A stretch of 54,310 nucleotides of DNA from Treponema sp. Its GTDB lineage: Bacteria > Spirochaetota > Spirochaetia > Treponematales > Breznakiellaceae. The position numbers were made by a program, and so were the translations under genes. Under the pieces are notes generated by a model. The model was not told the DNA's origin and searched no databases. It saw nothing but the letters and a program-made list of their open reading frames with translations. This document shows, piece after piece, positions 1 to 54,310 of this stretch (its first letter is position 1; every line of letters starts with the position of its first letter). Location: positions 1 to 54,310 of the forward strand of contig JAIRQN010000002.1 of NCBI GenBank assembly GCA_031256445.1, written 5' to 3'.

Positions 1-68
1 GAAAAGTTGGAAAACTTCTTCGGACACCTTCATTAATTACTGTTTTTTCGTATTATTTCGCAGAAATA

Positions 69-118
69 AGAGAAAAAACAAAGGCTGTCCGTGAAGTAAC
101 CAACTTCTCGGACAGCCC
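69..118 (-). terminator. Rho-independent terminator behind hppA
   Basis: A 9-bp perfect inverted repeat (83-91 pairs with 110-118, GGCTGTCCG/CGGACAGCC) is followed, reading the minus strand, by a T-rich tract complementary to 69-82. It lies 114 bp after the hppA stop codon and is oriented to end hppA transcription. Confidence 0.75.
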
Positions 119-123
119 CCTTT

Positions 124-195
124 CCGCGGCAAGCCGCGGGGTATGAACCCCTTCGGTGACTGCGCTCGTTCGGTCATGCCCGAGTAAACTCGGGC
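124..195. repeat. Three back-to-back hairpins in the hppA downstream spacer
   Basis: Three short inverted repeats follow the terminator. CCGCGGC/GCCGCGG is at 124-130/133-139, GGGGT/ACCCC at 138-142/147-151, and GCCCGAGT/ACTCGGGC at 178-185/188-195. The stretch 1-231 holds no credible gene; a 63-codon frame across 37-228 simply runs through these structures. It looks like a structured dispersed-repeat segment. Confidence 0.6.
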
Positions 196-231
196 ACGAC
201 TCTCACTTCGCTTGTCAATCAATATCATTGC

Positions 232-2430
232 CTATAACAGCGAGAGCGCCGCGGTAACGCCGATAAACACTATCGAGACAGTGCAGGAAACCGTAATCAC
301 ATTATTGAAAGAAGGTCCTGCCGTATCTTTAAGCGGATCGCCTACTGTGTCGCCGATGACAGCCGCCTTGTGGTTATCGCTGCCCTTGCCGCCGAATTTA
401 CCGCCTTCGATATGTTTTTTGGCATTGTCCCATGCGCCGCCAGAGTTCAGCATAAATACGGCCATCGCAAAACCAGTAACAATAATGCCGGCAAGATAAC
501 CGACAACGCCGGCGGCTCCCAGCAGGATACCTGTGGCAATTGGACCGAGAATTACAAGCACTGCCGGAGAAATCATCTCTTTTAACGCGCCGCGCATGCA
601 AATATCAACGCATGTCGCGTAATCAGCGTCCGCCTTGCCTTCCATCAGCCCGACAATTTCCTTAAACTGACGCCTTACTTCCCTGACAATGCTTTGCGCG
701 GCGCGCTGAACTGCGGACATGCAAAGCGCCGCGAACAGCAGCACCACGGCGGAACCGACAAAAAAACCGACCAAAACCGGCGGATTTGTGATATTTAAAT
801 TCATCTGCGGCTTCCCAATGTTCGCCAGCTGAATATTCGCGATATTCACATAAGAGACCAAAAGGGCAAGTCCGGTAAATGCGTTGGACGCAATCGCGAA
901 ACCTTTCCCCGTTGCCGCCGTAGTGTTTCCAAGAGCGTCAAGCGCGTCTGTGCGCTCGCGCACGTTCTCTGGAAGTTTCGCCATCTGCGCGATACCGCCG
1001 GCGTTATCTGCAACAGGGCCGAAAGCGTCGGTCGCCAGAATTATGGCGTTAGTCGCAAGCATCGCTACTGCGGCAAGCCCGATGCCGTAAAGGCCGACAT
1101 TGTAATTAAGACTGATGTAATCGGCAAGCGGCATACTGCCGTCAAAAAAAGCTTCCGGCTTCAGGAATTTGACTCCGCCTGAAACAATGAAACTCAGTAA
1201 AGCTGCGCCTGAAACGGTGATAATGGGGCCTGCTGTGGACTTCATGCCGAGCGACAAACCGCCGATAATCAGCGGAGCCGCGCCGGATTCGCTTGAAGCG
1301 GCAAGTTCGCGAGTCGGCTTGCTCGCGTCTGAGGTGAAATATTCTGTAAAAAGACTGACAATAAAACCCGCGACAATGCCGATAAGAACCGCTCCGTAAA
1401 TGCCCCAAGCGTTCTGGGACATTGTAGAACCGGCGGGAGCGTTATTTGAGATATACATGATAAGAGGCAGAGTCGCGACAGCCGCGATGCCGCCCGCGAT
1501 ATATACGCCTCTCCGCAGCGAGTTAAGAAGGGACAATTGATTTATATTTTCTTTTGTGCGCACAAAGAAAGTCCCGATTATTGAAGAAAGAATACCTACT
1601 ACGGAAATAATAATTGGCAGCATGAATCCGGCTATACCGTACCCTGCGCCGAAACTGATGGCAATGGTCGCCACCAGTGAATTTGAATTTGACTCATGAA
1701 GGTCCGCGCCCATGCCTGCAACATCGCCGACATTGTCGCCGACATTGTCGGCTATAACCGCCGGGTTCCTGGGATCATCTTCCGGTATGCCAGCCTCTAC
1801 CTTGCCGACAAGATCGGCGCCGACATCAGCCGCTTTGGTGAATATTCCGCCGCCTACGCGCGCGAACACCGCGACAACGGCTACGCCCATTCCAAAAGTG
1901 ACCATGGTCTGCGCTATCATCGCATCTTCCACTTTAAACGCGTATTTTAAAAGCATATACCATACTGTAATTTCCAGAATGGCGAGTCCGTTGACAATAA
2001 AACCCATTACTGAACCGGAAGAAAAAGCGACGCGAAGCGCTTTGTTCAGGCTTTCGCTGGCCGCGAAAGCGGTGCGTGAATTGGCGTTCGTGGATACCTT
2101 CAGGCCGACAAAACCGCAAAGCGCGGTGAAGAAACCGCCTGTAATAAAAGCGAACGGCGTGAATGGGTTGATGAACCCCTGCGCCCTGCCCATCAACAAA
2201 GGAACATACGCAAGAGCGGCCAGAATTACAAACATAACTCCAAGAAAAATCGCGACAGTGCCGTACTGGCGTTTCATAAAAGCGTTTGCGCCCTCGCGTA
2301 TGGAAGCCGCTATTTTTTTCATTGTGTCAGTGCCTTCAGGAAATTTAATTACCCTGCGGGCCATCAGGAAAGCAAAAAGAAGAGAAGCCGCGGCTCCCAC
2401 ATATCCTACCCAAAACAGATTTTCAATCAT
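232..2430 (-). CDS. hppA: Membrane-bound ion-pumping pyrophosphatase, K+-dependent type
   Basis: This integral membrane pyrophosphatase couples hydrolysis of diphosphate to export of H+ and/or Na+. It is 732 residues, normal for the family, with about 16 hydrophobic segments. The diphosphate-binding loop starts near D202 (DVGADLVGKVE), followed by DDPRN at 218-222 and DNVGDNVGD at 228-236. GNTTAATGKG at 501-510 has Ala where K+-independent enzymes have Lys, so the enzyme should need K+. Which ion is pumped cannot be decided by eye. The ATG at 2430 follows an AGGAG ribosome-binding site. The gene stands alone, with a terminator behind it. Diphosphate-driven pumping suits an energy-limited fermenter. 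Confidence 0.97.
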   Translation of the reverse strand: MIENLFWVGYVGAAASLLFAFLMARRVIKFPEGTDTMKKIAASIREGANAFMKRQYGTVAIFLGVMFVILAALAYVPLLMGRAQGFINPFTPFAFITGGFFTALCGFVGLKVSTNANSRTAFAASESLNKALRVAFSSGSVMGFIVNGLAILEITVWYMLLKYAFKVEDAMIAQTMVTFGMGVAVVAVFARVGGGIFTKAADVGADLVGKVEAGIPEDDPRNPAVIADNVGDNVGDVAGMGADLHESNSNSLVATIAISFGAGYGIAGFMLPIIISVVGILSSIIGTFFVRTKENINQLSLLNSLRRGVYIAGGIAAVATLPLIMYISNNAPAGSTMSQNAWGIYGAVLIGIVAGFIVSLFTEYFTSDASKPTRELAASSESGAAPLIIGGLSLGMKSTAGPIITVSGAALLSFIVSGGVKFLKPEAFFDGSMPLADYISLNYNVGLYGIGLAAVAMLATNAIILATDAFGPVADNAGGIAQMAKLPENVRERTDALDALGNTTAATGKGFAIASNAFTGLALLVSYVNIANIQLANIGKPQMNLNITNPPVLVGFFVGSAVVLLFAALCMSAVQRAAQSIVREVRRQFKEIVGLMEGKADADYATCVDICMRGALKEMISPAVLVILGPIATGILLGAAGVVGYLAGIIVTGFAMAVFMLNSGGAWDNAKKHIEGGKFGGKGSDNHKAAVIGDTVGDPLKDTAGPSFNNVITVSCTVSIVFIGVTAALSLL

Positions 2431-2550
2431 TTTTGTAAACTCCTATTAGATACTTTATTATGCTTTATGCTTACCATAAATTGGGCCAAATGTCTATGCG
2501 GACAGCTCTCCTGACAGGAAAGACATCCTGACTGACTGCCCGGATTTTCA

Positions 2551-2578
2551 TTGAAAAATAATAATTCTGTGCTATACT
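2551..2578 (+). promoter_or_regulatory. Promoter of the beta-CASP RNase gene; predicted leaderless
   Basis: TTGAAA at 2551-2556 and TATACT at 2573-2578 are separated by 16 bp. The expected transcription start falls at about 2585, which is the A of the ATG. No Shine-Dalgarno sequence lies between, so the mRNA is predicted to be leaderless. Confidence 0.6.
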
Positions 2579-2584
2579 TACAAA

Positions 2585-3997
2585 ATGAACGCAGAATTTT
2601 ATTCCCTCGGTGCTGCCGAAGAAGTTACAGGTTCCAAGCATGTGCTTGAGATTGACGGGCAAAGCTATCTGATTGATTGCGGCGCGTTTCAGGGTTCCAG
2701 AGAGGAAGCGGATCGAAAAAACAGGGATTTTGGCATTGCGGTTGACCGCATAGACAGCGTTATACTTACCCACGGCCACCTTGACCATTGCGGTCTTCTG
2801 CCGCTCTTGATTAAACAGGGCTACAGAGGCAATATTTACGCTACCCCGGCTTCCAGGGACATTGCCAGTCTTATCATGATGGATTCGGCGAATATCCAGG
2901 CGCGTGACGCGAAATATCTGCAAAGCCAGGCCAAAAAGAAAGGCGAAAAGTTTAACTGGACGCCGCTGTTCACGGAGCAGGACGCGATACAGGCAGTCGG
3001 ACAGACAATTGGAGTTTCGTATAACAGACCAATGCGCATCGCAGACAGCGTCAGCATGGAATTTTACGACGCAGGACATATCCTTGGCTCGGCGATTGCT
3101 TCGATAAAGATAAAAAAAGGCGGCGAAGAACTGAATATTCTTGCCACAGGAGATCTGGGCCGCAAAGGCAAGCCAATCATCCGGGACCCGGCTATTCCCG
3201 AAACTGTTCCGGACTACATCATCCTGGAAAGCACATACGGCGACCGCCGCCACAATTCAACAGATGACGCGCTTAAAAAACTCGCCGCAATCGCGAAAAA
3301 CACAGTGGAAAAAAAGGGAAAAATTTTAATTCCCTCTTTCGCGATTGAGCGTACGCAGGAACTTGTCTACTATTTCCATCTGCTTGTTGACGAAGGCGTA
3401 ATTCCCGAAGTGCCGATTTTTGTTGACTCGCCGATGGCGACCAACGCCACGACAATTTTCCAGGTGCACCCTGAATGTTACGATGAAGAAATCAAACAGG
3501 CTTTTATTAAACATCACAAGAACCCGTTCGGTTTTAACAGCCTGCACTTTACATCCAGCGTGCAGGAATCAAAGGCGCTTAACGATCAAAAAGGCCCGCT
3601 TATTATAATCTCCGCTGACGGAATGTGCGAAGCGGGGCGTATTCAGCACCATTTGATTCACAACATACAGGACCCGAACACCACAATAATGACGGTAGGC
3701 TACATGGCTGAAAATACCCTGGGAAGGCGTATCCGCAACCGCGAGAGCGAGGTGAAAATTCACGGCGAATGGTTTAAGGTGAAAGCGCAGGTAGAAGAAA
3801 TTAACGCGTTCAGCGCACACGCCGATTATCTTGAAACGCTGGAATGGCTTAAAGCCGTTGACACATCACGCCTGAAGGGAATTTTCCTTGTTCACGGCGA
3901 AAAGAAATCGCAGGCGTTCCTGAAAAAATTCCTGGAAGAAAACGGCTACCCGAATGTAGAAATAGTCAAATACGGCAAAACCTACGAGATGAATTAG
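2585..3997 (+). CDS. Beta-CASP metallo-beta-lactamase RNase (YSH1/CPSF-like)
   Basis: A 470-residue cytoplasmic zinc-dependent nuclease of the metallo-beta-lactamase/beta-CASP group (COG1236), whose known members cut RNA. The zinc-binding signature HGHLDHCG lies near residue 63. A further metal ligand is in DAGHILGSA, with ATGDLGRKG after it. The beta-CASP part carries DSPMA, SADGMCEAGR with the HH pair after it, and a C-terminal INAFSAHAD and FLVHGEKKS. Length is normal for bacterial members. It starts the block that includes folC, whose reading frame overlaps its end closely. Whether it acts as endo- or exonuclease is not visible. Confidence 0.9.
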   Translation: MNAEFYSLGAAEEVTGSKHVLEIDGQSYLIDCGAFQGSREEADRKNRDFGIAVDRIDSVILTHGHLDHCGLLPLLIKQGYRGNIYATPASRDIASLIMMDSANIQARDAKYLQSQAKKKGEKFNWTPLFTEQDAIQAVGQTIGVSYNRPMRIADSVSMEFYDAGHILGSAIASIKIKKGGEELNILATGDLGRKGKPIIRDPAIPETVPDYIILESTYGDRRHNSTDDALKKLAAIAKNTVEKKGKILIPSFAIERTQELVYYFHLLVDEGVIPEVPIFVDSPMATNATTIFQVHPECYDEEIKQAFIKHHKNPFGFNSLHFTSSVQESKALNDQKGPLIIISADGMCEAGRIQHHLIHNIQDPNTTIMTVGYMAENTLGRRIRNRESEVKIHGEWFKVKAQVEEINAFSAHADYLETLEWLKAVDTSRLKGIFLVHGEKKSQAFLKKFLEENGYPNVEIVKYGKTYEMN

Positions 3998-4014
3998 GGA
4001 ACCTGGAGAAATAT

Positions 4015-5415
4015 CTGAAAAAACAAAATATCTTCACATCGTCCCGCGGAGTATTTGACTGGATATCCGGATTTATCAATCTGGAAAAAGGGCAAAAGCC
4101 GAAAAGTTTCCGCATTGACAGAATGGAAACGCTTTTGGAACTTGCCGGCCGCCCTGACAAATGCGCCCCTTCAATTCATATAGCCGGTTCAAAAGGCAAA
4201 GGATCAGTTACCGCAATGACTGCCTCCATATTAAAAGCCGCGGGTTTTCGCGCGGGCCGTTATATGTCACCGCATGTAATCGACATCAGGGAGCGCGTCT
4301 GTCTTGGGGACTCATACTTTGACGAGGAAATTTACCGTAAAGCGGGAAGCGAACTGAGATGCCTTATGGAAGAAAAACTTCCCGCCTCTGTAAAATCGAA
4401 TCCCGGCAGCGCTTCCCTCTTTGATAAAAACTCTCCCGGCGGCTGTGAGCCGACATACTGGGAACTGTTGACGCTCCTTTTTTTCCTGTGCGCGCGGGAA
4501 GCAAACTGCGATGCGATGGTAGTTGAAACCGGCATGGGCGGCCGCCTTGATTCAACCAATGTCCTTGACCCTCTGGTCAGCGTAATAACCCTGATTGAAC
4601 TGGAGCATACCGCTTTTTTGGGAAATACAATCGCGGCGGTCGCCGGAGAAAAAGCGGGCATTATTAAAAAAGACAAACCGTTAATCCTGGCAGAACAATG
4701 TGAAGAAGCCCTGAATGTCTTTAAAGAGAAAGCGAATGAAAAAAACAGCCTGTTATTCTACCTGCCGGAAACAGCGGAAATTTCTGATATAAAAATAACA
4801 GCGCAAGGCGCAAATTTCACCCTCTCTTTCAAAAAATCACTCAATTATCAATTGTCAATTATCAATTCGCCGTTCTTCATCCCAATACCCGGAAAAGTGC
4901 AGGCGTATAATGCCGCTCTTGCCATTGCCGCCGCAGCGGCCGCGTTCCCGCAAATAAAAGAAAAGGCAATTCATGAGGGACTTGCGAATTTGAAAATCCC
5001 CGCCCGGTTTGAAAAAATCGCGCTGTCATGTGAAATGCCGCCATTCATCATTGACGGCGCGCATACTCCGCAAAGCCTTGAGCAATGCATAGAGACATTC
5101 TGCTCGCTTTACGGAGAAGGAGGCGTTCTGCTCTTCGGCTGCGCCGCGGATAAAGACATGGCGGCAATGGCAAAAATAGCGGCGCCCCGTTTCGCCAAAA
5201 TAATAATAACCGCTCCGGGAACTTTTAAAACAAGCGATCCCGCGCGCGTTTACGAAAATTTTTTAATTCAGGCAGGTCAGGCAAAAACAGAACTGATCAG
5301 GGATACAAAAACAGCGGTTTTTAGGGCGCGTGATTATTCCATAGATAATAATTTACCGGCGCTGGGAACAGGCTCTTTTTATCTGGTGTCGGAGATTAGG
5401 AAGCATATTGGCTGA
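4015..5415 (+). CDS. folC: Folylpolyglutamate / dihydrofolate synthase
   Basis: Mur-ligase-family enzyme that joins dihydropteroate with glutamate and/or lengthens the folate polyglutamate tail. The ATP loop GSKGKGSV is at about 22-29 counted from the first ATG, followed by MSPH, ETGMGGRLDSTN, the LEHTAFLGNT region and DGAHTP in the C-terminal domain. The first in-frame ATG is 4123, but homologous-looking sequence (VFDWISGFINLEKG, SFRIDR) continues upstream without a stop. The frame has no ATG, GTG or TTG there. A CTG at 4015, six bases after GGAG, is my preferred start; 4123 is the conservative alternative. The LNYQLSIINS segment is encoded by an A/T direct repeat (4847-4872), probably an in-frame insertion. 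Confidence 0.85.
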   Translation: MKKQNIFTSSRGVFDWISGFINLEKGQKPKSFRIDRMETLLELAGRPDKCAPSIHIAGSKGKGSVTAMTASILKAAGFRAGRYMSPHVIDIRERVCLGDSYFDEEIYRKAGSELRCLMEEKLPASVKSNPGSASLFDKNSPGGCEPTYWELLTLLFFLCAREANCDAMVVETGMGGRLDSTNVLDPLVSVITLIELEHTAFLGNTIAAVAGEKAGIIKKDKPLILAEQCEEALNVFKEKANEKNSLLFYLPETAEISDIKITAQGANFTLSFKKSLNYQLSIINSPFFIPIPGKVQAYNAALAIAAAAAAFPQIKEKAIHEGLANLKIPARFEKIALSCEMPPFIIDGAHTPQSLEQCIETFCSLYGEGGVLLFGCAADKDMAAMAKIAAPRFAKIIITAPGTFKTSDPARVYENFLIQAGQAKTELIRDTKTAVFRARDYSIDNNLPALGTGSFYLVSEIRKHIG

Positions 5416-5430
5416 AAATCAGCAGTTTTT
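5411..5430 (+). terminator. Rho-independent terminator at the end of folC
   Basis: GCTGA/TCAGC (5411-5415/5419-5423) with a 3-nt loop is followed by AGTTTTT. The stem overlaps the folC stop codon and sits between the convergent genes folC and ricT. It is short, so termination may be weak. Confidence 0.5.
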
Positions 5431-6357
5431 AATTTTCCAGTAATTATCCACACGTTCAAATTTACATGCGGGGAACGATATTTGCCTTCCGTCTTCGGCG
5501 CCCAGCTTGATCTGTCCGGTTACAAGATTTACTTCGACTACCTTCCATGATTCGCTGTTATAATTTATTTTCATGCCTTCCTGCGGAAGATTGCGCTGCT
5601 GCTCGCTGTAAAAACCGTATTCGTAAAACAGGCAGCATAAAAGCCGGCCGCACGGGCCGGAGATTTTCACCGAATTAAGGGAAAGTTTCTGATCTTTCGC
5701 CATTTTAATTGAAACAGGCTTTAATTTGTCTGATACGCAATGGCAGCAGTAGCCGCGGCCGCAGACTCCAAGGCCGCCTGTGACTCTTGCCTCGTCCCGC
5801 ACGCCAATCTGGCGCAATTCAATGCGCATTTTAAAAACGCTTACAAGATCCTTTACAAGTTCGCGGAAATCCACCCTGTTTTCGGCGGTAAAGAAAAAAA
5901 GAATTTTCGGCTCTTCCAGAAGGTAATGCACAAGAACAAGTTTCATCTCCAGCTTATGGTTTTCGATCTTTTGCTTGCAGATATTAAACGCGTCATTCTC
6001 CAGTTTACGGTTGTTACGCGATTTTTCAAGATCTTCGGGAGTCGCCGCGCGGACAATCCATGCGATTTCCGAAACAGGCGGAAGTTTCCCGCGCATGGAA
6101 CCGATGACCTGCGCCAGATCTCTTCCGTAGCGGGTAGGCACGATTACCATAGTTTCGGGAGCAAGGTTATCTTCCCTGTAAACAGCCAGAAATGTTTCAT
6201 GCGAATATAAAAGGCGCAGCCTGTAGATGGGAGTATCAGGAGCGATGGATTCAATTCCCGCGTCGGCTCCGGTTATAATATTGCGTTCAGGACGATGCTC
6301 ATCTTCCAGAGAGGAAATATCCTCATCTATATTTTCATACTCGTTATAATCGCTCAT
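5419..6357 (-). CDS. ricT: PSP1-domain regulatory protein RicT (YaaT)
   Basis: 312 residues with the PSP1 C-terminal domain that marks RicT/YaaT. The cysteine-rich signature GVCGRGYCCHC and then GPCGRLLCCLFYE lie in the second half. In Bacillus subtilis, RicT with RicA and RicF forms an Fe-S complex that assists RNase Y-dependent RNA maturation and phosphorelay signalling. The role in spirochaetes is inferred. The N-terminal 50 residues are acidic and variable. It is the last gene of the M23-bactofilin-YaaR operon, 32 bp behind YaaR. No RicA or RicF is seen nearby. Confidence 0.88.
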   Translation of the reverse strand: MSDYNEYENIDEDISSLEDEHRPERNIITGADAGIESIAPDTPIYRLRLLYSHETFLAVYREDNLAPETMVIVPTRYGRDLAQVIGSMRGKLPPVSEIAWIVRAATPEDLEKSRNNRKLENDAFNICKQKIENHKLEMKLVLVHYLLEEPKILFFFTAENRVDFRELVKDLVSVFKMRIELRQIGVRDEARVTGGLGVCGRGYCCHCVSDKLKPVSIKMAKDQKLSLNSVKISGPCGRLLCCLFYEYGFYSEQQRNLPQEGMKINYNSESWKVVEVNLVTGQIKLGAEDGRQISFPACKFERVDNYWKIKNC

Positions 6358-6389
6358 ATTGCCCGTCCATAAAACATTTTATACCATAC

Positions 6390-6968
6390 TTATTGCAGCA
6401 GATCAATTAACAAACCGCGGATTTCTTCAAGGCGCGATACCAGTTCCAGTTTCTGCAGCTGGCTGGACAAAAGCATTGCCGCAAGGTCTTCAAGTTTTTT
6501 ATCTATAACCTGTATCTTTGTGTATCTTTTTCCGTCCCTTGATTCTGCGGTGCCGCGCTTCCCTTTGAATCCCGGTTTTAAAAAATTTGGAATGCCGTCT
6601 TCATGTTCCAGAGAATATGCGTTCTTAACAATATAATTCATAAAACCGCGCACCGCCTGTTTGTAACGGGTAATCTCTTCCGCGAAAGGACGGCTCTGCA
6701 GAGCATCTCCTGAACTCCGAACCTCATCCATTAAAAGATTTACAGTCTCTTCCGAGACCGGAAGATCGCTTAAAGGGCCAAGCTCATCCGCAGTCTTGCC
6801 CCGGAAGTCGTCAACCAGTCTGGAAAACGCGGATTTCTGCCGGATTCTGCCAATACCGGTTTTTTTATAATCCGCCGCGTCCGCCTGACGCGGCTGTTCA
6901 GATTTGGCTTTTGCGTGAGCCGCGGGATTCATGTAGAAGGAAGTATCGGTTATATCTACTTTAGCCAT
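6390..6968 (-). CDS. YaaR-family protein (DUF327)
   Basis: 192-residue cytoplasmic helical protein. The C-terminal two-thirds match the YaaR/DUF327 pattern: a helical core followed by KRYTKIQVIDKKLEDLA and a leucine-rich C-terminal helix. The N-terminal 45 residues are polar and probably disordered. The family has no firm biochemical function. Its coding sequence overlaps the end of the bactofilin gene by 8 bp, so the two are translationally coupled, and RicT follows. In Firmicutes a YaaR homologue also lies near the RicT homologue YaaT, so the pairing is conserved over a long distance (established gene-neighbourhood observation as I recall it). Confidence 0.8.
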   Translation of the reverse strand: MAKVDITDTSFYMNPAAHAKAKSEQPRQADAADYKKTGIGRIRQKSAFSRLVDDFRGKTADELGPLSDLPVSEETVNLLMDEVRSSGDALQSRPFAEEITRYKQAVRGFMNYIVKNAYSLEHEDGIPNFLKPGFKGKRGTAESRDGKRYTKIQVIDKKLEDLAAMLLSSQLQKLELVSRLEEIRGLLIDLLQ

Positions 6969-7392
6969 TGGAATTCCGGAAAACAGGTAAGGTTGATTTT
7001 ATTCCCTGCGCATCCCGGTACTCTGACATTGACTTTACCCAGCTTTCTTCGGTTGGACATACAATTATTTTGCCATTAATAAAACATCCGTCGTCCGCCT
7101 GAATCCGGCGGGTAACAATATCGCCAATAACAATTCCCGTTGAATGAATTATTAAATGTCCGTCAGAGATAATATTGCCGCATATAACCCCGCCGGCTGT
7201 GATGTTAGTGCCTGTCACATTGCCTTTTATCCGCGCCCGCTCGCCGATTATAATTCTTCCTTTTACTTTTACATCTCCCCGGATACTGCCGTCTATACGG
7301 GTAAACCCGCCGGCTTCAATGTCGCCGGAAAGATTGGTATTGGGACCGATAATCGTGTTAATGGAAAAATCTTTTGCCCTGTCTAATGCCAT
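6961..7392 (-). CDS. Bactofilin (polymer-forming cytoskeletal protein), copy 1
   Basis: 143 residues with the bactofilin right-handed beta-helix, seen as short alternating hydrophobic/Gly turns such as IGPNTNLSGDIEAGG, IDGSIRGDVKVKG and AGGVICGNIISDG. Bactofilins assemble into nucleotide-free filaments that scaffold envelope enzymes and set cell shape. The gene starts 6 bp behind an M23 peptidase. A bactofilin/M23 pair is a recurrent shape module, for example CcmA with Csd peptidases in Helicobacter. The N terminus is short and the C-terminal tail about 30 residues. A second bactofilin lies at 37224-37652. Confidence 0.93.
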   Translation of the reverse strand: MALDRAKDFSINTIIGPNTNLSGDIEAGGFTRIDGSIRGDVKVKGRIIIGERARIKGNVTGTNITAGGVICGNIISDGHLIIHSTGIVIGDIVTRRIQADDGCFINGKIIVCPTEESWVKSMSEYRDAQGIKSTLPVFRNSNG

Positions 7393-7398
7393 CGCGCG

Positions 7399-8430
7399 CT
7401 AACGTTTTTGCCTGGCCATGGTGGATCTGATATTAATATACCTGTAAGGATCAACCAAATCTGAACCAACATGAACTTCATAATGAAGATGAGGCCCGGT
7501 TGAAACGCCGGTATTTCCTATGTAGGCTATCACTTCATTCTGCTGAACGCGCTGCCCTATTTTCGCGTTAAAACTCTGTAAATGCGCATAACGGGTATAA
7601 TAACCGTGTTTGTGCCTAACGATCATATAGTTGCCGTAACCGGCGTCATAATCAACTGTTACAACCTGCCCGTCAGCGGTTACTACAACAGGGTCCCCGT
7701 AACGGTGGGTGGAAATATCGATCCCCATGTGAATATAAGGCTGACCGTGAATTGGATGCAGATTCTGACCAAAGAACATTGTAATTCTTCCAAGTCCGTT
7801 CTTAACAGGCCAGATACTGGGAATTTCGGTAAAAAGAGTGCTTTGGGAATCAAGAAGCGTGCCAATTTCCCTGATAGGCTCAACAGCCTGTGAAAGATAC
7901 GAGGAAAGGCGGCGCACATCATCAACTTCCTGCAGGAGACCGTCCGGCGTCTCTTTTATGCCAAGAAACGAGCTTAAATCGCCGGAAGAGGTTTTATTTA
8001 CGGAGTTATTATTGCCAACGCCCAGAGCGGAAAGCACTCCGGACAAGGCGTTTTCAAAACTACGCGCTTCACGCAGAAGCATGGCTGTTTCATCACGGAG
8101 CTGGTCAAGCGAAGCCTGGGTGTCTTTAAGCCGCCCGTCTTTGCCTGCCATTGTATACATTGTGCTGCTGTACGAAGCGCCCCACCATAAAAACGCCCCA
8201 ACAATGCCGGAAACAACCAGCAAAAAGCAGAAAATCGATATGATAGTGATGTGAAGATTATAAACTCTTTTTTCTGAATGAGGAACAAAAACAACTGTAT
8301 ACCGCCGGGTAAGAAAATGGCCAATTTTTTTAAAAAATATCGCTAAGTACTGAGCAATTATGAGTGAAACATCTACAACCTTTTGTACAAGATTATTTTC
8401 CAGACGCTTGTACTCATGTACAGAAGCCAT
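7399..8430 (-). CDS. Membrane-anchored M23 (LytM-type) peptidoglycan endopeptidase
   Basis: 343 residues. A cytoplasmic N-terminal part of about 65 residues is followed by one transmembrane segment (ITIISIFCFLLVVSGIVGAF, about 66-85). A coiled-coil periplasmic stalk and a C-terminal M23 domain follow. The zinc and catalytic motifs HMGID and HLHYE are both present, so the enzyme should be active against peptide cross-links. First gene of the M23-bactofilin-YaaR-RicT operon. The unusually long cytoplasmic head could contact the bactofilin encoded directly behind it, which is inference. Start at ATG 8430. Confidence 0.92.
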   Translation of the reverse strand: MASVHEYKRLENNLVQKVVDVSLIIAQYLAIFFKKIGHFLTRRYTVVFVPHSEKRVYNLHITIISIFCFLLVVSGIVGAFLWWGASYSSTMYTMAGKDGRLKDTQASLDQLRDETAMLLREARSFENALSGVLSALGVGNNNSVNKTSSGDLSSFLGIKETPDGLLQEVDDVRRLSSYLSQAVEPIREIGTLLDSQSTLFTEIPSIWPVKNGLGRITMFFGQNLHPIHGQPYIHMGIDISTHRYGDPVVVTADGQVVTVDYDAGYGNYMIVRHKHGYYTRYAHLQSFNAKIGQRVQQNEVIAYIGNTGVSTGPHLHYEVHVGSDLVDPYRYINIRSTMARQKR

Positions 8431-8545
8431 TATTTCCCCTACCTCTCATCTTATTATTCTACCAATAATCAAAAACTGTGTCAACAATGTTATCAAAAAA
8501 AACCTCTCATTTTCTATTTTTTTTTATGAATTTCTCAGAAATTTT

Positions 8546-9085
8546 TTAAAAATTTACCGCTTTAACCCCCGCCTCTATAGCATTAACATTCATTTCAATG
8601 AACTGATGCTTATCCGGAGGAAAGAATTTCCTCAAGATACTTTCAGTATCGGCTAAAACGAGCGCTTTCGTTAACCTGGCCATAGCGCCAAGGGCTACCA
8701 TATTGGCGAAACGGATATTGCCTATCTGTTCCGCGATGGCGGAAGCCTCAATCTTGACAATTTTAATGTCCGAACGCTTCGGCTCTTCCTTAACCAGAGT
8801 CGAATTTATTACCATTAGCCCGCCTTCTTTTAAAATTTTCCCGCACGGGAGGAGAGAATCGGTATTCATTACAAGGCATGAGTCCGGCGTTGTGACAAGA
8901 GGGCTGGCAATTTCCTCATCAGAGATGATTACGCCGGCGCGGGCGATACCGCCGCGCTTTTCAGCGCCGTAAAACGGGAAAAAAGTAACATTTTTTCCTT
9001 CTTTCATGGCAAAATACACCCAAAGCTGGCCTAAAGAGACGATTCCCTGCCCTCCAAACCCGGCAAAAAAGGATTTTTCTGTCAT
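8546..9085 (-). CDS. 2-oxoacid:ferredoxin oxidoreductase, gamma subunit
   Basis: 179 residues. The start codon at 9085 overlaps the stop codon of the beta subunit gene (ATGA, 4 bp). The frame is open further upstream but that part has no family resemblance. The motif FFAGFGGQGIVSLGQ at the N terminus is typical of the gamma subunit (POR gamma domain), followed by FFPFYGAEKRGG. It works with the alpha, beta and ferredoxin subunits encoded just upstream to oxidise a 2-oxoacid to acyl-CoA with reduction of ferredoxin. Last gene of the operon. Confidence 0.92.
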   Translation of the reverse strand: MTEKSFFAGFGGQGIVSLGQLWVYFAMKEGKNVTFFPFYGAEKRGGIARAGVIISDEEIASPLVTTPDSCLVMNTDSLLPCGKILKEGGLMVINSTLVKEEPKRSDIKIVKIEASAIAEQIGNIRFANMVALGAMARLTKALVLADTESILRKFFPPDKHQFIEMNVNAIEAGVKAVNF

Positions 9086-9849
9086 TTTTGGCCTCCGGTA
9101 ACCGAATTTAAGGTATTTTTTATCTCGCCAAGAGGATAAACGCTTATCATATTCTGTTCCAGCCACTCAATAGCCTGAACCGGCTCCATCGTCCAGTTGG
9201 TCGGACAGGGCGAAAGCACCTCCACCATGGTAAAACCAACTCCCGACAACTGGGCCTCGAACGCTTTTTTAATGTACTGCGCGGTTTTTCGCACATTTGC
9301 GGCATTATTCACCGCCCCCCTGGCAATGTAGCGCGTCCCCTCCAAAGTAGCAAGAAGTTCCGAGACCCTAATCGGATAGCCCATTCCGGCGGCATCAGCA
9401 TCCCTGCCTAACGGCGCAGTTGTCGCTTTCTGCCCTAAAAGCGTCGTGGGCGCCATCTGCCCGCCTGTCATGCCGTAAATCGCGTTATTTATAAAAATCG
9501 TGGTAAATTTTTCGCCCCGGTTCGCCGCGTGTATCATTTCCGCTGTCCCGATAGCCGCCATGTCCCCGTCCCCCTGATAACAGATAACAAGGTGATCCGG
9601 GCGGACGCGTTTAATGCCTGTCGCCGCCGCAGGAGTTCTGCCGTGCGGCGGCTGCACCGAGTCAAAATCGAAATACAGATCCGCCCATATCGCGCAGCCC
9701 ACAGGAAAGGCAATTATCGTCTTTTCCCTTAGGCCCATTTCATCTATAAGAGTGCCGATTATTCTGTGCACAACTCCATGCCCGCAGCCGCCGCAGTATT
9801 TGGTCTGCGTCTTTGTTAAACTCTCCGGATGTCCGTATAATTTTTTCAT
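9082..9849 (-). CDS. 2-oxoacid:ferredoxin oxidoreductase, beta subunit (TPP-binding)
   Basis: 255 residues carrying the thiamine diphosphate-binding fold. KYCGGCGHG near residue 18, GCAIWADLYF, and the GDGDMAAIG ... INNAIYGMTGGQ TPP/Mg2+ motif are present. It receives electrons from TPP-bound substrate in the alpha/beta heterodimer. Its start overlaps the alpha gene end by 4 bp. The substrate (2-oxoglutarate, branched-chain 2-oxoacid or another) cannot be set by eye. The small separate ferredoxin subunit and gene order fit the Kor/Vor types rather than the single-chain pyruvate enzyme. Confidence 0.93.
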   Translation of the reverse strand: MKKLYGHPESLTKTQTKYCGGCGHGVVHRIIGTLIDEMGLREKTIIAFPVGCAIWADLYFDFDSVQPPHGRTPAAATGIKRVRPDHLVICYQGDGDMAAIGTAEMIHAANRGEKFTTIFINNAIYGMTGGQMAPTTLLGQKATTAPLGRDADAAGMGYPIRVSELLATLEGTRYIARGAVNNAANVRKTAQYIKKAFEAQLSGVGFTMVEVLSPCPTNWTMEPVQAIEWLEQNMISVYPLGEIKNTLNSVTGGQK

Positions 9850-10919
9850 TTTTTTAAAATTTCCTTTGCTTTGGCAAATACTTCTTCTTCGGTCGGAATT
9901 ATTCCGCCCGAATGACCCAACAGATGAATTTCAGCTTTTGAACCCGCGTAATAGGCGGAAAGTTTTACATCTTCCACCAACTGGCCAAGAGACATCTCTA
10001 CAGATAACAGAGGTTTTCCGTTAGCGGCAATTTTTCCAAGCGCTTCATACGGGAAAGGCCACAATGTGACAGGCCTGAAAATACCGAGTTTAATGCCCTC
10101 TTTTTTGGCAAGCATCTGAGCGCCGAGGCAGACCCTCGCGCAGGTGCCGTATGCCGCCATTACAAGATCGGCATCCGCGCAGCCGGTTTCCTCAAAACGA
10201 GTCTCGGCCGCTTTCACGGTTTCGTAACGCGCAAAACGCGCAATTGTTAACGTCTCCAGCTCTTCCGGCACAAGATGAATCGAAGTGATATGCCGAGCTT
10301 TTCTGCACGGCGAACCTGTTTGAGCCATGCCGCCTGCAGTCCAGTCCCTTTTGGGCGGTTCCTTTTCCGGCGGCAGCGCTACGCCTTCTATCATCTGGCC
10401 GATCATTCCGTCTATTTGAATGATAACCGGCATCCGGTACTTGTCAGAGAGATCAAAAGCCAGATAGGTGAAATCCGCGCATTCCTGCACGCTTTTGGGA
10501 GCAAGCACAATGCAGCGGTAATCGCCGTGGCCGCCGCCGCGCGTTGACTGAAAATAATCGCTTTGGGCCGGAGCGATATTGCCAAGACCGGGACCGCCGC
10601 GGACAACATTGGCAAGCACAAGCGGGATATCCGCGCCTGCGGCATAGGAAAGCCCTTCCTGCTTCAGGCTTATGCCAGGGCTTGAAGAGCTTGTCATGGC
10701 CCTTACTCCGGCGCAGGAAGCGCCGTAAACCATAATAATCGCGGCAATTTCGCTTTCAGCCTGGATAAAAATCCTGCCGCGATCCAGCATATGTTTTGCC
10801 ATGTACGCTATCAATTCATTCTGCGGCGTAATCGGGTAACCAAAATATGCGCCGCATCCGGCTCTTATGGCCGCTTCGGCGATAGCGTCGTTTCCCTTCA
10901 TTAATACTTTTTCGCTCAT
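9846..10919 (-). CDS. 2-oxoacid:ferredoxin oxidoreductase, alpha subunit (VorB/KorA-like)
   Basis: 357 residues. The N-terminal pyrimidine-binding domain begins with GNDAIAEAAIRAGCGAYFGY and PITPQNEL, followed by the QAESEIAAI and TSSSSPGISLKQEG motifs. The C-terminal domain includes GILRPVTLWPFP-like sequence (IFRPVTLWPFP) and SLGQLVEDVKL. The length (about 350) and sequence feel resemble the subunit annotated VorB (3-methyl-2-oxobutanoate dehydrogenase) in many anaerobes, but 2-oxoglutarate specificity is equally possible. Overlaps the ferredoxin gene by 4 bp. Confidence 0.92.
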   Translation of the reverse strand: MSEKVLMKGNDAIAEAAIRAGCGAYFGYPITPQNELIAYMAKHMLDRGRIFIQAESEIAAIIMVYGASCAGVRAMTSSSSPGISLKQEGLSYAAGADIPLVLANVVRGGPGLGNIAPAQSDYFQSTRGGGHGDYRCIVLAPKSVQECADFTYLAFDLSDKYRMPVIIQIDGMIGQMIEGVALPPEKEPPKRDWTAGGMAQTGSPCRKARHITSIHLVPEELETLTIARFARYETVKAAETRFEETGCADADLVMAAYGTCARVCLGAQMLAKKEGIKLGIFRPVTLWPFPYEALGKIAANGKPLLSVEMSLGQLVEDVKLSAYYAGSKAEIHLLGHSGGIIPTEEEVFAKAKEILKK

Positions 10920-11137
10920 GGCGATACCTCATAAACCTCGATGCAGACATCAGGGCAGACCTCAAAACAGTTGCCGCACGCGATACATTTATCGATCTGC
11001 ACTGCTTTCGCGGGATACGAACCTGAAGAATTCTGGTCTGTATCCTCTTCCAATACTTTAACCGGACAGTTGCGGATGCACAGAAGGCATCCTTTGCACA
11101 ACTCGCGGTCTATTATCACTTTTCCCTTTCTGGCCAT
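10916..11137 (-). CDS. 2x[4Fe-4S] ferredoxin subunit of the 2-oxoacid oxidoreductase
   Basis: 73 residues with two CxxCxxCxxxCP clusters: CKGCLLCIRNCP near residue 15 and CIACGNCFEVCP near residue 46. It is the electron-transfer (delta) subunit and the first gene of the four-gene operon. The four genes are joined by 4-bp overlaps, consistent with equal production of the subunits. A clear promoter lies upstream at 11166-11194. Confidence 0.93.
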   Translation of the reverse strand: MARKGKVIIDRELCKGCLLCIRNCPVKVLEEDTDQNSSGSYPAKAVQIDKCIACGNCFEVCPDVCIEVYEVSP

Positions 11138-11165
11138 GGAATTTCCTCTTGTAATATGTAACTAG

Positions 11166-11194
11166 AGTATAAATAAAAATACATCCAAAGCCAA
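11166..11194 (-). promoter_or_regulatory. Promoter of the 2-oxoacid:ferredoxin oxidoreductase operon
   Basis: On the minus strand TTGGCT (-35, 11194-11189) and TATACT (-10, 11171-11166) are 17 bp apart, a near-consensus vegetative promoter. The ribosome-binding site AGAGGAA and the ATG at 11137 follow. Confidence 0.7.
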
Positions 11195-11285
11195 GTGCTT
11201 CCCGGTGATTTTACGATTTTTCTTGACTTTTTAAAGATACTTTTTATTTTATAAATATAACCGTAATAGTTGGATTTCATGCAGT

Positions 11286-12038
11286 ATGATTAACATTTTA
11301 ATTTCATCATGGCACGATATGGACAGAGAACATATACTGGCCATTCTTTCAGATCAAAATGACTTCCGCATTGCCGGCGTTGAAAAAGACGAAGTAGCGG
11401 CAATAATGGAATCAGAAAAATTGAAGCCTGACATCCTGATATTGGACATACCGAAGCCAATCATTAGCTGTCCTGAACTGGCTCCGATTATTCACAGGAG
11501 ATCGCCTGATACAGGAATAATAATGCTGAGCGATATAGACGAGGAGAATTTCGCCTGTCTCGCGCTTAAGGCGGGAATTCTGGGATTCCTGTTAAAAAAA
11601 ACGGATATGAATAAACTGACGCTGGCTGTAAAAAATGTACATAACGGCGAAGTGTACATGAATGACTCAATTATTCACAGGGTATTTGACGCATTTACAA
11701 TGATGAACCGGCAAAATGAGCAGACGGATGAACTTATTTTTTACGAACAAAGCTTCCCGCCGCAGACATCCGCAAATGACAGGGGTAAATATTATTCATT
11801 TTTTTCCCCGACAGAACGCGGAATAATTACTTTTATCGCCAAAGGTTTTAACGATGAACAAATAGCCGATTCACTGCATTTAAGCACGGGCGCCATCAGG
11901 AATTGCATAACAAAAATCAGGCGAAAAACAAATTTCAAAAGCCGCGCGCAGATTGTCGTCTTTTCCATTTATTACGGACTGATCAGTTTTGAAAAACCGG
12001 ATTTCCCTTTCGTTATCAGGCAGGATTTCAGAAAGTGA
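11286..12038 (+). CDS. LuxR/NarL-type response regulator
   Basis: 250 residues. The N-terminal receiver has the expected phospho-acceptor Asp at D54 in ILILDIP, a conserved MLSD after the next strand and LLKKTD for the conserved Lys. The C-terminal LuxR helix-turn-helix (SPTERGIITFIAKGFNDEQI, then STGAIRNCITKIRRK) binds DNA. A linker of about 45 residues separates the two. No histidine kinase is next to it, so it is an orphan. It converges on the rluA-type gene with only 8 bp between stops. Confidence 0.87.
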   Translation: MINILISSWHDMDREHILAILSDQNDFRIAGVEKDEVAAIMESEKLKPDILILDIPKPIISCPELAPIIHRRSPDTGIIMLSDIDEENFACLALKAGILGFLLKKTDMNKLTLAVKNVHNGEVYMNDSIIHRVFDAFTMMNRQNEQTDELIFYEQSFPPQTSANDRGKYYSFFSPTERGIITFIAKGFNDEQIADSLHLSTGAIRNCITKIRRKTNFKSRAQIVVFSIYYGLISFEKPDFPFVIRQDFRK

Positions 12039-12046
12039 CAAAATTA

Positions 12047-12838
12047 TTAAATTGGTTGAATCCGGTATTCGCGGCTGCCGCCGTTCGCAGGATCGGTAAA
12101 ATACAGCGCGTGCGCGCGCAGAGCAAGGGTTTGCCCCCTGAAATAATTATCTCCGGGAAGCCGCTCATCTGCAGCCGGCGAATACAGAGGATCGTTCAGT
12201 ATCGGAAAGCCAATCCAGCACAGATGACAGCGGATCTGGTGGCGAAACCCGCGTTTTATCCGCACTTTAAATACATTTTTGTCTGCGCTGATTATTTCAG
12301 TTTTGTAAAACGCGCCTTTATCTTTCGCGGTTTCTCCATGTTTTTTACCGTCATCAATTACGGGCCGAACCTGCTTTCTGCCGGAGCCAAAAGGACGGAA
12401 CCATGATTCGATAATATTATCACTCACACGCGGACACGGGGGAAAACCGGGTAAATGATGCGGAATGCCGCCGAACCTTTGATTCAATGCGGAGCGTAAA
12501 TCATTCTCGTCTTCTGTTGAATTAAGGCAAACCGCCGAATATTCTTTTACAAATTCGCCCTTGTCCTGCAATGATTTAAAAAAATGAAAACTATTCCCGT
12601 TCTTCGCGATAAGAGCCAGCCCGTGTGTTTCATAATCCAGGCGGTGCATAATGTCGTAAACATGCGCAAATTGCGCCGCAACTTGCTGCGCCGCATACCA
12701 CTCAAGCAATGTTTTTGGTTCACTTATCTCTTTTTCCTGATCGCTGTTCCATGTTCCCTGTGGCCTGCTGTGCATTTGCGGCGGTTTAAACACAACGGCA
12801 TAATCGCCTGTTTCCTCCAGTATATAAGGGCTATCCAT
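12047..12838 (-). CDS. RluA-family RNA pseudouridine synthase
   Basis: 263 residues with the RluA catalytic motif HRLDYETHGLAL; the Asp is the catalytic nucleophile. It lacks an S4 domain, unlike the neighbouring paralogue, with which it overlaps by 8 bp. The target base (rRNA or tRNA) is not predictable. The segment YAAQQVAAQFAH is encoded by a sequence (12673-12694) matching the 15-bp G/C repeat of yggS and ksgA at 19 of 22 positions, probably an in-frame insertion. Last gene of the eight-gene operon. Confidence 0.9.
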   Translation of the reverse strand: MDSPYILEETGDYAVVFKPPQMHSRPQGTWNSDQEKEISEPKTLLEWYAAQQVAAQFAHVYDIMHRLDYETHGLALIAKNGNSFHFFKSLQDKGEFVKEYSAVCLNSTEDENDLRSALNQRFGGIPHHLPGFPPCPRVSDNIIESWFRPFGSGRKQVRPVIDDGKKHGETAKDKGAFYKTEIISADKNVFKVRIKRGFRHQIRCHLCWIGFPILNDPLYSPAADERLPGDNYFRGQTLALRAHALYFTDPANGGSREYRIQPI

Positions 12839-13817
12839 ACGCGTTTTCTTTTTTGTTCAATTTGCCTATTAAAGCGGTAAAACGATCCGGCATCATGGAT
12901 GAAAAATTACTCTGCTCTGTATGCCCCGGCAGGGTTATAGCGAGGTTTTTTGAATGAAGCATTAAGCCCGTATCAGGAAAAACAGGGCCGCCGTAAACAG
13001 AATCTCCTATGATAGGATGCCCGATAAAACGCATATGTACGCGAAGCTGATGCGTACGCCCTGTCTTCGGACGCAGCATAACAAGCGAAGCGTTCTTCCA
13101 GCTTTTTACCGTTTTATAATAAGTGACGGCCTTTCTCCCGTATGCGCAGACCGCAAACCGCTTTCGTTCCTTTGTATCTCTGGCGAGATATGTTTCTATT
13201 CTGCCGGATTTTTCTTTGGGAATTCCGGCGACAAGCGCGATGTAAGTTTTTTTTACTTTCCGCAATTTGAACTGCTGCGCAAGAAAAGAATGAGACTGTT
13301 CATTGTACGCGCAAATAATAACACCCGATGTTTCTTTATCAAGACGGTGAACAATGCCGGGCCGCAGATTTTCATATCCGCGCATGCCGGACGCTCCGTT
13401 TTGAATTTCCTCCTGCGCTCCGGTTATTGGCTGAAAAGCCCGACTGTCCGGGTTTTTGCATAACATTCTGAAATAAAGCGCGTTCGCCAGAGTGCCCTGT
13501 CTGTTGCCCGCGCCCGGATGAACTACCATCCCGCGGGCCTTGTTTATTACCGCGCAATTTTCATCTTCATAAATAATTTCCAGAGGAATATCCTGGGCCG
13601 TAAGCTGCAAAGGAGGAGCGTCATCCCAAACCAGCTCAAGAAAATCTCCCGGTTTTACAGACCGCGAAAGTTTAACATCTTTTCCGTTAATTTTTGCCTT
13701 TAGATTTCTTGCTTTTATCTGGGAACGGGAAAGCAGGCGCAGCGCTTCTGACACATAACGATCCAGCCGCTTTCCGTTTATTAACTGATCTTCGGCAGTA
13801 TGCGAAAGGAAAGGCAT
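12831..13817 (-). CDS. RluD-type 23S rRNA pseudouridine synthase with S4 domain
   Basis: 328 residues. An N-terminal S4 RNA-binding domain (RLDRYVSEALRLLSRSQIKA, about 17-36) precedes the RluA catalytic domain with HRLDKETSGVI and the KTGRTHQLRVH motif. It resembles RluC/RluD, which modify helices of 23S rRNA; the exact target is inferred only. There is a longer loop between strands around residues 125-145 (SRAFQPITGAQEE). The stop overlaps the next gene's start by 8 bp, and its own start shares a base with the stop of the preceding gene. Confidence 0.92.
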   Translation of the reverse strand: MPFLSHTAEDQLINGKRLDRYVSEALRLLSRSQIKARNLKAKINGKDVKLSRSVKPGDFLELVWDDAPPLQLTAQDIPLEIIYEDENCAVINKARGMVVHPGAGNRQGTLANALYFRMLCKNPDSRAFQPITGAQEEIQNGASGMRGYENLRPGIVHRLDKETSGVIICAYNEQSHSFLAQQFKLRKVKKTYIALVAGIPKEKSGRIETYLARDTKERKRFAVCAYGRKAVTYYKTVKSWKNASLVMLRPKTGRTHQLRVHMRFIGHPIIGDSVYGGPVFPDTGLMLHSKNLAITLPGHTEQSNFSSMMPDRFTALIGKLNKKENAYG

Positions 13818-14392
13818 TACTTTTTTTCGTTTCCGGACGTGTCACCGGTTTTTTCTTCGACAGGATTTTCCTCAGCGCTTTTGTCAACGGCAGTTTCCGT
13901 CGCGTCCGGCGGCGGGGACGGCGTTATTTTAATATTTATTACGCCAGAAGGCCTGCTTTCAACCCTGCGCCGTTCCTTTCCGGTTTTTATCTTGTGAATG
14001 ATTAAATCGGTAACAGCTATGGATGCCGAAAGACCGGCGGCGAGCCAAATAGTTCTTACATATTCGTCTTTTGTCATTTCCACTGCGCCCGCAGATTTAA
14101 GCGGCCAGGGAGCGTAGCGCCGTCCGGTTTCGGAAAAATCAAGGCCGCTATTGTCATACCAGCGGTACATATCCGTAAAAAAAGTGATTGTAAACATGGC
14201 GAACGGAAACGCTCCAAACGCGATTATATCCCAGCGGCGCATATCTTTTACCCATTGGGGAAATTTCGCAGGATCAAATGCTGACGGCGAAGTTGAAGAT
14301 GAGGTTGAAGATGAAGATGTCTGAGCCGTTAGCTGAAATAAAGGCGCCTGCAGGAGAATGAAAAAAATGACAATAATAAAAAATTTCTTCAT
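13817..14392 (-). CDS. Putative envelope protein with two hydrophobic segments; function unknown
   Basis: 191 residues, not recognised. A signal peptide (MKKFFIIVIFFILLQAPLF) is followed by a Ser/Thr-rich low-complexity linker (TSSSSTSSSTS). Two hydrophobic segments lie near 57-72 (IIAFGAFPFAMFTITFF) and 117-134 (IWLAAGLSASIAVTDLII), and the tail is charged and Pro/Glu-rich. It overlaps yggS by 4 bp and rluD by 1 bp, so it belongs to the operon. Probably a spirochaete-restricted membrane protein. Confidence 0.75.
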   Translation of the reverse strand: MKKFFIIVIFFILLQAPLFQLTAQTSSSSTSSSTSPSAFDPAKFPQWVKDMRRWDIIAFGAFPFAMFTITFFTDMYRWYDNSGLDFSETGRRYAPWPLKSAGAVEMTKDEYVRTIWLAAGLSASIAVTDLIIHKIKTGKERRRVESRPSGVINIKITPSPPPDATETAVDKSAEENPVEEKTGDTSGNEKK

Positions 14393-15114
14393 TGTTCCTT
14401 AAAAATACCGCCGCCTATCCTCAGCATTGTAGAGCCCTCTTCGACTGCGATTTCAAAATCATTTGACATCCCCATCGAAAGACAGGTCCAGTTCTCCGCA
14501 GGCGGGAAACGCCTTTCAAGCTCTTTTTGCGCTTTCACAAGCTGTCTGAAAGAACCGCGGATTAAACGCGCATCCTCCGTAAAAGGCGCCATTGTCATCA
14601 GCCCCTGCGGCTTTAAATTAGCGCCTGACAGAACAATTTCCGCCGCGCGGAAAAGTTCATCAAAACCGGAAAACCCGCTCTTTGAATCCTCTCCCGTGTG
14701 AAGTTCAAGTAAAACGTTCAGCGCCGCCGCCTGCCGCGCCGCTGCTTGCCGCGCCGCCGCTTGCCGCATGGACGCAAATTTGTCAAGTTCGCCGATAAGC
14801 TCAAGGCGGTCAACAGATTGAATGCAGTCAAAAAAGAGAACCGCTTTTTTTGCCTTGTTCCGCTGTAAAGAACCAATCAAATGAAGATCTAATTCAGGAT
14901 GATCTTCCCTGAATGTTTCGAACTTGGCAAGGGATTCCTGAATTTTGCTTTCGCCGAAACAGCGAATGCCGCTTTGCCATGCTTCCTCTATCATGTTGAC
15001 CGGCACAAATTTTGAAACGCCCATAAGGGTAATATCGCCGCGTTTTCGGCCGGCTGCGCCGCAGGCCTTTTGAATCCTCTCCTCTACTTTCGCGATATTT
15101 CCCGAAATTGACAT
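14389..15114 (-). CDS. YggS/PROSC pyridoxal-phosphate homeostasis protein
   Basis: 241 residues. A PLP-binding TIM-barrel protein that buffers PLP rather than catalysing a known reaction. The PLP lysine is in GVSKF near residue 35, with MGMSNDFEIAVEEGSTMLRIG at the C-terminal phosphate site. Between IGELDKFAS and LNVLLELHTGEDS it carries three copies of the five-residue unit RQAAA, encoded by three 15-bp repeats at 14721-14765. This inserts about 15 residues into an otherwise conserved region. Overlaps the downstream gene by 4 bp and follows ksgA by 8 bp. Confidence 0.92.
   Translation of the reverse strand: MSISGNIAKVEERIQKACGAAGRKRGDITLMGVSKFVPVNMIEEAWQSGIRCFGESKIQESLAKFETFREDHPELDLHLIGSLQRNKAKKAVLFFDCIQSVDRLELIGELDKFASMRQAAARQAAARQAAALNVLLELHTGEDSKSGFSGFDELFRAAEIVLSGANLKPQGLMTMAPFTEDARLIRGSFRQLVKAQKELERRFPPAENWTCLSMGMSNDFEIAVEEGSTMLRIGGGIFKEQ
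14721..14765. repeat. Three 15-bp G/C-rich tandem repeats inside yggS
   Basis: Units at 14721-14735, 14736-14750 and 14751-14765 differ by one or two bases. The middle one, GCGCCGCTGCTTGCC, is identical to 15680-15694 in ksgA. The repeat is read as RQAAA in yggS. Confidence 0.8.
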
Positions 15115-15122
15115 TTCCTTGT

Positions 15123-16046
15123 CTATAATCGCATATTCTCTATTGAATTTGCAATAGATAGAAAAACATCCGCATGAAGCGTTTCAGCCCTCTCATTGCC
15201 GGTCAGGGAGTTTTCGCACAAAACGCCGGCGCATATTTCCTTAACTGTTGAATCTCCCCTGCCGGTACGGGCATTTCCAAAGCGGGAAGCAATAAAAGCC
15301 GACAGATTATTTTTTACAGTTTTGCGCCTTGAAGCAAAAAGCGAACGCACAAGCGGGTAAAATGTCTTTGGATACAAAGGCGGCGGATTTATTTTTTCCA
15401 GAAGAACCCCCATGCTGTCAACATTGGGCCGGGGATAAAATGAAGAAGGATGTATTAACATTAAAGGTTTTACCCTGTACACGGAAGAGCACAGCACGGA
15501 AAATGAAGAATAATCCGGCGAACCGGCGGATGCGGCCATGCGGAGCGCGACTTCTTTTTGCACAGTAACAACAACCCGTGAAAAAACGCGGCCTTTTTCA
15601 ATCATGTCCGCCAGAAGAGAGGCGGCTATATTGTAAGGCAGATTTCCCATCAGGAAATTCGCCTGCTGCGCCGCTGACTGCGCCGCTGCTTGCCGCGCCG
15701 CTGCGCCCCAGGTTTTCATCACATCGCCTTCCACAAGACAGAAATTCTCCTGTCCGCAAAACAAACGCTTTAACACGCGTATAAAACCCGCGTCAATTTC
15801 AAACGCGCGCACTTTCATTCCATTTTCAAGAAGCGCCGCTGTCATGGCTCCGAGACCAGGCCCTATTTCCCAGATTTCATCTCCTTTATGAGCGCATAAC
15901 GCATTCGCGAGGGCGTTCCTTACCACGGGGTTTATTAAAAAATTCTGCCCGAATTTTTTACGCATGCCAAGCCCTTCTTCACCAAGGAAAGATTTAAGCG
16001 CTGATGCGGAATTGTAATTCAAAAGAAACCCGTCTTTATTTTCCAT
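15123..16046 (-). CDS. ksgA: 16S rRNA dimethyladenosine transferase KsgA/RsmA
   Basis: 307 residues. It dimethylates two adjacent adenines near the 3' end of 16S rRNA. RKKFGQNFLINP at about 29-40, the SAM motif EIGPGLGAMT, and the catalytic NLPYNIAASLL motif are all present. Just before the catalytic motif there is an extra Ala/Gln-rich segment (AAARQAAAQSAAQQANF) encoded by the G/C repeat at 15665-15706. The insertion abuts the catalytic strand, so it must be tolerated as a surface loop. Part of the eight-gene operon. Confidence 0.95.
   Translation of the reverse strand: MENKDGFLLNYNSASALKSFLGEEGLGMRKKFGQNFLINPVVRNALANALCAHKGDEIWEIGPGLGAMTAALLENGMKVRAFEIDAGFIRVLKRLFCGQENFCLVEGDVMKTWGAAARQAAAQSAAQQANFLMGNLPYNIAASLLADMIEKGRVFSRVVVTVQKEVALRMAASAGSPDYSSFSVLCSSVYRVKPLMLIHPSSFYPRPNVDSMGVLLEKINPPPLYPKTFYPLVRSLFASRRKTVKNNLSAFIASRFGNARTGRGDSTVKEICAGVLCENSLTGNERAETLHADVFLSIANSIENMRL
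15665..15706. repeat. G/C-rich 15-bp repeat copies inside ksgA
   Basis: Contains one exact copy (15680-15694) and flanking partial copies of the 15-bp unit found three times in yggS. It is read in the RQAAA/QSAAQ frame. Confidence 0.7.
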
Positions 16047-16052
16047 AATAAT

Positions 16053-17513
16053 TCAGTCAAACGGCATAAGTTTGAGCAAAGACGCACGGCGTCTGTATTC
16101 CAGAACATTTATTAAAAGCGCAGCCGCGATGGAAATCGCGAGTACCGCGGAAAACCTGACTGAAGTAACGCCGGGAACCGCTCCGGCAAAAGAAACAATT
16201 TTTTCCTGCAATTGATAAATCAGCAGCAATGGAAAATCAAGAAAACCCGAAAGCGAAACCATATCCAGAGCGAGCCATGCCATCGATCCAATCATAAAAA
16301 CGGTAGTTAAAGGAACAAGAAAAAGACCGGTGATTATTCCCATCGGGACAACAAGGCCGAAAGTAAAGCATGTAATTCCCGCGCTTGCGATGAAAGCACC
16401 GCAGGAAGCTGTAAACGGCTGCAGAATTAAATCAGGCGCTTTTCCGGAAAGCAGGAAAAAAAGCGGCTGCCCGATTATAAAAATGCCGGCTAACGCGATG
16501 TAAGACAGGGTAAAGGAAATTGTATTGCCTTCCGCCGGAGAAATAATTATCTGCAACAAGAAGGACAATGCAAGTATCGACATTGGCTCTCCCGGAAACG
16601 CGCCAATAATCGCGATAACGCCGATCAGGTACATAATGGCGGAACGGTTAAGGCTTGGCATAGGACCAACCAGAAAACAGTACAGGCAGATAATTACCGC
16701 GCCGGCAATGGCGGACTTTTTCAGGCCAAGCGGTTTTTTCAGGAAAAAGGCGATAAGAGCCGCAAGAACCGCAAGATGCATGCCGGAGAGCGCAAGAATG
16801 TGAGAACAGCCGGTGTCACGGTAAAGGACAGCGAGGTTTGAATCAAGACTGTCTCTTATGCCGACAAGAAGCGAAAGAGCCAGACCTCCCCACGGTTTTC
16901 CGTCAAAACGGTTAATCAAGCCGAGCCTTACGCCTGTCCGCATGCGCTCAACTTCCGGCGCACGTTTGACAATGTGCATGGAATCCGCTGAATATATCCA
17001 GCCCAATTGCGCATAACGCAGCCTGCCTTCAGAAAAAACCGTTGTCCCGCGTCCAAATTCCCTGAGCCTGATTGCGCTGTCTTCCGGGAAAAAAACCGTT
17101 ATCTTACCGCTTGAACTTACGCGCGCCTTTTTATCGTTTACGCAATTATTCAGGGAAAGAACAGCCATCGCCCTGCCCTTTGAAATAATTCTTGGATCTT
17201 CAAGCAGTACGCCGGTAATCGCGGTAATTTTTTCATGAGGAATGCCGAATTTAACGTCATTGCGCCCCGCTCCCGCGGCGCATATTCCAACGCAGACGCC
17301 GGCGGCTATCACAACGCTGTAAATTTCTGTTAGCCGCAACATCCGCGATTTGGAGCGCAGCGAAGAGAGAACCCGGAAAAAGCAGACAAATGCAAGCAGA
17401 GCGGATAAAACTGCGGTATTCGCCAAAAACGGCAATGAGGAGAAAAAGTAGAAACCTGCCGCGGCCGCTGCGGCGGCGCAAAGAACAGGAGTAATATGCG
17501 GACGGCTTACCAT
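16053..17513 (-). CDS. ComEC/Rec2-type competence membrane channel protein
   Basis: 486 residues. Hydrophobic segments start at the N terminus, with a DUF4131-like periplasmic/OB region (about 85-190). The polytopic competence domain has the hallmark HILALSGMHLAVLAALIAFF near residue 238. The C-terminal metallo-beta-lactamase-like domain of long ComEC proteins is absent, as in some shorter relatives. ComEC carries single-stranded DNA across the inner membrane during transformation. No other DNA-uptake gene is next to it, so transformation competence is unproven. Overlaps the upstream gene by 7 bp. Confidence 0.88.
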   Translation of the reverse strand: MVSRPHITPVLCAAAAAAAGFYFFSSLPFLANTAVLSALLAFVCFFRVLSSLRSKSRMLRLTEIYSVVIAAGVCVGICAAGAGRNDVKFGIPHEKITAITGVLLEDPRIISKGRAMAVLSLNNCVNDKKARVSSSGKITVFFPEDSAIRLREFGRGTTVFSEGRLRYAQLGWIYSADSMHIVKRAPEVERMRTGVRLGLINRFDGKPWGGLALSLLVGIRDSLDSNLAVLYRDTGCSHILALSGMHLAVLAALIAFFLKKPLGLKKSAIAGAVIICLYCFLVGPMPSLNRSAIMYLIGVIAIIGAFPGEPMSILALSFLLQIIISPAEGNTISFTLSYIALAGIFIIGQPLFFLLSGKAPDLILQPFTASCGAFIASAGITCFTFGLVVPMGIITGLFLVPLTTVFMIGSMAWLALDMVSLSGFLDFPLLLIYQLQEKIVSFAGAVPGVTSVRFSAVLAISIAAALLINVLEYRRRASLLKLMPFD

Positions 17514-18685
17514 TTAAGGCGGTCTATCGCCTCCTTTGCCGCGGCAAGAATATCTTCGGTGTACGGTAAATTACTGACCTGGAGCAAGTGATCAAAAACA
17601 TCCTTATCGCCGATAAGGCCAAGCGCGTTAACAATAGCCAGGGTAATTTCCCTGTCAAAATTCCCCGTTTTTTCCATCCGGATATTAACAAGGCCGAGCT
17701 GCAGCGCGAGCGTCAGCGCGGCGTCTGTATTTCCGGCTGTACCCAAAAGAGCAATCGCATCCAGAAGATTCTCTTTTGAAGCGTTATCATGCTGATAATC
17801 GGTCTGAACACGGTAATAATGCCTTATTGCCAGCGTATTCGCCCTTGTCCACTTCAGCGGAACAAGCGTCTTAACTGACGCGTAACGCATTTCAGTAAGA
17901 TTAATATCGTCATCAGCGGCTGTAAAACTCTGTTCCAGAGCAAGTTCCGCAATCTGCCCGCGATCCGGCGGACTCAAACGGTTATTGTCAATGCCGGTTT
18001 TAAAAGCGATCAGCTTTTCTTCAGGAGGATTCTTTAAAATAACATTCATAAGAAATTGCTTGATGTTTCCGGGAATTAAATCAAAAGCTCCCTGCGCTTC
18101 AAAAGCAATAACCTCTGGGAAATCGGCGCAGATAACCGCGAACAGGGGAGAATAGGAAGAACTGTCGCCCAGTTCAAGGACAGCGGCTATGCATGCAGAA
18201 ATCGTCGCGTAATTTACATGACTGCCGGCTTTGAACAAATTATTCTGCTCCATTAGGTAGTTATTGATTTTTTCGATAATGGAAGCGTTTCCCTTCGCGA
18301 GCTTTCCCGCCGCGATAAGGATTTCAGCTCCAAACGGAGTGTCATGGTATTCTGTAAAAAGATCCCATAAAATATCAGTATCTTTATAATCGCCGGTATT
18401 TTTAAGGCCGTTTAAAGAAATACTGATTATTTTTACCATATCCGGATCATTTTTTAAAAGCTGTGAATTTTTTACGGCAAATTGCAGCGCATAATCGTAA
18501 AATTCATTGATGAAATCCCGCGCGTTATTATCATAAGACGCGTTCTCAAGAATTTGCGCCTTTACAGAGAGAGCGGATCTGGTAAAATTCTGTTTATAAA
18601 GCTGAAATATTTCTGAATCAGAAAATATTAAACAAGGGAAAAAAAGAAGCAGAAAACCGAAGCACAGACCGATTCTTTTATCCAT
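17507..18685 (-). CDS. Secreted HEAT-like repeat protein, function unknown
   Basis: 392 residues. A signal peptide (CFGFLLLFFPCLIFSDS) is followed by an all-helical protein with irregular HEAT/ARM-like repeats, best seen at the C terminus (REITLAIVNALGLIGDKDVF, LLQVSN, AAKEAIDRL). Such proteins are usually periplasmic or lipid-anchored scaffolds. No catalytic motif is visible. Its coding sequence overlaps the PilZ gene by 8 bp and comEC by 7 bp. The position between a cyclic-di-GMP receptor and ComEC may point to an envelope role, which is inference. Confidence 0.75.
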   Translation of the reverse strand: MDKRIGLCFGFLLLFFPCLIFSDSEIFQLYKQNFTRSALSVKAQILENASYDNNARDFINEFYDYALQFAVKNSQLLKNDPDMVKIISISLNGLKNTGDYKDTDILWDLFTEYHDTPFGAEILIAAGKLAKGNASIIEKINNYLMEQNNLFKAGSHVNYATISACIAAVLELGDSSSYSPLFAVICADFPEVIAFEAQGAFDLIPGNIKQFLMNVILKNPPEEKLIAFKTGIDNNRLSPPDRGQIAELALEQSFTAADDDINLTEMRYASVKTLVPLKWTRANTLAIRHYYRVQTDYQHDNASKENLLDAIALLGTAGNTDAALTLALQLGLVNIRMEKTGNFDREITLAIVNALGLIGDKDVFDHLLQVSNLPYTEDILAAAKEAIDRLKW

Positions 18686-19784
18686 TCATCACCTCGTTAA
18701 ATTTCCCGCGCGGCATATTAATGTCGATAGGATTGGAAGGAGACATATTATCCGCCTCTTCTTCCAGCACACGGAACGGCAGTTCGTCATCGTCATCATC
18801 CGGAAGAAGATCGAAAACTTCGCAGAGAATATGATTTTTGGTTGAAATGGGGAGCAGATCGGATTCCATATGTATAAGCGAAATATTGTTCATCTGATGA
18901 TAATCTACAGAACGGACTGTTCCCGGCATACATATGGGAACTCTGTCAAGAGCGAACTGCACTTTAAGACGCAGGCCGATCTCGGCATGCCCTTTTACCC
19001 TGAACGCGCAGCCGGTATCGGAAATATCATCAAGCATGCATTTAAGTCCCGGCGCTCTCTCAATTCTGCCGGGATCGGTATCGCCGGTCAGATAAACATA
19101 AGCGGGTTTGTGAAACTTGATGCGCATTGATTTTCGCCTTTGCGTTCTGAAAAGAGAATCGTTGTGATCCACCTTAAGCGAGGAAATGCCCTTCGAAAAA
19201 ACTTCATCAATTACTTCGGTATCAAATACATAACCGGCATCATCCTCGCGCCAGAAATATATCGAAATTTTCTGTCCCTGCCATTGGGGAGAGGCGGATA
19301 TTTTGGGATTTATTGGACGCGAAATGGCAATGGAATTGCCGGTATTTTTTACCACTTCTGATTTAAAAATCCCAATGCCCTGCAGCAAAACCCGCAATGT
19401 CTGCCCTTCGCTGATTTGACGCGAAGTTGAAATACTGGCGTTTTTTTCGGAATTTCTCACTCCCATTTCTTTACAAAAATCGAAAAGCCTTGATAAAAAA
19501 TCCTGAACGCCAGGTTCTTCGCTTTCTCCTGATATCCGCAAAGCGTATATTACCGAACGTATGCATTTCTCAAGCTGTTTTTGGGATGTAAACATTGAAG
19601 CGGGGTCTTCGATACCGCTATTGAGGATTAAACGCCTTAACTGCTCCAGTTCCCGCACGGAAAAACCAGCTTCCTTTCCTTTTGAAAAAAATTGAAGCCA
19701 ATTTACCGAATTTTCCTTTTTTCGCGTAAAAAAGAAGATGCACAGGATTAATATAAAAATAATAATAAATATAAACACGGTCAA
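18678..19784 (-). CDS. Membrane-anchored PilZ-domain protein (probable c-di-GMP receptor)
   Basis: 368 residues. The N-terminal transmembrane segment (VFIFIIIFILILCIFFF, 3-19) is followed by a cytoplasmic helical part and a C-terminal PilZ domain. The two ligand motifs are visible: RRKSMR around residue 215 (RxxxR-like) and DISDTGCAFRV around 258 (D/NxSxxG). PilZ proteins change motility, adhesion or envelope behaviour on binding c-di-GMP. The acidic DDDDDE stretch near the C terminus is unusual. First gene of the eight-gene operon ending at 12047. Confidence 0.85.
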   Translation of the reverse strand: MTVFIFIIIFILILCIFFFTRKKENSVNWLQFFSKGKEAGFSVRELEQLRRLILNSGIEDPASMFTSQKQLEKCIRSVIYALRISGESEEPGVQDFLSRLFDFCKEMGVRNSEKNASISTSRQISEGQTLRVLLQGIGIFKSEVVKNTGNSIAISRPINPKISASPQWQGQKISIYFWREDDAGYVFDTEVIDEVFSKGISSLKVDHNDSLFRTQRRKSMRIKFHKPAYVYLTGDTDPGRIERAPGLKCMLDDISDTGCAFRVKGHAEIGLRLKVQFALDRVPICMPGTVRSVDYHQMNNISLIHMESDLLPISTKNHILCEVFDLLPDDDDDELPFRVLEEEADNMSPSNPIDINMPRGKFNEVMNG

Positions 19785-19842
19785 TTTTTTCAGCCTCTTT
19801 AAATTTTTGCTATTGCCGGAGTTTTACTGTAACTTATATAAT

Positions 19843-19859
19843 TATAATACAAGGACAGG
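19843..19859 (+). promoter_or_regulatory. -10 box and ribosome-binding site of the CPBP protease gene
   Basis: TATAAT at 19843-19848 is followed by AAGGACAGGA (19851-19860), just before ATG 19864. The 5' leader would be about 9 nt. No good -35 box is visible. The site supports the start at 19864 rather than the longer frame from 19738. Confidence 0.5.
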
Positions 19860-19863
19860 AAAA

Positions 19864-20505
19864 ATGGGAATATATATTGAAATGCTGATACTGTACATTG
19901 TCCTCTTTTTTTCCGCTTCTACCGGCTCTTCAGGCGGCGAGGGACAGGCAGTTTTCTCCATTTTTACCGAACTGACCAGAATGCTCCTGTATAATATCCC
20001 TTCACTTGCATTAATCTGGTACCTTTTGTTAAAAGCAAAGAGAATCAAGGACTGGGATATTATGCCCGGTAAAAGAGACATTATTTCTGTCATTATTGCC
20101 CTTCCTTGCATGTTAATTACTGGATATTCAATCGCTTATGTATCGTCACGTATCGGCGGAGCATCAGCCCAGGTTTCGCTCAGTACCCCGCCTGACACTG
20201 CGGGATGGGTAATTTTAAGCATATCATGCCTCACCGCCGCCTACCTTGAAGAAAGTTTCTTCCGTTTTTATATCCTGTCCAGAAGATCAAAACTAAATTT
20301 AAGCGCCGCCTGGGCGCTTATTGTTTCAGTTGCGCTTTTTTCGATTTGCCATATTTACGAAGGCCCCTGGGGCTTCCTGAACGCTGTCATCTCGGGCACT
20401 GTCCTTTCCGTTGTTTTCCTGCGTTATAAATCATTGCACGGTATCGCCATTGCCCACTGGTTTTATAATTTTTCCGTTTACGCTGTAAGCTCGACAATCG
20501 CATAA
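19864..20505 (+). CDS. CPBP-family intramembrane metalloprotease (CAAX-like, ABI)
   Basis: 213 residues with about six membrane segments. The CPBP motifs are present: EESFFR (EExxxR, motif 1) and FSICHIYEG (His-bearing motif 2). The family cleaves or processes membrane and lipidated substrates; in bacteria its roles are mostly undefined and some members give bacteriocin self-immunity. The frame is open upstream to 19738, but ATG 19864 has the ribosome-binding site and begins at the first membrane segment. It diverges from the PilZ operon. Confidence 0.88.
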   Translation: MGIYIEMLILYIVLFFSASTGSSGGEGQAVFSIFTELTRMLLYNIPSLALIWYLLLKAKRIKDWDIMPGKRDIISVIIALPCMLITGYSIAYVSSRIGGASAQVSLSTPPDTAGWVILSISCLTAAYLEESFFRFYILSRRSKLNLSAAWALIVSVALFSICHIYEGPWGFLNAVISGTVLSVVFLRYKSLHGIAIAHWFYNFSVYAVSSTIA

Positions 20506-20520
20506 AATTTCACCGCCGCA

Positions 20521-20592
20521 TGAATTTCCTGTTAATCTTCATACCTTTATATTGGGATCGGCCGTGCGTATTGCTTTGGTCTGGCGGGAAAA
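20521..20592 (-). pseudogene. Remnant of the 5' end of an Rpn-type nuclease gene
   Basis: This 72-bp segment aligns at roughly 85% by eye with 42830-42902, which is the start and leader of the intact Rpn-family gene. Read on the minus strand, the remnant encodes MKINRKFM, against MKINKKFK in the intact gene, then stops matching. It marks a former mobile-element-associated gene at the left edge of the accessory island. Confidence 0.6.
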
Positions 20593-20598
20593 ATTTTA

Positions 20599-20646
20599 AG
20601 AGATTAACCACGAACAGTTCCGAACATCGCAAACTTGTTGTTTGAA
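20599..20646 (+). repeat. Dispersed repeat (ACCACGAAC family), left border of island
   Basis: AAGAGATTAACCACGAACA ... ACTTGTTGTTTG occurs here in plus orientation and at 23555-23618 in minus orientation. The two copies enclose most of the accessory island. Related copies lie at 40335-40385 and 54220-54299. Confidence 0.7.
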
Positions 20647-20714
20647 ATTTTTTTTTATCCTTTAAGATTTCTGTGGTACGCTGCGAAAAACGATGACACC
20701 ATTTCCGTGATGCC

Positions 20715-20743
20715 TTGTTTTACTAGTAAAATTATAGTATAAT
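20715..20743 (+). promoter_or_regulatory. Promoter of the HicB/HicA-like operon; predicted leaderless
   Basis: TTGTTT at 20715-20720 and a perfect TATAAT at 20738-20743 are 17 bp apart. The expected start site (about 20750) is one base before the ATG at 20751, and no ribosome-binding site fits between. Confidence 0.65.
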
Positions 20744-20750
20744 CTGCTAT

Positions 20751-20966
20751 ATGAATGAATACACTGTTACATTATCTTTTGATGATGAAGCGCAGAAATG
20801 GTATGCTCAAAATGATGAAATTCCCATCATACTTGAGGATTCATCTCTTGAAACTTTGATCAATCGTATAAAATTGGCAGTACCAGAGATGCTGGAAATT
20901 AACAACTTACCAAAAACCAATATCTATTTAACATTTAAAATGGAACCTCAGGCAGTTGTGGCTTAA
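20751..20966 (+). CDS. HicB-like antitoxin (DUF1902 type)
   Basis: 71 residues. The pattern MNEYTVTLSFDDEAQKWYA ... GDI-like core with regular hydrophobic strands resembles the partial RNase-H fold of HicB/DUF1902 antitoxins. It should bind and neutralise the toxin encoded directly behind. Its stop codon shares a base with the toxin ATG (TAATG), so translation is coupled. The antitoxin precedes the toxin, the reverse of the classic hicAB order. No separate DNA-binding domain is visible. Confidence 0.75.
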   Translation: MNEYTVTLSFDDEAQKWYAQNDEIPIILEDSSLETLINRIKLAVPEMLEINNLPKTNIYLTFKMEPQAVVA

Positions 20967-21163
20967 TGGCGGAATATGAAAAAAAGGTTCGGCAAGTCCT
21001 GAGTGATAATGGCTGTTACTTCGTTCGTCATGGCGGAAGAGGCGATCATGATATTTGGCACAGTCCGATAAATAATAGAAATTTCACTGTTGATGGAAAA
21101 ATAAATATCCGGCATGTCGCAAATGCTATTATGAAACAAGCAGGAATTAACTATCATTTCTAA
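20966..21163 (+). CDS. HicA-like mRNA interferase toxin
   Basis: 65 residues with the double-stranded-RNA-binding-like HicA fold: KKVRQVLSDNGCYFVRHGGR, then the catalytic-His segment GDHDIWHS, and KINIRHVANAIMKQAGI at the C terminus. HicA toxins cleave mRNA and tmRNA. The usual GSHxxW is GDHDIW here, but the key His is kept. Downstream (21164-21340) is a non-coding spacer holding an inverted copy of the GTGTCAG repeat at 21288-21300. Confidence 0.82.
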   Translation: MAEYEKKVRQVLSDNGCYFVRHGGRGDHDIWHSPINNRNFTVDGKINIRHVANAIMKQAGINYHF

Positions 21164-21340
21164 GATTTTTAATAACTGCATAATCTGTCATCAATTCCCA
21201 TATGATGCTTCGCACCCTCCGCGCTGTTGAGCCATCCGGCCACGCTACAGATGGTGTCGTCGCATGACTATGGTACACTACGGAAAACTGTGCCTGACAC
21301 TCTTTCCCGCCTGCTTAAAAATTTAATATACCTTCAGTAG

Positions 21341-21664
21341 TTATAAACATTGATATTTAACATTGATCGCTTTTTCAACAGCTTCACTGACTACACGCTC
21401 AATGTTACATACAAGAGTATTGTGAAGCCTTTCCATAGCGTCTTCGGGTGAAGTTTTAACGAGAAATAATTGATAAGTTTCTATATCTAACGCATTAGCA
21501 AGCCGATCCAGCATTTCTGGAGTGGGAAATTTGCGTGATACTTCTATCATGGCGATATATTGGGTTGTAATGCTGGCTTTTTCCGCCAGTTTTACCTGAG
21601 AAAAACCGCATTTTTTACGATTTTCCTTCAAGTTATGGGCCAATATATCTCTTATACTTGTCAT
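21341..21664 (-). CDS. XRE-family helix-turn-helix repressor
   Basis: 107 residues. The N-terminal Cro/C1-type helix-turn-helix covers about residues 10-65 (LKENRKKCGFSQVKLAEKA, TTQYIAMIEVSRKFPTPEML). The C-terminal helical tail of about 40 residues (ERLHNTLVCNIERVVSEAV) probably dimerises. It diverges from the BspA-like lipoprotein gene; the 126-bp spacer carries a consensus promoter and paired inverted repeats. Control of the lipoprotein and of itself is a reasonable inference. Confidence 0.85.
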   Translation of the reverse strand: MTSIRDILAHNLKENRKKCGFSQVKLAEKASITTQYIAMIEVSRKFPTPEMLDRLANALDIETYQLFLVKTSPEDAMERLHNTLVCNIERVVSEAVEKAINVKYQCL

Positions 21665-21709
21665 TTTCCCTCACTTGCCAATAAGACAATAATATATGCT
21701 TAATAGCTA

Positions 21710-21738
21710 TTGACAAGCGTCTATATGTACAGTATAAT
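21710..21738 (+). promoter_or_regulatory. Consensus promoter of the BspA-like lipoprotein gene
   Basis: TTGACA (21710-21715) and TATAAT (21733-21738) are both perfect and 17 bp apart, the strongest promoter in the window. The start site should be near 21745. A good ribosome-binding site (AGGAG, 21780-21784) precedes ATG 21791. Confidence 0.88.
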
Positions 21739-21767
21739 TGCCCATTAGACGCTTATAAAGTGGCAAT
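21715..21767. promoter_or_regulatory. Palindromic operator between the XRE gene and the BspA-like gene
   Basis: A perfect 9-bp inverted repeat, AAGCGTCTA (21715-21723) and TAGACGCTT (21746-21754), overlaps the -35 end and start site. A second pair, ATTGCC (21737-21742) and GGCAAT (21762-21767), is nested with it. TTGCCAATAAGAC at 21675-21687 repeats the half-site near the repressor start. This is a likely XRE binding region. Confidence 0.65.
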
Positions 21768-21790
21768 TTTTAAACAAATAGGAGAATATT

Positions 21791-22639
21791 ATGAACAAGA
21801 TTTGGATACGGTGTTTAACTCCAATAGCATTTACGTTATTGATCATGTTTAGCTGTACAACATCGAATACTCAGCAAGATCAGCCTCAACAAGCTCAAGC
21901 TCAACCTCAACAAGCTCAACCTCAACAAGCTGAACAGCCGCAATTTGAATTGATTGATGGCAATTTGATAATTAACAATGGTGTAACTTCAATCAAAGAC
22001 AGTCAATTTAAAGGAAAAGGGATAACCAGCGTGACGATTCCTGACAGTGTTACTTCCATAGGAGAAGAAGCATTTGCAAAAAACAATCTTACCAGCGTAA
22101 CGATTCCTGACAGTGTTACTTCCATAGCTTGGTATGCATTCGCAGAAAATCGTCTTACCAGTGTAACGATTCCTGACAGTGTTACTGCTATAGGAGATTA
22201 TGCATTCTATGACAATCAACTTACCAGCATAACGATTCCTGACAGTGTTACCTCCATAGGAATTTGTGTATTCGCTGTTAATCAACTTACCAGCGTAACG
22301 ATTCCTGACAGTGTTACCTCCATAGCTTTGCATGCATTCGCTGGCAATCAACTTACCAGCGTGACGATTCCTAATAGCGTTACTGCTATAGGAGATTATG
22401 CATTCGAAAATAACAGACTTACCAGTATCGTCATTCCTGACAGTATCGGTAACCTTGATGAGAAAGTCTTTACAAGATCGTTAAGAAATGTAACGCAAAT
22501 CAGCATTGGCGCGAATGTCAATCTTAGCGGATATTCTGACGTTGTTTGGATTGGATTTAGCAGTTTTTATTTAGCAAACGGGAACAGGGCTGGAACCTAC
22601 ACACTGAGTAACGGCAGATGGAGCGCGCGATTCAGATAA
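21791..22639 (+). CDS. BspA-type leucine-rich-repeat surface lipoprotein
   Basis: 282 residues. A signal peptide with lipobox-like end (LIMFSC) is followed by a Gln/Pro-rich linker (QQAQAQPQQAQPQQ), then LRR_5/TpLRR repeats. Six 22-residue units of the form TSVTIPDSVTSIGxxAFxxNxL are followed by a partial one and a C-terminal capping region. BspA-like proteins of treponemes and other oral or gut anaerobes are surface adhesins. The repeats are nearly identical at the DNA level, so copy number could change by slippage. Strong promoter and a divergent XRE repressor suggest switch-like control. Confidence 0.9.
   Translation: MNKIWIRCLTPIAFTLLIMFSCTTSNTQQDQPQQAQAQPQQAQPQQAEQPQFELIDGNLIINNGVTSIKDSQFKGKGITSVTIPDSVTSIGEEAFAKNNLTSVTIPDSVTSIAWYAFAENRLTSVTIPDSVTAIGDYAFYDNQLTSITIPDSVTSIGICVFAVNQLTSVTIPDSVTSIALHAFAGNQLTSVTIPNSVTAIGDYAFENNRLTSIVIPDSIGNLDEKVFTRSLRNVTQISIGANVNLSGYSDVVWIGFSSFYLANGNRAGTYTLSNGRWSARFR
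22025..22420 (+). repeat. Six tandem 66-bp repeats in the BspA-like gene
   Basis: Unit starts are 66 bp apart, at 22025, 22091 and so on to 22421. Each has the core GTAACGATTCCTGACAGTG with very few changes. The near identity points to recent expansion. Confidence 0.85.
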
Positions 22640-22663
22640 AAAATAGAAATTAAGGAGTTAACA

Positions 22664-22942
22664 ATGAAAGTCATTTATAAAATAACCTACCCAAACGGGA
22701 AAATTTACATCGGCAAGGATGCGACAGGAGACAACCTGCGGTATTTCGGCAGTCCGGATCGCGAATATCTGGAAAAAGATTTTCCCTGGGAAAAACAGCA
22801 GGATATAACGCTGCACAAGGAAATATTGTTCTTTGATGAAAATATTTCTGACAGCGATTTGTCAAAAAAGGAATTTGAATTCATCAAGAAACATGATTCA
22901 AACAATCCATTGAAAGGCTATAATATACTGCCAAAGCAATAA
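22664..22942 (+). CDS. Small GIY-YIG-like protein
   Basis: 92 residues. The N-terminal VIYKITYPNGKIYIGKD matches the GIY-YIG nuclease signature (I-Y-K ... Y-I-G-K). The rest (LRYFGSP, LHKEILFF, KKEFEFIKKHDS) fits a short single-domain member with the Glu-bearing helix. No DNA-binding domain is attached. It has a good ribosome-binding site (AAGGAG) and follows the lipoprotein gene by 24 bp. Role unknown; it could be a stand-alone nuclease from a mobile element. Confidence 0.65.
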   Translation: MKVIYKITYPNGKIYIGKDATGDNLRYFGSPDREYLEKDFPWEKQQDITLHKEILFFDENISDSDLSKKEFEFIKKHDSNNPLKGYNILPKQ

Positions 22943-23014
22943 TTGATCGCATAAACGGTGTCAGACGCGGTAATTTGTAGCGTTTATTCCTTGTTTATGG
23001 TATATTTGCTTTAT

Positions 23015-23269
23015 ATGGAAATCGTTGTAAGGTATACTCGTTCTGCCTTTAAGCATAAGAACATAACTGAGGCGGATATTCGCCATACTATACAGAATTG
23101 GCGGTACGATGATATTTTTGAAGACGATCCTGACAAGCATCTCTTGATTGGGTTTGACTCTAATGCAAATTTGCTGGAAATAATGTATAATGTAATTGAT
23201 GAGAAAACGGTGAAGGTGTTTCATGCTATGAAATGTACTAAAGAAAATCGGAAATTGATTGAAATATAG
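23015..23269 (+). CDS. BrnT/DUF4258-like toxin candidate
   Basis: 84 residues from ATG 23015. The frame is open back to 22958, but the family-like part begins MEIVVRYTRSAFKHKNITEA. The middle LLIGFDSNANLLEIMYNV and the end KVFHAMKCTKENRKL resemble small ribonuclease-toxin families in which a 'GFD...LLEV' strand and a 'HAM' motif recur. It lies 9 bp before an antitoxin-like gene, which supports the toxin-antitoxin reading. The call rests on pattern only. Confidence 0.6.
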   Translation: MEIVVRYTRSAFKHKNITEADIRHTIQNWRYDDIFEDDPDKHLLIGFDSNANLLEIMYNVIDEKTVKVFHAMKCTKENRKLIEI

Positions 23270-23278
23270 GGGAGTTTT

Positions 23279-23521
23279 ATGCCGGATTTGACTGAAGAAG
23301 AATATGACGCTCTTGATGAATTTTATACTAAAAATCCGCCGAAACTGTCGGGTAACGGCAAAAGCGGCTTTTTCGCCAAACATGCACAGAAGGGTAACAC
23401 ACTTATTTTCGTTGACGATCTTTGCGCTACTTGGCTGCGTGTCAAGGCCGAAGCCACAAATTCTACACCGGAAGCAATTATTCACCAGTTGATCTGTAAA
23501 GAATTGGCTGCGGCTGTTTAA
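23279..23521 (+). CDS. Antitoxin candidate paired with the BrnT-like protein
   Basis: 80 residues, starting MPDLTEEEYDALDEFYTKNP, then a Gly/Lys linker and VDDLCATWLRVKAEATNSTP, a pattern like the ribbon-helix-helix end of small antitoxins. It starts 9 bp behind the putative toxin, with GGGAG before its ATG. Its stop codon forms the first bases of a 38-bp repeat that also begins at the vapC stop codon. Confidence 0.6.
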   Translation: MPDLTEEEYDALDEFYTKNPPKLSGNGKSGFFAKHAQKGNTLIFVDDLCATWLRVKAEATNSTPEAIIHQLICKELAAAV

Positions 23522-23556
23522 CTTGCATCCATGCCCAGTGTCAGGCGCCGTTTTCC
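23519..23556 (+). repeat. 38-bp stop-codon-associated repeat, copy 1
   Basis: Begins with the TAA stop of the antitoxin-like gene and aligns with 24338-24375 (which begins with the vapC TAA) with about six differences over 38 bp. Both contain GTGTCAG followed by GCCGTTT. Shorter matches occur at 22958-22970 and, inverted, at 21288-21300. Confidence 0.7.
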
Positions 23557-23618
23557 AAACAACAAGTTCGTCTGCGTTCCTCTGGAACGAGTTCGGACTT
23601 GTTCGTGGTTAATCTCTT
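23555..23618 (-). repeat. Dispersed repeat (ACCACGAAC family), inverted copy
   Basis: Minus-strand copy of the repeat at 20599-20646, sharing AAGAGATTAACCACGAACA and ACTTGTTGTTTG with a different middle. The stretch 23522-23711 between genes is made of this and the 38-bp repeat plus a promoter-like TTGACT at 23666. Confidence 0.7.
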
Positions 23619-23711
23619 CTTCCCTTCCCGCCCGCTGTTCACTTAACACTTCACACTGGTCAAACTTGACTGGAAAATATAAATATACTATCGTTTAATC
23701 AGGAGATTATT

Positions 23712-23945
23712 ATGCTAATAATTGACGGTATTCTTGAAAACGGCGTATTTATTCCGAATAAACCTCTTGTTGATATTAAAGGTCGGCAAAGCGCTACTTT
23801 GACCGTTTCCACCAACGATGAAATAGACCGACAGGAGCAAATTTTAGCATGGAAGCAGTTTGGAGAGGTTGTTCTAAACAGTAATGAAGAATTGGAAGGA
23901 AACCCGGAACGTATAAAATTCAAAGACATTAAAGAAGTAATATGA
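23712..23945 (+). CDS. VapB-like antitoxin (DUF104/AbrB-like)
   Basis: 77 residues. The start MLIIDGILENGVFIPNKPLV is the DUF104/AbrB-like swapped-hairpin DNA-binding pattern of antitoxins paired with PIN toxins. A charged helical tail wraps the toxin in known relatives. AGGAG at 23701-23705 precedes the ATG. The stop overlaps the toxin start by 4 bp (ATGA). Confidence 0.78.
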   Translation: MLIIDGILENGVFIPNKPLVDIKGRQSATLTVSTNDEIDRQEQILAWKQFGEVVLNSNEELEGNPERIKFKDIKEVI

Positions 23946-24340
23946 AAAAATTCGCTCTTGATACTGACATTGCCTCATTTTATTTGAAAGGCAATGTAAA
24001 ATTGATAGATCGTATAAACAGAGAAGTAAAAGACGGCAGTATTGTAATTCCATCAATTGTATATTTTGAAATAAAGAAATGGTTATTAAAAAACTGTGCA
24101 AAAGTAAAATTGGCAGCTTTTGAAAATTTACTGGTAAAATACGGTGTAGACACAATTACAAAAGAAACACTGGATGCCTCTCTTGCCGTTTATATTGATT
24201 TAAAATCCAAAAATATAACAATTGACGATTGTGACATATTTATCGCAGGTTACTGCATTCATAAAGATTATATTTTAATAACCAATAATACAAATCATTA
24301 TCAAAATATTAAATATTTAAAAATTGAAAATTGGATGTAA
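23942..24340 (+). CDS. VapC-type PIN-domain ribonuclease toxin
   Basis: 132 residues. The PIN-domain acidic residues are visible: D7/D9 in FALDTDIASF, E43 in IVYFEIKKW, and a later acidic cluster in DDCDIFIAGYC. The C-terminal ILITNNTNHYQNI replaces the more common TND motif. VapC toxins cut tRNA or rRNA in an Mg2+-dependent manner. Paired with the antitoxin just upstream. Confidence 0.88.
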   Translation: MKKFALDTDIASFYLKGNVKLIDRINREVKDGSIVIPSIVYFEIKKWLLKNCAKVKLAAFENLLVKYGVDTITKETLDASLAVYIDLKSKNITIDDCDIFIAGYCIHKDYILITNNTNHYQNIKYLKIENWM

Positions 24341-24375
24341 CTTACATCCACGCCCGGTGTCAGATGCCGTTTCCC
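24338..24375 (+). repeat. 38-bp stop-codon-associated repeat, copy 2
   Basis: Second copy of the repeat described at 23519-23556. It starts with the vapC TAA and ends just before the LEA-like lipoprotein stop codon at 24390. Confidence 0.7.
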
Positions 24376-24389
24376 TTCCCGCTCGCCGC

Positions 24390-24968
24390 TTATCTTTTCT
24401 TCGCGTTTGGCTTTACTTCCGACAACCCTGAATTGTCAAAATGCGTTTTAAAAGAAGGAACTTTCGCGGCATCAGGTTCAACTTCCGCGTTTCCGGAAAA
24501 ACGGTAATTTACATTCCGCATGGTGATAACATCGTCGAGCAGTTTGCGGTTAGTGTTGATAAAATTCATCGTAAAACGGAATTCGGTTTCGCAGGAAGAC
24601 AGAGCCGGAATATGCAGAATGTTTTTGCCATGACCGTCCGCCCATTTTAAACCGTTGCCGTATAACACATAATTTATCGAAGACAGATTAACGTCAAATA
24701 CATTGGGATTATCTATCTTGATTTTAGTTTCAAGTTCGGTATTAATCAGCTCCGCCTGCAAAATCACAATCGAGACAATTTCAAACTGAGGTTCCATTAC
24801 TTCAATAACAGGCTCCGGCTCCGGCGCAGGTTCTTCGATAACTTCTGCGATTTCAACGACTTCAACAGCCTCAATGACCTCCTCTATAACCACAGGTTCA
24901 GCGGGAGGCGGCGATTTGCAGGCAATTATTAAAAAAGGGATGAAAATTAACAAAAAACACTTCTTCAT
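24390..24968 (-). CDS. LEA14/WHy-domain lipoprotein
   Basis: 192 residues. A lipoprotein signal ending LIIACKSPP is followed by a Glu/Val/Pro-rich stalk of about 45 residues. A WHy/LEA_2 beta-sandwich follows: LINTELETKIKIDNPNVFDV, SINYVLYGNG and a FTMNF strand. WHy domains occur in bacterial stress-protection and envelope lipoproteins. The function here is unknown. It converges with vapC. Confidence 0.8.
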   Translation of the reverse strand: MKKCFLLIFIPFLIIACKSPPPAEPVVIEEVIEAVEVVEIAEVIEEPAPEPEPVIEVMEPQFEIVSIVILQAELINTELETKIKIDNPNVFDVNLSSINYVLYGNGLKWADGHGKNILHIPALSSCETEFRFTMNFINTNRKLLDDVITMRNVNYRFSGNAEVEPDAAKVPSFKTHFDNSGLSEVKPNAKKR

Positions 24969-25072
24969 ATCATATAATATCGGTTAATTAATCCTAATGT
25001 TTAGATAAAAAGTTAAAAATAATTTGTACTATATTCCATTGTTGCAGGCAAATATAACCCGTTTTTGACAGG

Positions 25073-25182
25073 AAAGTATGCCAGTAATAATACTTGAGGG
25101 GTGTCAGCGGTAAAAGTACCGTGCCTGCATGGTGCTTTTGACCGCTGACAGGCCCCCAAATAATATCTTTTAGGCATACTTT
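25073..25182. repeat. 110-bp palindromic element with 10-bp perfect terminal inverted repeats
   Basis: AAAGTATGCC (25073-25082) pairs with GGCATACTTT (25173-25182). Internally GGGGTGTCAGCGGT pairs with ACCGCTGACAGGCCCC and AAAAGTACC with GGTGCTTTT, so the whole element can fold into one long imperfect hairpin. It ends 1 bp before the amrB stop codon. There is no T-tract on either side, so it is not a normal terminator; MITE-like or structured RNA is possible. The rest of the spacer 24969-25072 shows nothing. Confidence 0.75.
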
Positions 25183-25183
25183 C

Positions 25184-26020
25184 TTACTCAAAGGATACCG
25201 CGCTGTAAAAAACAGTGTTGTTCTCCGAGCCTACGGCGCTTATCATGCAGTCCGCGGCGGGACATGAGTTTTTACCGTCAAGCAGGCCGCTTTCAAGAAG
25301 GCTTGCCACAAGGCCGCCGCCGCAGGCATTTAGGCTTCCGTCCAAAATCGCGTTTGCAAGAGCCTCGCTGTCTTTTTCAGAAAACAGGCGAAGACATTCT
25401 TCCGCTGAATTCCGCGCTTCCTTTTGATCGTTTGAGCAGGATAAATTGCATGAAACCACAATCAAGGTTTCGTCGAGTATGGGCGAAATAACAGTATGGA
25501 GCGCCTGCGCAAGGTCTTTAATGTACTGCGCCGCCGGCTGCCCCATAAGAACCGGAACAATTGACGCGCGCGGGAAGCAGTATTTTACAAATGGAAGCAG
25601 AATTTCTATTGAATGTTCGCCAAGGTGCGGAATATCGTTTGTTTCAATGTAATTACCGCAAAATTCAAGCTCTTCCGATAAATTCCTGTCTACAAGGATT
25701 TTTCCCAATGGAGTATAAAAAGAGTGGGAATTTGACAAAAAAAGGCCTTCTTCGCGCTTGTCATGAATAGGACCAAGCATTACTACGCGCCTTAAATTGC
25801 CGCTTCTGCCCATCGCGGAAGAAAACGCGTTCGCCGCAAGCGCTCCGGAAAAACTCCATGCCCCATGAGGAGCGATAATCGCCTGAGCAAACCCGCCTGA
25901 ACCATTATCAAGGTCAAATGCCTTAATCGTTTTGAGCATTTCCTTCCGGTCTTCCGGGTAAAATATACCGGCTCCGACAGGGCTCCGCACACGCTTTTTC
26001 TGGGCAAGCACAGCTTCCAT
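25184..26020 (-). CDS. amrB: AmmeMemoRadiSam system protein B (MEMO family)
   Basis: 278 residues of the MEMO1 fold (dioxygenase-like). APHGAWSFSG near residue 50 corresponds to the PHAGYxYSG motif, followed by GPIHDKREEGL, GEHSIEILLPF and VSCNLSCSND. The family co-occurs with an AMMECR1 protein and a radical SAM protein, and its chemistry in bacteria is not settled. The AMMECR1 partner lies 24 kb away at 50488. The dedicated radical SAM partner is not in this window. Confidence 0.87.
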   Translation of the reverse strand: MEAVLAQKKRVRSPVGAGIFYPEDRKEMLKTIKAFDLDNGSGGFAQAIIAPHGAWSFSGALAANAFSSAMGRSGNLRRVVMLGPIHDKREEGLFLSNSHSFYTPLGKILVDRNLSEELEFCGNYIETNDIPHLGEHSIEILLPFVKYCFPRASIVPVLMGQPAAQYIKDLAQALHTVISPILDETLIVVSCNLSCSNDQKEARNSAEECLRLFSEKDSEALANAILDGSLNACGGGLVASLLESGLLDGKNSCPAADCMISAVGSENNTVFYSAVSFE

Positions 26021-26103
26021 ATACCTTAACTCTAATATTTGAAAGAGCCATATGCAAGGAAAAAGCTAAAATATATGAAAAATCACCAGTGACATATCCC
26101 TTT

Positions 26104-27549
26104 TTACACTTTACAGTTCTCCAGGGCGCGAAGGCGGGCATCGTCCAGTTTAATATGAAGGTTTTTTTCCTGGGTGGGAATTACCAGCCCTTTCTGGACT
26201 TTGCCATTAGCGCTGTTTTTTGCCCTTCTAAGGTATTTTACATGAGTATAAAAAAGATCGCCTTCGCGGTTATTTCTGCCTTTTGAGTAAAAAACCGCCA
26301 GGTTTCCGGCGTCAAGCAGTATGTCAAGCGGGACTGTTTTTCCGGAACGCTGCTTTATAAACACATAGGAGCCGTGATAATCCCTGGCATGGAGCCACAG
26401 ATCGTTGCCCTTTACATGGCGGCGCAGAAGCTCGTCGTTTTCGCCTGAGTCCCTGCCGACAACAATAAGCCAGTCGCCTCGTTTGAACGCAAGCCCGGGC
26501 CGCCGCTTTGACAGCGTATCCTTTTTTGACTGTCCTGCGGCAGGACGCGCCTGAGCCTTTAGCAGCTTCGCCAGAATTAAAGGATTGGTTTCACCTAACA
26601 GCCTTTCCAGTCTGTCTGTTACTTCCTTAAGCTCCCGCTCGCCTTCGGCAATCTCCCTTCTTATATCTTCAAGTCCGTTTTTTGCCTTCCTGTACTGCTC
26701 GTAATAAGTCCCCGCCATTGCGGCCGGGTTTTCGCGCCGGAAATTCTGCCGCGGCTCCAGTTCAATCCGGATTTTTTCGCCTTCGTATTCTGTCTCAAGC
26801 CATTTATCGCCGGGTTTAATATTCGCTATGTTTGAAAGAATCAGATCGCCGTAGAATTTCAGCCTGTCCGCGCCGGCAAAAGACGCCTCTTTTTCGCGAA
26901 GCCGCCCGAGCGCCGCGTTTATCCTTCCAAGGCTGCCTTCGCAGCCGCGCCTTGCCTGTTCGCGTAACGCCTCAAGCGAAAGAGAGCCGCCCTGCGCGGC
27001 GTAGAACGCGTCAGCTCTTTCATTGAATGATCCGCTCCCCGGCAGTTCCCTGATTTCATAATCGCGTTCCGGTTTGCCGTCCGCCTGCGCGTCTTCGGGT
27101 GAATAATGTCCGCCTGTAACTTCGCCGCGTTTGGGCAGGCGGCGCATTGCATCCAGCACAACGCCGTCTTCGTCTGTAACGATAAAGTTCGCCGCGTTCG
27201 ACCAAAGGCGGATATAGAGTCTGTAAACAGCGTCCGGCCTTTTTACGATGACGCGCACAATGCGGTTGTCCCCAAGCTGGCATATTTCAGTAATCCGGCC
27301 GTTTACAATTTTTGATGATAAAAATTGCGCGAAACGCAGCGGCTTTTCGCTTTTCACAGCCGCGCGGAATGTTTCATGTATCCTGCACGCGCCTGAACTC
27401 AGGCTTACAAGCAGTTGTTTTGTTTTGCCATTGCCGTGCAAGCGCAAAATGATCACATCAAACGCGCTTTGCACGGCGCTTTGAATCTGCGCACCCTGCA
27501 GATCAAGCTCTTCGAGAATTAAATTGATTTCTTTCCAGTTAAGCGACAT
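26104..27549 (-). CDS. NFACT-family protein, RqcH-like ribosome quality control factor
   Basis: 481 residues. NFACT-N is seen in the N-terminal 170 residues (QSAFDVIILRLHG, YRLYIRLWSNAANFIV). A long coiled coil follows at about 255-330, then the NFACT-R domain (GRDSGENDELLRRHVKGNDL, WLHARDYHGSYVFIK, AVFYSKGRNN). RqcH adds alanine tails to nascent chains on stalled large ribosomal subunits. The protein is shorter than the usual 550-590 residues, so part of the N-terminal/HhH region is reduced. Older annotations call this fibronectin-binding. Confidence 0.88.
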   Translation of the reverse strand: MSLNWKEINLILEELDLQGAQIQSAVQSAFDVIILRLHGNGKTKQLLVSLSSGACRIHETFRAAVKSEKPLRFAQFLSSKIVNGRITEICQLGDNRIVRVIVKRPDAVYRLYIRLWSNAANFIVTDEDGVVLDAMRRLPKRGEVTGGHYSPEDAQADGKPERDYEIRELPGSGSFNERADAFYAAQGGSLSLEALREQARRGCEGSLGRINAALGRLREKEASFAGADRLKFYGDLILSNIANIKPGDKWLETEYEGEKIRIELEPRQNFRRENPAAMAGTYYEQYRKAKNGLEDIRREIAEGERELKEVTDRLERLLGETNPLILAKLLKAQARPAAGQSKKDTLSKRRPGLAFKRGDWLIVVGRDSGENDELLRRHVKGNDLWLHARDYHGSYVFIKQRSGKTVPLDILLDAGNLAVFYSKGRNNREGDLFYTHVKYLRRAKNSANGKVQKGLVIPTQEKNLHIKLDDARLRALENCKV

Positions 27550-27606
27550 TAAGGCAGTATAACATTTTTAACTGACACCGGTAAATAATTGCCTCGCCGC
27601 CATTAA

Positions 27607-28083
27607 TTACGCCTTTTTTAAATCCTCGGAAGTAATGTGTAATTTACCGTCTTCCTTGCGTGTGGCGATTTTTCTGAAATACTCAAAGTACTGTTTGTCC
27701 ATATACGCGATATGGGATAAAATCCAGTCCCTCAGATACCTTGTAAAAGTAGAAAGAGTAAGCCTTTTCCCGGCTTCGTAATCACGGACATTCTCAATAA
27801 CCTTGCGAATAAAATTTTCATGCTCCTTTTTATGTTCCTCGTAGCCCGCGAATTTTGTGGCAATTAAAATTTTTTCTTCCGTCGCAAAGTGGACTTTCAC
27901 ATAGTTAATTACTTCCTGAATTGCCTTGTTAAAAAAATCTTTTTCCTGTTTTTCGTTTCCTGTCGCGTGTTTGAACATGTTATTTACCAGATCAACAAGC
28001 ATTTTGTGCTGATCATCAATGGTTTTGATCCCGCACGCAAATTTATCCGTCCATACAACCAGATCTTTTTGATTATCTGCCAT
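27607..28083 (-). CDS. Bacteriohemerythrin
   Basis: 158 residues from ATG 28083. An ATG 15 bases upstream lies inside the ribosome-binding site GGAGG and is less likely. The four-helix hemerythrin fold carries the diiron ligands in DDQHKML, HFATEEK, HKKEHENF and HIAYMDKQY. It binds O2 reversibly and may scavenge or sense oxygen in an anaerobe. Stand-alone, with no attached signalling domain. Confidence 0.92.
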   Translation of the reverse strand: MADNQKDLVVWTDKFACGIKTIDDQHKMLVDLVNNMFKHATGNEKQEKDFFNKAIQEVINYVKVHFATEEKILIATKFAGYEEHKKEHENFIRKVIENVRDYEAGKRLTLSTFTRYLRDWILSHIAYMDKQYFEYFRKIATRKEDGKLHITSEDLKKA

Positions 28084-28183
28084 ATAATAATCCTCCATAT
28101 CAAATATAATAATTCTTCAGGTTGACCAACCTTTTTATTTTGTATAATTTTAACATAAGAGCGGTTAATAAGGAAGAAAATTT

Positions 28184-29884
28184 ATGTCAGTTGATGATAA
28201 AAAAATAATTTATTCCATGTACAAGGTTTCAAAAAAGCATGGAACCAAACAGGTTTTGAAGGATATCAGCATTTCATATTTTTACGGCGCGAAAATCGGG
28301 GTAATCGGCCTTAACGGATCGGGAAAGTCCAGCCTGTTAAAAATTCTCGCAGGCGCGGATACAGAATTCGCCGGGGAAACATCGATAAGCCCCGGTTTTT
28401 CAATCGGATTTCTGGAACAGGAGCCGTATCTTGAGCCGGGAAAGACTGTCAGGGAGATAGTGTCAGAAGGAGCGGCGCAGCTTGTCGCGCTTCTTGCGGA
28501 ATTCGATAAAGTAAGCGAAGCGTTTGGAGAGCCCGATGCCGATTATGACAAACTTGGTGCAAGACAGGCTGAATTGCAGGAAAAAATCGAAGCCGCGGAC
28601 GGATGGAATCTTGACAGCCGCCTGGAATTGGCGATGGAAGCCCTGCGCTGCCCTCCGGGTACAGAGTCAGTGGATCACCTTTCAGGCGGCGAGCGGCGGC
28701 GCGTGGCTCTTTGCCGCCTGCTCCTTCAGAAACCGGACATCCTGCTGCTCGACGAGCCGACTAACCACCTTGACGCCGAAACTGTAGCCTGGCTGGAGCG
28801 TCATCTGCAAAGCTACGCCGGAACCGTTATCGCGGTTACCCATGACCGTTACTTCCTTGACAATGTCGCAGGCTGGATACTGGAGCTTGACCGCGGCGAG
28901 GGCATTCCCTGGAAAGGGAATTATTCCGGCTGGCTTGAACAGAAAGAAAAGCGCATGGCTCAGGAAGAAAAAGGCGAAAGCGACCGTCGCAAGACATTAC
29001 AGCGCGAACTTGAATGGATACGCATGAGTCCCAAAGGCCGCCATGCGAAAAGCAAGGCGCGTATATCAAATTACGAAAAACTCTATCAGGATGACGAGAG
29101 GGAACGATCCAAAGGCGGCGCGCAGAACAGTAAAATCACAATTCCGGCAGGACCGCACCTTGGCAAGCTGGTTATTGAAGCGGAAGGCCTTTCCAAATCA
29201 TTCGGACAGCGGCTGTTATTTGACAATATGAGTTTCACAGTGCCGCCGGGAGCGTGCGTAGGCATAATAGGGCCAAACGGCGCGGGAAAGACCACTTTGT
29301 TCAAACTGATAACAGGCGGCGAAAAGCCCGATTCAGGCGAACTGAGGCTGGGTGAAAGCGTAAAGCTGGGCTATGCCGATCAGATGCGCGAAAGTCTTGA
29401 CGGCGAAAAAAATGTCTGGGAGCAGTTATCAGGCGGGCAGGATTTGATCAGGCTTGGAAGCGGACAGGGAGCCAGAGATGTGAACTCACGCGCCTACTGC
29501 GCATGGTACAATTTTTCGGGAGCCGATCAGTCAAAAAAAGTGGGAGTCCTCTCAGGCGGGGAGCGCAACAGGCTTAACCTCGCGATGATGCTCAAGGAAG
29601 GGGCGAATGTACTGCTGCTGGACGAACCCACAAACGACCTGGACGTTAATACCTTACGCGCTCTTGAAGACGCGCTTGATACATTCGCCGGCGTAAGCCT
29701 TGTCATCAGCCACGACCGCTGGTTTCTGGACAGAATCGTCACGCACATCCTCGCGTTTGAAGACGGAGAAGTAATCTGGTATGACGGCAACTGGTCAGAA
29801 TACGCCCAGTGGCGCAGGGAAAAACTCGGCTCTGCCGCAGACAGCCCGCACCGTTATGTGTACCGCAAGCTGGAAAGGGGTTGA
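28184..29884 (+). CDS. ettA: ABC-F ATPase, energy-dependent translational throttle EttA
   Basis: 566 residues with two ABC ATPase domains. Walker A is GLNGSGKSS and GPNGAGKTT; signatures are LSGGERRRVALC and LSGGERNRLNL; Walker B runs into DEPTNHLD and DEPTNDLD. No membrane domain is present. The EttA-specific EGIPWKGNYSGWLEQKEKR linker (the P-site tRNA interaction motif region) is present. EttA binds the ribosomal E site and gates the first elongation step by energy state. A TATAAT at 28143-28148 and AAGGA precede the ATG. Confidence 0.94.
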   Translation: MSVDDKKIIYSMYKVSKKHGTKQVLKDISISYFYGAKIGVIGLNGSGKSSLLKILAGADTEFAGETSISPGFSIGFLEQEPYLEPGKTVREIVSEGAAQLVALLAEFDKVSEAFGEPDADYDKLGARQAELQEKIEAADGWNLDSRLELAMEALRCPPGTESVDHLSGGERRRVALCRLLLQKPDILLLDEPTNHLDAETVAWLERHLQSYAGTVIAVTHDRYFLDNVAGWILELDRGEGIPWKGNYSGWLEQKEKRMAQEEKGESDRRKTLQRELEWIRMSPKGRHAKSKARISNYEKLYQDDERERSKGGAQNSKITIPAGPHLGKLVIEAEGLSKSFGQRLLFDNMSFTVPPGACVGIIGPNGAGKTTLFKLITGGEKPDSGELRLGESVKLGYADQMRESLDGEKNVWEQLSGGQDLIRLGSGQGARDVNSRAYCAWYNFSGADQSKKVGVLSGGERNRLNLAMMLKEGANVLLLDEPTNDLDVNTLRALEDALDTFAGVSLVISHDRWFLDRIVTHILAFEDGEVIWYDGNWSEYAQWRREKLGSAADSPHRYVYRKLERG

Positions 29885-29887
29885 TTT

Positions 29888-31126
29888 TTAAACCTGACCG
29901 GATAGAAATGAGCTGTCAGAGTCGTCAATCTGTCTGCCATACAGGTGTTCAAATAAAAAGCGGGTATCTTCCGGAGCCATATTCGTGAAGCGGCAGCCGA
30001 AGTAGTTGGCCGATTTATCCCTGTAACGGCGCACAATTCTGGCTACCACATTAACTGTGCGTTTGGGAGCTTCTATTAATACAGTCAGTTCCGAGTCAAC
30101 CAAAAGCGTGGCGGCAAGATGGCTGCCGTGCGGATACGCGAACAAAAGTCCGGACGCGCTTATGTCAAGGACTTTGCCTTCGAACGCTTCATGGGCCATC
30201 TTGCCGTGTTCAAAGTACCCGTTTTCCTTCAGGGAAAACGCGAGCACCTTTGAATGTGAGTAAACGGTATCAAGAACACTGAAATCAAACGGAAGCTTTC
30301 CTTCTTTGTCTATCCAGAAATGAATATAGCCGACGACATATTCATGAAACAAAATCGGCACCCACGCGTCCGAATAAATGCCGTCATTGAATTTATTCTT
30401 TATAAAACGCGCGCAATTTTCATCAAGATAATGAGGCGACACTCCGGTGCTTTCCAGATAACGTTTAAATATTTCTTCCGTAATAATGCGTTTTCTGGGA
30501 TATGGATCGGTTTTTGGAAAAACGCCCAGAGTTGACGGCAGAAAAAGAGTTTTGCCCGTTTCGGAAACGACTCTCTCTTCCGTGGTTTCCGGCTTTTTTT
30601 CCTTGAAATTAACAATTTTAAATCCGTCCGCCAGATGATTTAACGCCGCCGTTATCTGCTTTATCAATCCGGAAAGATTACGCGGATCAAAATTGCGGAA
30701 AATATCACCTGACAAAATATCTTCGTATTCCGTTATTTTGGGAAATGAAAGATTGTAGCGATCTCCCTTAAATGTAAAAATTATTTTTATGTCAGAAGGC
30801 GTATCAACGCGCAAAAAATTGCGATCCAGATTCTTGTAAATTATATCAGGCGATTTGCATATAACATTGCCGTCTTTATGTGAAAGAATCACCGCCGCGA
30901 ATTCAATTACCTGCCCTTTATAATTAAACAGCATATCCATGCTGGATTTAACCTTAAAAATTTTTTCTACCGGTTTTTCAGGCCGGAAAATCAATTCATC
31001 TCCGGCCGGACTGTCAAGAACAAACGTATACTCTTCGCCTTCCTTGATATGCATTATGTTCAGTTTTTCTTCATACATTATTTTAAAGAGGAATTCTTTT
31101 TCAATTCGTCCAACAGGAGTCGCCAT
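29888..31126 (-). CDS. DUF1577/PilZ-like spirochaetal protein
   Basis: 412 residues. The N-terminal half resembles the spirochaetal DUF1577 proteins. The C-terminal part (EGKVLDISASGLLFAYP, then ARIVRRYRDKSANYFGCRF) has the D-x-S-x-x-G strand and GCRF end of PilZ-like domains. The RxxxR motif that contacts c-di-GMP is not clear, so ligand binding is doubtful. No signal peptide. It follows a secreted protein gene by 12 bp and converges on ettA with a 3-bp gap. Confidence 0.65.
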   Translation of the reverse strand: MATPVGRIEKEFLFKIMYEEKLNIMHIKEGEEYTFVLDSPAGDELIFRPEKPVEKIFKVKSSMDMLFNYKGQVIEFAAVILSHKDGNVICKSPDIIYKNLDRNFLRVDTPSDIKIIFTFKGDRYNLSFPKITEYEDILSGDIFRNFDPRNLSGLIKQITAALNHLADGFKIVNFKEKKPETTEERVVSETGKTLFLPSTLGVFPKTDPYPRKRIITEEIFKRYLESTGVSPHYLDENCARFIKNKFNDGIYSDAWVPILFHEYVVGYIHFWIDKEGKLPFDFSVLDTVYSHSKVLAFSLKENGYFEHGKMAHEAFEGKVLDISASGLLFAYPHGSHLAATLLVDSELTVLIEAPKRTVNVVARIVRRYRDKSANYFGCRFTNMAPEDTRFLFEHLYGRQIDDSDSSFLSGQV

Positions 31127-31138
31127 TTCCGTTCTTTC

Positions 31139-31702
31139 CTAAAAAAACCGTTCATAGGGCGAAAAATCGAAGCGCTGCAAAGAATCGCGGTTTTCTTCTT
31201 CGCGGCTTTTCGCTTCTTCAAGAATCATTTCTTCAAATACCCATCTGCCCGCGCTTACGGCGCTGTCCGTCTGATTTTCAATAAACCTGATAAACAGCTC
31301 GCCTGTTATTCCATGATCCCTGCCGATAAACCTTATTAAATATGAAACAGCGCCGTCCGGTTCTGTTCTGCCTCCGCCAACCCTGAAACTGTCAGGTTCA
31401 ATTGCCTCAAGCAGCGAAATAAAATTTTCGCGTATGCTTGAATTAACCAAAGCAATGCCGGAATGCCCGGCGTTCATGGACATAAAACCTGTCATTATTA
31501 AATTGGCGTATGAATACGCGCCATCGGAAGTATCGCCAGGACCTATTTCGCCGATTACTGTATCTATTGGATAATGCGGGGATTCACCGCGGTTGGGCCG
31601 CAGCAGCTCGTCAGGGATGGACCCTCTTGCCCCTCCATGCGCCTGAGCTGCGGCTAAAACAGGCAAAAAGGCAATAAAAAAAATCAACGCAAGTCTTGTC
31701 AT
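31139..31702 (-). CDS. Secreted protein of unknown function
   Basis: 187 residues from ATG 31702 (a TTG two codons upstream is less likely). The signal peptide (LALIFFIAFLPVLAAAQA) is clear. The mature part is mostly polar with a conserved-looking core (DTVIGEIGPGD, SFRVGGGRTEPDGAVSYLIR), and the tail ends SPYERFF. I do not recognise a family. Probably a periplasmic protein co-expressed with the DUF1577-like gene. Confidence 0.7.
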   Translation of the reverse strand: MTRLALIFFIAFLPVLAAAQAHGGARGSIPDELLRPNRGESPHYPIDTVIGEIGPGDTSDGAYSYANLIMTGFMSMNAGHSGIALVNSSIRENFISLLEAIEPDSFRVGGGRTEPDGAVSYLIRFIGRDHGITGELFIRFIENQTDSAVSAGRWVFEEMILEEAKSREEENRDSLQRFDFSPYERFF

Positions 31703-31756
31703 ACTCAATTTTTCATTCTAGCAAAAACAAGAAATTTATTCTATAATTTTTCGCTA

Positions 31757-33031
31757 ATGGATAAGACAATCGAAGCCTCTCTGAAGGAAGATTACACGCG
31801 CCCTGTAAGGGATGTGCTCTGGGGTCATATCTACATGACGGAAGAATTCGCCAAATTAACAGAATCAGCTCCATTTATGCGGCTCTGCCGTATCCATCAG
31901 CTTGGCCCGGTATATCTTTTATACCCCGGCGCGACCCATACCCGCGCAAGCCATTCCATAGGCGTTTACCACCTTGGCAGGAGGCTTCTTCAAAACCTCA
32001 CAGAAAGAGGCGCCGCGCAGTGGCTCAGCCCGCAGGGGGTAAAATCATTCCTTGCCGCCTGCCTTCTTCACGACCTTGGCCACTTTCCCTACACCCACTC
32101 CCTGAAAGAACTGCCTCTTGTAAGCCATGAATCCTTAACCGGCGCGGTTATTTTAAAAGAACCTATGAAAAGCCTTGTGGGAAACACAGGCGCAGATCCG
32201 CAGTTTACAGCCGCGATTGTAGACAAAGAAATGACTGTTACAGACAGCGGCGGCCCGGCGGGAACAGAGTTATTTTTTTACAGAAGGCTCCTTTCGGGCG
32301 CTCTTGACCCGGATAAACTAGACTATCTGAACCGGGATGCCAGGTACTGCGGAGTTCCATACGGCTCGCAGGATGTGGATTTTATACTTTCCAGGTTAAT
32401 CCCGGACAAGGAAAGGGGAACGGATATCGATTCCCGCCTGATTCCCAATGTAGAATCCGTTCTCTTTTCAAAATACCTGATGTACCGTACAGTTTATTGG
32501 CATCGCCAGGTACGTTCCGCCACCGCAATGGTAAAAAAAGCGCTGATAAAAGGCTTGAATGAGGGAATTTTTACCGGCGAAGAGCTATACAACCTTGATG
32601 ATCACAGTCTTTTTGGTCTTTTAGGGAGAAAAACGGACTGTTCTCTTACTGATTCTGTACGCGAAGGCAGGATTTACTCTACGGCAGCCGAAATTTCCAG
32701 CGAATTGACGGTAAATTCAAATATAAAAGATATTTCGGCGCGTTCGCAGATTGAAAAAAAACTGATAGAACGGCTGAACAGGGCCGGGATTCCGGTTAAA
32801 GAAGAGGATTTGATAATCGATATACCGGAACCTGTTTCATTTGAGACCGGACTCTATGTTTCAGATGAAAAGTGCAGTTTCAGCCAGAGTTCAAGCGCGT
32901 TCAAGACCGATACGGTTAATTCATTTATAAAGACGCTTTATATTATCAGAATATTTATTAATCAAAAATATCATCAAAAACTAAAGACTCTTCCTGATTT
33001 ATATGATATGATGTATGGTAGTTTAAAGTAA
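31757..33031 (+). CDS. HD-domain phosphohydrolase (COG1078, dNTPase-like)
   Basis: 424 residues. The HD metal site is seen as HTRASHSIGV, LLHDLGHFPYTHS and DPDKLDYLNRDARYCG. It resembles SAMHD1/dGTPase-type nucleotide hydrolases rather than HD-GYP. The extra C-terminal region of about 130 residues is variable. TATAAT at 31742-31747 ends only 9 bp before the ATG, so the mRNA should be almost leaderless. The ComFB gene follows by 18 bp with its own ribosome-binding site. Confidence 0.88.
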   Translation: MDKTIEASLKEDYTRPVRDVLWGHIYMTEEFAKLTESAPFMRLCRIHQLGPVYLLYPGATHTRASHSIGVYHLGRRLLQNLTERGAAQWLSPQGVKSFLAACLLHDLGHFPYTHSLKELPLVSHESLTGAVILKEPMKSLVGNTGADPQFTAAIVDKEMTVTDSGGPAGTELFFYRRLLSGALDPDKLDYLNRDARYCGVPYGSQDVDFILSRLIPDKERGTDIDSRLIPNVESVLFSKYLMYRTVYWHRQVRSATAMVKKALIKGLNEGIFTGEELYNLDDHSLFGLLGRKTDCSLTDSVREGRIYSTAAEISSELTVNSNIKDISARSQIEKKLIERLNRAGIPVKEEDLIIDIPEPVSFETGLYVSDEKCSFSQSSSAFKTDTVNSFIKTLYIIRIFINQKYHQKLKTLPDLYDMMYGSLK

Positions 33032-33049
33032 TCGACCAAGGAGAAATTT

Positions 33050-33781
33050 ATGGACATTCATAATACATCAGAAGACGTTGTTTTTGGCATTGTTCAAAAT
33101 ATTTTTGAGGAAATTCAAAATACGGGTAATCCGGATAATTTATGCTTGTGTTATCAATGCCGCATGGACACAATTTGCTATACATTAAACAGGGTTGAGC
33201 CGCATTATATTGTTTCTAACAGGGGTTTTTCCAGACTTGAACACCATACAGGCGTAAAACGCCAGCAAACCGAAGCTGATATTACATCTCTGTCATACAG
33301 AGGTATAAGGCTGGTAAACCACAATATGCGGCCGACAGCGCCTCATGACGGAACGAATACGCATCAGCAGAAATTCAATCAGCCGTTATTTGATATCCCG
33401 ACAATTTCAGGCAGGATTTTTAACGGTGAAAGTTTTGAACCCATTACAGGTATTGATGTATCGCTGTATCTGGGCGGAGATCTGGTGGAAATGAGAAATA
33501 ACAACTGGCAGAATCCGTACACAATGGTTCCAAGCACTCCGGGCGTTTTCAGTTTCTGGCCGGCGCCGATACATGCGGAGCTTCCGGATATCAGCCAGGT
33601 CTTTAATTTTTCCCTGAAAATCTACTCGCAGAATTATGAGCCGTTAAACCACTTCTTCAACATTTCAACGATCAGTAAATTTCATACTCCGAATTCTTAC
33701 ACATTAAACCGTACATTCAAACTGCCCGATTTGTACCTGTTCCCGCCGGGGGACGGGGAAATGAACGGCGAAGACATTTAA
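33050..33781 (+). CDS. ComFB-domain protein (probable cyclic-dinucleotide receptor)
   Basis: 243 residues. The N-terminal 75 residues match ComFB: a helix EDVVFGIVQNIFEEI followed by the Cys pair CLCYQC and RMDTICYTLNRVEPHYIVSN. ComFB proteins are reported to bind c-di-GMP or c-di-AMP. The C-terminal domain (about 115-243) looks like a beta-sandwich with ISGRIFNGESFEPITGIDV, similar to carboxypeptidase-regulatory-like folds. Joining these two is unusual. Ribosome-binding site AAGGAG. Confidence 0.78.
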   Translation: MDIHNTSEDVVFGIVQNIFEEIQNTGNPDNLCLCYQCRMDTICYTLNRVEPHYIVSNRGFSRLEHHTGVKRQQTEADITSLSYRGIRLVNHNMRPTAPHDGTNTHQQKFNQPLFDIPTISGRIFNGESFEPITGIDVSLYLGGDLVEMRNNNWQNPYTMVPSTPGVFSFWPAPIHAELPDISQVFNFSLKIYSQNYEPLNHFFNISTISKFHTPNSYTLNRTFKLPDLYLFPPGDGEMNGEDI

Positions 33782-33849
33782 ACAGCATGTTGACTAAACT
33801 TAATTTTTTAAGTACGCTGATTTTAATATAATCGTATAAGGAGAAAACC

Positions 33850-34020
33850 ATGGCTCAGGCCAGTAAGAACAGTCGTACCGCCAGCGCTACCCAGAAATTT
33901 ATGTGTTCCTGCGGCGGCGAAATAAAGATGAAAACCCTCTTCGAAAGCGGCAAGGTAAAAAATGTCGCTGAATGTGACAAATGCAAACGGACAGAACGGC
34001 GTCCGTCAGATTTCCGGTAA
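33850..34020 (+). CDS. 56-residue zinc-ribbon protein upstream of rpsT
   Basis: A short gene: ATG 33850, TAA 34018-34020. It encodes a basic protein with CSCGGEIKMKTL and, 21 residues later, CDKCKRTERRP, a CxC...CxxC zinc ribbon reminiscent of L31. AAGGAG precedes the ATG, and TATAAT lies at 33827-33832. rpsT starts 32 bp after the stop. It may be a ribosome-associated factor; the family is not recognised. Confidence 0.8.
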   Translation: MAQASKNSRTASATQKFMCSCGGEIKMKTLFESGKVKNVAECDKCKRTERRPSDFR

Positions 34021-34052
34021 GCCGTTAACCAGAATTTTAGTGGAGGAATCCT

Positions 34053-34325
34053 TTGGCAAAAAAACAGAGTTCGGCAGAAAAAAGACACCGCAAAAGCGAA
34101 GAGCGCCGTTTGTTTAATAAATCGGTAAAGAGCGCAGTAAGGACAAGCGTAAAAAAATTCGTTGCTTTAACACAGAAAAAAGATCCCGGCGCAGACGCGG
34201 CATTAAGAGAAATGATAAAGAAACTTGACACTGCCGCGGGAAAAGGTATTATTTCAAAAAACGCGGCTGCACGTAAAAAATCCAGGATGCAGCGGTATTA
34301 CAATACAGTTAAGGCAGCGCAGTAA
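34053..34325 (+). CDS. rpsT: Ribosomal protein S20 (TTG start)
   Basis: 90 residues: AKKQSSAEKRHRKSEERRLF and NKSVKSAVRTSVKKFVAL, then the second helix pair ending SRMQRYYNTVK, typical S20. Binds 16S rRNA in the small subunit. The start codon is TTG at 34053, six bases behind GGAGG (34042-34046). The E. coli rpsT gene also uses UUG, linked there to autoregulation. Confidence 0.95.
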   Translation: MAKKQSSAEKRHRKSEERRLFNKSVKSAVRTSVKKFVALTQKKDPGADAALREMIKKLDTAAGKGIISKNAAARKKSRMQRYYNTVKAAQ

Positions 34326-34408
34326 ATAAACCGCACTTACAACGAGAGCGAAGGGCGAAGTTTCCCGCGTACTTTCGCCCGCCTCCTAAAAAAATAAGTG
34401 AAACGCCG

Positions 34409-34723
34409 GTGAAAAAAGTTACAAAAGCTGATATTATAAACGCCCTGTATGAAAAAACAGGCATGAACCGTGCCGAGATACACAGCGCAATTGATCTTTT
34501 TATTGATGAAATGAAAGAAGCGCTTATACGCCGGCAGGTGATTGAGCTGAGAGGTTTCGGTACTTTTGAAGTAAAAGTGCGAAAAGCCCGTCCGCGGGCG
34601 CGAAATCCAAAAACCGGTGAGAACATCGCAATTCTTTCACACAGCGTGGTAAATTTTCGCTCAGGACGTGAGCTGAAACAGGCGGTATGGGCCAATATTG
34701 ATGAAAATAAAATTCCGGAATAG
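34409..34723 (+). CDS. HU-family DNA-binding protein
   Basis: 104 residues. Begins KKVTKADIINALYEKTGMNR and contains the HU beta-arm region FEVKVRKARPRARNPKTGE and the C-terminal FRSGRELK. Bends and compacts DNA. The start is GTG (34409) with no clear ribosome-binding site. Position between rpsT and lnt is the treponemal order as I recall it. Confidence 0.93.
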   Translation: MKKVTKADIINALYEKTGMNRAEIHSAIDLFIDEMKEALIRRQVIELRGFGTFEVKVRKARPRARNPKTGENIAILSHSVVNFRSGRELKQAVWANIDENKIPE

Positions 34724-34729
34724 CAGATA

Positions 34730-36505
34730 ATGGGTAAGGAAAACGGCTGGGTTAAATTAAATTTAATTCATCTGGGGCTTGTATTTTCAGCGTCAATTCT
34801 TTTTGCTTTATCATTTCCAAACCTGCTTTTCAGGAACGGCCTTCCCTTCCTTGCCTGGTTTTCATATATTCCAATACTGGTATTAATCAGCAGAAACAGT
34901 CTTTTGGCATGCGCCGGATGGGGAGCGGTTTACGGGTATACAGCGTACGCGCTGTTTAATTATTGGCTGGGCGCATTTCATCCTCTTGCCGGAGCAATCG
35001 TCTACACTATCTATCTATTTTACATGGCTGTTGTCTTTACATTATTAAAACTGGCCGCGGTATTTTTCCCAAAACGTTCATATCCTGTACAGTGGATAAT
35101 CTGGCTTGCCTTTGAATATCTGCGCACCAAAGGATTCCTGGGGTACTCATACGGCATAACAGGTTACTCGCAATGGCGGATAATACCATTAATTCAAATC
35201 GCCAAAATAACCGGCGTATGGGGAGTCAGCGCCCTTGTTACATTCCCTTCCTTCTGGCTCGCCGGAACAATAATCCCATATATCTCCCGCAAAGGCGCAA
35301 AGATCGCAGAGATTGAAAATCAACAAACCCTCAACGCAAATAAAATATCCAAAAAAATTATTTCGAGTACTTTGTGTTCCTGTCGGTTTGGCGGGATTAT
35401 TTTACAAATAAAATTAATAGAGAAAATCATAATAATTATTTGGGCGGCGGCGTTGTGCGCGGCGCTGGTTTTCGGTTTTATGACAAACACTGATTTTTCT
35501 TCCGGCCCGGAGGTGCGGATCGCCTTAATCCAGCACAATACCGATCCCTGGCTGCCGTCAAAAGCGCCGACCGTCAGGCTGGCAAACGAACTGTACCGCA
35601 AAGACCTTACAATTTTAAAAAATTTATCAGATGAAGCTCTTTCCTCGGAGCCAAAACCGCAACTGGTTGTATGGCCGGAGACTGCATTTGTTCCCAGAAT
35701 TTATTGGCATACCACTTACCGCGACGACCCGGCTTCATGGGATATGGTAAGAGAATTACTGGAATATCTTTCCGGTAAAGACGTTCCGTTCCTGATAGGC
35801 AATGATGACGGACTCATGGATCCGGCGAAAAACCCCAACCCGAATGAGAAATTCAGGATCGATTACAACGCGGCGCTCCTTTTTCATAAAGATAAAATAA
35901 TAAAAACCTACCGGAAGCTCCATTTGGTTCCGTTTACGGAGCATTTTCCGTATAAAAAACAGCTTCCTTTTATTTACAACGCGCTTAAAAAAGCGGATAC
36001 CCACTTTTGGGAAAAGGGAGACGAAGAAACAGTCTTTTCGGTACCGGGTTTTACCTTTTCGGCGCCAATATGCTTTGAAGACACATTTGGTTATCTGTCC
36101 AGAAATTTTGTCCGGCGCGGCGCCGATGTGCTTGTAAATCTGTCAAACGACGCGTGGTCAAACAGCCTTCCCGCTCAAAATCAGCATTTATCCATGGCGG
36201 TTTTCAGGTCTGTTGAGAATTACCGCCCAATGGTACGCTCTACCGCTTCGGGGCAGACTTGCGCTATAGACCCAAACGGAAAAGTAACTGCGCTTGCCAG
36301 CCCCTTTTCGGAAACATGGATAAACGTTACAATTCCGCTTGTAAAGGGAAACACTCCATATACCCTTTACGGAGACTATCTGGCGCTTTTTTTCACTCTC
36401 GCCGCGGCGGCGCTGTTGATATATGGGGCGATATGTTGTACAATAAAACAAAATATGGGGGGGAGAGGCAATGAATACAAAGAAAAAGATACTAATCGCA
36501 GATGA
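34730..36505 (+). CDS. lnt: Apolipoprotein N-acyltransferase
   Basis: 591 residues. Six or more membrane segments are followed by a nitrilase-fold domain with the catalytic Glu in VWPETAF, Lys in YRKLHLVPFTE and Cys in PICFEDTFG. It adds the third acyl chain to lipoproteins, of which this window encodes several. It is longer than usual (about 510-540). Residues about 187-225 (RKGAKIAEIENQQ ... SSTLCSCRFGG) look like a translated dispersed repeat inserted before the last membrane segment. The 3' end overlaps the response regulator gene by 35 bp. Confidence 0.93.
   Translation: MGKENGWVKLNLIHLGLVFSASILFALSFPNLLFRNGLPFLAWFSYIPILVLISRNSLLACAGWGAVYGYTAYALFNYWLGAFHPLAGAIVYTIYLFYMAVVFTLLKLAAVFFPKRSYPVQWIIWLAFEYLRTKGFLGYSYGITGYSQWRIIPLIQIAKITGVWGVSALVTFPSFWLAGTIIPYISRKGAKIAEIENQQTLNANKISKKIISSTLCSCRFGGIILQIKLIEKIIIIIWAAALCAALVFGFMTNTDFSSGPEVRIALIQHNTDPWLPSKAPTVRLANELYRKDLTILKNLSDEALSSEPKPQLVVWPETAFVPRIYWHTTYRDDPASWDMVRELLEYLSGKDVPFLIGNDDGLMDPAKNPNPNEKFRIDYNAALLFHKDKIIKTYRKLHLVPFTEHFPYKKQLPFIYNALKKADTHFWEKGDEETVFSVPGFTFSAPICFEDTFGYLSRNFVRRGADVLVNLSNDAWSNSLPAQNQHLSMAVFRSVENYRPMVRSTASGQTCAIDPNGKVTALASPFSETWINVTIPLVKGNTPYTLYGDYLALFFTLAAAALLIYGAICCTIKQNMGGRGNEYKEKDTNRR
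35290..35400 (+). repeat. Probable dispersed-repeat insertion inside lnt
   Basis: The DNA CGCAAAGGCGCAAAGATCGC at 35290 and, near the far end, TTTGTGTTCCTGTCGGTTTG have the character of dispersed intergenic repeats rather than coding DNA. AGCGCAAAGG also occurs in the spacer at about 40312. The frame stays open. Confidence 0.5.
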
Positions 36506-37217
36506 TGAAGATATTAATGTAGAATTCTTTGAAGTAATGCTGTCCAAACTGGGCTTTGTGGTCGAAAAAGCGGACGATGGTATAGATGTTCTGGAAAAAG
36601 TTAAAAAATTTCATCCCGATCTGATAATTCTTGATAACATAATGCCCGGAATGACAGGCTGGGAAGTGACAAAAACATTGAAAAACGATCCCAATTTCCG
36701 TGATATTCCAATCATTATGCTTTCCGCTCTTGACGATGTAAAAGACAAGGTAGCCGGTTTTGAAGCGGGCATCGACGACTATATAACAAAACCTTTCAAT
36801 TTTTCCGAAGTGCTTGCCCGCATAAACGCGGTTTTGCGTAACAAAGAACTCTTCGATCAGATTGCGATGAGGGAAACGCGCCTTGTTCTCGCGGAAGAAT
36901 TAAACAGGGATTTAAAGGAAAATATATCGATCTTTATCACCAGTATTGATGAACTTGACAGGGAAATTTCAAGGATATCCCAGGAGGCGCAGGCAAAAAG
37001 CGCGGCTGAAACAACGGGGAACGGTTTTGATCAGGAAATAATCGTAAATCTGATTAAACCATTAAGCGAAAAGATTCTGTCTGTGCGCAAGCATATAGCG
37101 GCTCTTGACGCAAGGATTGAAAAGACCGTAAATGAATGGGATGATATGAAAAAAGACGAGATCGGTCTTTCTATCCTGGAAAGTCAAATACGAAAATTTT
37201 TGCATCAGGAGCAATAA
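36471..37217 (+). CDS. Response regulator with receiver and coiled-coil output
   Basis: 248 residues. A canonical CheY-like receiver occupies 1-125: acidic pocket D11/D12, phospho-acceptor D55 in LIILDNIMPG and K107 in ITKPFNFSE. The remainder is a helical coiled coil with no DNA-binding domain. Overlaps lnt by 35 bp. It lies directly before a bactofilin gene, so a link to envelope or cell shape is possible. No cognate kinase nearby. Confidence 0.9.
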   Translation: MNTKKKILIADDEDINVEFFEVMLSKLGFVVEKADDGIDVLEKVKKFHPDLIILDNIMPGMTGWEVTKTLKNDPNFRDIPIIMLSALDDVKDKVAGFEAGIDDYITKPFNFSEVLARINAVLRNKELFDQIAMRETRLVLAEELNRDLKENISIFITSIDELDREISRISQEAQAKSAAETTGNGFDQEIIVNLIKPLSEKILSVRKHIAALDARIEKTVNEWDDMKKDEIGLSILESQIRKFLHQEQ

Positions 37218-37223
37218 GATAAA

Positions 37224-37652
37224 ATGCCCAAAAGGGAAGGAAAAGTAAAAGATCACGTAAAACCAGTGCTTTTGGGCAGGACTACCAGCTTTACAGGCAT
37301 TCTAAAATTTGAGACAACCCTGCGCATTCAGGGAAGCTTCAGGGGAACAATAGAAGCATCCGGCGATCTTATTGTCGACAAGGACGCGATTGTGGAAGCA
37401 GATCACATAACAGTCAGCTCGCTTACGGTCTACGGCAGCATTTCCGGCACTGTTTACGCGGTGAATAAAGTAGATATGATGAGCGGCGCGAGGGTTCACG
37501 GCGATGTGAGCGCAGCAAGGCTGCGGATTGCGGACGGCGTACTTTTCGAAGGCAGATGCAAAATGACAGGCGTGGACAAGGATATAGAAATTTTTCACCG
37601 TCCAACGGAAGAAATAAAAGCGGATTTACAGCGGGCCAATGGAAGGCTGTGA
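37224..37652 (+). CDS. Bactofilin, copy 2
   Basis: 142 residues with the beta-helix ladder (LRIQGSFRGTIEASGDLIVD, ADHITVSSLTVYGSISGTVY) flanked by short polar tails. It differs from copy 1 in having a longer N-terminal tail and conserved Lys-rich start. No M23 gene adjoins it. It follows the response regulator by 6 bp and overlaps pncC by 14 bp. Confidence 0.92.
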   Translation: MPKREGKVKDHVKPVLLGRTTSFTGILKFETTLRIQGSFRGTIEASGDLIVDKDAIVEADHITVSSLTVYGSISGTVYAVNKVDMMSGARVHGDVSAARLRIADGVLFEGRCKMTGVDKDIEIFHRPTEEIKADLQRANGRL

Positions 37653-38175
37653 TTTTTCTTCAGAGTTGTTTAAACGCGCTGAAGAAGCGGCAAACACGCT
37701 AATTCGAAAATTAAGCGCGTTTTCCCGGCAAGACGCGAAACCCCGCACGCTGGCGTTAGCTGAGTCATGCACAGCGGGGCTTGTTTCCGCTTTGTTAGCT
37801 GAAACGCCAGGCGCGTCAGGCGTACTGTGGGGTTCTTTTGTATGTTATACAAAAGAGGCGAAAATTTCCATGCTTGGCCTTGACAGTGAAAAACTTGCGT
37901 CCTGCGGCCTTGTAAGCGAAGAAACAGCGCGAGGTATGGCGGACGGGGCTCTTGAAAAAAGCGGCGCGGATATTGCCGCCGGCGTTACAGGGCTTGCGGG
38001 ACCCGGGGCAGAGGACGCATCCGGCAGCCCTGTCGGGACTGTATGGATCGCGGCCGCTTTAAAAAACGGACATACAAGAGCGCGTAAGTTTCATTTTACA
38101 GGCTCAAGAAATAATGTGCGTATCCTGGCCGCTATCGCGGCGCTGGAAGAAATATCAGAAGCGGCGGACGCCTGA
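37639..38175 (+). CDS. pncC: CinA-family nicotinamide-nucleotide amidohydrolase
   Basis: 178 residues, the stand-alone CinA C-terminal domain. LAESCTAGLVSALLAETPG near residue 35, GVTGLAGPGAEDASGSPVGT and the GSRNNVR end motif are typical. It deamidates nicotinamide mononucleotide in NAD recycling. The N-terminal CinA domain is absent. Starts inside the bactofilin gene; a 9-bp stem at 38170-38199 overlaps its stop codon. Confidence 0.9.
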   Translation: MEGCDFSSELFKRAEEAANTLIRKLSAFSRQDAKPRTLALAESCTAGLVSALLAETPGASGVLWGSFVCYTKEAKISMLGLDSEKLASCGLVSEETARGMADGALEKSGADIAAGVTGLAGPGAEDASGSPVGTVWIAAALKNGHTRARKFHFTGSRNNVRILAAIAALEEISEAADA

Positions 38176-38205
38176 TTTACTTCACATAAAAAATCAGGCG
38201 CTGGG

Positions 38206-38234
38206 TTGACATAAAAGGAAAAAAATATTAGATT
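38206..38234 (+). promoter_or_regulatory. Promoter of rho
   Basis: TTGACA (38206-38211) and TAGATT (38229-38234) are 17 bp apart. The leader to the ATG at 38361 would be about 120 nt, long enough for the autoregulation by attenuation known for rho in other bacteria. Confidence 0.6.
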
Positions 38235-38360
38235 GGAGTTATCCTTTCAAAAATCAAGTATGTTAATAATTAAAATAAAAAAAATAAGTCTTCCGCACAA
38301 TGCAGCGGCGTTTTCCGCGCAAATTTTATTTAAGGAAAGACGATCCATTAGGTGGTAAAT

Positions 38361-39968
38361 ATGGCACTTGTTCGAAGAGGCAGAAGGCCGGCGTATTCGG
38401 TAACTGAAGTTACCCCTGTAAATGAAGAACAGGAAAATCAGGAATCCGGCAGCCAGGAGGCAGACTCCCATCAGGCAAATGACTCAAACGGTTCTACAGA
38501 GAAAACCAGCCGCGTAGTAGTGCGCGCAGGGAACAGAAAAAATTATTCGGATTCAAACAATTTTGAAAACAAACAGGCGGAAACATCAGATTATCAGGCA
38601 GATTCAATTTTGCCTGATCTTCCCAAATTACCGTCCATGCCGGATCTTTACGGGAAACCAATTCCGCGGCAGGATCAGGACAACAGCAAACCAAGGCTCA
38701 CCATAAACGAACTTATCAGACTCAATATGATGGATCTGCGCGAGCTTGCCGCCTGCTACAACATTACCCATAACGATATGGTCGCCCTTAAAAAACAGGA
38801 AATTGTTTTCGCTATTCTAAAAGCCCACACCGAAAGAGGCGGCATTATTTACGCTTACGGCTCGCTGGAAATCCTGCCTGACAGCTACGGCTTTCTGCGC
38901 AGTCCGCAGAATTCCTACCTGCCCGGCCCTGACGATATATACATCAGCCCGAGTCAAATACGGCTCTTTGCCCTGAAAACGGGCGATACCGTATACGGCC
39001 AGATTCGCAGCCCGAAAGAGGGAGAGCGTTTCTTCGCCATGCTGCGGGTAGAAACTGTCAATTATGACGACCCCACTGTCGCCCAGAACCGAATTCCCTT
39101 TGACAACCTTACGCCTTTATACCCCAATGAAAAACTGGATCTTGAAACAATAACGGAAGGAATAAGCGAGAGGTTCATTAATCTGTTCTGCCCGATTGGA
39201 AAAGGCCAGCGCGCGCTGATTGTCGCTCCGCCCAGAACCGGTAAAACAATCATGATGCAAAAAATCGCCAACGCCATCACGCAGAACCACCCCGAGGTTT
39301 ACCTGATCGTCCTTCTTATTGACGAGCGTCCGGAGGAAGTAACCGATATGGAGCGTACCGTACGCGCGGAGGTCATTTCTTCAACCTTTGACGAACAGGC
39401 GACCCGGCATGTTCAGGTTACAGAGATGGTTCTGGAAAAGGCGAAACGCCTTGTGGAGCATAAAAAGGATGTTGTCATCCTTCTGGATTCCATTACACGT
39501 CTGGCGCGCGCCTACAACCAGACTGTTCCCACATCGGGAAAAATCCTTTCAGGCGGCGTTGATTCCAATGCTTTGCACAAGCCAAAGCGGTTTTTCGGCG
39601 CTGCCCGCAATATAGAAGAAGGCGGCAGCCTTACGATTATATCCACCGCCCTTGTAGAAACAGGCAGCCGGATGGACGAGGTAATTTTTGAAGAATTTAA
39701 AGGCACAGGCAACATGGAAATCAACCTTGACAGGCGCATTTCCGACCGCCGCCTTTTCCCGGCAATCAATGTCAAAAAATCCGGCACCAGAAAGGAAGAA
39801 CTTCTGCTTTCCGAAGAAGAACTGCAGAAAATCTGGATTTTACGGAAAGTCGTCAACCCGATGGACGATATCGAAATCATTGAATTCCTGGTTGACAAGA
39901 TGAAAAAAACCAGAAATAATGAGGCATTCCTGAAATCCATGAATACCGGTACTGCCGGAATGGATTGA
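38361..39968 (+). CDS. rho: Transcription termination factor Rho
   Basis: 535 residues from ATG 38361 behind AGGTGG; a GTG nine bases upstream is possible. A polar, Gln/Asn/Ser-rich N-terminal extension of about 110 residues precedes the Rho-N helix bundle ([17 protein letters not shown]) and the RNA-binding cold-shock-like domain ([18 protein letters not shown]). The RecA-type ATPase follows ([23 protein letters not shown]). The extension is low-complexity, as in several other phyla with condensate-forming Rho. Confidence 0.95.
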
Positions 39969-39970
39969 TA

Positions 39971-40026
39971 CAATCCCTAAAGGGATTGGGTCCTTAAACC
40001 GCCGCCCAAAAGGCTAAAAACGGCGG
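39971..40026 (+). promoter_or_regulatory. Two stem-loops in the rho-rpmE spacer
   Basis: CAATCCC/GGGATTG (39971-39977/39982-39988) and CCGCCG/CGGCGG (39999-40004/40021-40026) can form two hairpins in the 84-bp spacer. Neither has a T-tract. They could be an rpmE leader that controls L31 or a processing site. Confidence 0.45.
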
Positions 40027-40052
40027 AGTTGGACAATTTTTTGGAGGATTAA

Positions 40053-40256
40053 ATGAAAAAAGGAATTCATCCCAAGTACGAAATGACCAAGATCACCTGC
40101 GCCTGCGGGAACGTTATAGAAACCCGTTCCACAACAAAGGACATCAAAGTTGAGATCTGCTCTTCCTGCCACCCCTTCTTCACCGGCAAGCAAAAACTCG
40201 TAGACACCGCCGGACGCATCGAAAGGTTCAGGAAAAAGTACAATATCAAGGAATAG
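40053..40256 (+). CDS. rpmE: Ribosomal protein L31, zinc-binding form
   Basis: 67 residues: KKGIHPKY at the start, then [13 protein letters not shown] and [20 protein letters not shown]. The CxC...CxxC set identifies the zinc-binding L31 type. GGAGG precedes the ATG. Follows rho, the order seen in Treponema as I recall it. Confidence 0.96.
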
Positions 40257-40334
40257 TACTAAACTGGCAGTGCCGGAGATAATGTAAAGAAACTCACACT
40301 GAGACATAAAGAGCGCAAAGGTAGTAAAAGGAAT

Positions 40335-40385
40335 TTTACCACGAACCATACGAACTCGTTCCTTCGGAATGTACGCGAACCTTTG
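40335..40385 (+). repeat. Dispersed repeat fragment (TTTACCACGAAC family)
   Basis: TTTACCACGAAC at 40335-40346 is identical to the terminal repeat of the element at 54220-54299; the far end is not preserved. The surrounding spacer 40257-40477 shows no gene. Confidence 0.6.
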
Positions 40386-40477
40386 ATTCAATATTGAATC
40401 GCAAAACACGGGAAATCAATGTTATTTTATTAAGCAATGGAGAAAAGTGACTGCCATCAGGCATTTTTATAGAAAAA

Positions 40478-41957
40478 CTAAGGGCGGACAAGGCAGAAGC
40501 CGTTGTCGCTACCCCTGCCGTTGGGGTTGCTGCTGTTCCGGGCCGCCGAAGCAGTGTTCTCAGCCGAATGGAACCAACTCCCGCCGCGCATCAGACGGTT
40601 GACCCCGGACACCGCGCCTGTTGGATCTGTCTGCGCAGTATTTGGGTAAGCCTCGTACCAGTCCCAGCACCACTCCCATACATTACCGTGCATGTCATGC
40701 AAGCCCCAGGCGTTAGCAGGTTTTTGTCCTACAGGTTTTGTACTGCTGCCGCTGTTTGCTTTATACCAGCCGGTATTGCCACTTATACTTGAACCCGTAT
40801 TATACGCCGTCGTTGTCCCCGCTCTGCATGAGTACTCCCACTCCGCTTCTGTAGGCAGACGGTATCCATCGGCGTTCCTGTTCCATGTTACTGTCGCGAA
40901 TGTTATCGGGTATTCTGTTGTGGGAGTTCTTCCCGTTATCGTATATGCGGGTGTAAGACCTTCCCTTCGGCTTCTTTTATTACAGTACTCTACCGCGTCA
41001 AACCATGACACCCGTTCTACAGGAAGATTATCGCCTTTAAAATTACTGGGATTTACTCCCATTATTTCCTGATACTCCTTTTGTGTTACTTCGTACCTGC
41101 TCACATTAAAAGAGCTTACCGAGACCCGGCGCTGACCTGAAGCGCTGTCGCCCATTGTAAAGGTTCCGCCGTTTATGCGCACAAAGCCTGAAGGTACTGC
41201 GGATGCGGGTGCAGGTTGCACAGTTAGAACTGGCGCGGGTGTTTGTTGCGCAACAGGCGCTGGCTGCACAGCCGGCGCGGGACGGGCGCCGAGATAAGCG
41301 GAAGACGCGCCGAAGAAACGCAGGGAAAGCTCCGGGTGCTGTTTACCGCCGCTGACACTAAGGACATCTTCACCTGTTTTATCGAACACATCGCGTATGC
41401 TTAAACTCTGGTTTTTGATGTTATTCAGCAGTTGACTTGTGAAAAGCCCGTTGCGGCCCGTGCCGTCCGCCGCCGTTGAATTCGCGCTTGTCGCGTACAT
41501 GATTATACTGCCGGCCGGAGCCCTGCCTACTACAGAAAGCCCTCTGCTGCCTGAACGCGACCAGCCGAACGGATTGTCACGGCAGGCGTCAAGCACGATC
41601 ATGTTAAGTTCATTCCCCGAGTCGTTAAGGTTATCCAGCAGGGTCTGCACAGAAAAAGCCATAAACGTTTCTGGAAGCTCCAAGACGGCGTATCAGGTTA
41701 GAGGCGGCATTCTCCATCTGGTCAAGGTTCCCGTTTAACACTTTTTCTACTATAAAACCCAAACCTTTTAAAACCGCTTCCATGTCATTGGCATCGTTAA
41801 CGGGATTGTTAAGCCTTGAAATGCCGGTATAATTCCCGTTCCCTATCACCAGCGCGTATTTCTGCGGAGCGGAAACATTCTGCCCGGCATTTTGCTGAGA
41901 GAAAGACAACGCGCAGACAACCGCGCCAAGAATCAAAACAAAAAACGGTTTTTTCAT
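40478..41957 (-). pseudogene. Caspase-like / FGE-sulfatase fusion lipoprotein-type gene, broken by an internal deletion
   Basis: An N-terminal frame (41957-41631) has a signal peptide and the first half of a Peptidase_C14 caspase fold (KYALVIGNGNY ... GFIVEKVLNG). A second frame (to 40478) resumes with SVQTLLDNLNDSGNELNMI and the catalytic-Cys strand VLDACRDNPFG. It continues with a Pro/Ala/Gln linker and a complete FGE-sulfatase domain (GGTFTMGDS, VSWFDAVEYCN, LPTEAEWEYSCRAG, MHGNVWEWCWDW). At the join (about 41651-41660) the frame shifts and the YYAGHG strand with the catalytic His is missing, so about 35 residues were lost. The repeated GCTTTTTCT-like sequence suggests a microhomology deletion. 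Protease activity is impossible; the FGE part alone might still be made from an internal start. Confidence 0.8.
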
Positions 41958-41999
41958 GGGGAAGATGCTCCTTATAAAATTAAGCGATAATATACAATA

Positions 42000-42851
42000 T
42001 TATTCATTATTCAATCTTTGAATAGTTTTAAAATCAAGCCCGGTTATTTCATGAACAGAATCAAGAGAATACCCTTTTTGCAAAGCGTTTCTGGCAATCT
42101 CTTTATAACTCTCCTCACGGGCTTCTTCTTTTGCCACTGCTATAGCATCATCTAAATTCCACTCGGTATATAACATATTAAAGACCTCCGCTCCATGAAT
42201 TTCCAAGTACTCCTTAAGTATACCATGTTTATGACAATATTTTATAGCTTCCTCTACTCCTTTTGTCAAATCGCCGTGCTTTTCCCAACAAGCGCGGGCT
42301 TTGGCCATAAATTGGCTGTATTCCGCCAGTTTTGAGCACCTGTTCACTATTTCCAGGTTCTTTCCTTCGTTGATGTTTATAACCCTCACTTCCAGTTCAA
42401 GAAAAGGATGAGCTTTTTTCGGAATACCTAAATCCTGCGGATTTTCAAAAAGATCAGATAAATGCAATATTTTCTCGTCAGGGAACGGAGATGTTCCGTT
42501 GTATAGGACATAAAACTCCGGCCAGGGGATTGGCAGCGGTTTTGATGAGTAAATGGTTCTGCTTTTAACCATTTTTTTAAGCACTTCCGCAATGTACAAT
42601 AACAGCCGTAATGCGATATTGGGGTTGATCGTACTTTGGTGTTCAATTAAAACGACAAGTTTACCTCCTATCTCGAAAGAGATATCATTGTATAAATCCA
42701 TAACCAGCGCTTTTTTAAGCGTGTTAATGGAAACCGGAACATCGGGAGCAAGTGTAACGCCTCCGAGAGCGCAATACAGTTCCCGAAGCAAGTCAGGGTC
42801 AGAGAACAGCGTAGTGAAAACACTGTCCTTGAATTTTTTGTTAATCTTCAT
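42000..42851 (-). CDS. Rpn-family recombination-promoting nuclease / putative transposase (PD-(D/E)XK)
   Basis: 283 residues from ATG 42851, behind AAGGGT; the frame is open further upstream without family resemblance. MKINKKFKDSVFTTLFSDPD and the nuclease core LVMDLYNDISFEIGGKLVVL, then IEHQSTINPNIALRLLLYI, match the Rpn/YhgA-like group. The PD-(D/E)XK residues appear as D (NDISFEIG) and ExQ (IEHQS). The C-terminal part (AREESYKEIARNALQKGYS, ITGLDFKTIQRL) is the usual helical end. The family promotes RecA-independent recombination. A remnant of a second copy is at 20521-20592. Confidence 0.85.
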   Translation of the reverse strand: MKINKKFKDSVFTTLFSDPDLLRELYCALGGVTLAPDVPVSINTLKKALVMDLYNDISFEIGGKLVVLIEHQSTINPNIALRLLLYIAEVLKKMVKSRTIYSSKPLPIPWPEFYVLYNGTSPFPDEKILHLSDLFENPQDLGIPKKAHPFLELEVRVININEGKNLEIVNRCSKLAEYSQFMAKARACWEKHGDLTKGVEEAIKYCHKHGILKEYLEIHGAEVFNMLYTEWNLDDAIAVAKEEAREESYKEIARNALQKGYSLDSVHEITGLDFKTIQRLNNE

Positions 42852-42969
42852 ACCCTTATATGGGCACGGCTGTGCGTATTGCTTTGGTCTTGAAGGAAAA
42901 ATAATGAAAAATTTAATGAAATACAAAAGCGCACAAAGCAGTTACTCCTCACTCGTAACCGCTTATTAT

Positions 42970-43995
42970 TTAAGTTTCTATCAAAAACGCCTTCGGAATT
43001 TTTTTACCTTTAAAATCCTCATCTGTAATTTTTACAGTCAAATCTGTTACGCGAATATTGATTTTTGACGGCACGTTACTGGATAATTCCGATTCAAGCG
43101 TTTCCGCCGCTGGCGCGCCGCGGCGTATGTTAACGCTAAGGAAGATTTTACCGCCGGGAGCAAGCAAAGACAGGCATTTTAAAAGTAATTCTGTTAAATC
43201 GCGGCTTAAATCGAAACTGCCTGTCATTTTTTTTGAATTGGAAAAAGCAGGAGGATCAACTATAATAATATCCCAGCGTCTTTTCTCTTTAACCGCTTTA
43301 TCTGCAAATTCGATAACATCCGCTCTTATAAGCCTGTTCGCGCCTGTGTGTGAACTTTTTATCGTCAATCCCGCCGAAAGCCCGTTAAGGGAAAAATTCT
43401 CCCGCGCCCAGGAAAGATAAGTATTTGAAAGATCGACAGAATCGGTGGAAGCAGCTCCCCCTGCCGCGGCGCATACTGAAAACGAGCCTGTATAGGAAAA
43501 AAGATTTAAAACTTTTTTACCCTGTGATTGGCAGCGAATCATCGCTCTTAGAAGCCGCCTGTCCAAAAAAAGGCCTGTATCAAGATAATCCGAAAGATTC
43601 ACTTTAAAGGAAAGATCGTTTTCACAAATGATTTTTTCCAACCGAGTACTGCCCGTTTTTTCATACTGGGAAAGCCCTCTTTGACGCTGGCGCAATTTAA
43701 TAAATATCCTGTCCAGCTCTATACCCAGCGCGGCGGCGGCGCTCGATTTCATTGCGGAGAGCCAGATTTCCTCATCCGCTTCGTCTTTTTCATAAGGGCG
43801 TTTGTACAACGCACCGCAAAGAGCCGCGTCCTTTAATTGCGCCGTGTCGCCGTAAAAATCCAAAACAAGCGGGATTTCGGGAATATCACGGTCGTAGAGC
43901 CTGAACGCTCCGATACTTGCGGGAACTCCATTGCGGGAAGCGCGGACCCGTTTTTTAAGGTGGCGCAAACGTTTCTGCAAACGGTTGGCGAGCAT
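42970..43995 (-). CDS. Class I SAM-dependent rRNA methyltransferase, RlmK-like
   Basis: 341 residues from ATG 43995, where family resemblance begins (MLANRLQKRLRHLKKRV, FRLYDRDIPEIPLVLDFYGD). The frame is open upstream to 44163, and a GTG at 44025 is also possible. The SAM site LNLFSYTGSFSVCAAAGGAA, VDLSNTYLSWARENFSLNGL and the catalytic motif IIVDPPAFSNSKK are clear. RlmK makes m7G in 23S rRNA; related RlmI makes m5C, so specificity is tentative. Confidence 0.85.
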   Translation of the reverse strand: MLANRLQKRLRHLKKRVRASRNGVPASIGAFRLYDRDIPEIPLVLDFYGDTAQLKDAALCGALYKRPYEKDEADEEIWLSAMKSSAAAALGIELDRIFIKLRQRQRGLSQYEKTGSTRLEKIICENDLSFKVNLSDYLDTGLFLDRRLLRAMIRCQSQGKKVLNLFSYTGSFSVCAAAGGAASTDSVDLSNTYLSWARENFSLNGLSAGLTIKSSHTGANRLIRADVIEFADKAVKEKRRWDIIIVDPPAFSNSKKMTGSFDLSRDLTELLLKCLSLLAPGGKIFLSVNIRRGAPAAETLESELSSNVPSKINIRVTDLTVKITDEDFKGKKIPKAFLIET

Positions 43996-44107
43996 TTGAG
44001 CCTGTATTTCTGTTTTGTTATCCACAATGAAAGGATAACATATTGAATTGATTCGGCAACCCGTTCCAATACGTGGACAGTTAATAAATATAACAGTAAA
44101 TTGAATC

Positions 44108-44983
44108 ATGGCAATAAACATATCTTCTGTTTCCAGCCACAGGGAGAGAGAAAAAGGCATCATCGTTTACCCTGTTTACTCACGCCGTTCAGGCGGATTG
44201 TCGCTGGGGATCAATCTTTTTCCCGGCAGGAAATGCTGCCAGTTCGACTGCCCCTACTGCGAAGTGTTTCCGTTTTCAGCTAACGCGGAATTTTCGCTTG
44301 AACAGATGGAAAATGATCTTCGCCTTGTCATCGCCGGCGTGACCCTCGGCGAAGCTTCCCGCGCCGAAGGGCGAAATGTAAAAATTAAAGATATCTGCTT
44401 TTCGGGAAACGGGGAACCTACGCTCTCTCCCGCTTTCGGCGAAGCTCTGGCAAAAGCTGAAAAAATACGCGAAGAAACCGCTCCGTCCGCGCAATTGGTC
44501 GTCATTACAAACGGAGCCGGGCTTTTACAGCCGGAGGTTTTCTCTGTTCTTAAAAAAGCCGCCTGTAATCCCGCCTTTAACATATGGCTGAAACTGGATG
44601 CGGGCACACCGGGCTGGTACGAAAAAATGAACCGCTGTTCCATACCATTCGGAACGCTTACGGCAAAAATAAAAGAATTTATTATAAGCGCGGGAATGTC
44701 CGCACCAAAAAGCGCCCCTGTGACAATACAGACAATGTTATGTGCCATTAACGGAGAAGCGCCGCCTGAAGAAGAAGAGCGCTCATGGATAAATTTTCTG
44801 CTGGAAGCCGCAGGTTCAGCCGCCGCTGTCGGCAAGGTGCATATTTACGGCAAAGCGCGGCCCGCGCCCGAAGACCCGCTTGCGTCAGCGCTGCCCGCGG
44901 AATTCCTTGAAAGACGCGCAGAGTCGCTGCGGCGCGCTTTCGCCGACAGGAGCGTCAATATTTCTGTGGAAACTTATTTATAA
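44108..44983 (+). CDS. Radical SAM protein (COG0731-like)
   Basis: 291 residues. The CxxxCxxC cluster motif is in CCQFDCPYCEV near residue 38, followed by ICFSGNGEPTLSP (the GGEP-like motif). It resembles COG0731/wyosine-synthesis-related Fe-S oxidoreductases, not the dedicated AmmeMemoRadiSam radical SAM protein. The reaction is unknown. It diverges from the RlmK-like gene and precedes gpmI by 30 bp. Confidence 0.85.
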   Translation: MAINISSVSSHREREKGIIVYPVYSRRSGGLSLGINLFPGRKCCQFDCPYCEVFPFSANAEFSLEQMENDLRLVIAGVTLGEASRAEGRNVKIKDICFSGNGEPTLSPAFGEALAKAEKIREETAPSAQLVVITNGAGLLQPEVFSVLKKAACNPAFNIWLKLDAGTPGWYEKMNRCSIPFGTLTAKIKEFIISAGMSAPKSAPVTIQTMLCAINGEAPPEEEERSWINFLLEAAGSAAAVGKVHIYGKARPAPEDPLASALPAEFLERRAESLRRAFADRSVNISVETYL

Positions 44984-45013
44984 TCTGTTATAATACGTTA
45001 TTAAGGAGAAAAT

Positions 45014-46678
45014 ATGGAAGCTTTGAAGAAAAATCCTGCCTGGAAAGGGAGAAGAGGTCCTGTAGTATTGGTAATTATGGACGGAGTTGGTTATGGTAAG
45101 TATAAGGAAGGCGACGCGGTCGCCGATTCAAAAATGTACAGTCTTACCGCTCTTACGGAAAAAAATCCTCATACAAAATTAAAAGCGCATGGAAAAGCCG
45201 TAGGGCTGCCCTCTGACGAAGACATGGGCAACAGCGAAGTCGGACACAACGCTATGGGCTGCGGGAGGGTATTTAATCAGGGCGCGGCTCTTGTCACAAA
45301 ATCAATCGAATCGGGCGCGATGTTCGAAGGCGAGGCGTGGAAGGAAGTTGTTTCCGGCGTAAAAAATTCAAACGCGACCCTTCACTTTTTGGGGCTTTTT
45401 TCTGACGGGAATGTTCACAGCCATATGAATCATCTGAAAGCGATGATTACCCATGCAAAAAAAGAAGGCGTAAAACGCGTAAGGATTCATACGCTTTTTG
45501 ACGGACGCGATGTCGGAGAAACAAGCGCCCTGGAATATATCGATCCCTTTGAAGATTTTTTAAAGGAATTACGCGACAGCAATTTTGACGCGAAGATTGG
45601 CTCCGGCGGCGGGCGAATGTGGATTACAATGGATCGTTACGGCGCGGACTGGTCGATGGTCGACCGCGGCTGGCAGACTCATGTGCTGGGAACCGCCCGG
45701 CAGTTCGCATCGGCGCGGGAAGCGGTTGAAACATACCGGAAGGAAAAACCCGGCGTGATCGATCAGGATTTAAAAGAATTTGTAGTAGCCGAAGGCGGAA
45801 AGCCTATCGGCACAATTGAAGACGGAGATTCTGTCATTTACTTTAACTTCCGCGGAGACAGAGCGCTGGAAATTACCGCCGCTTTTGAGGAAGACAACTT
45901 CAACAAATTTGACAGAAAACGCCGCCCGAAAATCTGCTACGCTGGCATGATGGAATACGACGGCGACCTTCATGTTCCCAAACGTTATCTTGTAAACCCT
46001 CCTTCAATTGATCGCACAATGGGCGAATACCTTGCGGCAAGCGGAGTTCGCACGCTCGCGATTTCCGAAACGCAGAAGTACGGGCATGTCACCTACTTTT
46101 TCAACGGTAACCGCACTGGCAAATTCGATGAAAAGCTGGAAGACTATGTGGAAATAAAAAGCGATGTTATTCCTTTTGAACAGCGGCCCTGGATGAAGTG
46201 CGCGGAAATTACAGACAGGGTTATGGAGGCGATTGGATCGGGAAAGTACGATTATATCAGGCTGAATTATCCAAACGGTGACATGGTAGGACATACAGGG
46301 GTTTATCAGGCTGTAATCTGCTCAATGGAAGCCATGGACATCCAGCTCGGAAGGCTTGTTAAAGCGGTGACAGAAGCGGGAGCGGTAATGATTATTACAG
46401 CGGATCACGGCAACAGCGATGATATGTACGAACATAAAAAAGATACGGCAGAGGTATTAAGAAAAGCGGACGGCTCTCCAAAATCCAAAACAAGCCACAG
46501 TCTTAATCCGGTTCCATGCATCATATACGACCCGGAATATAAAGGCGAGTATCCCAATGATCCAAAAGAAGGCAGTCTGAACGAAGGATTGGGAATAAGC
46601 TCCATTGCCGCCACATGTATGCATCTGCTGGGTTTTATACCGCCCGGAGATTATGATAAATCCATATTAAAGATATAA
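45014..46678 (+). CDS. gpmI: 2,3-bisphosphoglycerate-independent phosphoglycerate mutase
   Basis: 554 residues. Alkaline-phosphatase-superfamily glycolytic enzyme that interconverts 3- and 2-phosphoglycerate with Mn2+. The metal/serine motifs are VIMDGVGYGK (D23), MGNSEVGHNAMGCGR (catalytic S74), FDGRDVGETSAL and ITADHGNSDDM. AAGGAG precedes the ATG; TATAAT at 44989-44994 suggests its own promoter inside the end of the radical SAM gene. Confidence 0.95.
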   Translation: MEALKKNPAWKGRRGPVVLVIMDGVGYGKYKEGDAVADSKMYSLTALTEKNPHTKLKAHGKAVGLPSDEDMGNSEVGHNAMGCGRVFNQGAALVTKSIESGAMFEGEAWKEVVSGVKNSNATLHFLGLFSDGNVHSHMNHLKAMITHAKKEGVKRVRIHTLFDGRDVGETSALEYIDPFEDFLKELRDSNFDAKIGSGGGRMWITMDRYGADWSMVDRGWQTHVLGTARQFASAREAVETYRKEKPGVIDQDLKEFVVAEGGKPIGTIEDGDSVIYFNFRGDRALEITAAFEEDNFNKFDRKRRPKICYAGMMEYDGDLHVPKRYLVNPPSIDRTMGEYLAASGVRTLAISETQKYGHVTYFFNGNRTGKFDEKLEDYVEIKSDVIPFEQRPWMKCAEITDRVMEAIGSGKYDYIRLNYPNGDMVGHTGVYQAVICSMEAMDIQLGRLVKAVTEAGAVMIITADHGNSDDMYEHKKDTAEVLRKADGSPKSKTSHSLNPVPCIIYDPEYKGEYPNDPKEGSLNEGLGISSIAATCMHLLGFIPPGDYDKSILKI

Positions 46679-46778
46679 AAAAACGCCCCTCTTTAAGAGG
46701 GGCAAAGAGGACCACCCTTTCCGGTCTCTCTACAAGGTCAATTTAATTAACTGCCTTAAAATGTGGGTGATGGGCCAC
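46677..46778 (-). ncRNA. Candidate ~100-nt small RNA with its own promoter and terminator
   Basis: On the minus strand a 17-bp-spaced promoter (46813-46785) is followed by a transcript of about 102 nt. It can form a first hairpin (GTGGTGGCCCATCACCCAC), a second (AGAGAGACC ... GGTCCTCTTT) and an ideal terminator (GCCCCTCTTAAAGAGGGGC then seven T). It has no credible ORF. Its 3' end meets the gpmI stop codon in antisense. I compared it with SRP RNA, 6S and tmRNA landmarks from memory and it fits none. Confidence 0.65.
46684..46703 (-). terminator. Terminator of the small RNA
   Basis: GCCCCTC/GAGGGGC stem (46685-46691/46697-46703) followed on the minus strand by seven T (complement of 46677-46683). 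On the plus strand the same stem sits 6 bp after the gpmI stop and may also slow read-through. Confidence 0.8.
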
Positions 46779-46784
46779 CACTTA

Positions 46785-46813
46785 AATATAATATAAAATA
46801 CACTGACAGTCAA
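46785..46813 (-). promoter_or_regulatory. Promoter of the small RNA
   Basis: TTGACT (complement of 46808-46813) and TATATT (complement of 46785-46790) are exactly 17 bp apart, each one base off consensus. Confidence 0.7.
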
Positions 46814-46842
46814 ATTTTCATGATTTTTTTATTTTTTAAAGA

Positions 46843-46871
46843 TTGACAATTAATTAATTTCTCTTTAGCAT
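46843..46871 (+). promoter_or_regulatory. Promoter of the CsgG/LpoB-like gene
   Basis: TTGACA (46843-46848) and TAGCAT (46866-46871) are 17 bp apart. AAGGAAAC and ATG 46881 follow directly, giving a very short leader. Confidence 0.6.
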
Positions 46872-46880
46872 AAGGAAACA

Positions 46881-47885
46881 ATGAAGAAAATTTTCGCATT
46901 ATTGGCAATATTCACTTTAATTCCGGTTTTTGCCTTTTCCCAGGAGGGCGTAAATATCGATAAAGGCCTTGAAAATTCAATGATTTACCTTAACAGAAGA
47001 ATTCCTGCAGGTACAAAAGTTGTTGTGTTAAATTTTAACTCAGAATGGCCAAAATTAACGGATTACATTATTGAAGAATTAACCGGGTATATTGTAAATA
47101 CAGGTTCACTGACGGTAGTAGACAGGGCGAATCTGGAAACAATACGACAGGAAATGAATTTTCAATTATCCGGCGAAGTGAGCGATGCCTCAGCGCAGGC
47201 AATCGGACAAAAGCTGGGAGCGCAGACAATTATCTCGGGATCAATTGTGGCAATGGGAAATCTTTACAGGCTGAGGGTAAGGGCAATTTCCGTAGAGACT
47301 GCCCATATATTGGGAATAATCAACACCGATGTGATTCAGGACAGAAGAATAGCCGCTTTAACCGTAACCACATATGCCGCCGTAAACAGACCCGCTGCGC
47401 CGCCTGCCGCGCCGCCTGCCGCCGCAGTACAACAGCCCGCTGCGCCGCCGCCTGCTCCTACAACAGCGAGCTACTCAGTTAACCTTAATGCATTACCCTT
47501 AAAAAGAAATGACAAACCTTTTGCAAACCAATGGGATGACTTTTTCATTCCCTTCCCCCAATTTCAGGTAGATGTTACAAAGTATCAAAGAATTACTGTC
47601 AAGGTAAAATATTTTAACGCAAACGGCAGGGAAATTGAGCAAAGCGACGGTATGGCAATGCTGTCCCTGATATATGATCCTAAAGGAGACTGGAGAGGTC
47701 CCGAAATGGGTCCTGGTCCGAATACGCCTGTCAAGGAATTTAATCTCGGCGGTTATTCCGGGCAAATCCATACAAACAAGGGAGTAAGAATGAATCTGAC
47801 TAGAGCGCCGGGAGGCATTCTGTTTCAGAACAGCAACGCGAATGTCCGTTTTATAGAAGTTACGGAAATTACCTTCCACAACTGA
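46881..47885 (+). CDS. CsgG/LpoB-like secreted protein with C-terminal beta domain
   Basis: 334 residues. The signal peptide (FALLAIFTLIPVFAFSQ) is followed by a CsgG/LpoB-type domain (TKVVVLNFNSEWPKLTDYII, TVVDRANLETIRQEMNFQLS, GAQTIISGSIVAMG) at about 45-165. A Pro/Ala linker (PAAPPAAPPAAAVQQPAAPP) leads to a C-terminal beta-rich domain of about 125 residues. LpoB-like proteins activate penicillin-binding proteins, while CsgG forms outer-membrane pores. No lipobox is seen here, so neither role is sure. The linker DNA resembles the G/C repeat read in another frame. Confidence 0.78.
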   Translation: MKKIFALLAIFTLIPVFAFSQEGVNIDKGLENSMIYLNRRIPAGTKVVVLNFNSEWPKLTDYIIEELTGYIVNTGSLTVVDRANLETIRQEMNFQLSGEVSDASAQAIGQKLGAQTIISGSIVAMGNLYRLRVRAISVETAHILGIINTDVIQDRRIAALTVTTYAAVNRPAAPPAAPPAAAVQQPAAPPPAPTTASYSVNLNALPLKRNDKPFANQWDDFFIPFPQFQVDVTKYQRITVKVKYFNANGREIEQSDGMAMLSLIYDPKGDWRGPEMGPGPNTPVKEFNLGGYSGQIHTNKGVRMNLTRAPGGILFQNSNANVRFIEVTEITFHN

Positions 47886-47920
47886 TCATATTACAGGCGG
47901 CAGCCGCAGTCTGCGGTACA

Positions 47921-47949
47921 TTGACAAAAAACCTTCCATTTGTTACCTT
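47921..47949 (+). promoter_or_regulatory. Promoter of the tRNA-Pro gene
   Basis: Perfect TTGACA (47921-47926), 17-bp spacer and TACCTT (47944-47949). The start site should be near 47956, just before the extended stem. Confidence 0.6.
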
Positions 47950-47958
47950 AAACGACAG

Positions 47959-48052
47959 ATTCCCCTGCCGGGCAATAGCGCAGTTGGTTTAGCGTACAAG
48001 TCTGGGGGACTTGGGGTCGGCGGTTCAAATCCGCCTTGCCCGACAGGGGAAT
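47959..48052 (+). promoter_or_regulatory. Nine-bp stem extending the tRNA-Pro acceptor stem
   Basis: ATTCCCCTG (47959-47967) and CAGGGGAAT (48044-48052) flank the tRNA and pair perfectly outside one C-A mismatch, giving a 16-bp acceptor-side helix in the precursor. It may guide end processing or block 3' exonucleases. Confidence 0.75.
47969..48043 (+). tRNA. tRNA-Pro (anticodon GGG)
   Basis: 75 nt folding into a full cloverleaf. The acceptor CGGGCAA pairs with TTGCCCG, with discriminator A. D stem GCGC/GCGT, anticodon stem CAAGT/ACTTG around CTGGGGG (anticodon GGG), and T stem GGCGG/CCGCC around TTCAAAT. C1-G72 and A73 are proline identity elements. The 3' CCA is not encoded. Confidence 0.97.
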
Positions 48053-48054
48053 TT

Positions 48055-49242
48055 CTACGGCTTTTCCAGAATTGGTTCCAAAGCGGGGTTTCGGCTCTGG
48101 CTTACAGAGCGGTTGTGCCATTCTCCCGCCTGCGGGACAGAGGCGAGAAATTCCCAAATATTACGCGCGATAGACAGCTTGCCGCCGCTTAAAAGGCTGG
48201 ATGCCAGATAATAAGCGGTTTTATAATATTCAACTTCATTTACATACGATAAAAGAAGCGGATTCTTGTTTATTTCCCCTGCCAAATCCAAAAGACTGGT
48301 AAAAGCGAAATCATACTTTAGGCGTTTAATTTCATCGATAATTACCGTATTTTGAATAAGGAAAGCGAACATAAGGTGCTGCTGCGCCAGATCGCGGCCG
48401 GAAACAATATAATAAAAACCCAATAGCCTGTGCGCCTGTTCCACCTGCCTGTTATTATACCTGTACAACTCCAGGAAGCGGTTAACGCCTTCTTTTTCCA
48501 GGGTATTGGTCATTGCTTTGCGCGCAAATGAAGCGGAGGCCTGCTCGTATGGGGCATTAACGCCGTTTCCCGCCCTTGCGGCAGATTGACCGATTGAGTC
48601 ATATAGTCCGGCATTTACCCATAATGTGTCATAGTTATTGACAATGGAAAGCAGTACATTTATCATTTCGCTGTAATCCTGCTTTACCATCAGAACGCCG
48701 GAGATTTTGTATAACAACTGTGTCGCGAAACCGGTATCCTCAAAAAGATCCCGCATTTCATACGCTTTGCGGTACTGTTCCAGAGCCAGCGTCAATTCCC
48801 CTTCAACGCGGTAAACTTCGCCAATCCAGTACTCGGCTTCCGGGTAATTCTTCAGTTTGCCGATTGCCGCAAGAGCCGCAAGAGCGGAATTATTAAGGCT
48901 GTCTTTTGGAACACGGTAAAAAAGTTCATTTAACGCGGCGCTTGCGGCAGTGTAATGCCTTTCATGGGAGAATTTTTCTACCCCGTCAAGCGCGTCTCCG
49001 GTACTGCGCAGTTCCCTTAAAGACAACAGGTGGATAAAATCGCGTTCCATCTGCCCATACATGGCGTTCCTGTTACGCCTGGCGTCTTCAAAAACCAATA
49101 ACGCGCCGCCGTAATCCCCGCTGCGGAATCTCTGCTTTCCCTGTTCCAAAAAAAGCCACCAGGGCAATGTTTCCTGCTGCGCGAAAACCGGCGCTGATAT
49201 AAAAAGAAACAAAAGAAAATATTTTATCAAGGTATTTTTCAT
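48055..49242 (-). CDS. Periplasmic TPR-like repeat protein
   Basis: 395 residues. A signal peptide (YFLLFLFISAPVFAQQ) is followed by helical TPR-like repeats (LFLEQGKQRFRSGDYGGALL, AEYWIGEVYRVEGELTLALE, YRKAYEMRDLFED). TPR domains mediate protein contacts, and the partner is unknown. The start overlaps the ispG stop by 4 bp, so it is translated with ispG. Its stop lies 2 bp from the stem around tRNA-Pro. Confidence 0.82.
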   Translation of the reverse strand: MKNTLIKYFLLFLFISAPVFAQQETLPWWLFLEQGKQRFRSGDYGGALLVFEDARRNRNAMYGQMERDFIHLLSLRELRSTGDALDGVEKFSHERHYTAASAALNELFYRVPKDSLNNSALAALAAIGKLKNYPEAEYWIGEVYRVEGELTLALEQYRKAYEMRDLFEDTGFATQLLYKISGVLMVKQDYSEMINVLLSIVNNYDTLWVNAGLYDSIGQSAARAGNGVNAPYEQASASFARKAMTNTLEKEGVNRFLELYRYNNRQVEQAHRLLGFYYIVSGRDLAQQHLMFAFLIQNTVIIDEIKRLKYDFAFTSLLDLAGEINKNPLLLSYVNEVEYYKTAYYLASSLLSGGKLSIARNIWEFLASVPQAGEWHNRSVSQSRNPALEPILEKP

Positions 49243-50369
49243 ATCCTGTTCAATTCCTCTTCAAATACGCTGTCCGCTTCGCAGGCATTGATTGTCCTTG
49301 TTACCTTTCCATGCCTGAAGATTAAAACCTTATCTCCCGCGCCTGTTATTCCCAGATCGGCGCATTTCGCTTCCTGCGGCCCGTTCACTTCGCAGCCCAT
49401 AACCGCCACCGTTATGTCCCTGTCCAGCGCATAAAGCCTGTGCAGCCAGCGTCCGGTAAACCCGTGAGTGTCAAAACCATGCCTGCCGCAGCGCGGACAG
49501 GAGATAATGGAAACTCCCCTCTTCTTCAGCTTTGACATTCGCGCGGCAGACCCCGCCGCATTTTGCTGCGGCAATTGGGCCGCGGCGGCCAATATCTCTC
49601 TTGCGGCAATGACCTCATTTTCCATGGTGTCCGAAAGGGATACCCTGATTGTGTCTCCAATGCCTTCTGATAATAGGGCCAGAAGAGCCGCTGTATTCCT
49701 GACCACCCCGGCTGCCAGAGGGCCCGCTTCTGTAACCCCGATATGAAGCGGAGCGTCACAGCGGTCAGAGAAAACCCGGTTTGCCTTTATAGTATCGGCA
49801 ATTGTGCTTGCTTTCATTGATACAAGATAGTCAGTAAAGCCAAATTCCTCAAATACAGCCAATTCCCTCTGAGCCGCCAGGAAGAGCGCTTCGGCGGTGT
49901 CCATACCCTGTTCTGCCTGTCCGCGAAGGCCGGCAGGCAGGCTTCCGGCGTTTACCCCTATCCGAATTGGGATATTTCCGGCGGCGGCTTTTTCCAGCAC
50001 AGCGGCTGTTTTCTCCCTGCCGCCGATATTCCCCGGGTTAATGCGGATCTTCGCTATTGGAAAATCCAGACACCTGAGCGCTATTTTGTAATCAAAATGA
50101 ATGTCCGCCGCCAGGGGCATTGCAACCATTTCGGCAAGACGTCCGAGCGCCTGCGCGCTCTGCATATCGGGAACGGCAAAGCGTAAAAGTTCGCACCCGA
50201 TTGTTTCAAGATCGTTTATTTTTGCAGCGGCGTCTTTCAGTCCGGAAAGGGAAAGACGGTCTTTATACATGGTTTGAATGACCACTGGATAGCCGCCTCC
50301 AATAAAGACAGGGCGCACATGAGAAAAACCGCCGATTTTCACAACTCTGGATACTCTTCCCTGTTCCAT
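49239..50369 (-). CDS. ispG: 4-hydroxy-3-methylbut-2-enyl diphosphate synthase
   Basis: 376 residues. Converts MEcPP to HMBPP in the MEP isoprenoid pathway, using a [4Fe-4S] cluster. The TIM barrel includes LRFAVPD, PLAADIHFDYKIAL and IRINPGNIGG. The cluster motif is SCPRCGRHGFD plus VMGCEVNGPQEAK. An Ala/Gln-rich stretch (AAAQLPQQNAAGSAARMSK, about 262-280) precedes the cluster motif and looks inserted. First gene of the ispG-TPR pair. Confidence 0.93.
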   Translation of the reverse strand: MEQGRVSRVVKIGGFSHVRPVFIGGGYPVVIQTMYKDRLSLSGLKDAAAKINDLETIGCELLRFAVPDMQSAQALGRLAEMVAMPLAADIHFDYKIALRCLDFPIAKIRINPGNIGGREKTAAVLEKAAAGNIPIRIGVNAGSLPAGLRGQAEQGMDTAEALFLAAQRELAVFEEFGFTDYLVSMKASTIADTIKANRVFSDRCDAPLHIGVTEAGPLAAGVVRNTAALLALLSEGIGDTIRVSLSDTMENEVIAAREILAAAAQLPQQNAAGSAARMSKLKKRGVSIISCPRCGRHGFDTHGFTGRWLHRLYALDRDITVAVMGCEVNGPQEAKCADLGITGAGDKVLIFRHGKVTRTINACEADSVFEEELNRI

Positions 50370-50385
50370 AAAACCGCCTATTATT

Positions 50386-50439
50386 GGACTTGTTCGACAA
50401 CTGCGAACCTTTGGTTCGGGTTAGTTGTCTCACAAGTCC
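50386..50439. repeat. Nested hairpin upstream of ispG / amrA
   Basis: GGACTTGT/ACAAGTCC (50386-50393/50432-50439), ACAACT/AGTTGT (50397-50402/50423-50428) and GAACC/GGTTC (50405-50409/50413-50417) are nested. It lies in the divergent spacer between ispG and amrA, 16 bp upstream of the ispG ATG. It could be an ispG leader structure or a relative of the ACGAAC dispersed repeats. Confidence 0.6.
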
Positions 50440-50450
50440 TGCCCCTGTAT

Positions 50451-50477
50451 TTGACATTCAGGAACTGCCTCTATAAT
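50451..50477 (+). promoter_or_regulatory. Promoter of amrA; nearly leaderless
   Basis: TTGACA (50451-50456) and TATAAT (50472-50477) with a 15-bp spacer; TAATAT at 50474-50479 gives 17 bp. Transcription should start about 4 nt before ATG 50488. Confidence 0.6.
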
Positions 50478-50487
50478 ATAGAAATAT

Positions 50488-51057
50488 ATGGAATTTATCA
50501 TTACCCCGGAAGAACAAAAAATTCTTCTGTCCCAGGCGCGGGAGAGCATAACTTCCGAACTGGAAGGACGCAAGCCGGTCTCTTTAGAATCAGGTTCCGA
50601 GGCGTCCAGCCTGAATAAACCCTGCGGCGCTTTTGTCAGTTTGCACATAACCAATTCCGCGGGAGAAAAGAACCTTCGCGGATGCATCGGCCGAATGTCA
50701 GCTAACCTGCCTCTGATTGAAACTGTCCGCCTGATGGCAAGAGAGGCGGCGTTCGGCGATCCGCGCTTTCCTCCGTTAAAACAGCAGGAACTGGAACGCT
50801 GTCACATAGAAATATCCGCGCTTTCCCCCATGTCGCCATGCCCTGATCCCCGGCAGGTAAAAGTAGGCATCCACGGCCTCTACATAATCAGAAGCGGACG
50901 CTCCGGAGTTTTACTGCCCCAGGTTCCTGTTGAACAGGGCTGGAACCTTGATCAATATCTTGATTATATCTGCGTCAAGGCAGGCCTCCCCTCCGGCTCC
51001 TATGACGCTCCCGACGCGCAGCTTTTCACATTTACCGCTGTGGTATTCGGGGAATAG
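50488..51057 (+). CDS. amrA: AmmeMemoRadiSam system protein A (AMMECR1 domain)
   Basis: 189 residues. The AMMECR1 motif GCIGRMSANLPLIETVRLMA is near residue 68, followed by FGDPRFPPL and a Gly-rich HGLYIIRSGRSGVLLPQV segment. Its MEMO partner (amrB) lies at 25184-26020. No ribosome-binding site is visible, in line with a leaderless mRNA. Confidence 0.9.
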   Translation: MEFIITPEEQKILLSQARESITSELEGRKPVSLESGSEASSLNKPCGAFVSLHITNSAGEKNLRGCIGRMSANLPLIETVRLMAREAAFGDPRFPPLKQQELERCHIEISALSPMSPCPDPRQVKVGIHGLYIIRSGRSGVLLPQVPVEQGWNLDQYLDYICVKAGLPSGSYDAPDAQLFTFTAVVFGE

Positions 51058-51121
51058 CAGAAAGAAATCTTACCGCTAACCATTTCAAACCAAAAAAACA
51101 AGAATATTGTTGTATTTCATA

Positions 51122-51166
51122 TTGACTAAAAGATTGATTTATGGTAATAAATTTGGAATTAAGGAG
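51122..51166 (+). promoter_or_regulatory. Promoter and ribosome-binding site of the B-repeat lipoprotein gene
   Basis: TTGACT (51122-51127), 17-bp spacer, TAATAA (51145-51150), then AAGGAG (51161-51166) and ATG 51172. The -10 box is weak. Confidence 0.5.
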
Positions 51167-51171
51167 TTTTT

Positions 51172-54165
51172 ATGCAATTCGGTAAATTCAAGGTGTTTTT
51201 TGGTCTTTTCTTAACCGCGGTTTTTTGCCTGTTATTTGCGGCTTGTTCCCTTGGGACTGATATTGAAGAACTGAGGGACAGGGTAAGAGAGAGGGAAAGG
51301 GAAAAGGATGAAGGCGCACAAACAGAGTTTACAGTCACTTTTGATTCCAACGGCGCGACAGGCGGGACTGTTCCCGATGCGGTTACCGCAAGCTCAAGCA
51401 TTACGCTTCCGGATAAAGGAAATCTTGTAAAAACCGGATACACCTTCGGCGGCTGGAACACAAATGCAAACGGCGGCGGATCAACATATACAGCAGGTTC
51501 CGCCTATACGGCAACCGCTGACGTTACTCTTTACGCAAAGTGGGAGTCTGTCTTTATAGTCACCTTTGATTCCAACGGCGCGACAGGCGGGATAGCTCCC
51601 TTTCAGATTAACTCAAGCCAGAACGCGCATATAACGCTTCCAGATAAGGGAAGTCTTTCCAGAACCGGGTACACATTCGGCGGATGGAGCACAAACGCGG
51701 ACGGCAGCGGGACAACATACGCGGCAGGTTCTTCTTATATGGTAACCGGATATATTACATTATACGCAAAATGGAATCCGCCGGGGATGTTTACGGTTAT
51801 ATTTGACACAAACAGCACAAGCGGAACCGCGCCTGACGCGCAGACAGTTTCTGAAGGTTCAGTCATAACACTGCCAAATGACAGTGATTTTTCCAAATCA
51901 GGCTATACCTTCGGCGGATGGAACACGGACGCAGAAGGCAGCGGGGTAAATTATCCTGCCGGATTTGATTATACAGTTGCGGCTAACGTTACCTTTTACG
52001 CCAAATGGGCTGTCAACAGACACACAGTTACTTTTGACACCAACGGCGCGGCTGGAACCGCTCCAATCGCACAGACAGCGGATTACAGTACAGACATAAC
52101 ATTGCCAAACGATAACGGGTTTACCAAAGGCAGCAATACCTTCGGCGGATGGAGCACAGACGCGGACGGCAGCGGAATAACATACGCGGCAGGTTCCTCT
52201 TTTACTGTTACCGCTGATATTACGTTATACGCAAAATGGAATCCGCCGGGAATGTTTACGGTCATATTTAACATAAACAGCGCAAGCGGAACCGCGCCTG
52301 ATTCTCAGACAGTTGCCGGCGGTTCAGCCGTAACGCTGCCGGACAGCGGCGCCTTTTCCAAACCCGGCCATACCTTCGGCGGCTGGAATACAAACTCGGA
52401 CGGAAACGGGACTATCTTTGAAACCGGTTCTTCCTATACAGTTACAGCCAATTTTACCCTTTACGCAAAGTGGAATATTAATATTTACACAGTTACTTTT
52501 GACACCAATGGCGCGGCTGGAACCGCTCCGGCAGCGCAGACGGCGTATTACAATACAGGCATAACATTACCGAATGACAGTTCTTTTTCCAATCCCGGAT
52601 ACACCTTCGGCGGCTGGAATACAAACGTAGACAGCAGCGGGGAGACATATACGGCAGGTTCCCATTACACGGTAACCTCCGGCGTTACGTTATACGCAAT
52701 ATGGAACCCGCCGGGAATGTTTACGGTTATATTTGACATAAATAACGGAAACGGGACCGCGCCGGAAGCGCAGACAGTTACCGACGGTTCAGCCGTAACG
52801 CTGCCGAACAACAGCGCTTTTTCCAGACCCGGCCACACATTCGACGGCTGGAACACAAACGCGGACGGAAACGGCGTAAATTATCCTGCCGGACATACTT
52901 ATACAGTTACAGCCAATTTTACCCTTTACGCAAAGTGGAATATTCATAGTTATACAGCCGTCTTTGACATTAACGGAGCTGCAAGCGGAACCGCTCCAAC
53001 TGTACAGACAGCGGATTACAATACAGGCATAACATTGCCAAACGACAGCGCTTTTTCCAAACCCGGTTATACTTTCGGCGGCTGGAACACAAATACAGAT
53101 GGCAGCGGAACAACATACGCGGCAGGTTCTTCTTATACGGTTACCGGAAATGTAACTCTTTACGCGAAATGGGAGCATACGGTTACATTTAACGCTAACG
53201 GCGCGGCAGACGGGACTGCTCCCGCCGCGATGAGTGTAAACCCAAATGCGGGTATTACGCTGCCTGGTCAGGGAAATCTTGTTAGAAACGGATTTACATT
53301 TGGCGGCTGGAATACCGCAGCGAACGGCAGCGGAACAACGTATACGGCAGGTTCCTCTTATACAGTGACTGGTAATACAACTCTTTATGTAAGGTGGGAA
53401 CCTGTCAGCGGTGATATGGTATGGATTAATTCTGGAACTTTTCAAAGAAATGGCTACACAATAACATTAACCAGCGGTTTTTATATGGGTAGATTTGAAG
53501 TAACTCAGGAACAGTATCAAGCGGTTATGGGTATCAATCCAAGCAATTTTAAATCAAACCAAGCATCTGGTGAAATCCAAAGCAAACGCCCTGTAGAACA
53601 AGTAAGCTGGTATAGTGCGATTGTATTTTGCAATAAGTTAAGTATTGCTGAAGGATTGACTCCGGCGTACAGGATAAATAACAATACAAATCCATCTGCT
53701 TGGGGAGCAGTACCGACAAGCAGTAACGCAACATGGAACGCCGCACAGGTTGTTGCAGGTTCTACAGGTTACCGTCTACCTACAGAGGCGCAGTGGGAGT
53801 ATGCATGCAGAGCAGGGACAACAACAACATGGTCTTTTGGCAACAATGAAAGCGATTTTACAAATCATGGATGGTACAGTGAAAATTCCAGTAGTACACA
53901 TGAAGTTGGAATGAAACTTCCTAACGCGTGGGGTTTATATGACATGCACGGGAATGTATGGGAATGGTGCTGGGACTGGTATGGAAGTTTACCGAATGCG
54001 GCGCAGACTGATCCCACAGGCGCGTCTTCGGGGAGCTACCGCGTATTTCGCGGCGGGCGCTGGGGCGGTGTAATTGAGGACACTAGTTCTGCGAACCGGT
54101 TTCGCAACAATCCTTACTACACAAGCAATAGCGGTCACGTCGGCTTCAGGCTAGTACGCCCTTGA
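51172..54165 (+). CDS. Surface lipoprotein with nine InlB-type B-repeats and a C-terminal FGE-sulfatase domain
   Basis: 997 residues. The lipoprotein signal (LLFAACSLG) is followed by a charged linker (RVREREREKDEG), then nine Flg_new/Listeria-Bacteroides repeats of about 75 residues. Each has the form TVTFDxNGAxGTAP ... GYTFGGWNTxxDGSG ... ADVTLYAKW. The C-terminal 260 residues form an FGE/C-type-lectin fold: MVWINSGTF, GRFEVTQEQYQAVMG, VSWYSAIVFCNKLS, LPTEAQWEYACRAG, MHGNVWEWCWDW, GFRLVRP. B-repeats act as stalks and the FGE fold as the display head. The C-terminal end resembles the variable region of the Treponema DGR protein TvpA. The gene has no FGE-type catalytic Cys pattern that I can place with certainty. 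Confidence 0.9.
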   Translation: MQFGKFKVFFGLFLTAVFCLLFAACSLGTDIEELRDRVREREREKDEGAQTEFTVTFDSNGATGGTVPDAVTASSSITLPDKGNLVKTGYTFGGWNTNANGGGSTYTAGSAYTATADVTLYAKWESVFIVTFDSNGATGGIAPFQINSSQNAHITLPDKGSLSRTGYTFGGWSTNADGSGTTYAAGSSYMVTGYITLYAKWNPPGMFTVIFDTNSTSGTAPDAQTVSEGSVITLPNDSDFSKSGYTFGGWNTDAEGSGVNYPAGFDYTVAANVTFYAKWAVNRHTVTFDTNGAAGTAPIAQTADYSTDITLPNDNGFTKGSNTFGGWSTDADGSGITYAAGSSFTVTADITLYAKWNPPGMFTVIFNINSASGTAPDSQTVAGGSAVTLPDSGAFSKPGHTFGGWNTNSDGNGTIFETGSSYTVTANFTLYAKWNINIYTVTFDTNGAAGTAPAAQTAYYNTGITLPNDSSFSNPGYTFGGWNTNVDSSGETYTAGSHYTVTSGVTLYAIWNPPGMFTVIFDINNGNGTAPEAQTVTDGSAVTLPNNSAFSRPGHTFDGWNTNADGNGVNYPAGHTYTVTANFTLYAKWNIHSYTAVFDINGAASGTAPTVQTADYNTGITLPNDSAFSKPGYTFGGWNTNTDGSGTTYAAGSSYTVTGNVTLYAKWEHTVTFNANGAADGTAPAAMSVNPNAGITLPGQGNLVRNGFTFGGWNTAANGSGTTYTAGSSYTVTGNTTLYVRWEPVSGDMVWINSGTFQRNGYTITLTSGFYMGRFEVTQEQYQAVMGINPSNFKSNQASGEIQSKRPVEQVSWYSAIVFCNKLSIAEGLTPAYRINNNTNPSAWGAVPTSSNATWNAAQVVAGSTGYRLPTEAQWEYACRAGTTTTWSFGNNESDFTNHGWYSENSSSTHEVGMKLPNAWGLYDMHGNVWEWCWDWYGSLPNAAQTDPTGASSGSYRVFRGGRWGGVIEDTSSANRFRNNPYYTSNSGHVGFRLVRP
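51775..53164 (+). repeat. Three 465-bp higher-order repeats inside the B-repeat gene
   Basis: The NPPGMFTVIF motif recurs at 51775, 52240 and 52705, exactly 465 bp (155 codons) apart. Each unit holds two B-repeats of alternating type. This indicates amplification of a two-repeat block. Confidence 0.8.
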
Positions 54166-54219
54166 AAAGGGAATGAGCAGTGTAACAGCTAACAGTGCGT
54201 GGGAAGGAAAACAAAGAGA

Positions 54220-54299
54220 TTTACCACGAACAGGTCCGAACAAGCCCGAACCAGTAATCAAATCAACAGGTTCGTGTCGTTGGTGTGGTTCGTGGTAAA
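54220..54299. mobile_element. 80-bp MITE-like element with 12-bp perfect terminal inverted repeats
   Basis: TTTACCACGAAC (54220-54231) pairs with GTTCGTGGTAAA (54288-54299). AAACAAAGAG occurs directly on both sides (54209-54218 and 54301-54310), as a target duplication would. It has no ORF. Related sequences are at 20599, 23555 and 40335. The rest of 54166-54219 shows nothing else. Confidence 0.65.
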
Positions 54300-54310
54300 A
54301 AAACAAAGAG

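Follow-up and report, generated by a model that had tools for sequence, protein, structure and literature searches.

A probable caspase-FGE pseudogene in a Treponema genome

The locus described here, which lies in a stretch of 54,310 nucleotides of a Treponema sp. contig (the window), is very probably a pseudogene whose intact form encoded an exported fusion of a caspase with an FGE domain. Two frames on the minus strand (41957-41631 and 41683-40478) were recognized from the open reading frames and the sequence itself; they meet at about 41651-41662, in agreement with the initial annotation, which had described two frames of one gene meeting near 41651-41660 (Table 1). In the first frame, the caspase fold starts with KYALVIGNGNY, between the signal peptide and the NVYGFF segment, and the second frame carries FSVQTLLDNLND, the Cys motif, a linker, and a complete FGE-type domain, the letters ahead of FSVQ being the first part of the gene read out of frame. 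The intact ancestor would have been a secreted protein composed of a His/Cys caspase-type protease, a Pro/Ala-rich linker, and a C-type-lectin-fold FGE-like binding domain. Through a single deletion of about 101 to 104 bases, the His strand would have been lost and the downstream part put out of frame. The true start would now yield a 108-residue secreted fragment devoid of protease activity, and neither the Cys part nor the FGE domain would normally be made. We infer that the event was a single deletion, that it is recent, and that no useful product results from it.

Table 1. Features of the caspase-FGE locus and its surroundings (window coordinates)
Feature	Position	Strand	Details
Block between rpmE and methyltransferase gene	40257..42969	.	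Several relatives lack it at this place
Second open frame, 401 aa	40478..41683	-	TTG start; without export signal
FGE-type (C-type-lectin-fold) domain, complete	40484..41188	-	Pfam FGE-sulfatase match
TGC codon (Cys397)	40493..40495	-	Arg in G-F-R in every other aligned domain (114 of 115)
Remaining caspase part of second frame	41324..41683	-	Catalytic-Cys motif VLDACRDNPFGW; Peptidase_C14 model 97-224
First frame, 108 aa	41631..41957	-	Sec-type signal peptide MKKPFFVLILGAVVCALSFSQQ, first caspase strands, NVYGFF, then out-of-frame CADPAG-stop
Putative deletion join	41651..41659	-	Single GCTTTTTCT; from sequence and comparison with relatives
Likely ribosome-binding site AAGGAG	41968..41973	-	10 bases ahead of ATG 41957; read directly in sequence
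Transposase_31/YhgA-like protein gene	42000..42926	-	Adjoins the pseudogene in the same block; Pfam

The Pfam profile search located positions 2-63 of the Peptidase_C14 model in the first frame and the rest of the matched model in the second, and no match to positions 64-96 was found between the two frames. The catalytic-His strand motif [FYW]AGH[GA] is absent from the window copy and the catalytic-Cys motif, of the LDACR type, is present, whereas the one continuous reading frame expected of an active orthocaspase is interrupted at the join by a change of frame. Judged on its sequence, the caspase is dead. The FGE domain gave a full-length profile match to PF03781 (162.7 bits, model 4-255 of 255). 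Thus, the annotated inactivation of a caspase-FGE gene through deletion of the catalytic-His strand, with the Cys strand and the FGE domain left in place, is supported. In catalytic formylglycine-generating enzymes, the active-site Cys pair lies in the RGGS...AAR segment, as in the human enzyme; no Cys occurs in the RGGSW...AAR segment of the window FGE domain, which reads RGGSWFHSAENTASAARN.

To define the missing interval, we compared the window with caspase frames from its genus; both ends of the interval could be placed in 33 of them. These have 101 or 104 bases more between GFF and (A)VSVQ, and the interval nearly always encodes [FY]AGHG, in the context FYAGHGVQ..NYLIPV or similar. The 104-base class includes L140, L141, and L143, to which the caspase part is most closely related, and the size of the loss depends on the subfamily taken as reference; since both 101 and 104 equal 2 modulo 3, one deletion explains at once the lost His strand and the shift of frame. 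The sequence at the join had been described as repeated, but minus-strand GCTTTTTCT occurs only once in 41324-41957, at the join itself, so that a lost second copy could be inferred only from the relatives. These usually read GG(N)TTTTTCTTTTAY on the left of the interval and GC(N)GT(N)TC(N)GT(N)CA on the right, where the residue ahead of Ser is Val in 27 of 33 cases and Phe, Leu, or Ile in 2 each. A short sequence may plausibly have been common to both ends, nine bases at most with the Phe form in the ancestor; in every relative examined, however, the exact overlap with the junction is at most 3 bases, and microhomology is thus no more than a possible route to the deletion. The exact junction sequence had no match in viral contigs.

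The break is known from one assembled contig of one strain, the window being part of a draft genome of 107 contigs, and it is conceivable that the gene of the organism is intact and that the contig lost about 100 bases through an assembly fault or a minority-strain consensus. We regard this as improbable: the overlap at the join, including the approximately nine bases allowed by the best ancestor codons, is shorter than usual assembler words, and a substitution in the FGE domain, discussed below, independently hints at lost constraint. Still less credible, and the least probable of the explanations considered, is a programmed or phase-variable frameshift that would join both frames at the T-rich GGCTTTTTC tract. 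Such a tract does exist, and a second genome contains a caspase gene (L146, G029:C124, bases 600-760) whose frame is broken at the tract found at the window's join, reading GGCTTTTTTATTACGCGG in that copy; however, a change of frame cannot bring back the roughly 100 missing bases, and the L146 copy retains YAGHG, and thus the His strand, despite its frame change, its break looking like an independent one-base lesion.

The initial annotation had allowed for retention of the display domain. Only the first frame, however, has the signal peptide and a good ribosome-binding site; the second frame may start at TTG 41683 or at ATG 41662, the latter with a distant GGAG, and no good ribosome-binding site lies near either. 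With export and initiation both tied to the first frame, display by the remaining FGE domain is unlikely. Even so, the second frame stays open for 401 codons and includes an FGE domain of normal conservation, which selection on the FGE domain alone would also explain. The second frame could then be a living gene, translated from one of the two internal starts into a cytoplasmic protein made of the Cys strand and the FGE domain. We consider this very unlikely: a good start signal and an export signal are missing, the product would expose one half of a caspase fold, and an Arg that is invariant elsewhere has been replaced. An equally small chance is given to selection of the second frame, from an internal start, as a caspase-free FGE lectin-like protein, which would represent a step in the splitting of fusions into modules.

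The FGE domain of the window departs from the alignment at 6 of 80 conserved columns, which places it 28th among 115 domains, within the normal range; in the caspase halves, most differences from the relatives are at third codon positions. Apart from Arg397Cys the remaining domain is well preserved, so that the loss looks recent. The pattern of conservation fits a young pseudogene and, weakly, an FGE part that is still under selection, and Arg397Cys hints at an independent sign of lost constraint. A chimera of two paralogues was rejected, as both halves of the caspase have the same best relatives (L141, L140, and L143) at similar identity, 72-75% for the N half and 71-73% for the C half.

The closest named relatives of the gene come from termite-gut Treponema and Spirochaetaceae metagenome genomes. 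The genome of the window shares its genus with 39 genomes that were searched. Of the 48 caspase-like frames examined in this genus, 27 carry an FGE domain, a fraction that leans upward because the sample was partly chosen by similarity to the window gene and that includes some fused frames nearly identical between genomes. The His and Cys motifs are both present in nearly all intact relatives. Among prokaryotic sequences, the metacaspase-FGE architecture was reported in 2012 in 33 of 671 (PMC3501461), and a caspase-FGE architecture has also been reported in archaea (PMC6426788). It follows that the fusion can hardly be called unusual, as it had been; being common in the relatives in its intact form, it makes the window gene an ordinary dead copy. 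Two further arrangements were observed in the genus: a local expansion of six caspase genes over about 15 kb of a single contig (G013:C22; L139, L212, and L216), and a 261-residue caspase-like frame (L192, G003:C82) of permuted order, in which the C-terminal segment precedes the N-terminal one and FAGYG and LDAAA replace the dyad motifs.

In five genomes (G036, G038, G021, G033, and G017), a convergent methyltransferase gene follows rpmE after 1 to about 350 bases, whereas in the window the two are separated by about 2.7 kb containing the caspase-FGE gene and the Transposase_31 gene; four other genomes have different, unrelated genes at this place. As the block is absent from the same site in relatives, the caspase-FGE gene is most simply explained as a lineage-specific arrival. 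A truncated copy of the Transposase_31 gene (94% over 322 bases) lies at G000:C101:47824-48145 (L217:1325-1646), on another contig, with one caspase gene and one FGE gene close by (a few kilobases at most). The suggested search for an intact paralogue in the same genome succeeded in part, as two intact caspase genes were found (contigs C26 and C101), but neither ends in FGE, both terminating in a sequence that, by eye, resembles outer membrane proteins. No recent caspase-FGE copy was found elsewhere in this genome, the DNA matches listed being at about 74% and restricted to the FGE part. The genome has 18 FGE-domain matches, and the window itself encodes, at 51172-54165, a protein of 997 residues that contains nine Listeria-Bacteroides (InlB-type) repeats and ends in an FGE domain. 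A phage origin was discarded: among the records listed, Microcystis phages match the FGE domain only, at less than 40% identity.

The window gene shares the domain order of the bacterial orthocaspase/metacaspase-FGE-sulfatase fusions (Peptidase_C14 plus PF03781; PMC3501461), matching both Pfam families above the cut-offs and featuring the LDACR Cys motif; different from them, its His strand is deleted and its frame broken. With such genes from termite-gut Treponema-type genomes of its genus (among them L140, L141, L143, and L136), it has in common the signal peptide, caspase subfamily, linker, and FGE end, at roughly 52-75% identity by part, but in those genes the frame is intact and includes [FY]AGHG. 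The best solved-structure match of the FGE domain (residues 166-399; E 1.3e-38) is Treponema denticola TvpA (PDB 2y3c), a variable protein with an FGE-type lectin fold, which has no caspase and, unlike the window's domain, is the target of a diversity-generating retroelement; a role as such a target was rejected here, since the draft genome gave no reverse transcriptase (PF00078) match. The nearest solved relative, by sequence, of the genome's intact caspase paralogue is the paracaspase MALT1 (PDB 3v4o; E 3e-15), a eukaryotic protein without FGE, whereas the window copy is without the His strand. A role of FGE-type domains as lectin-fold effectors of conflict systems has been considered (PMC7159879).

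Taken alone, one decayed copy of a family that is multiplying in these termite-gut spirochaetes carries little weight. It may nevertheless be of slight value as a sign of birth-and-death turnover in caspase-FGE families, because gene numbers vary widely across the genomes of the genus, from 0 to 18 matches, and at least one further copy, that of G029, is frame-broken.
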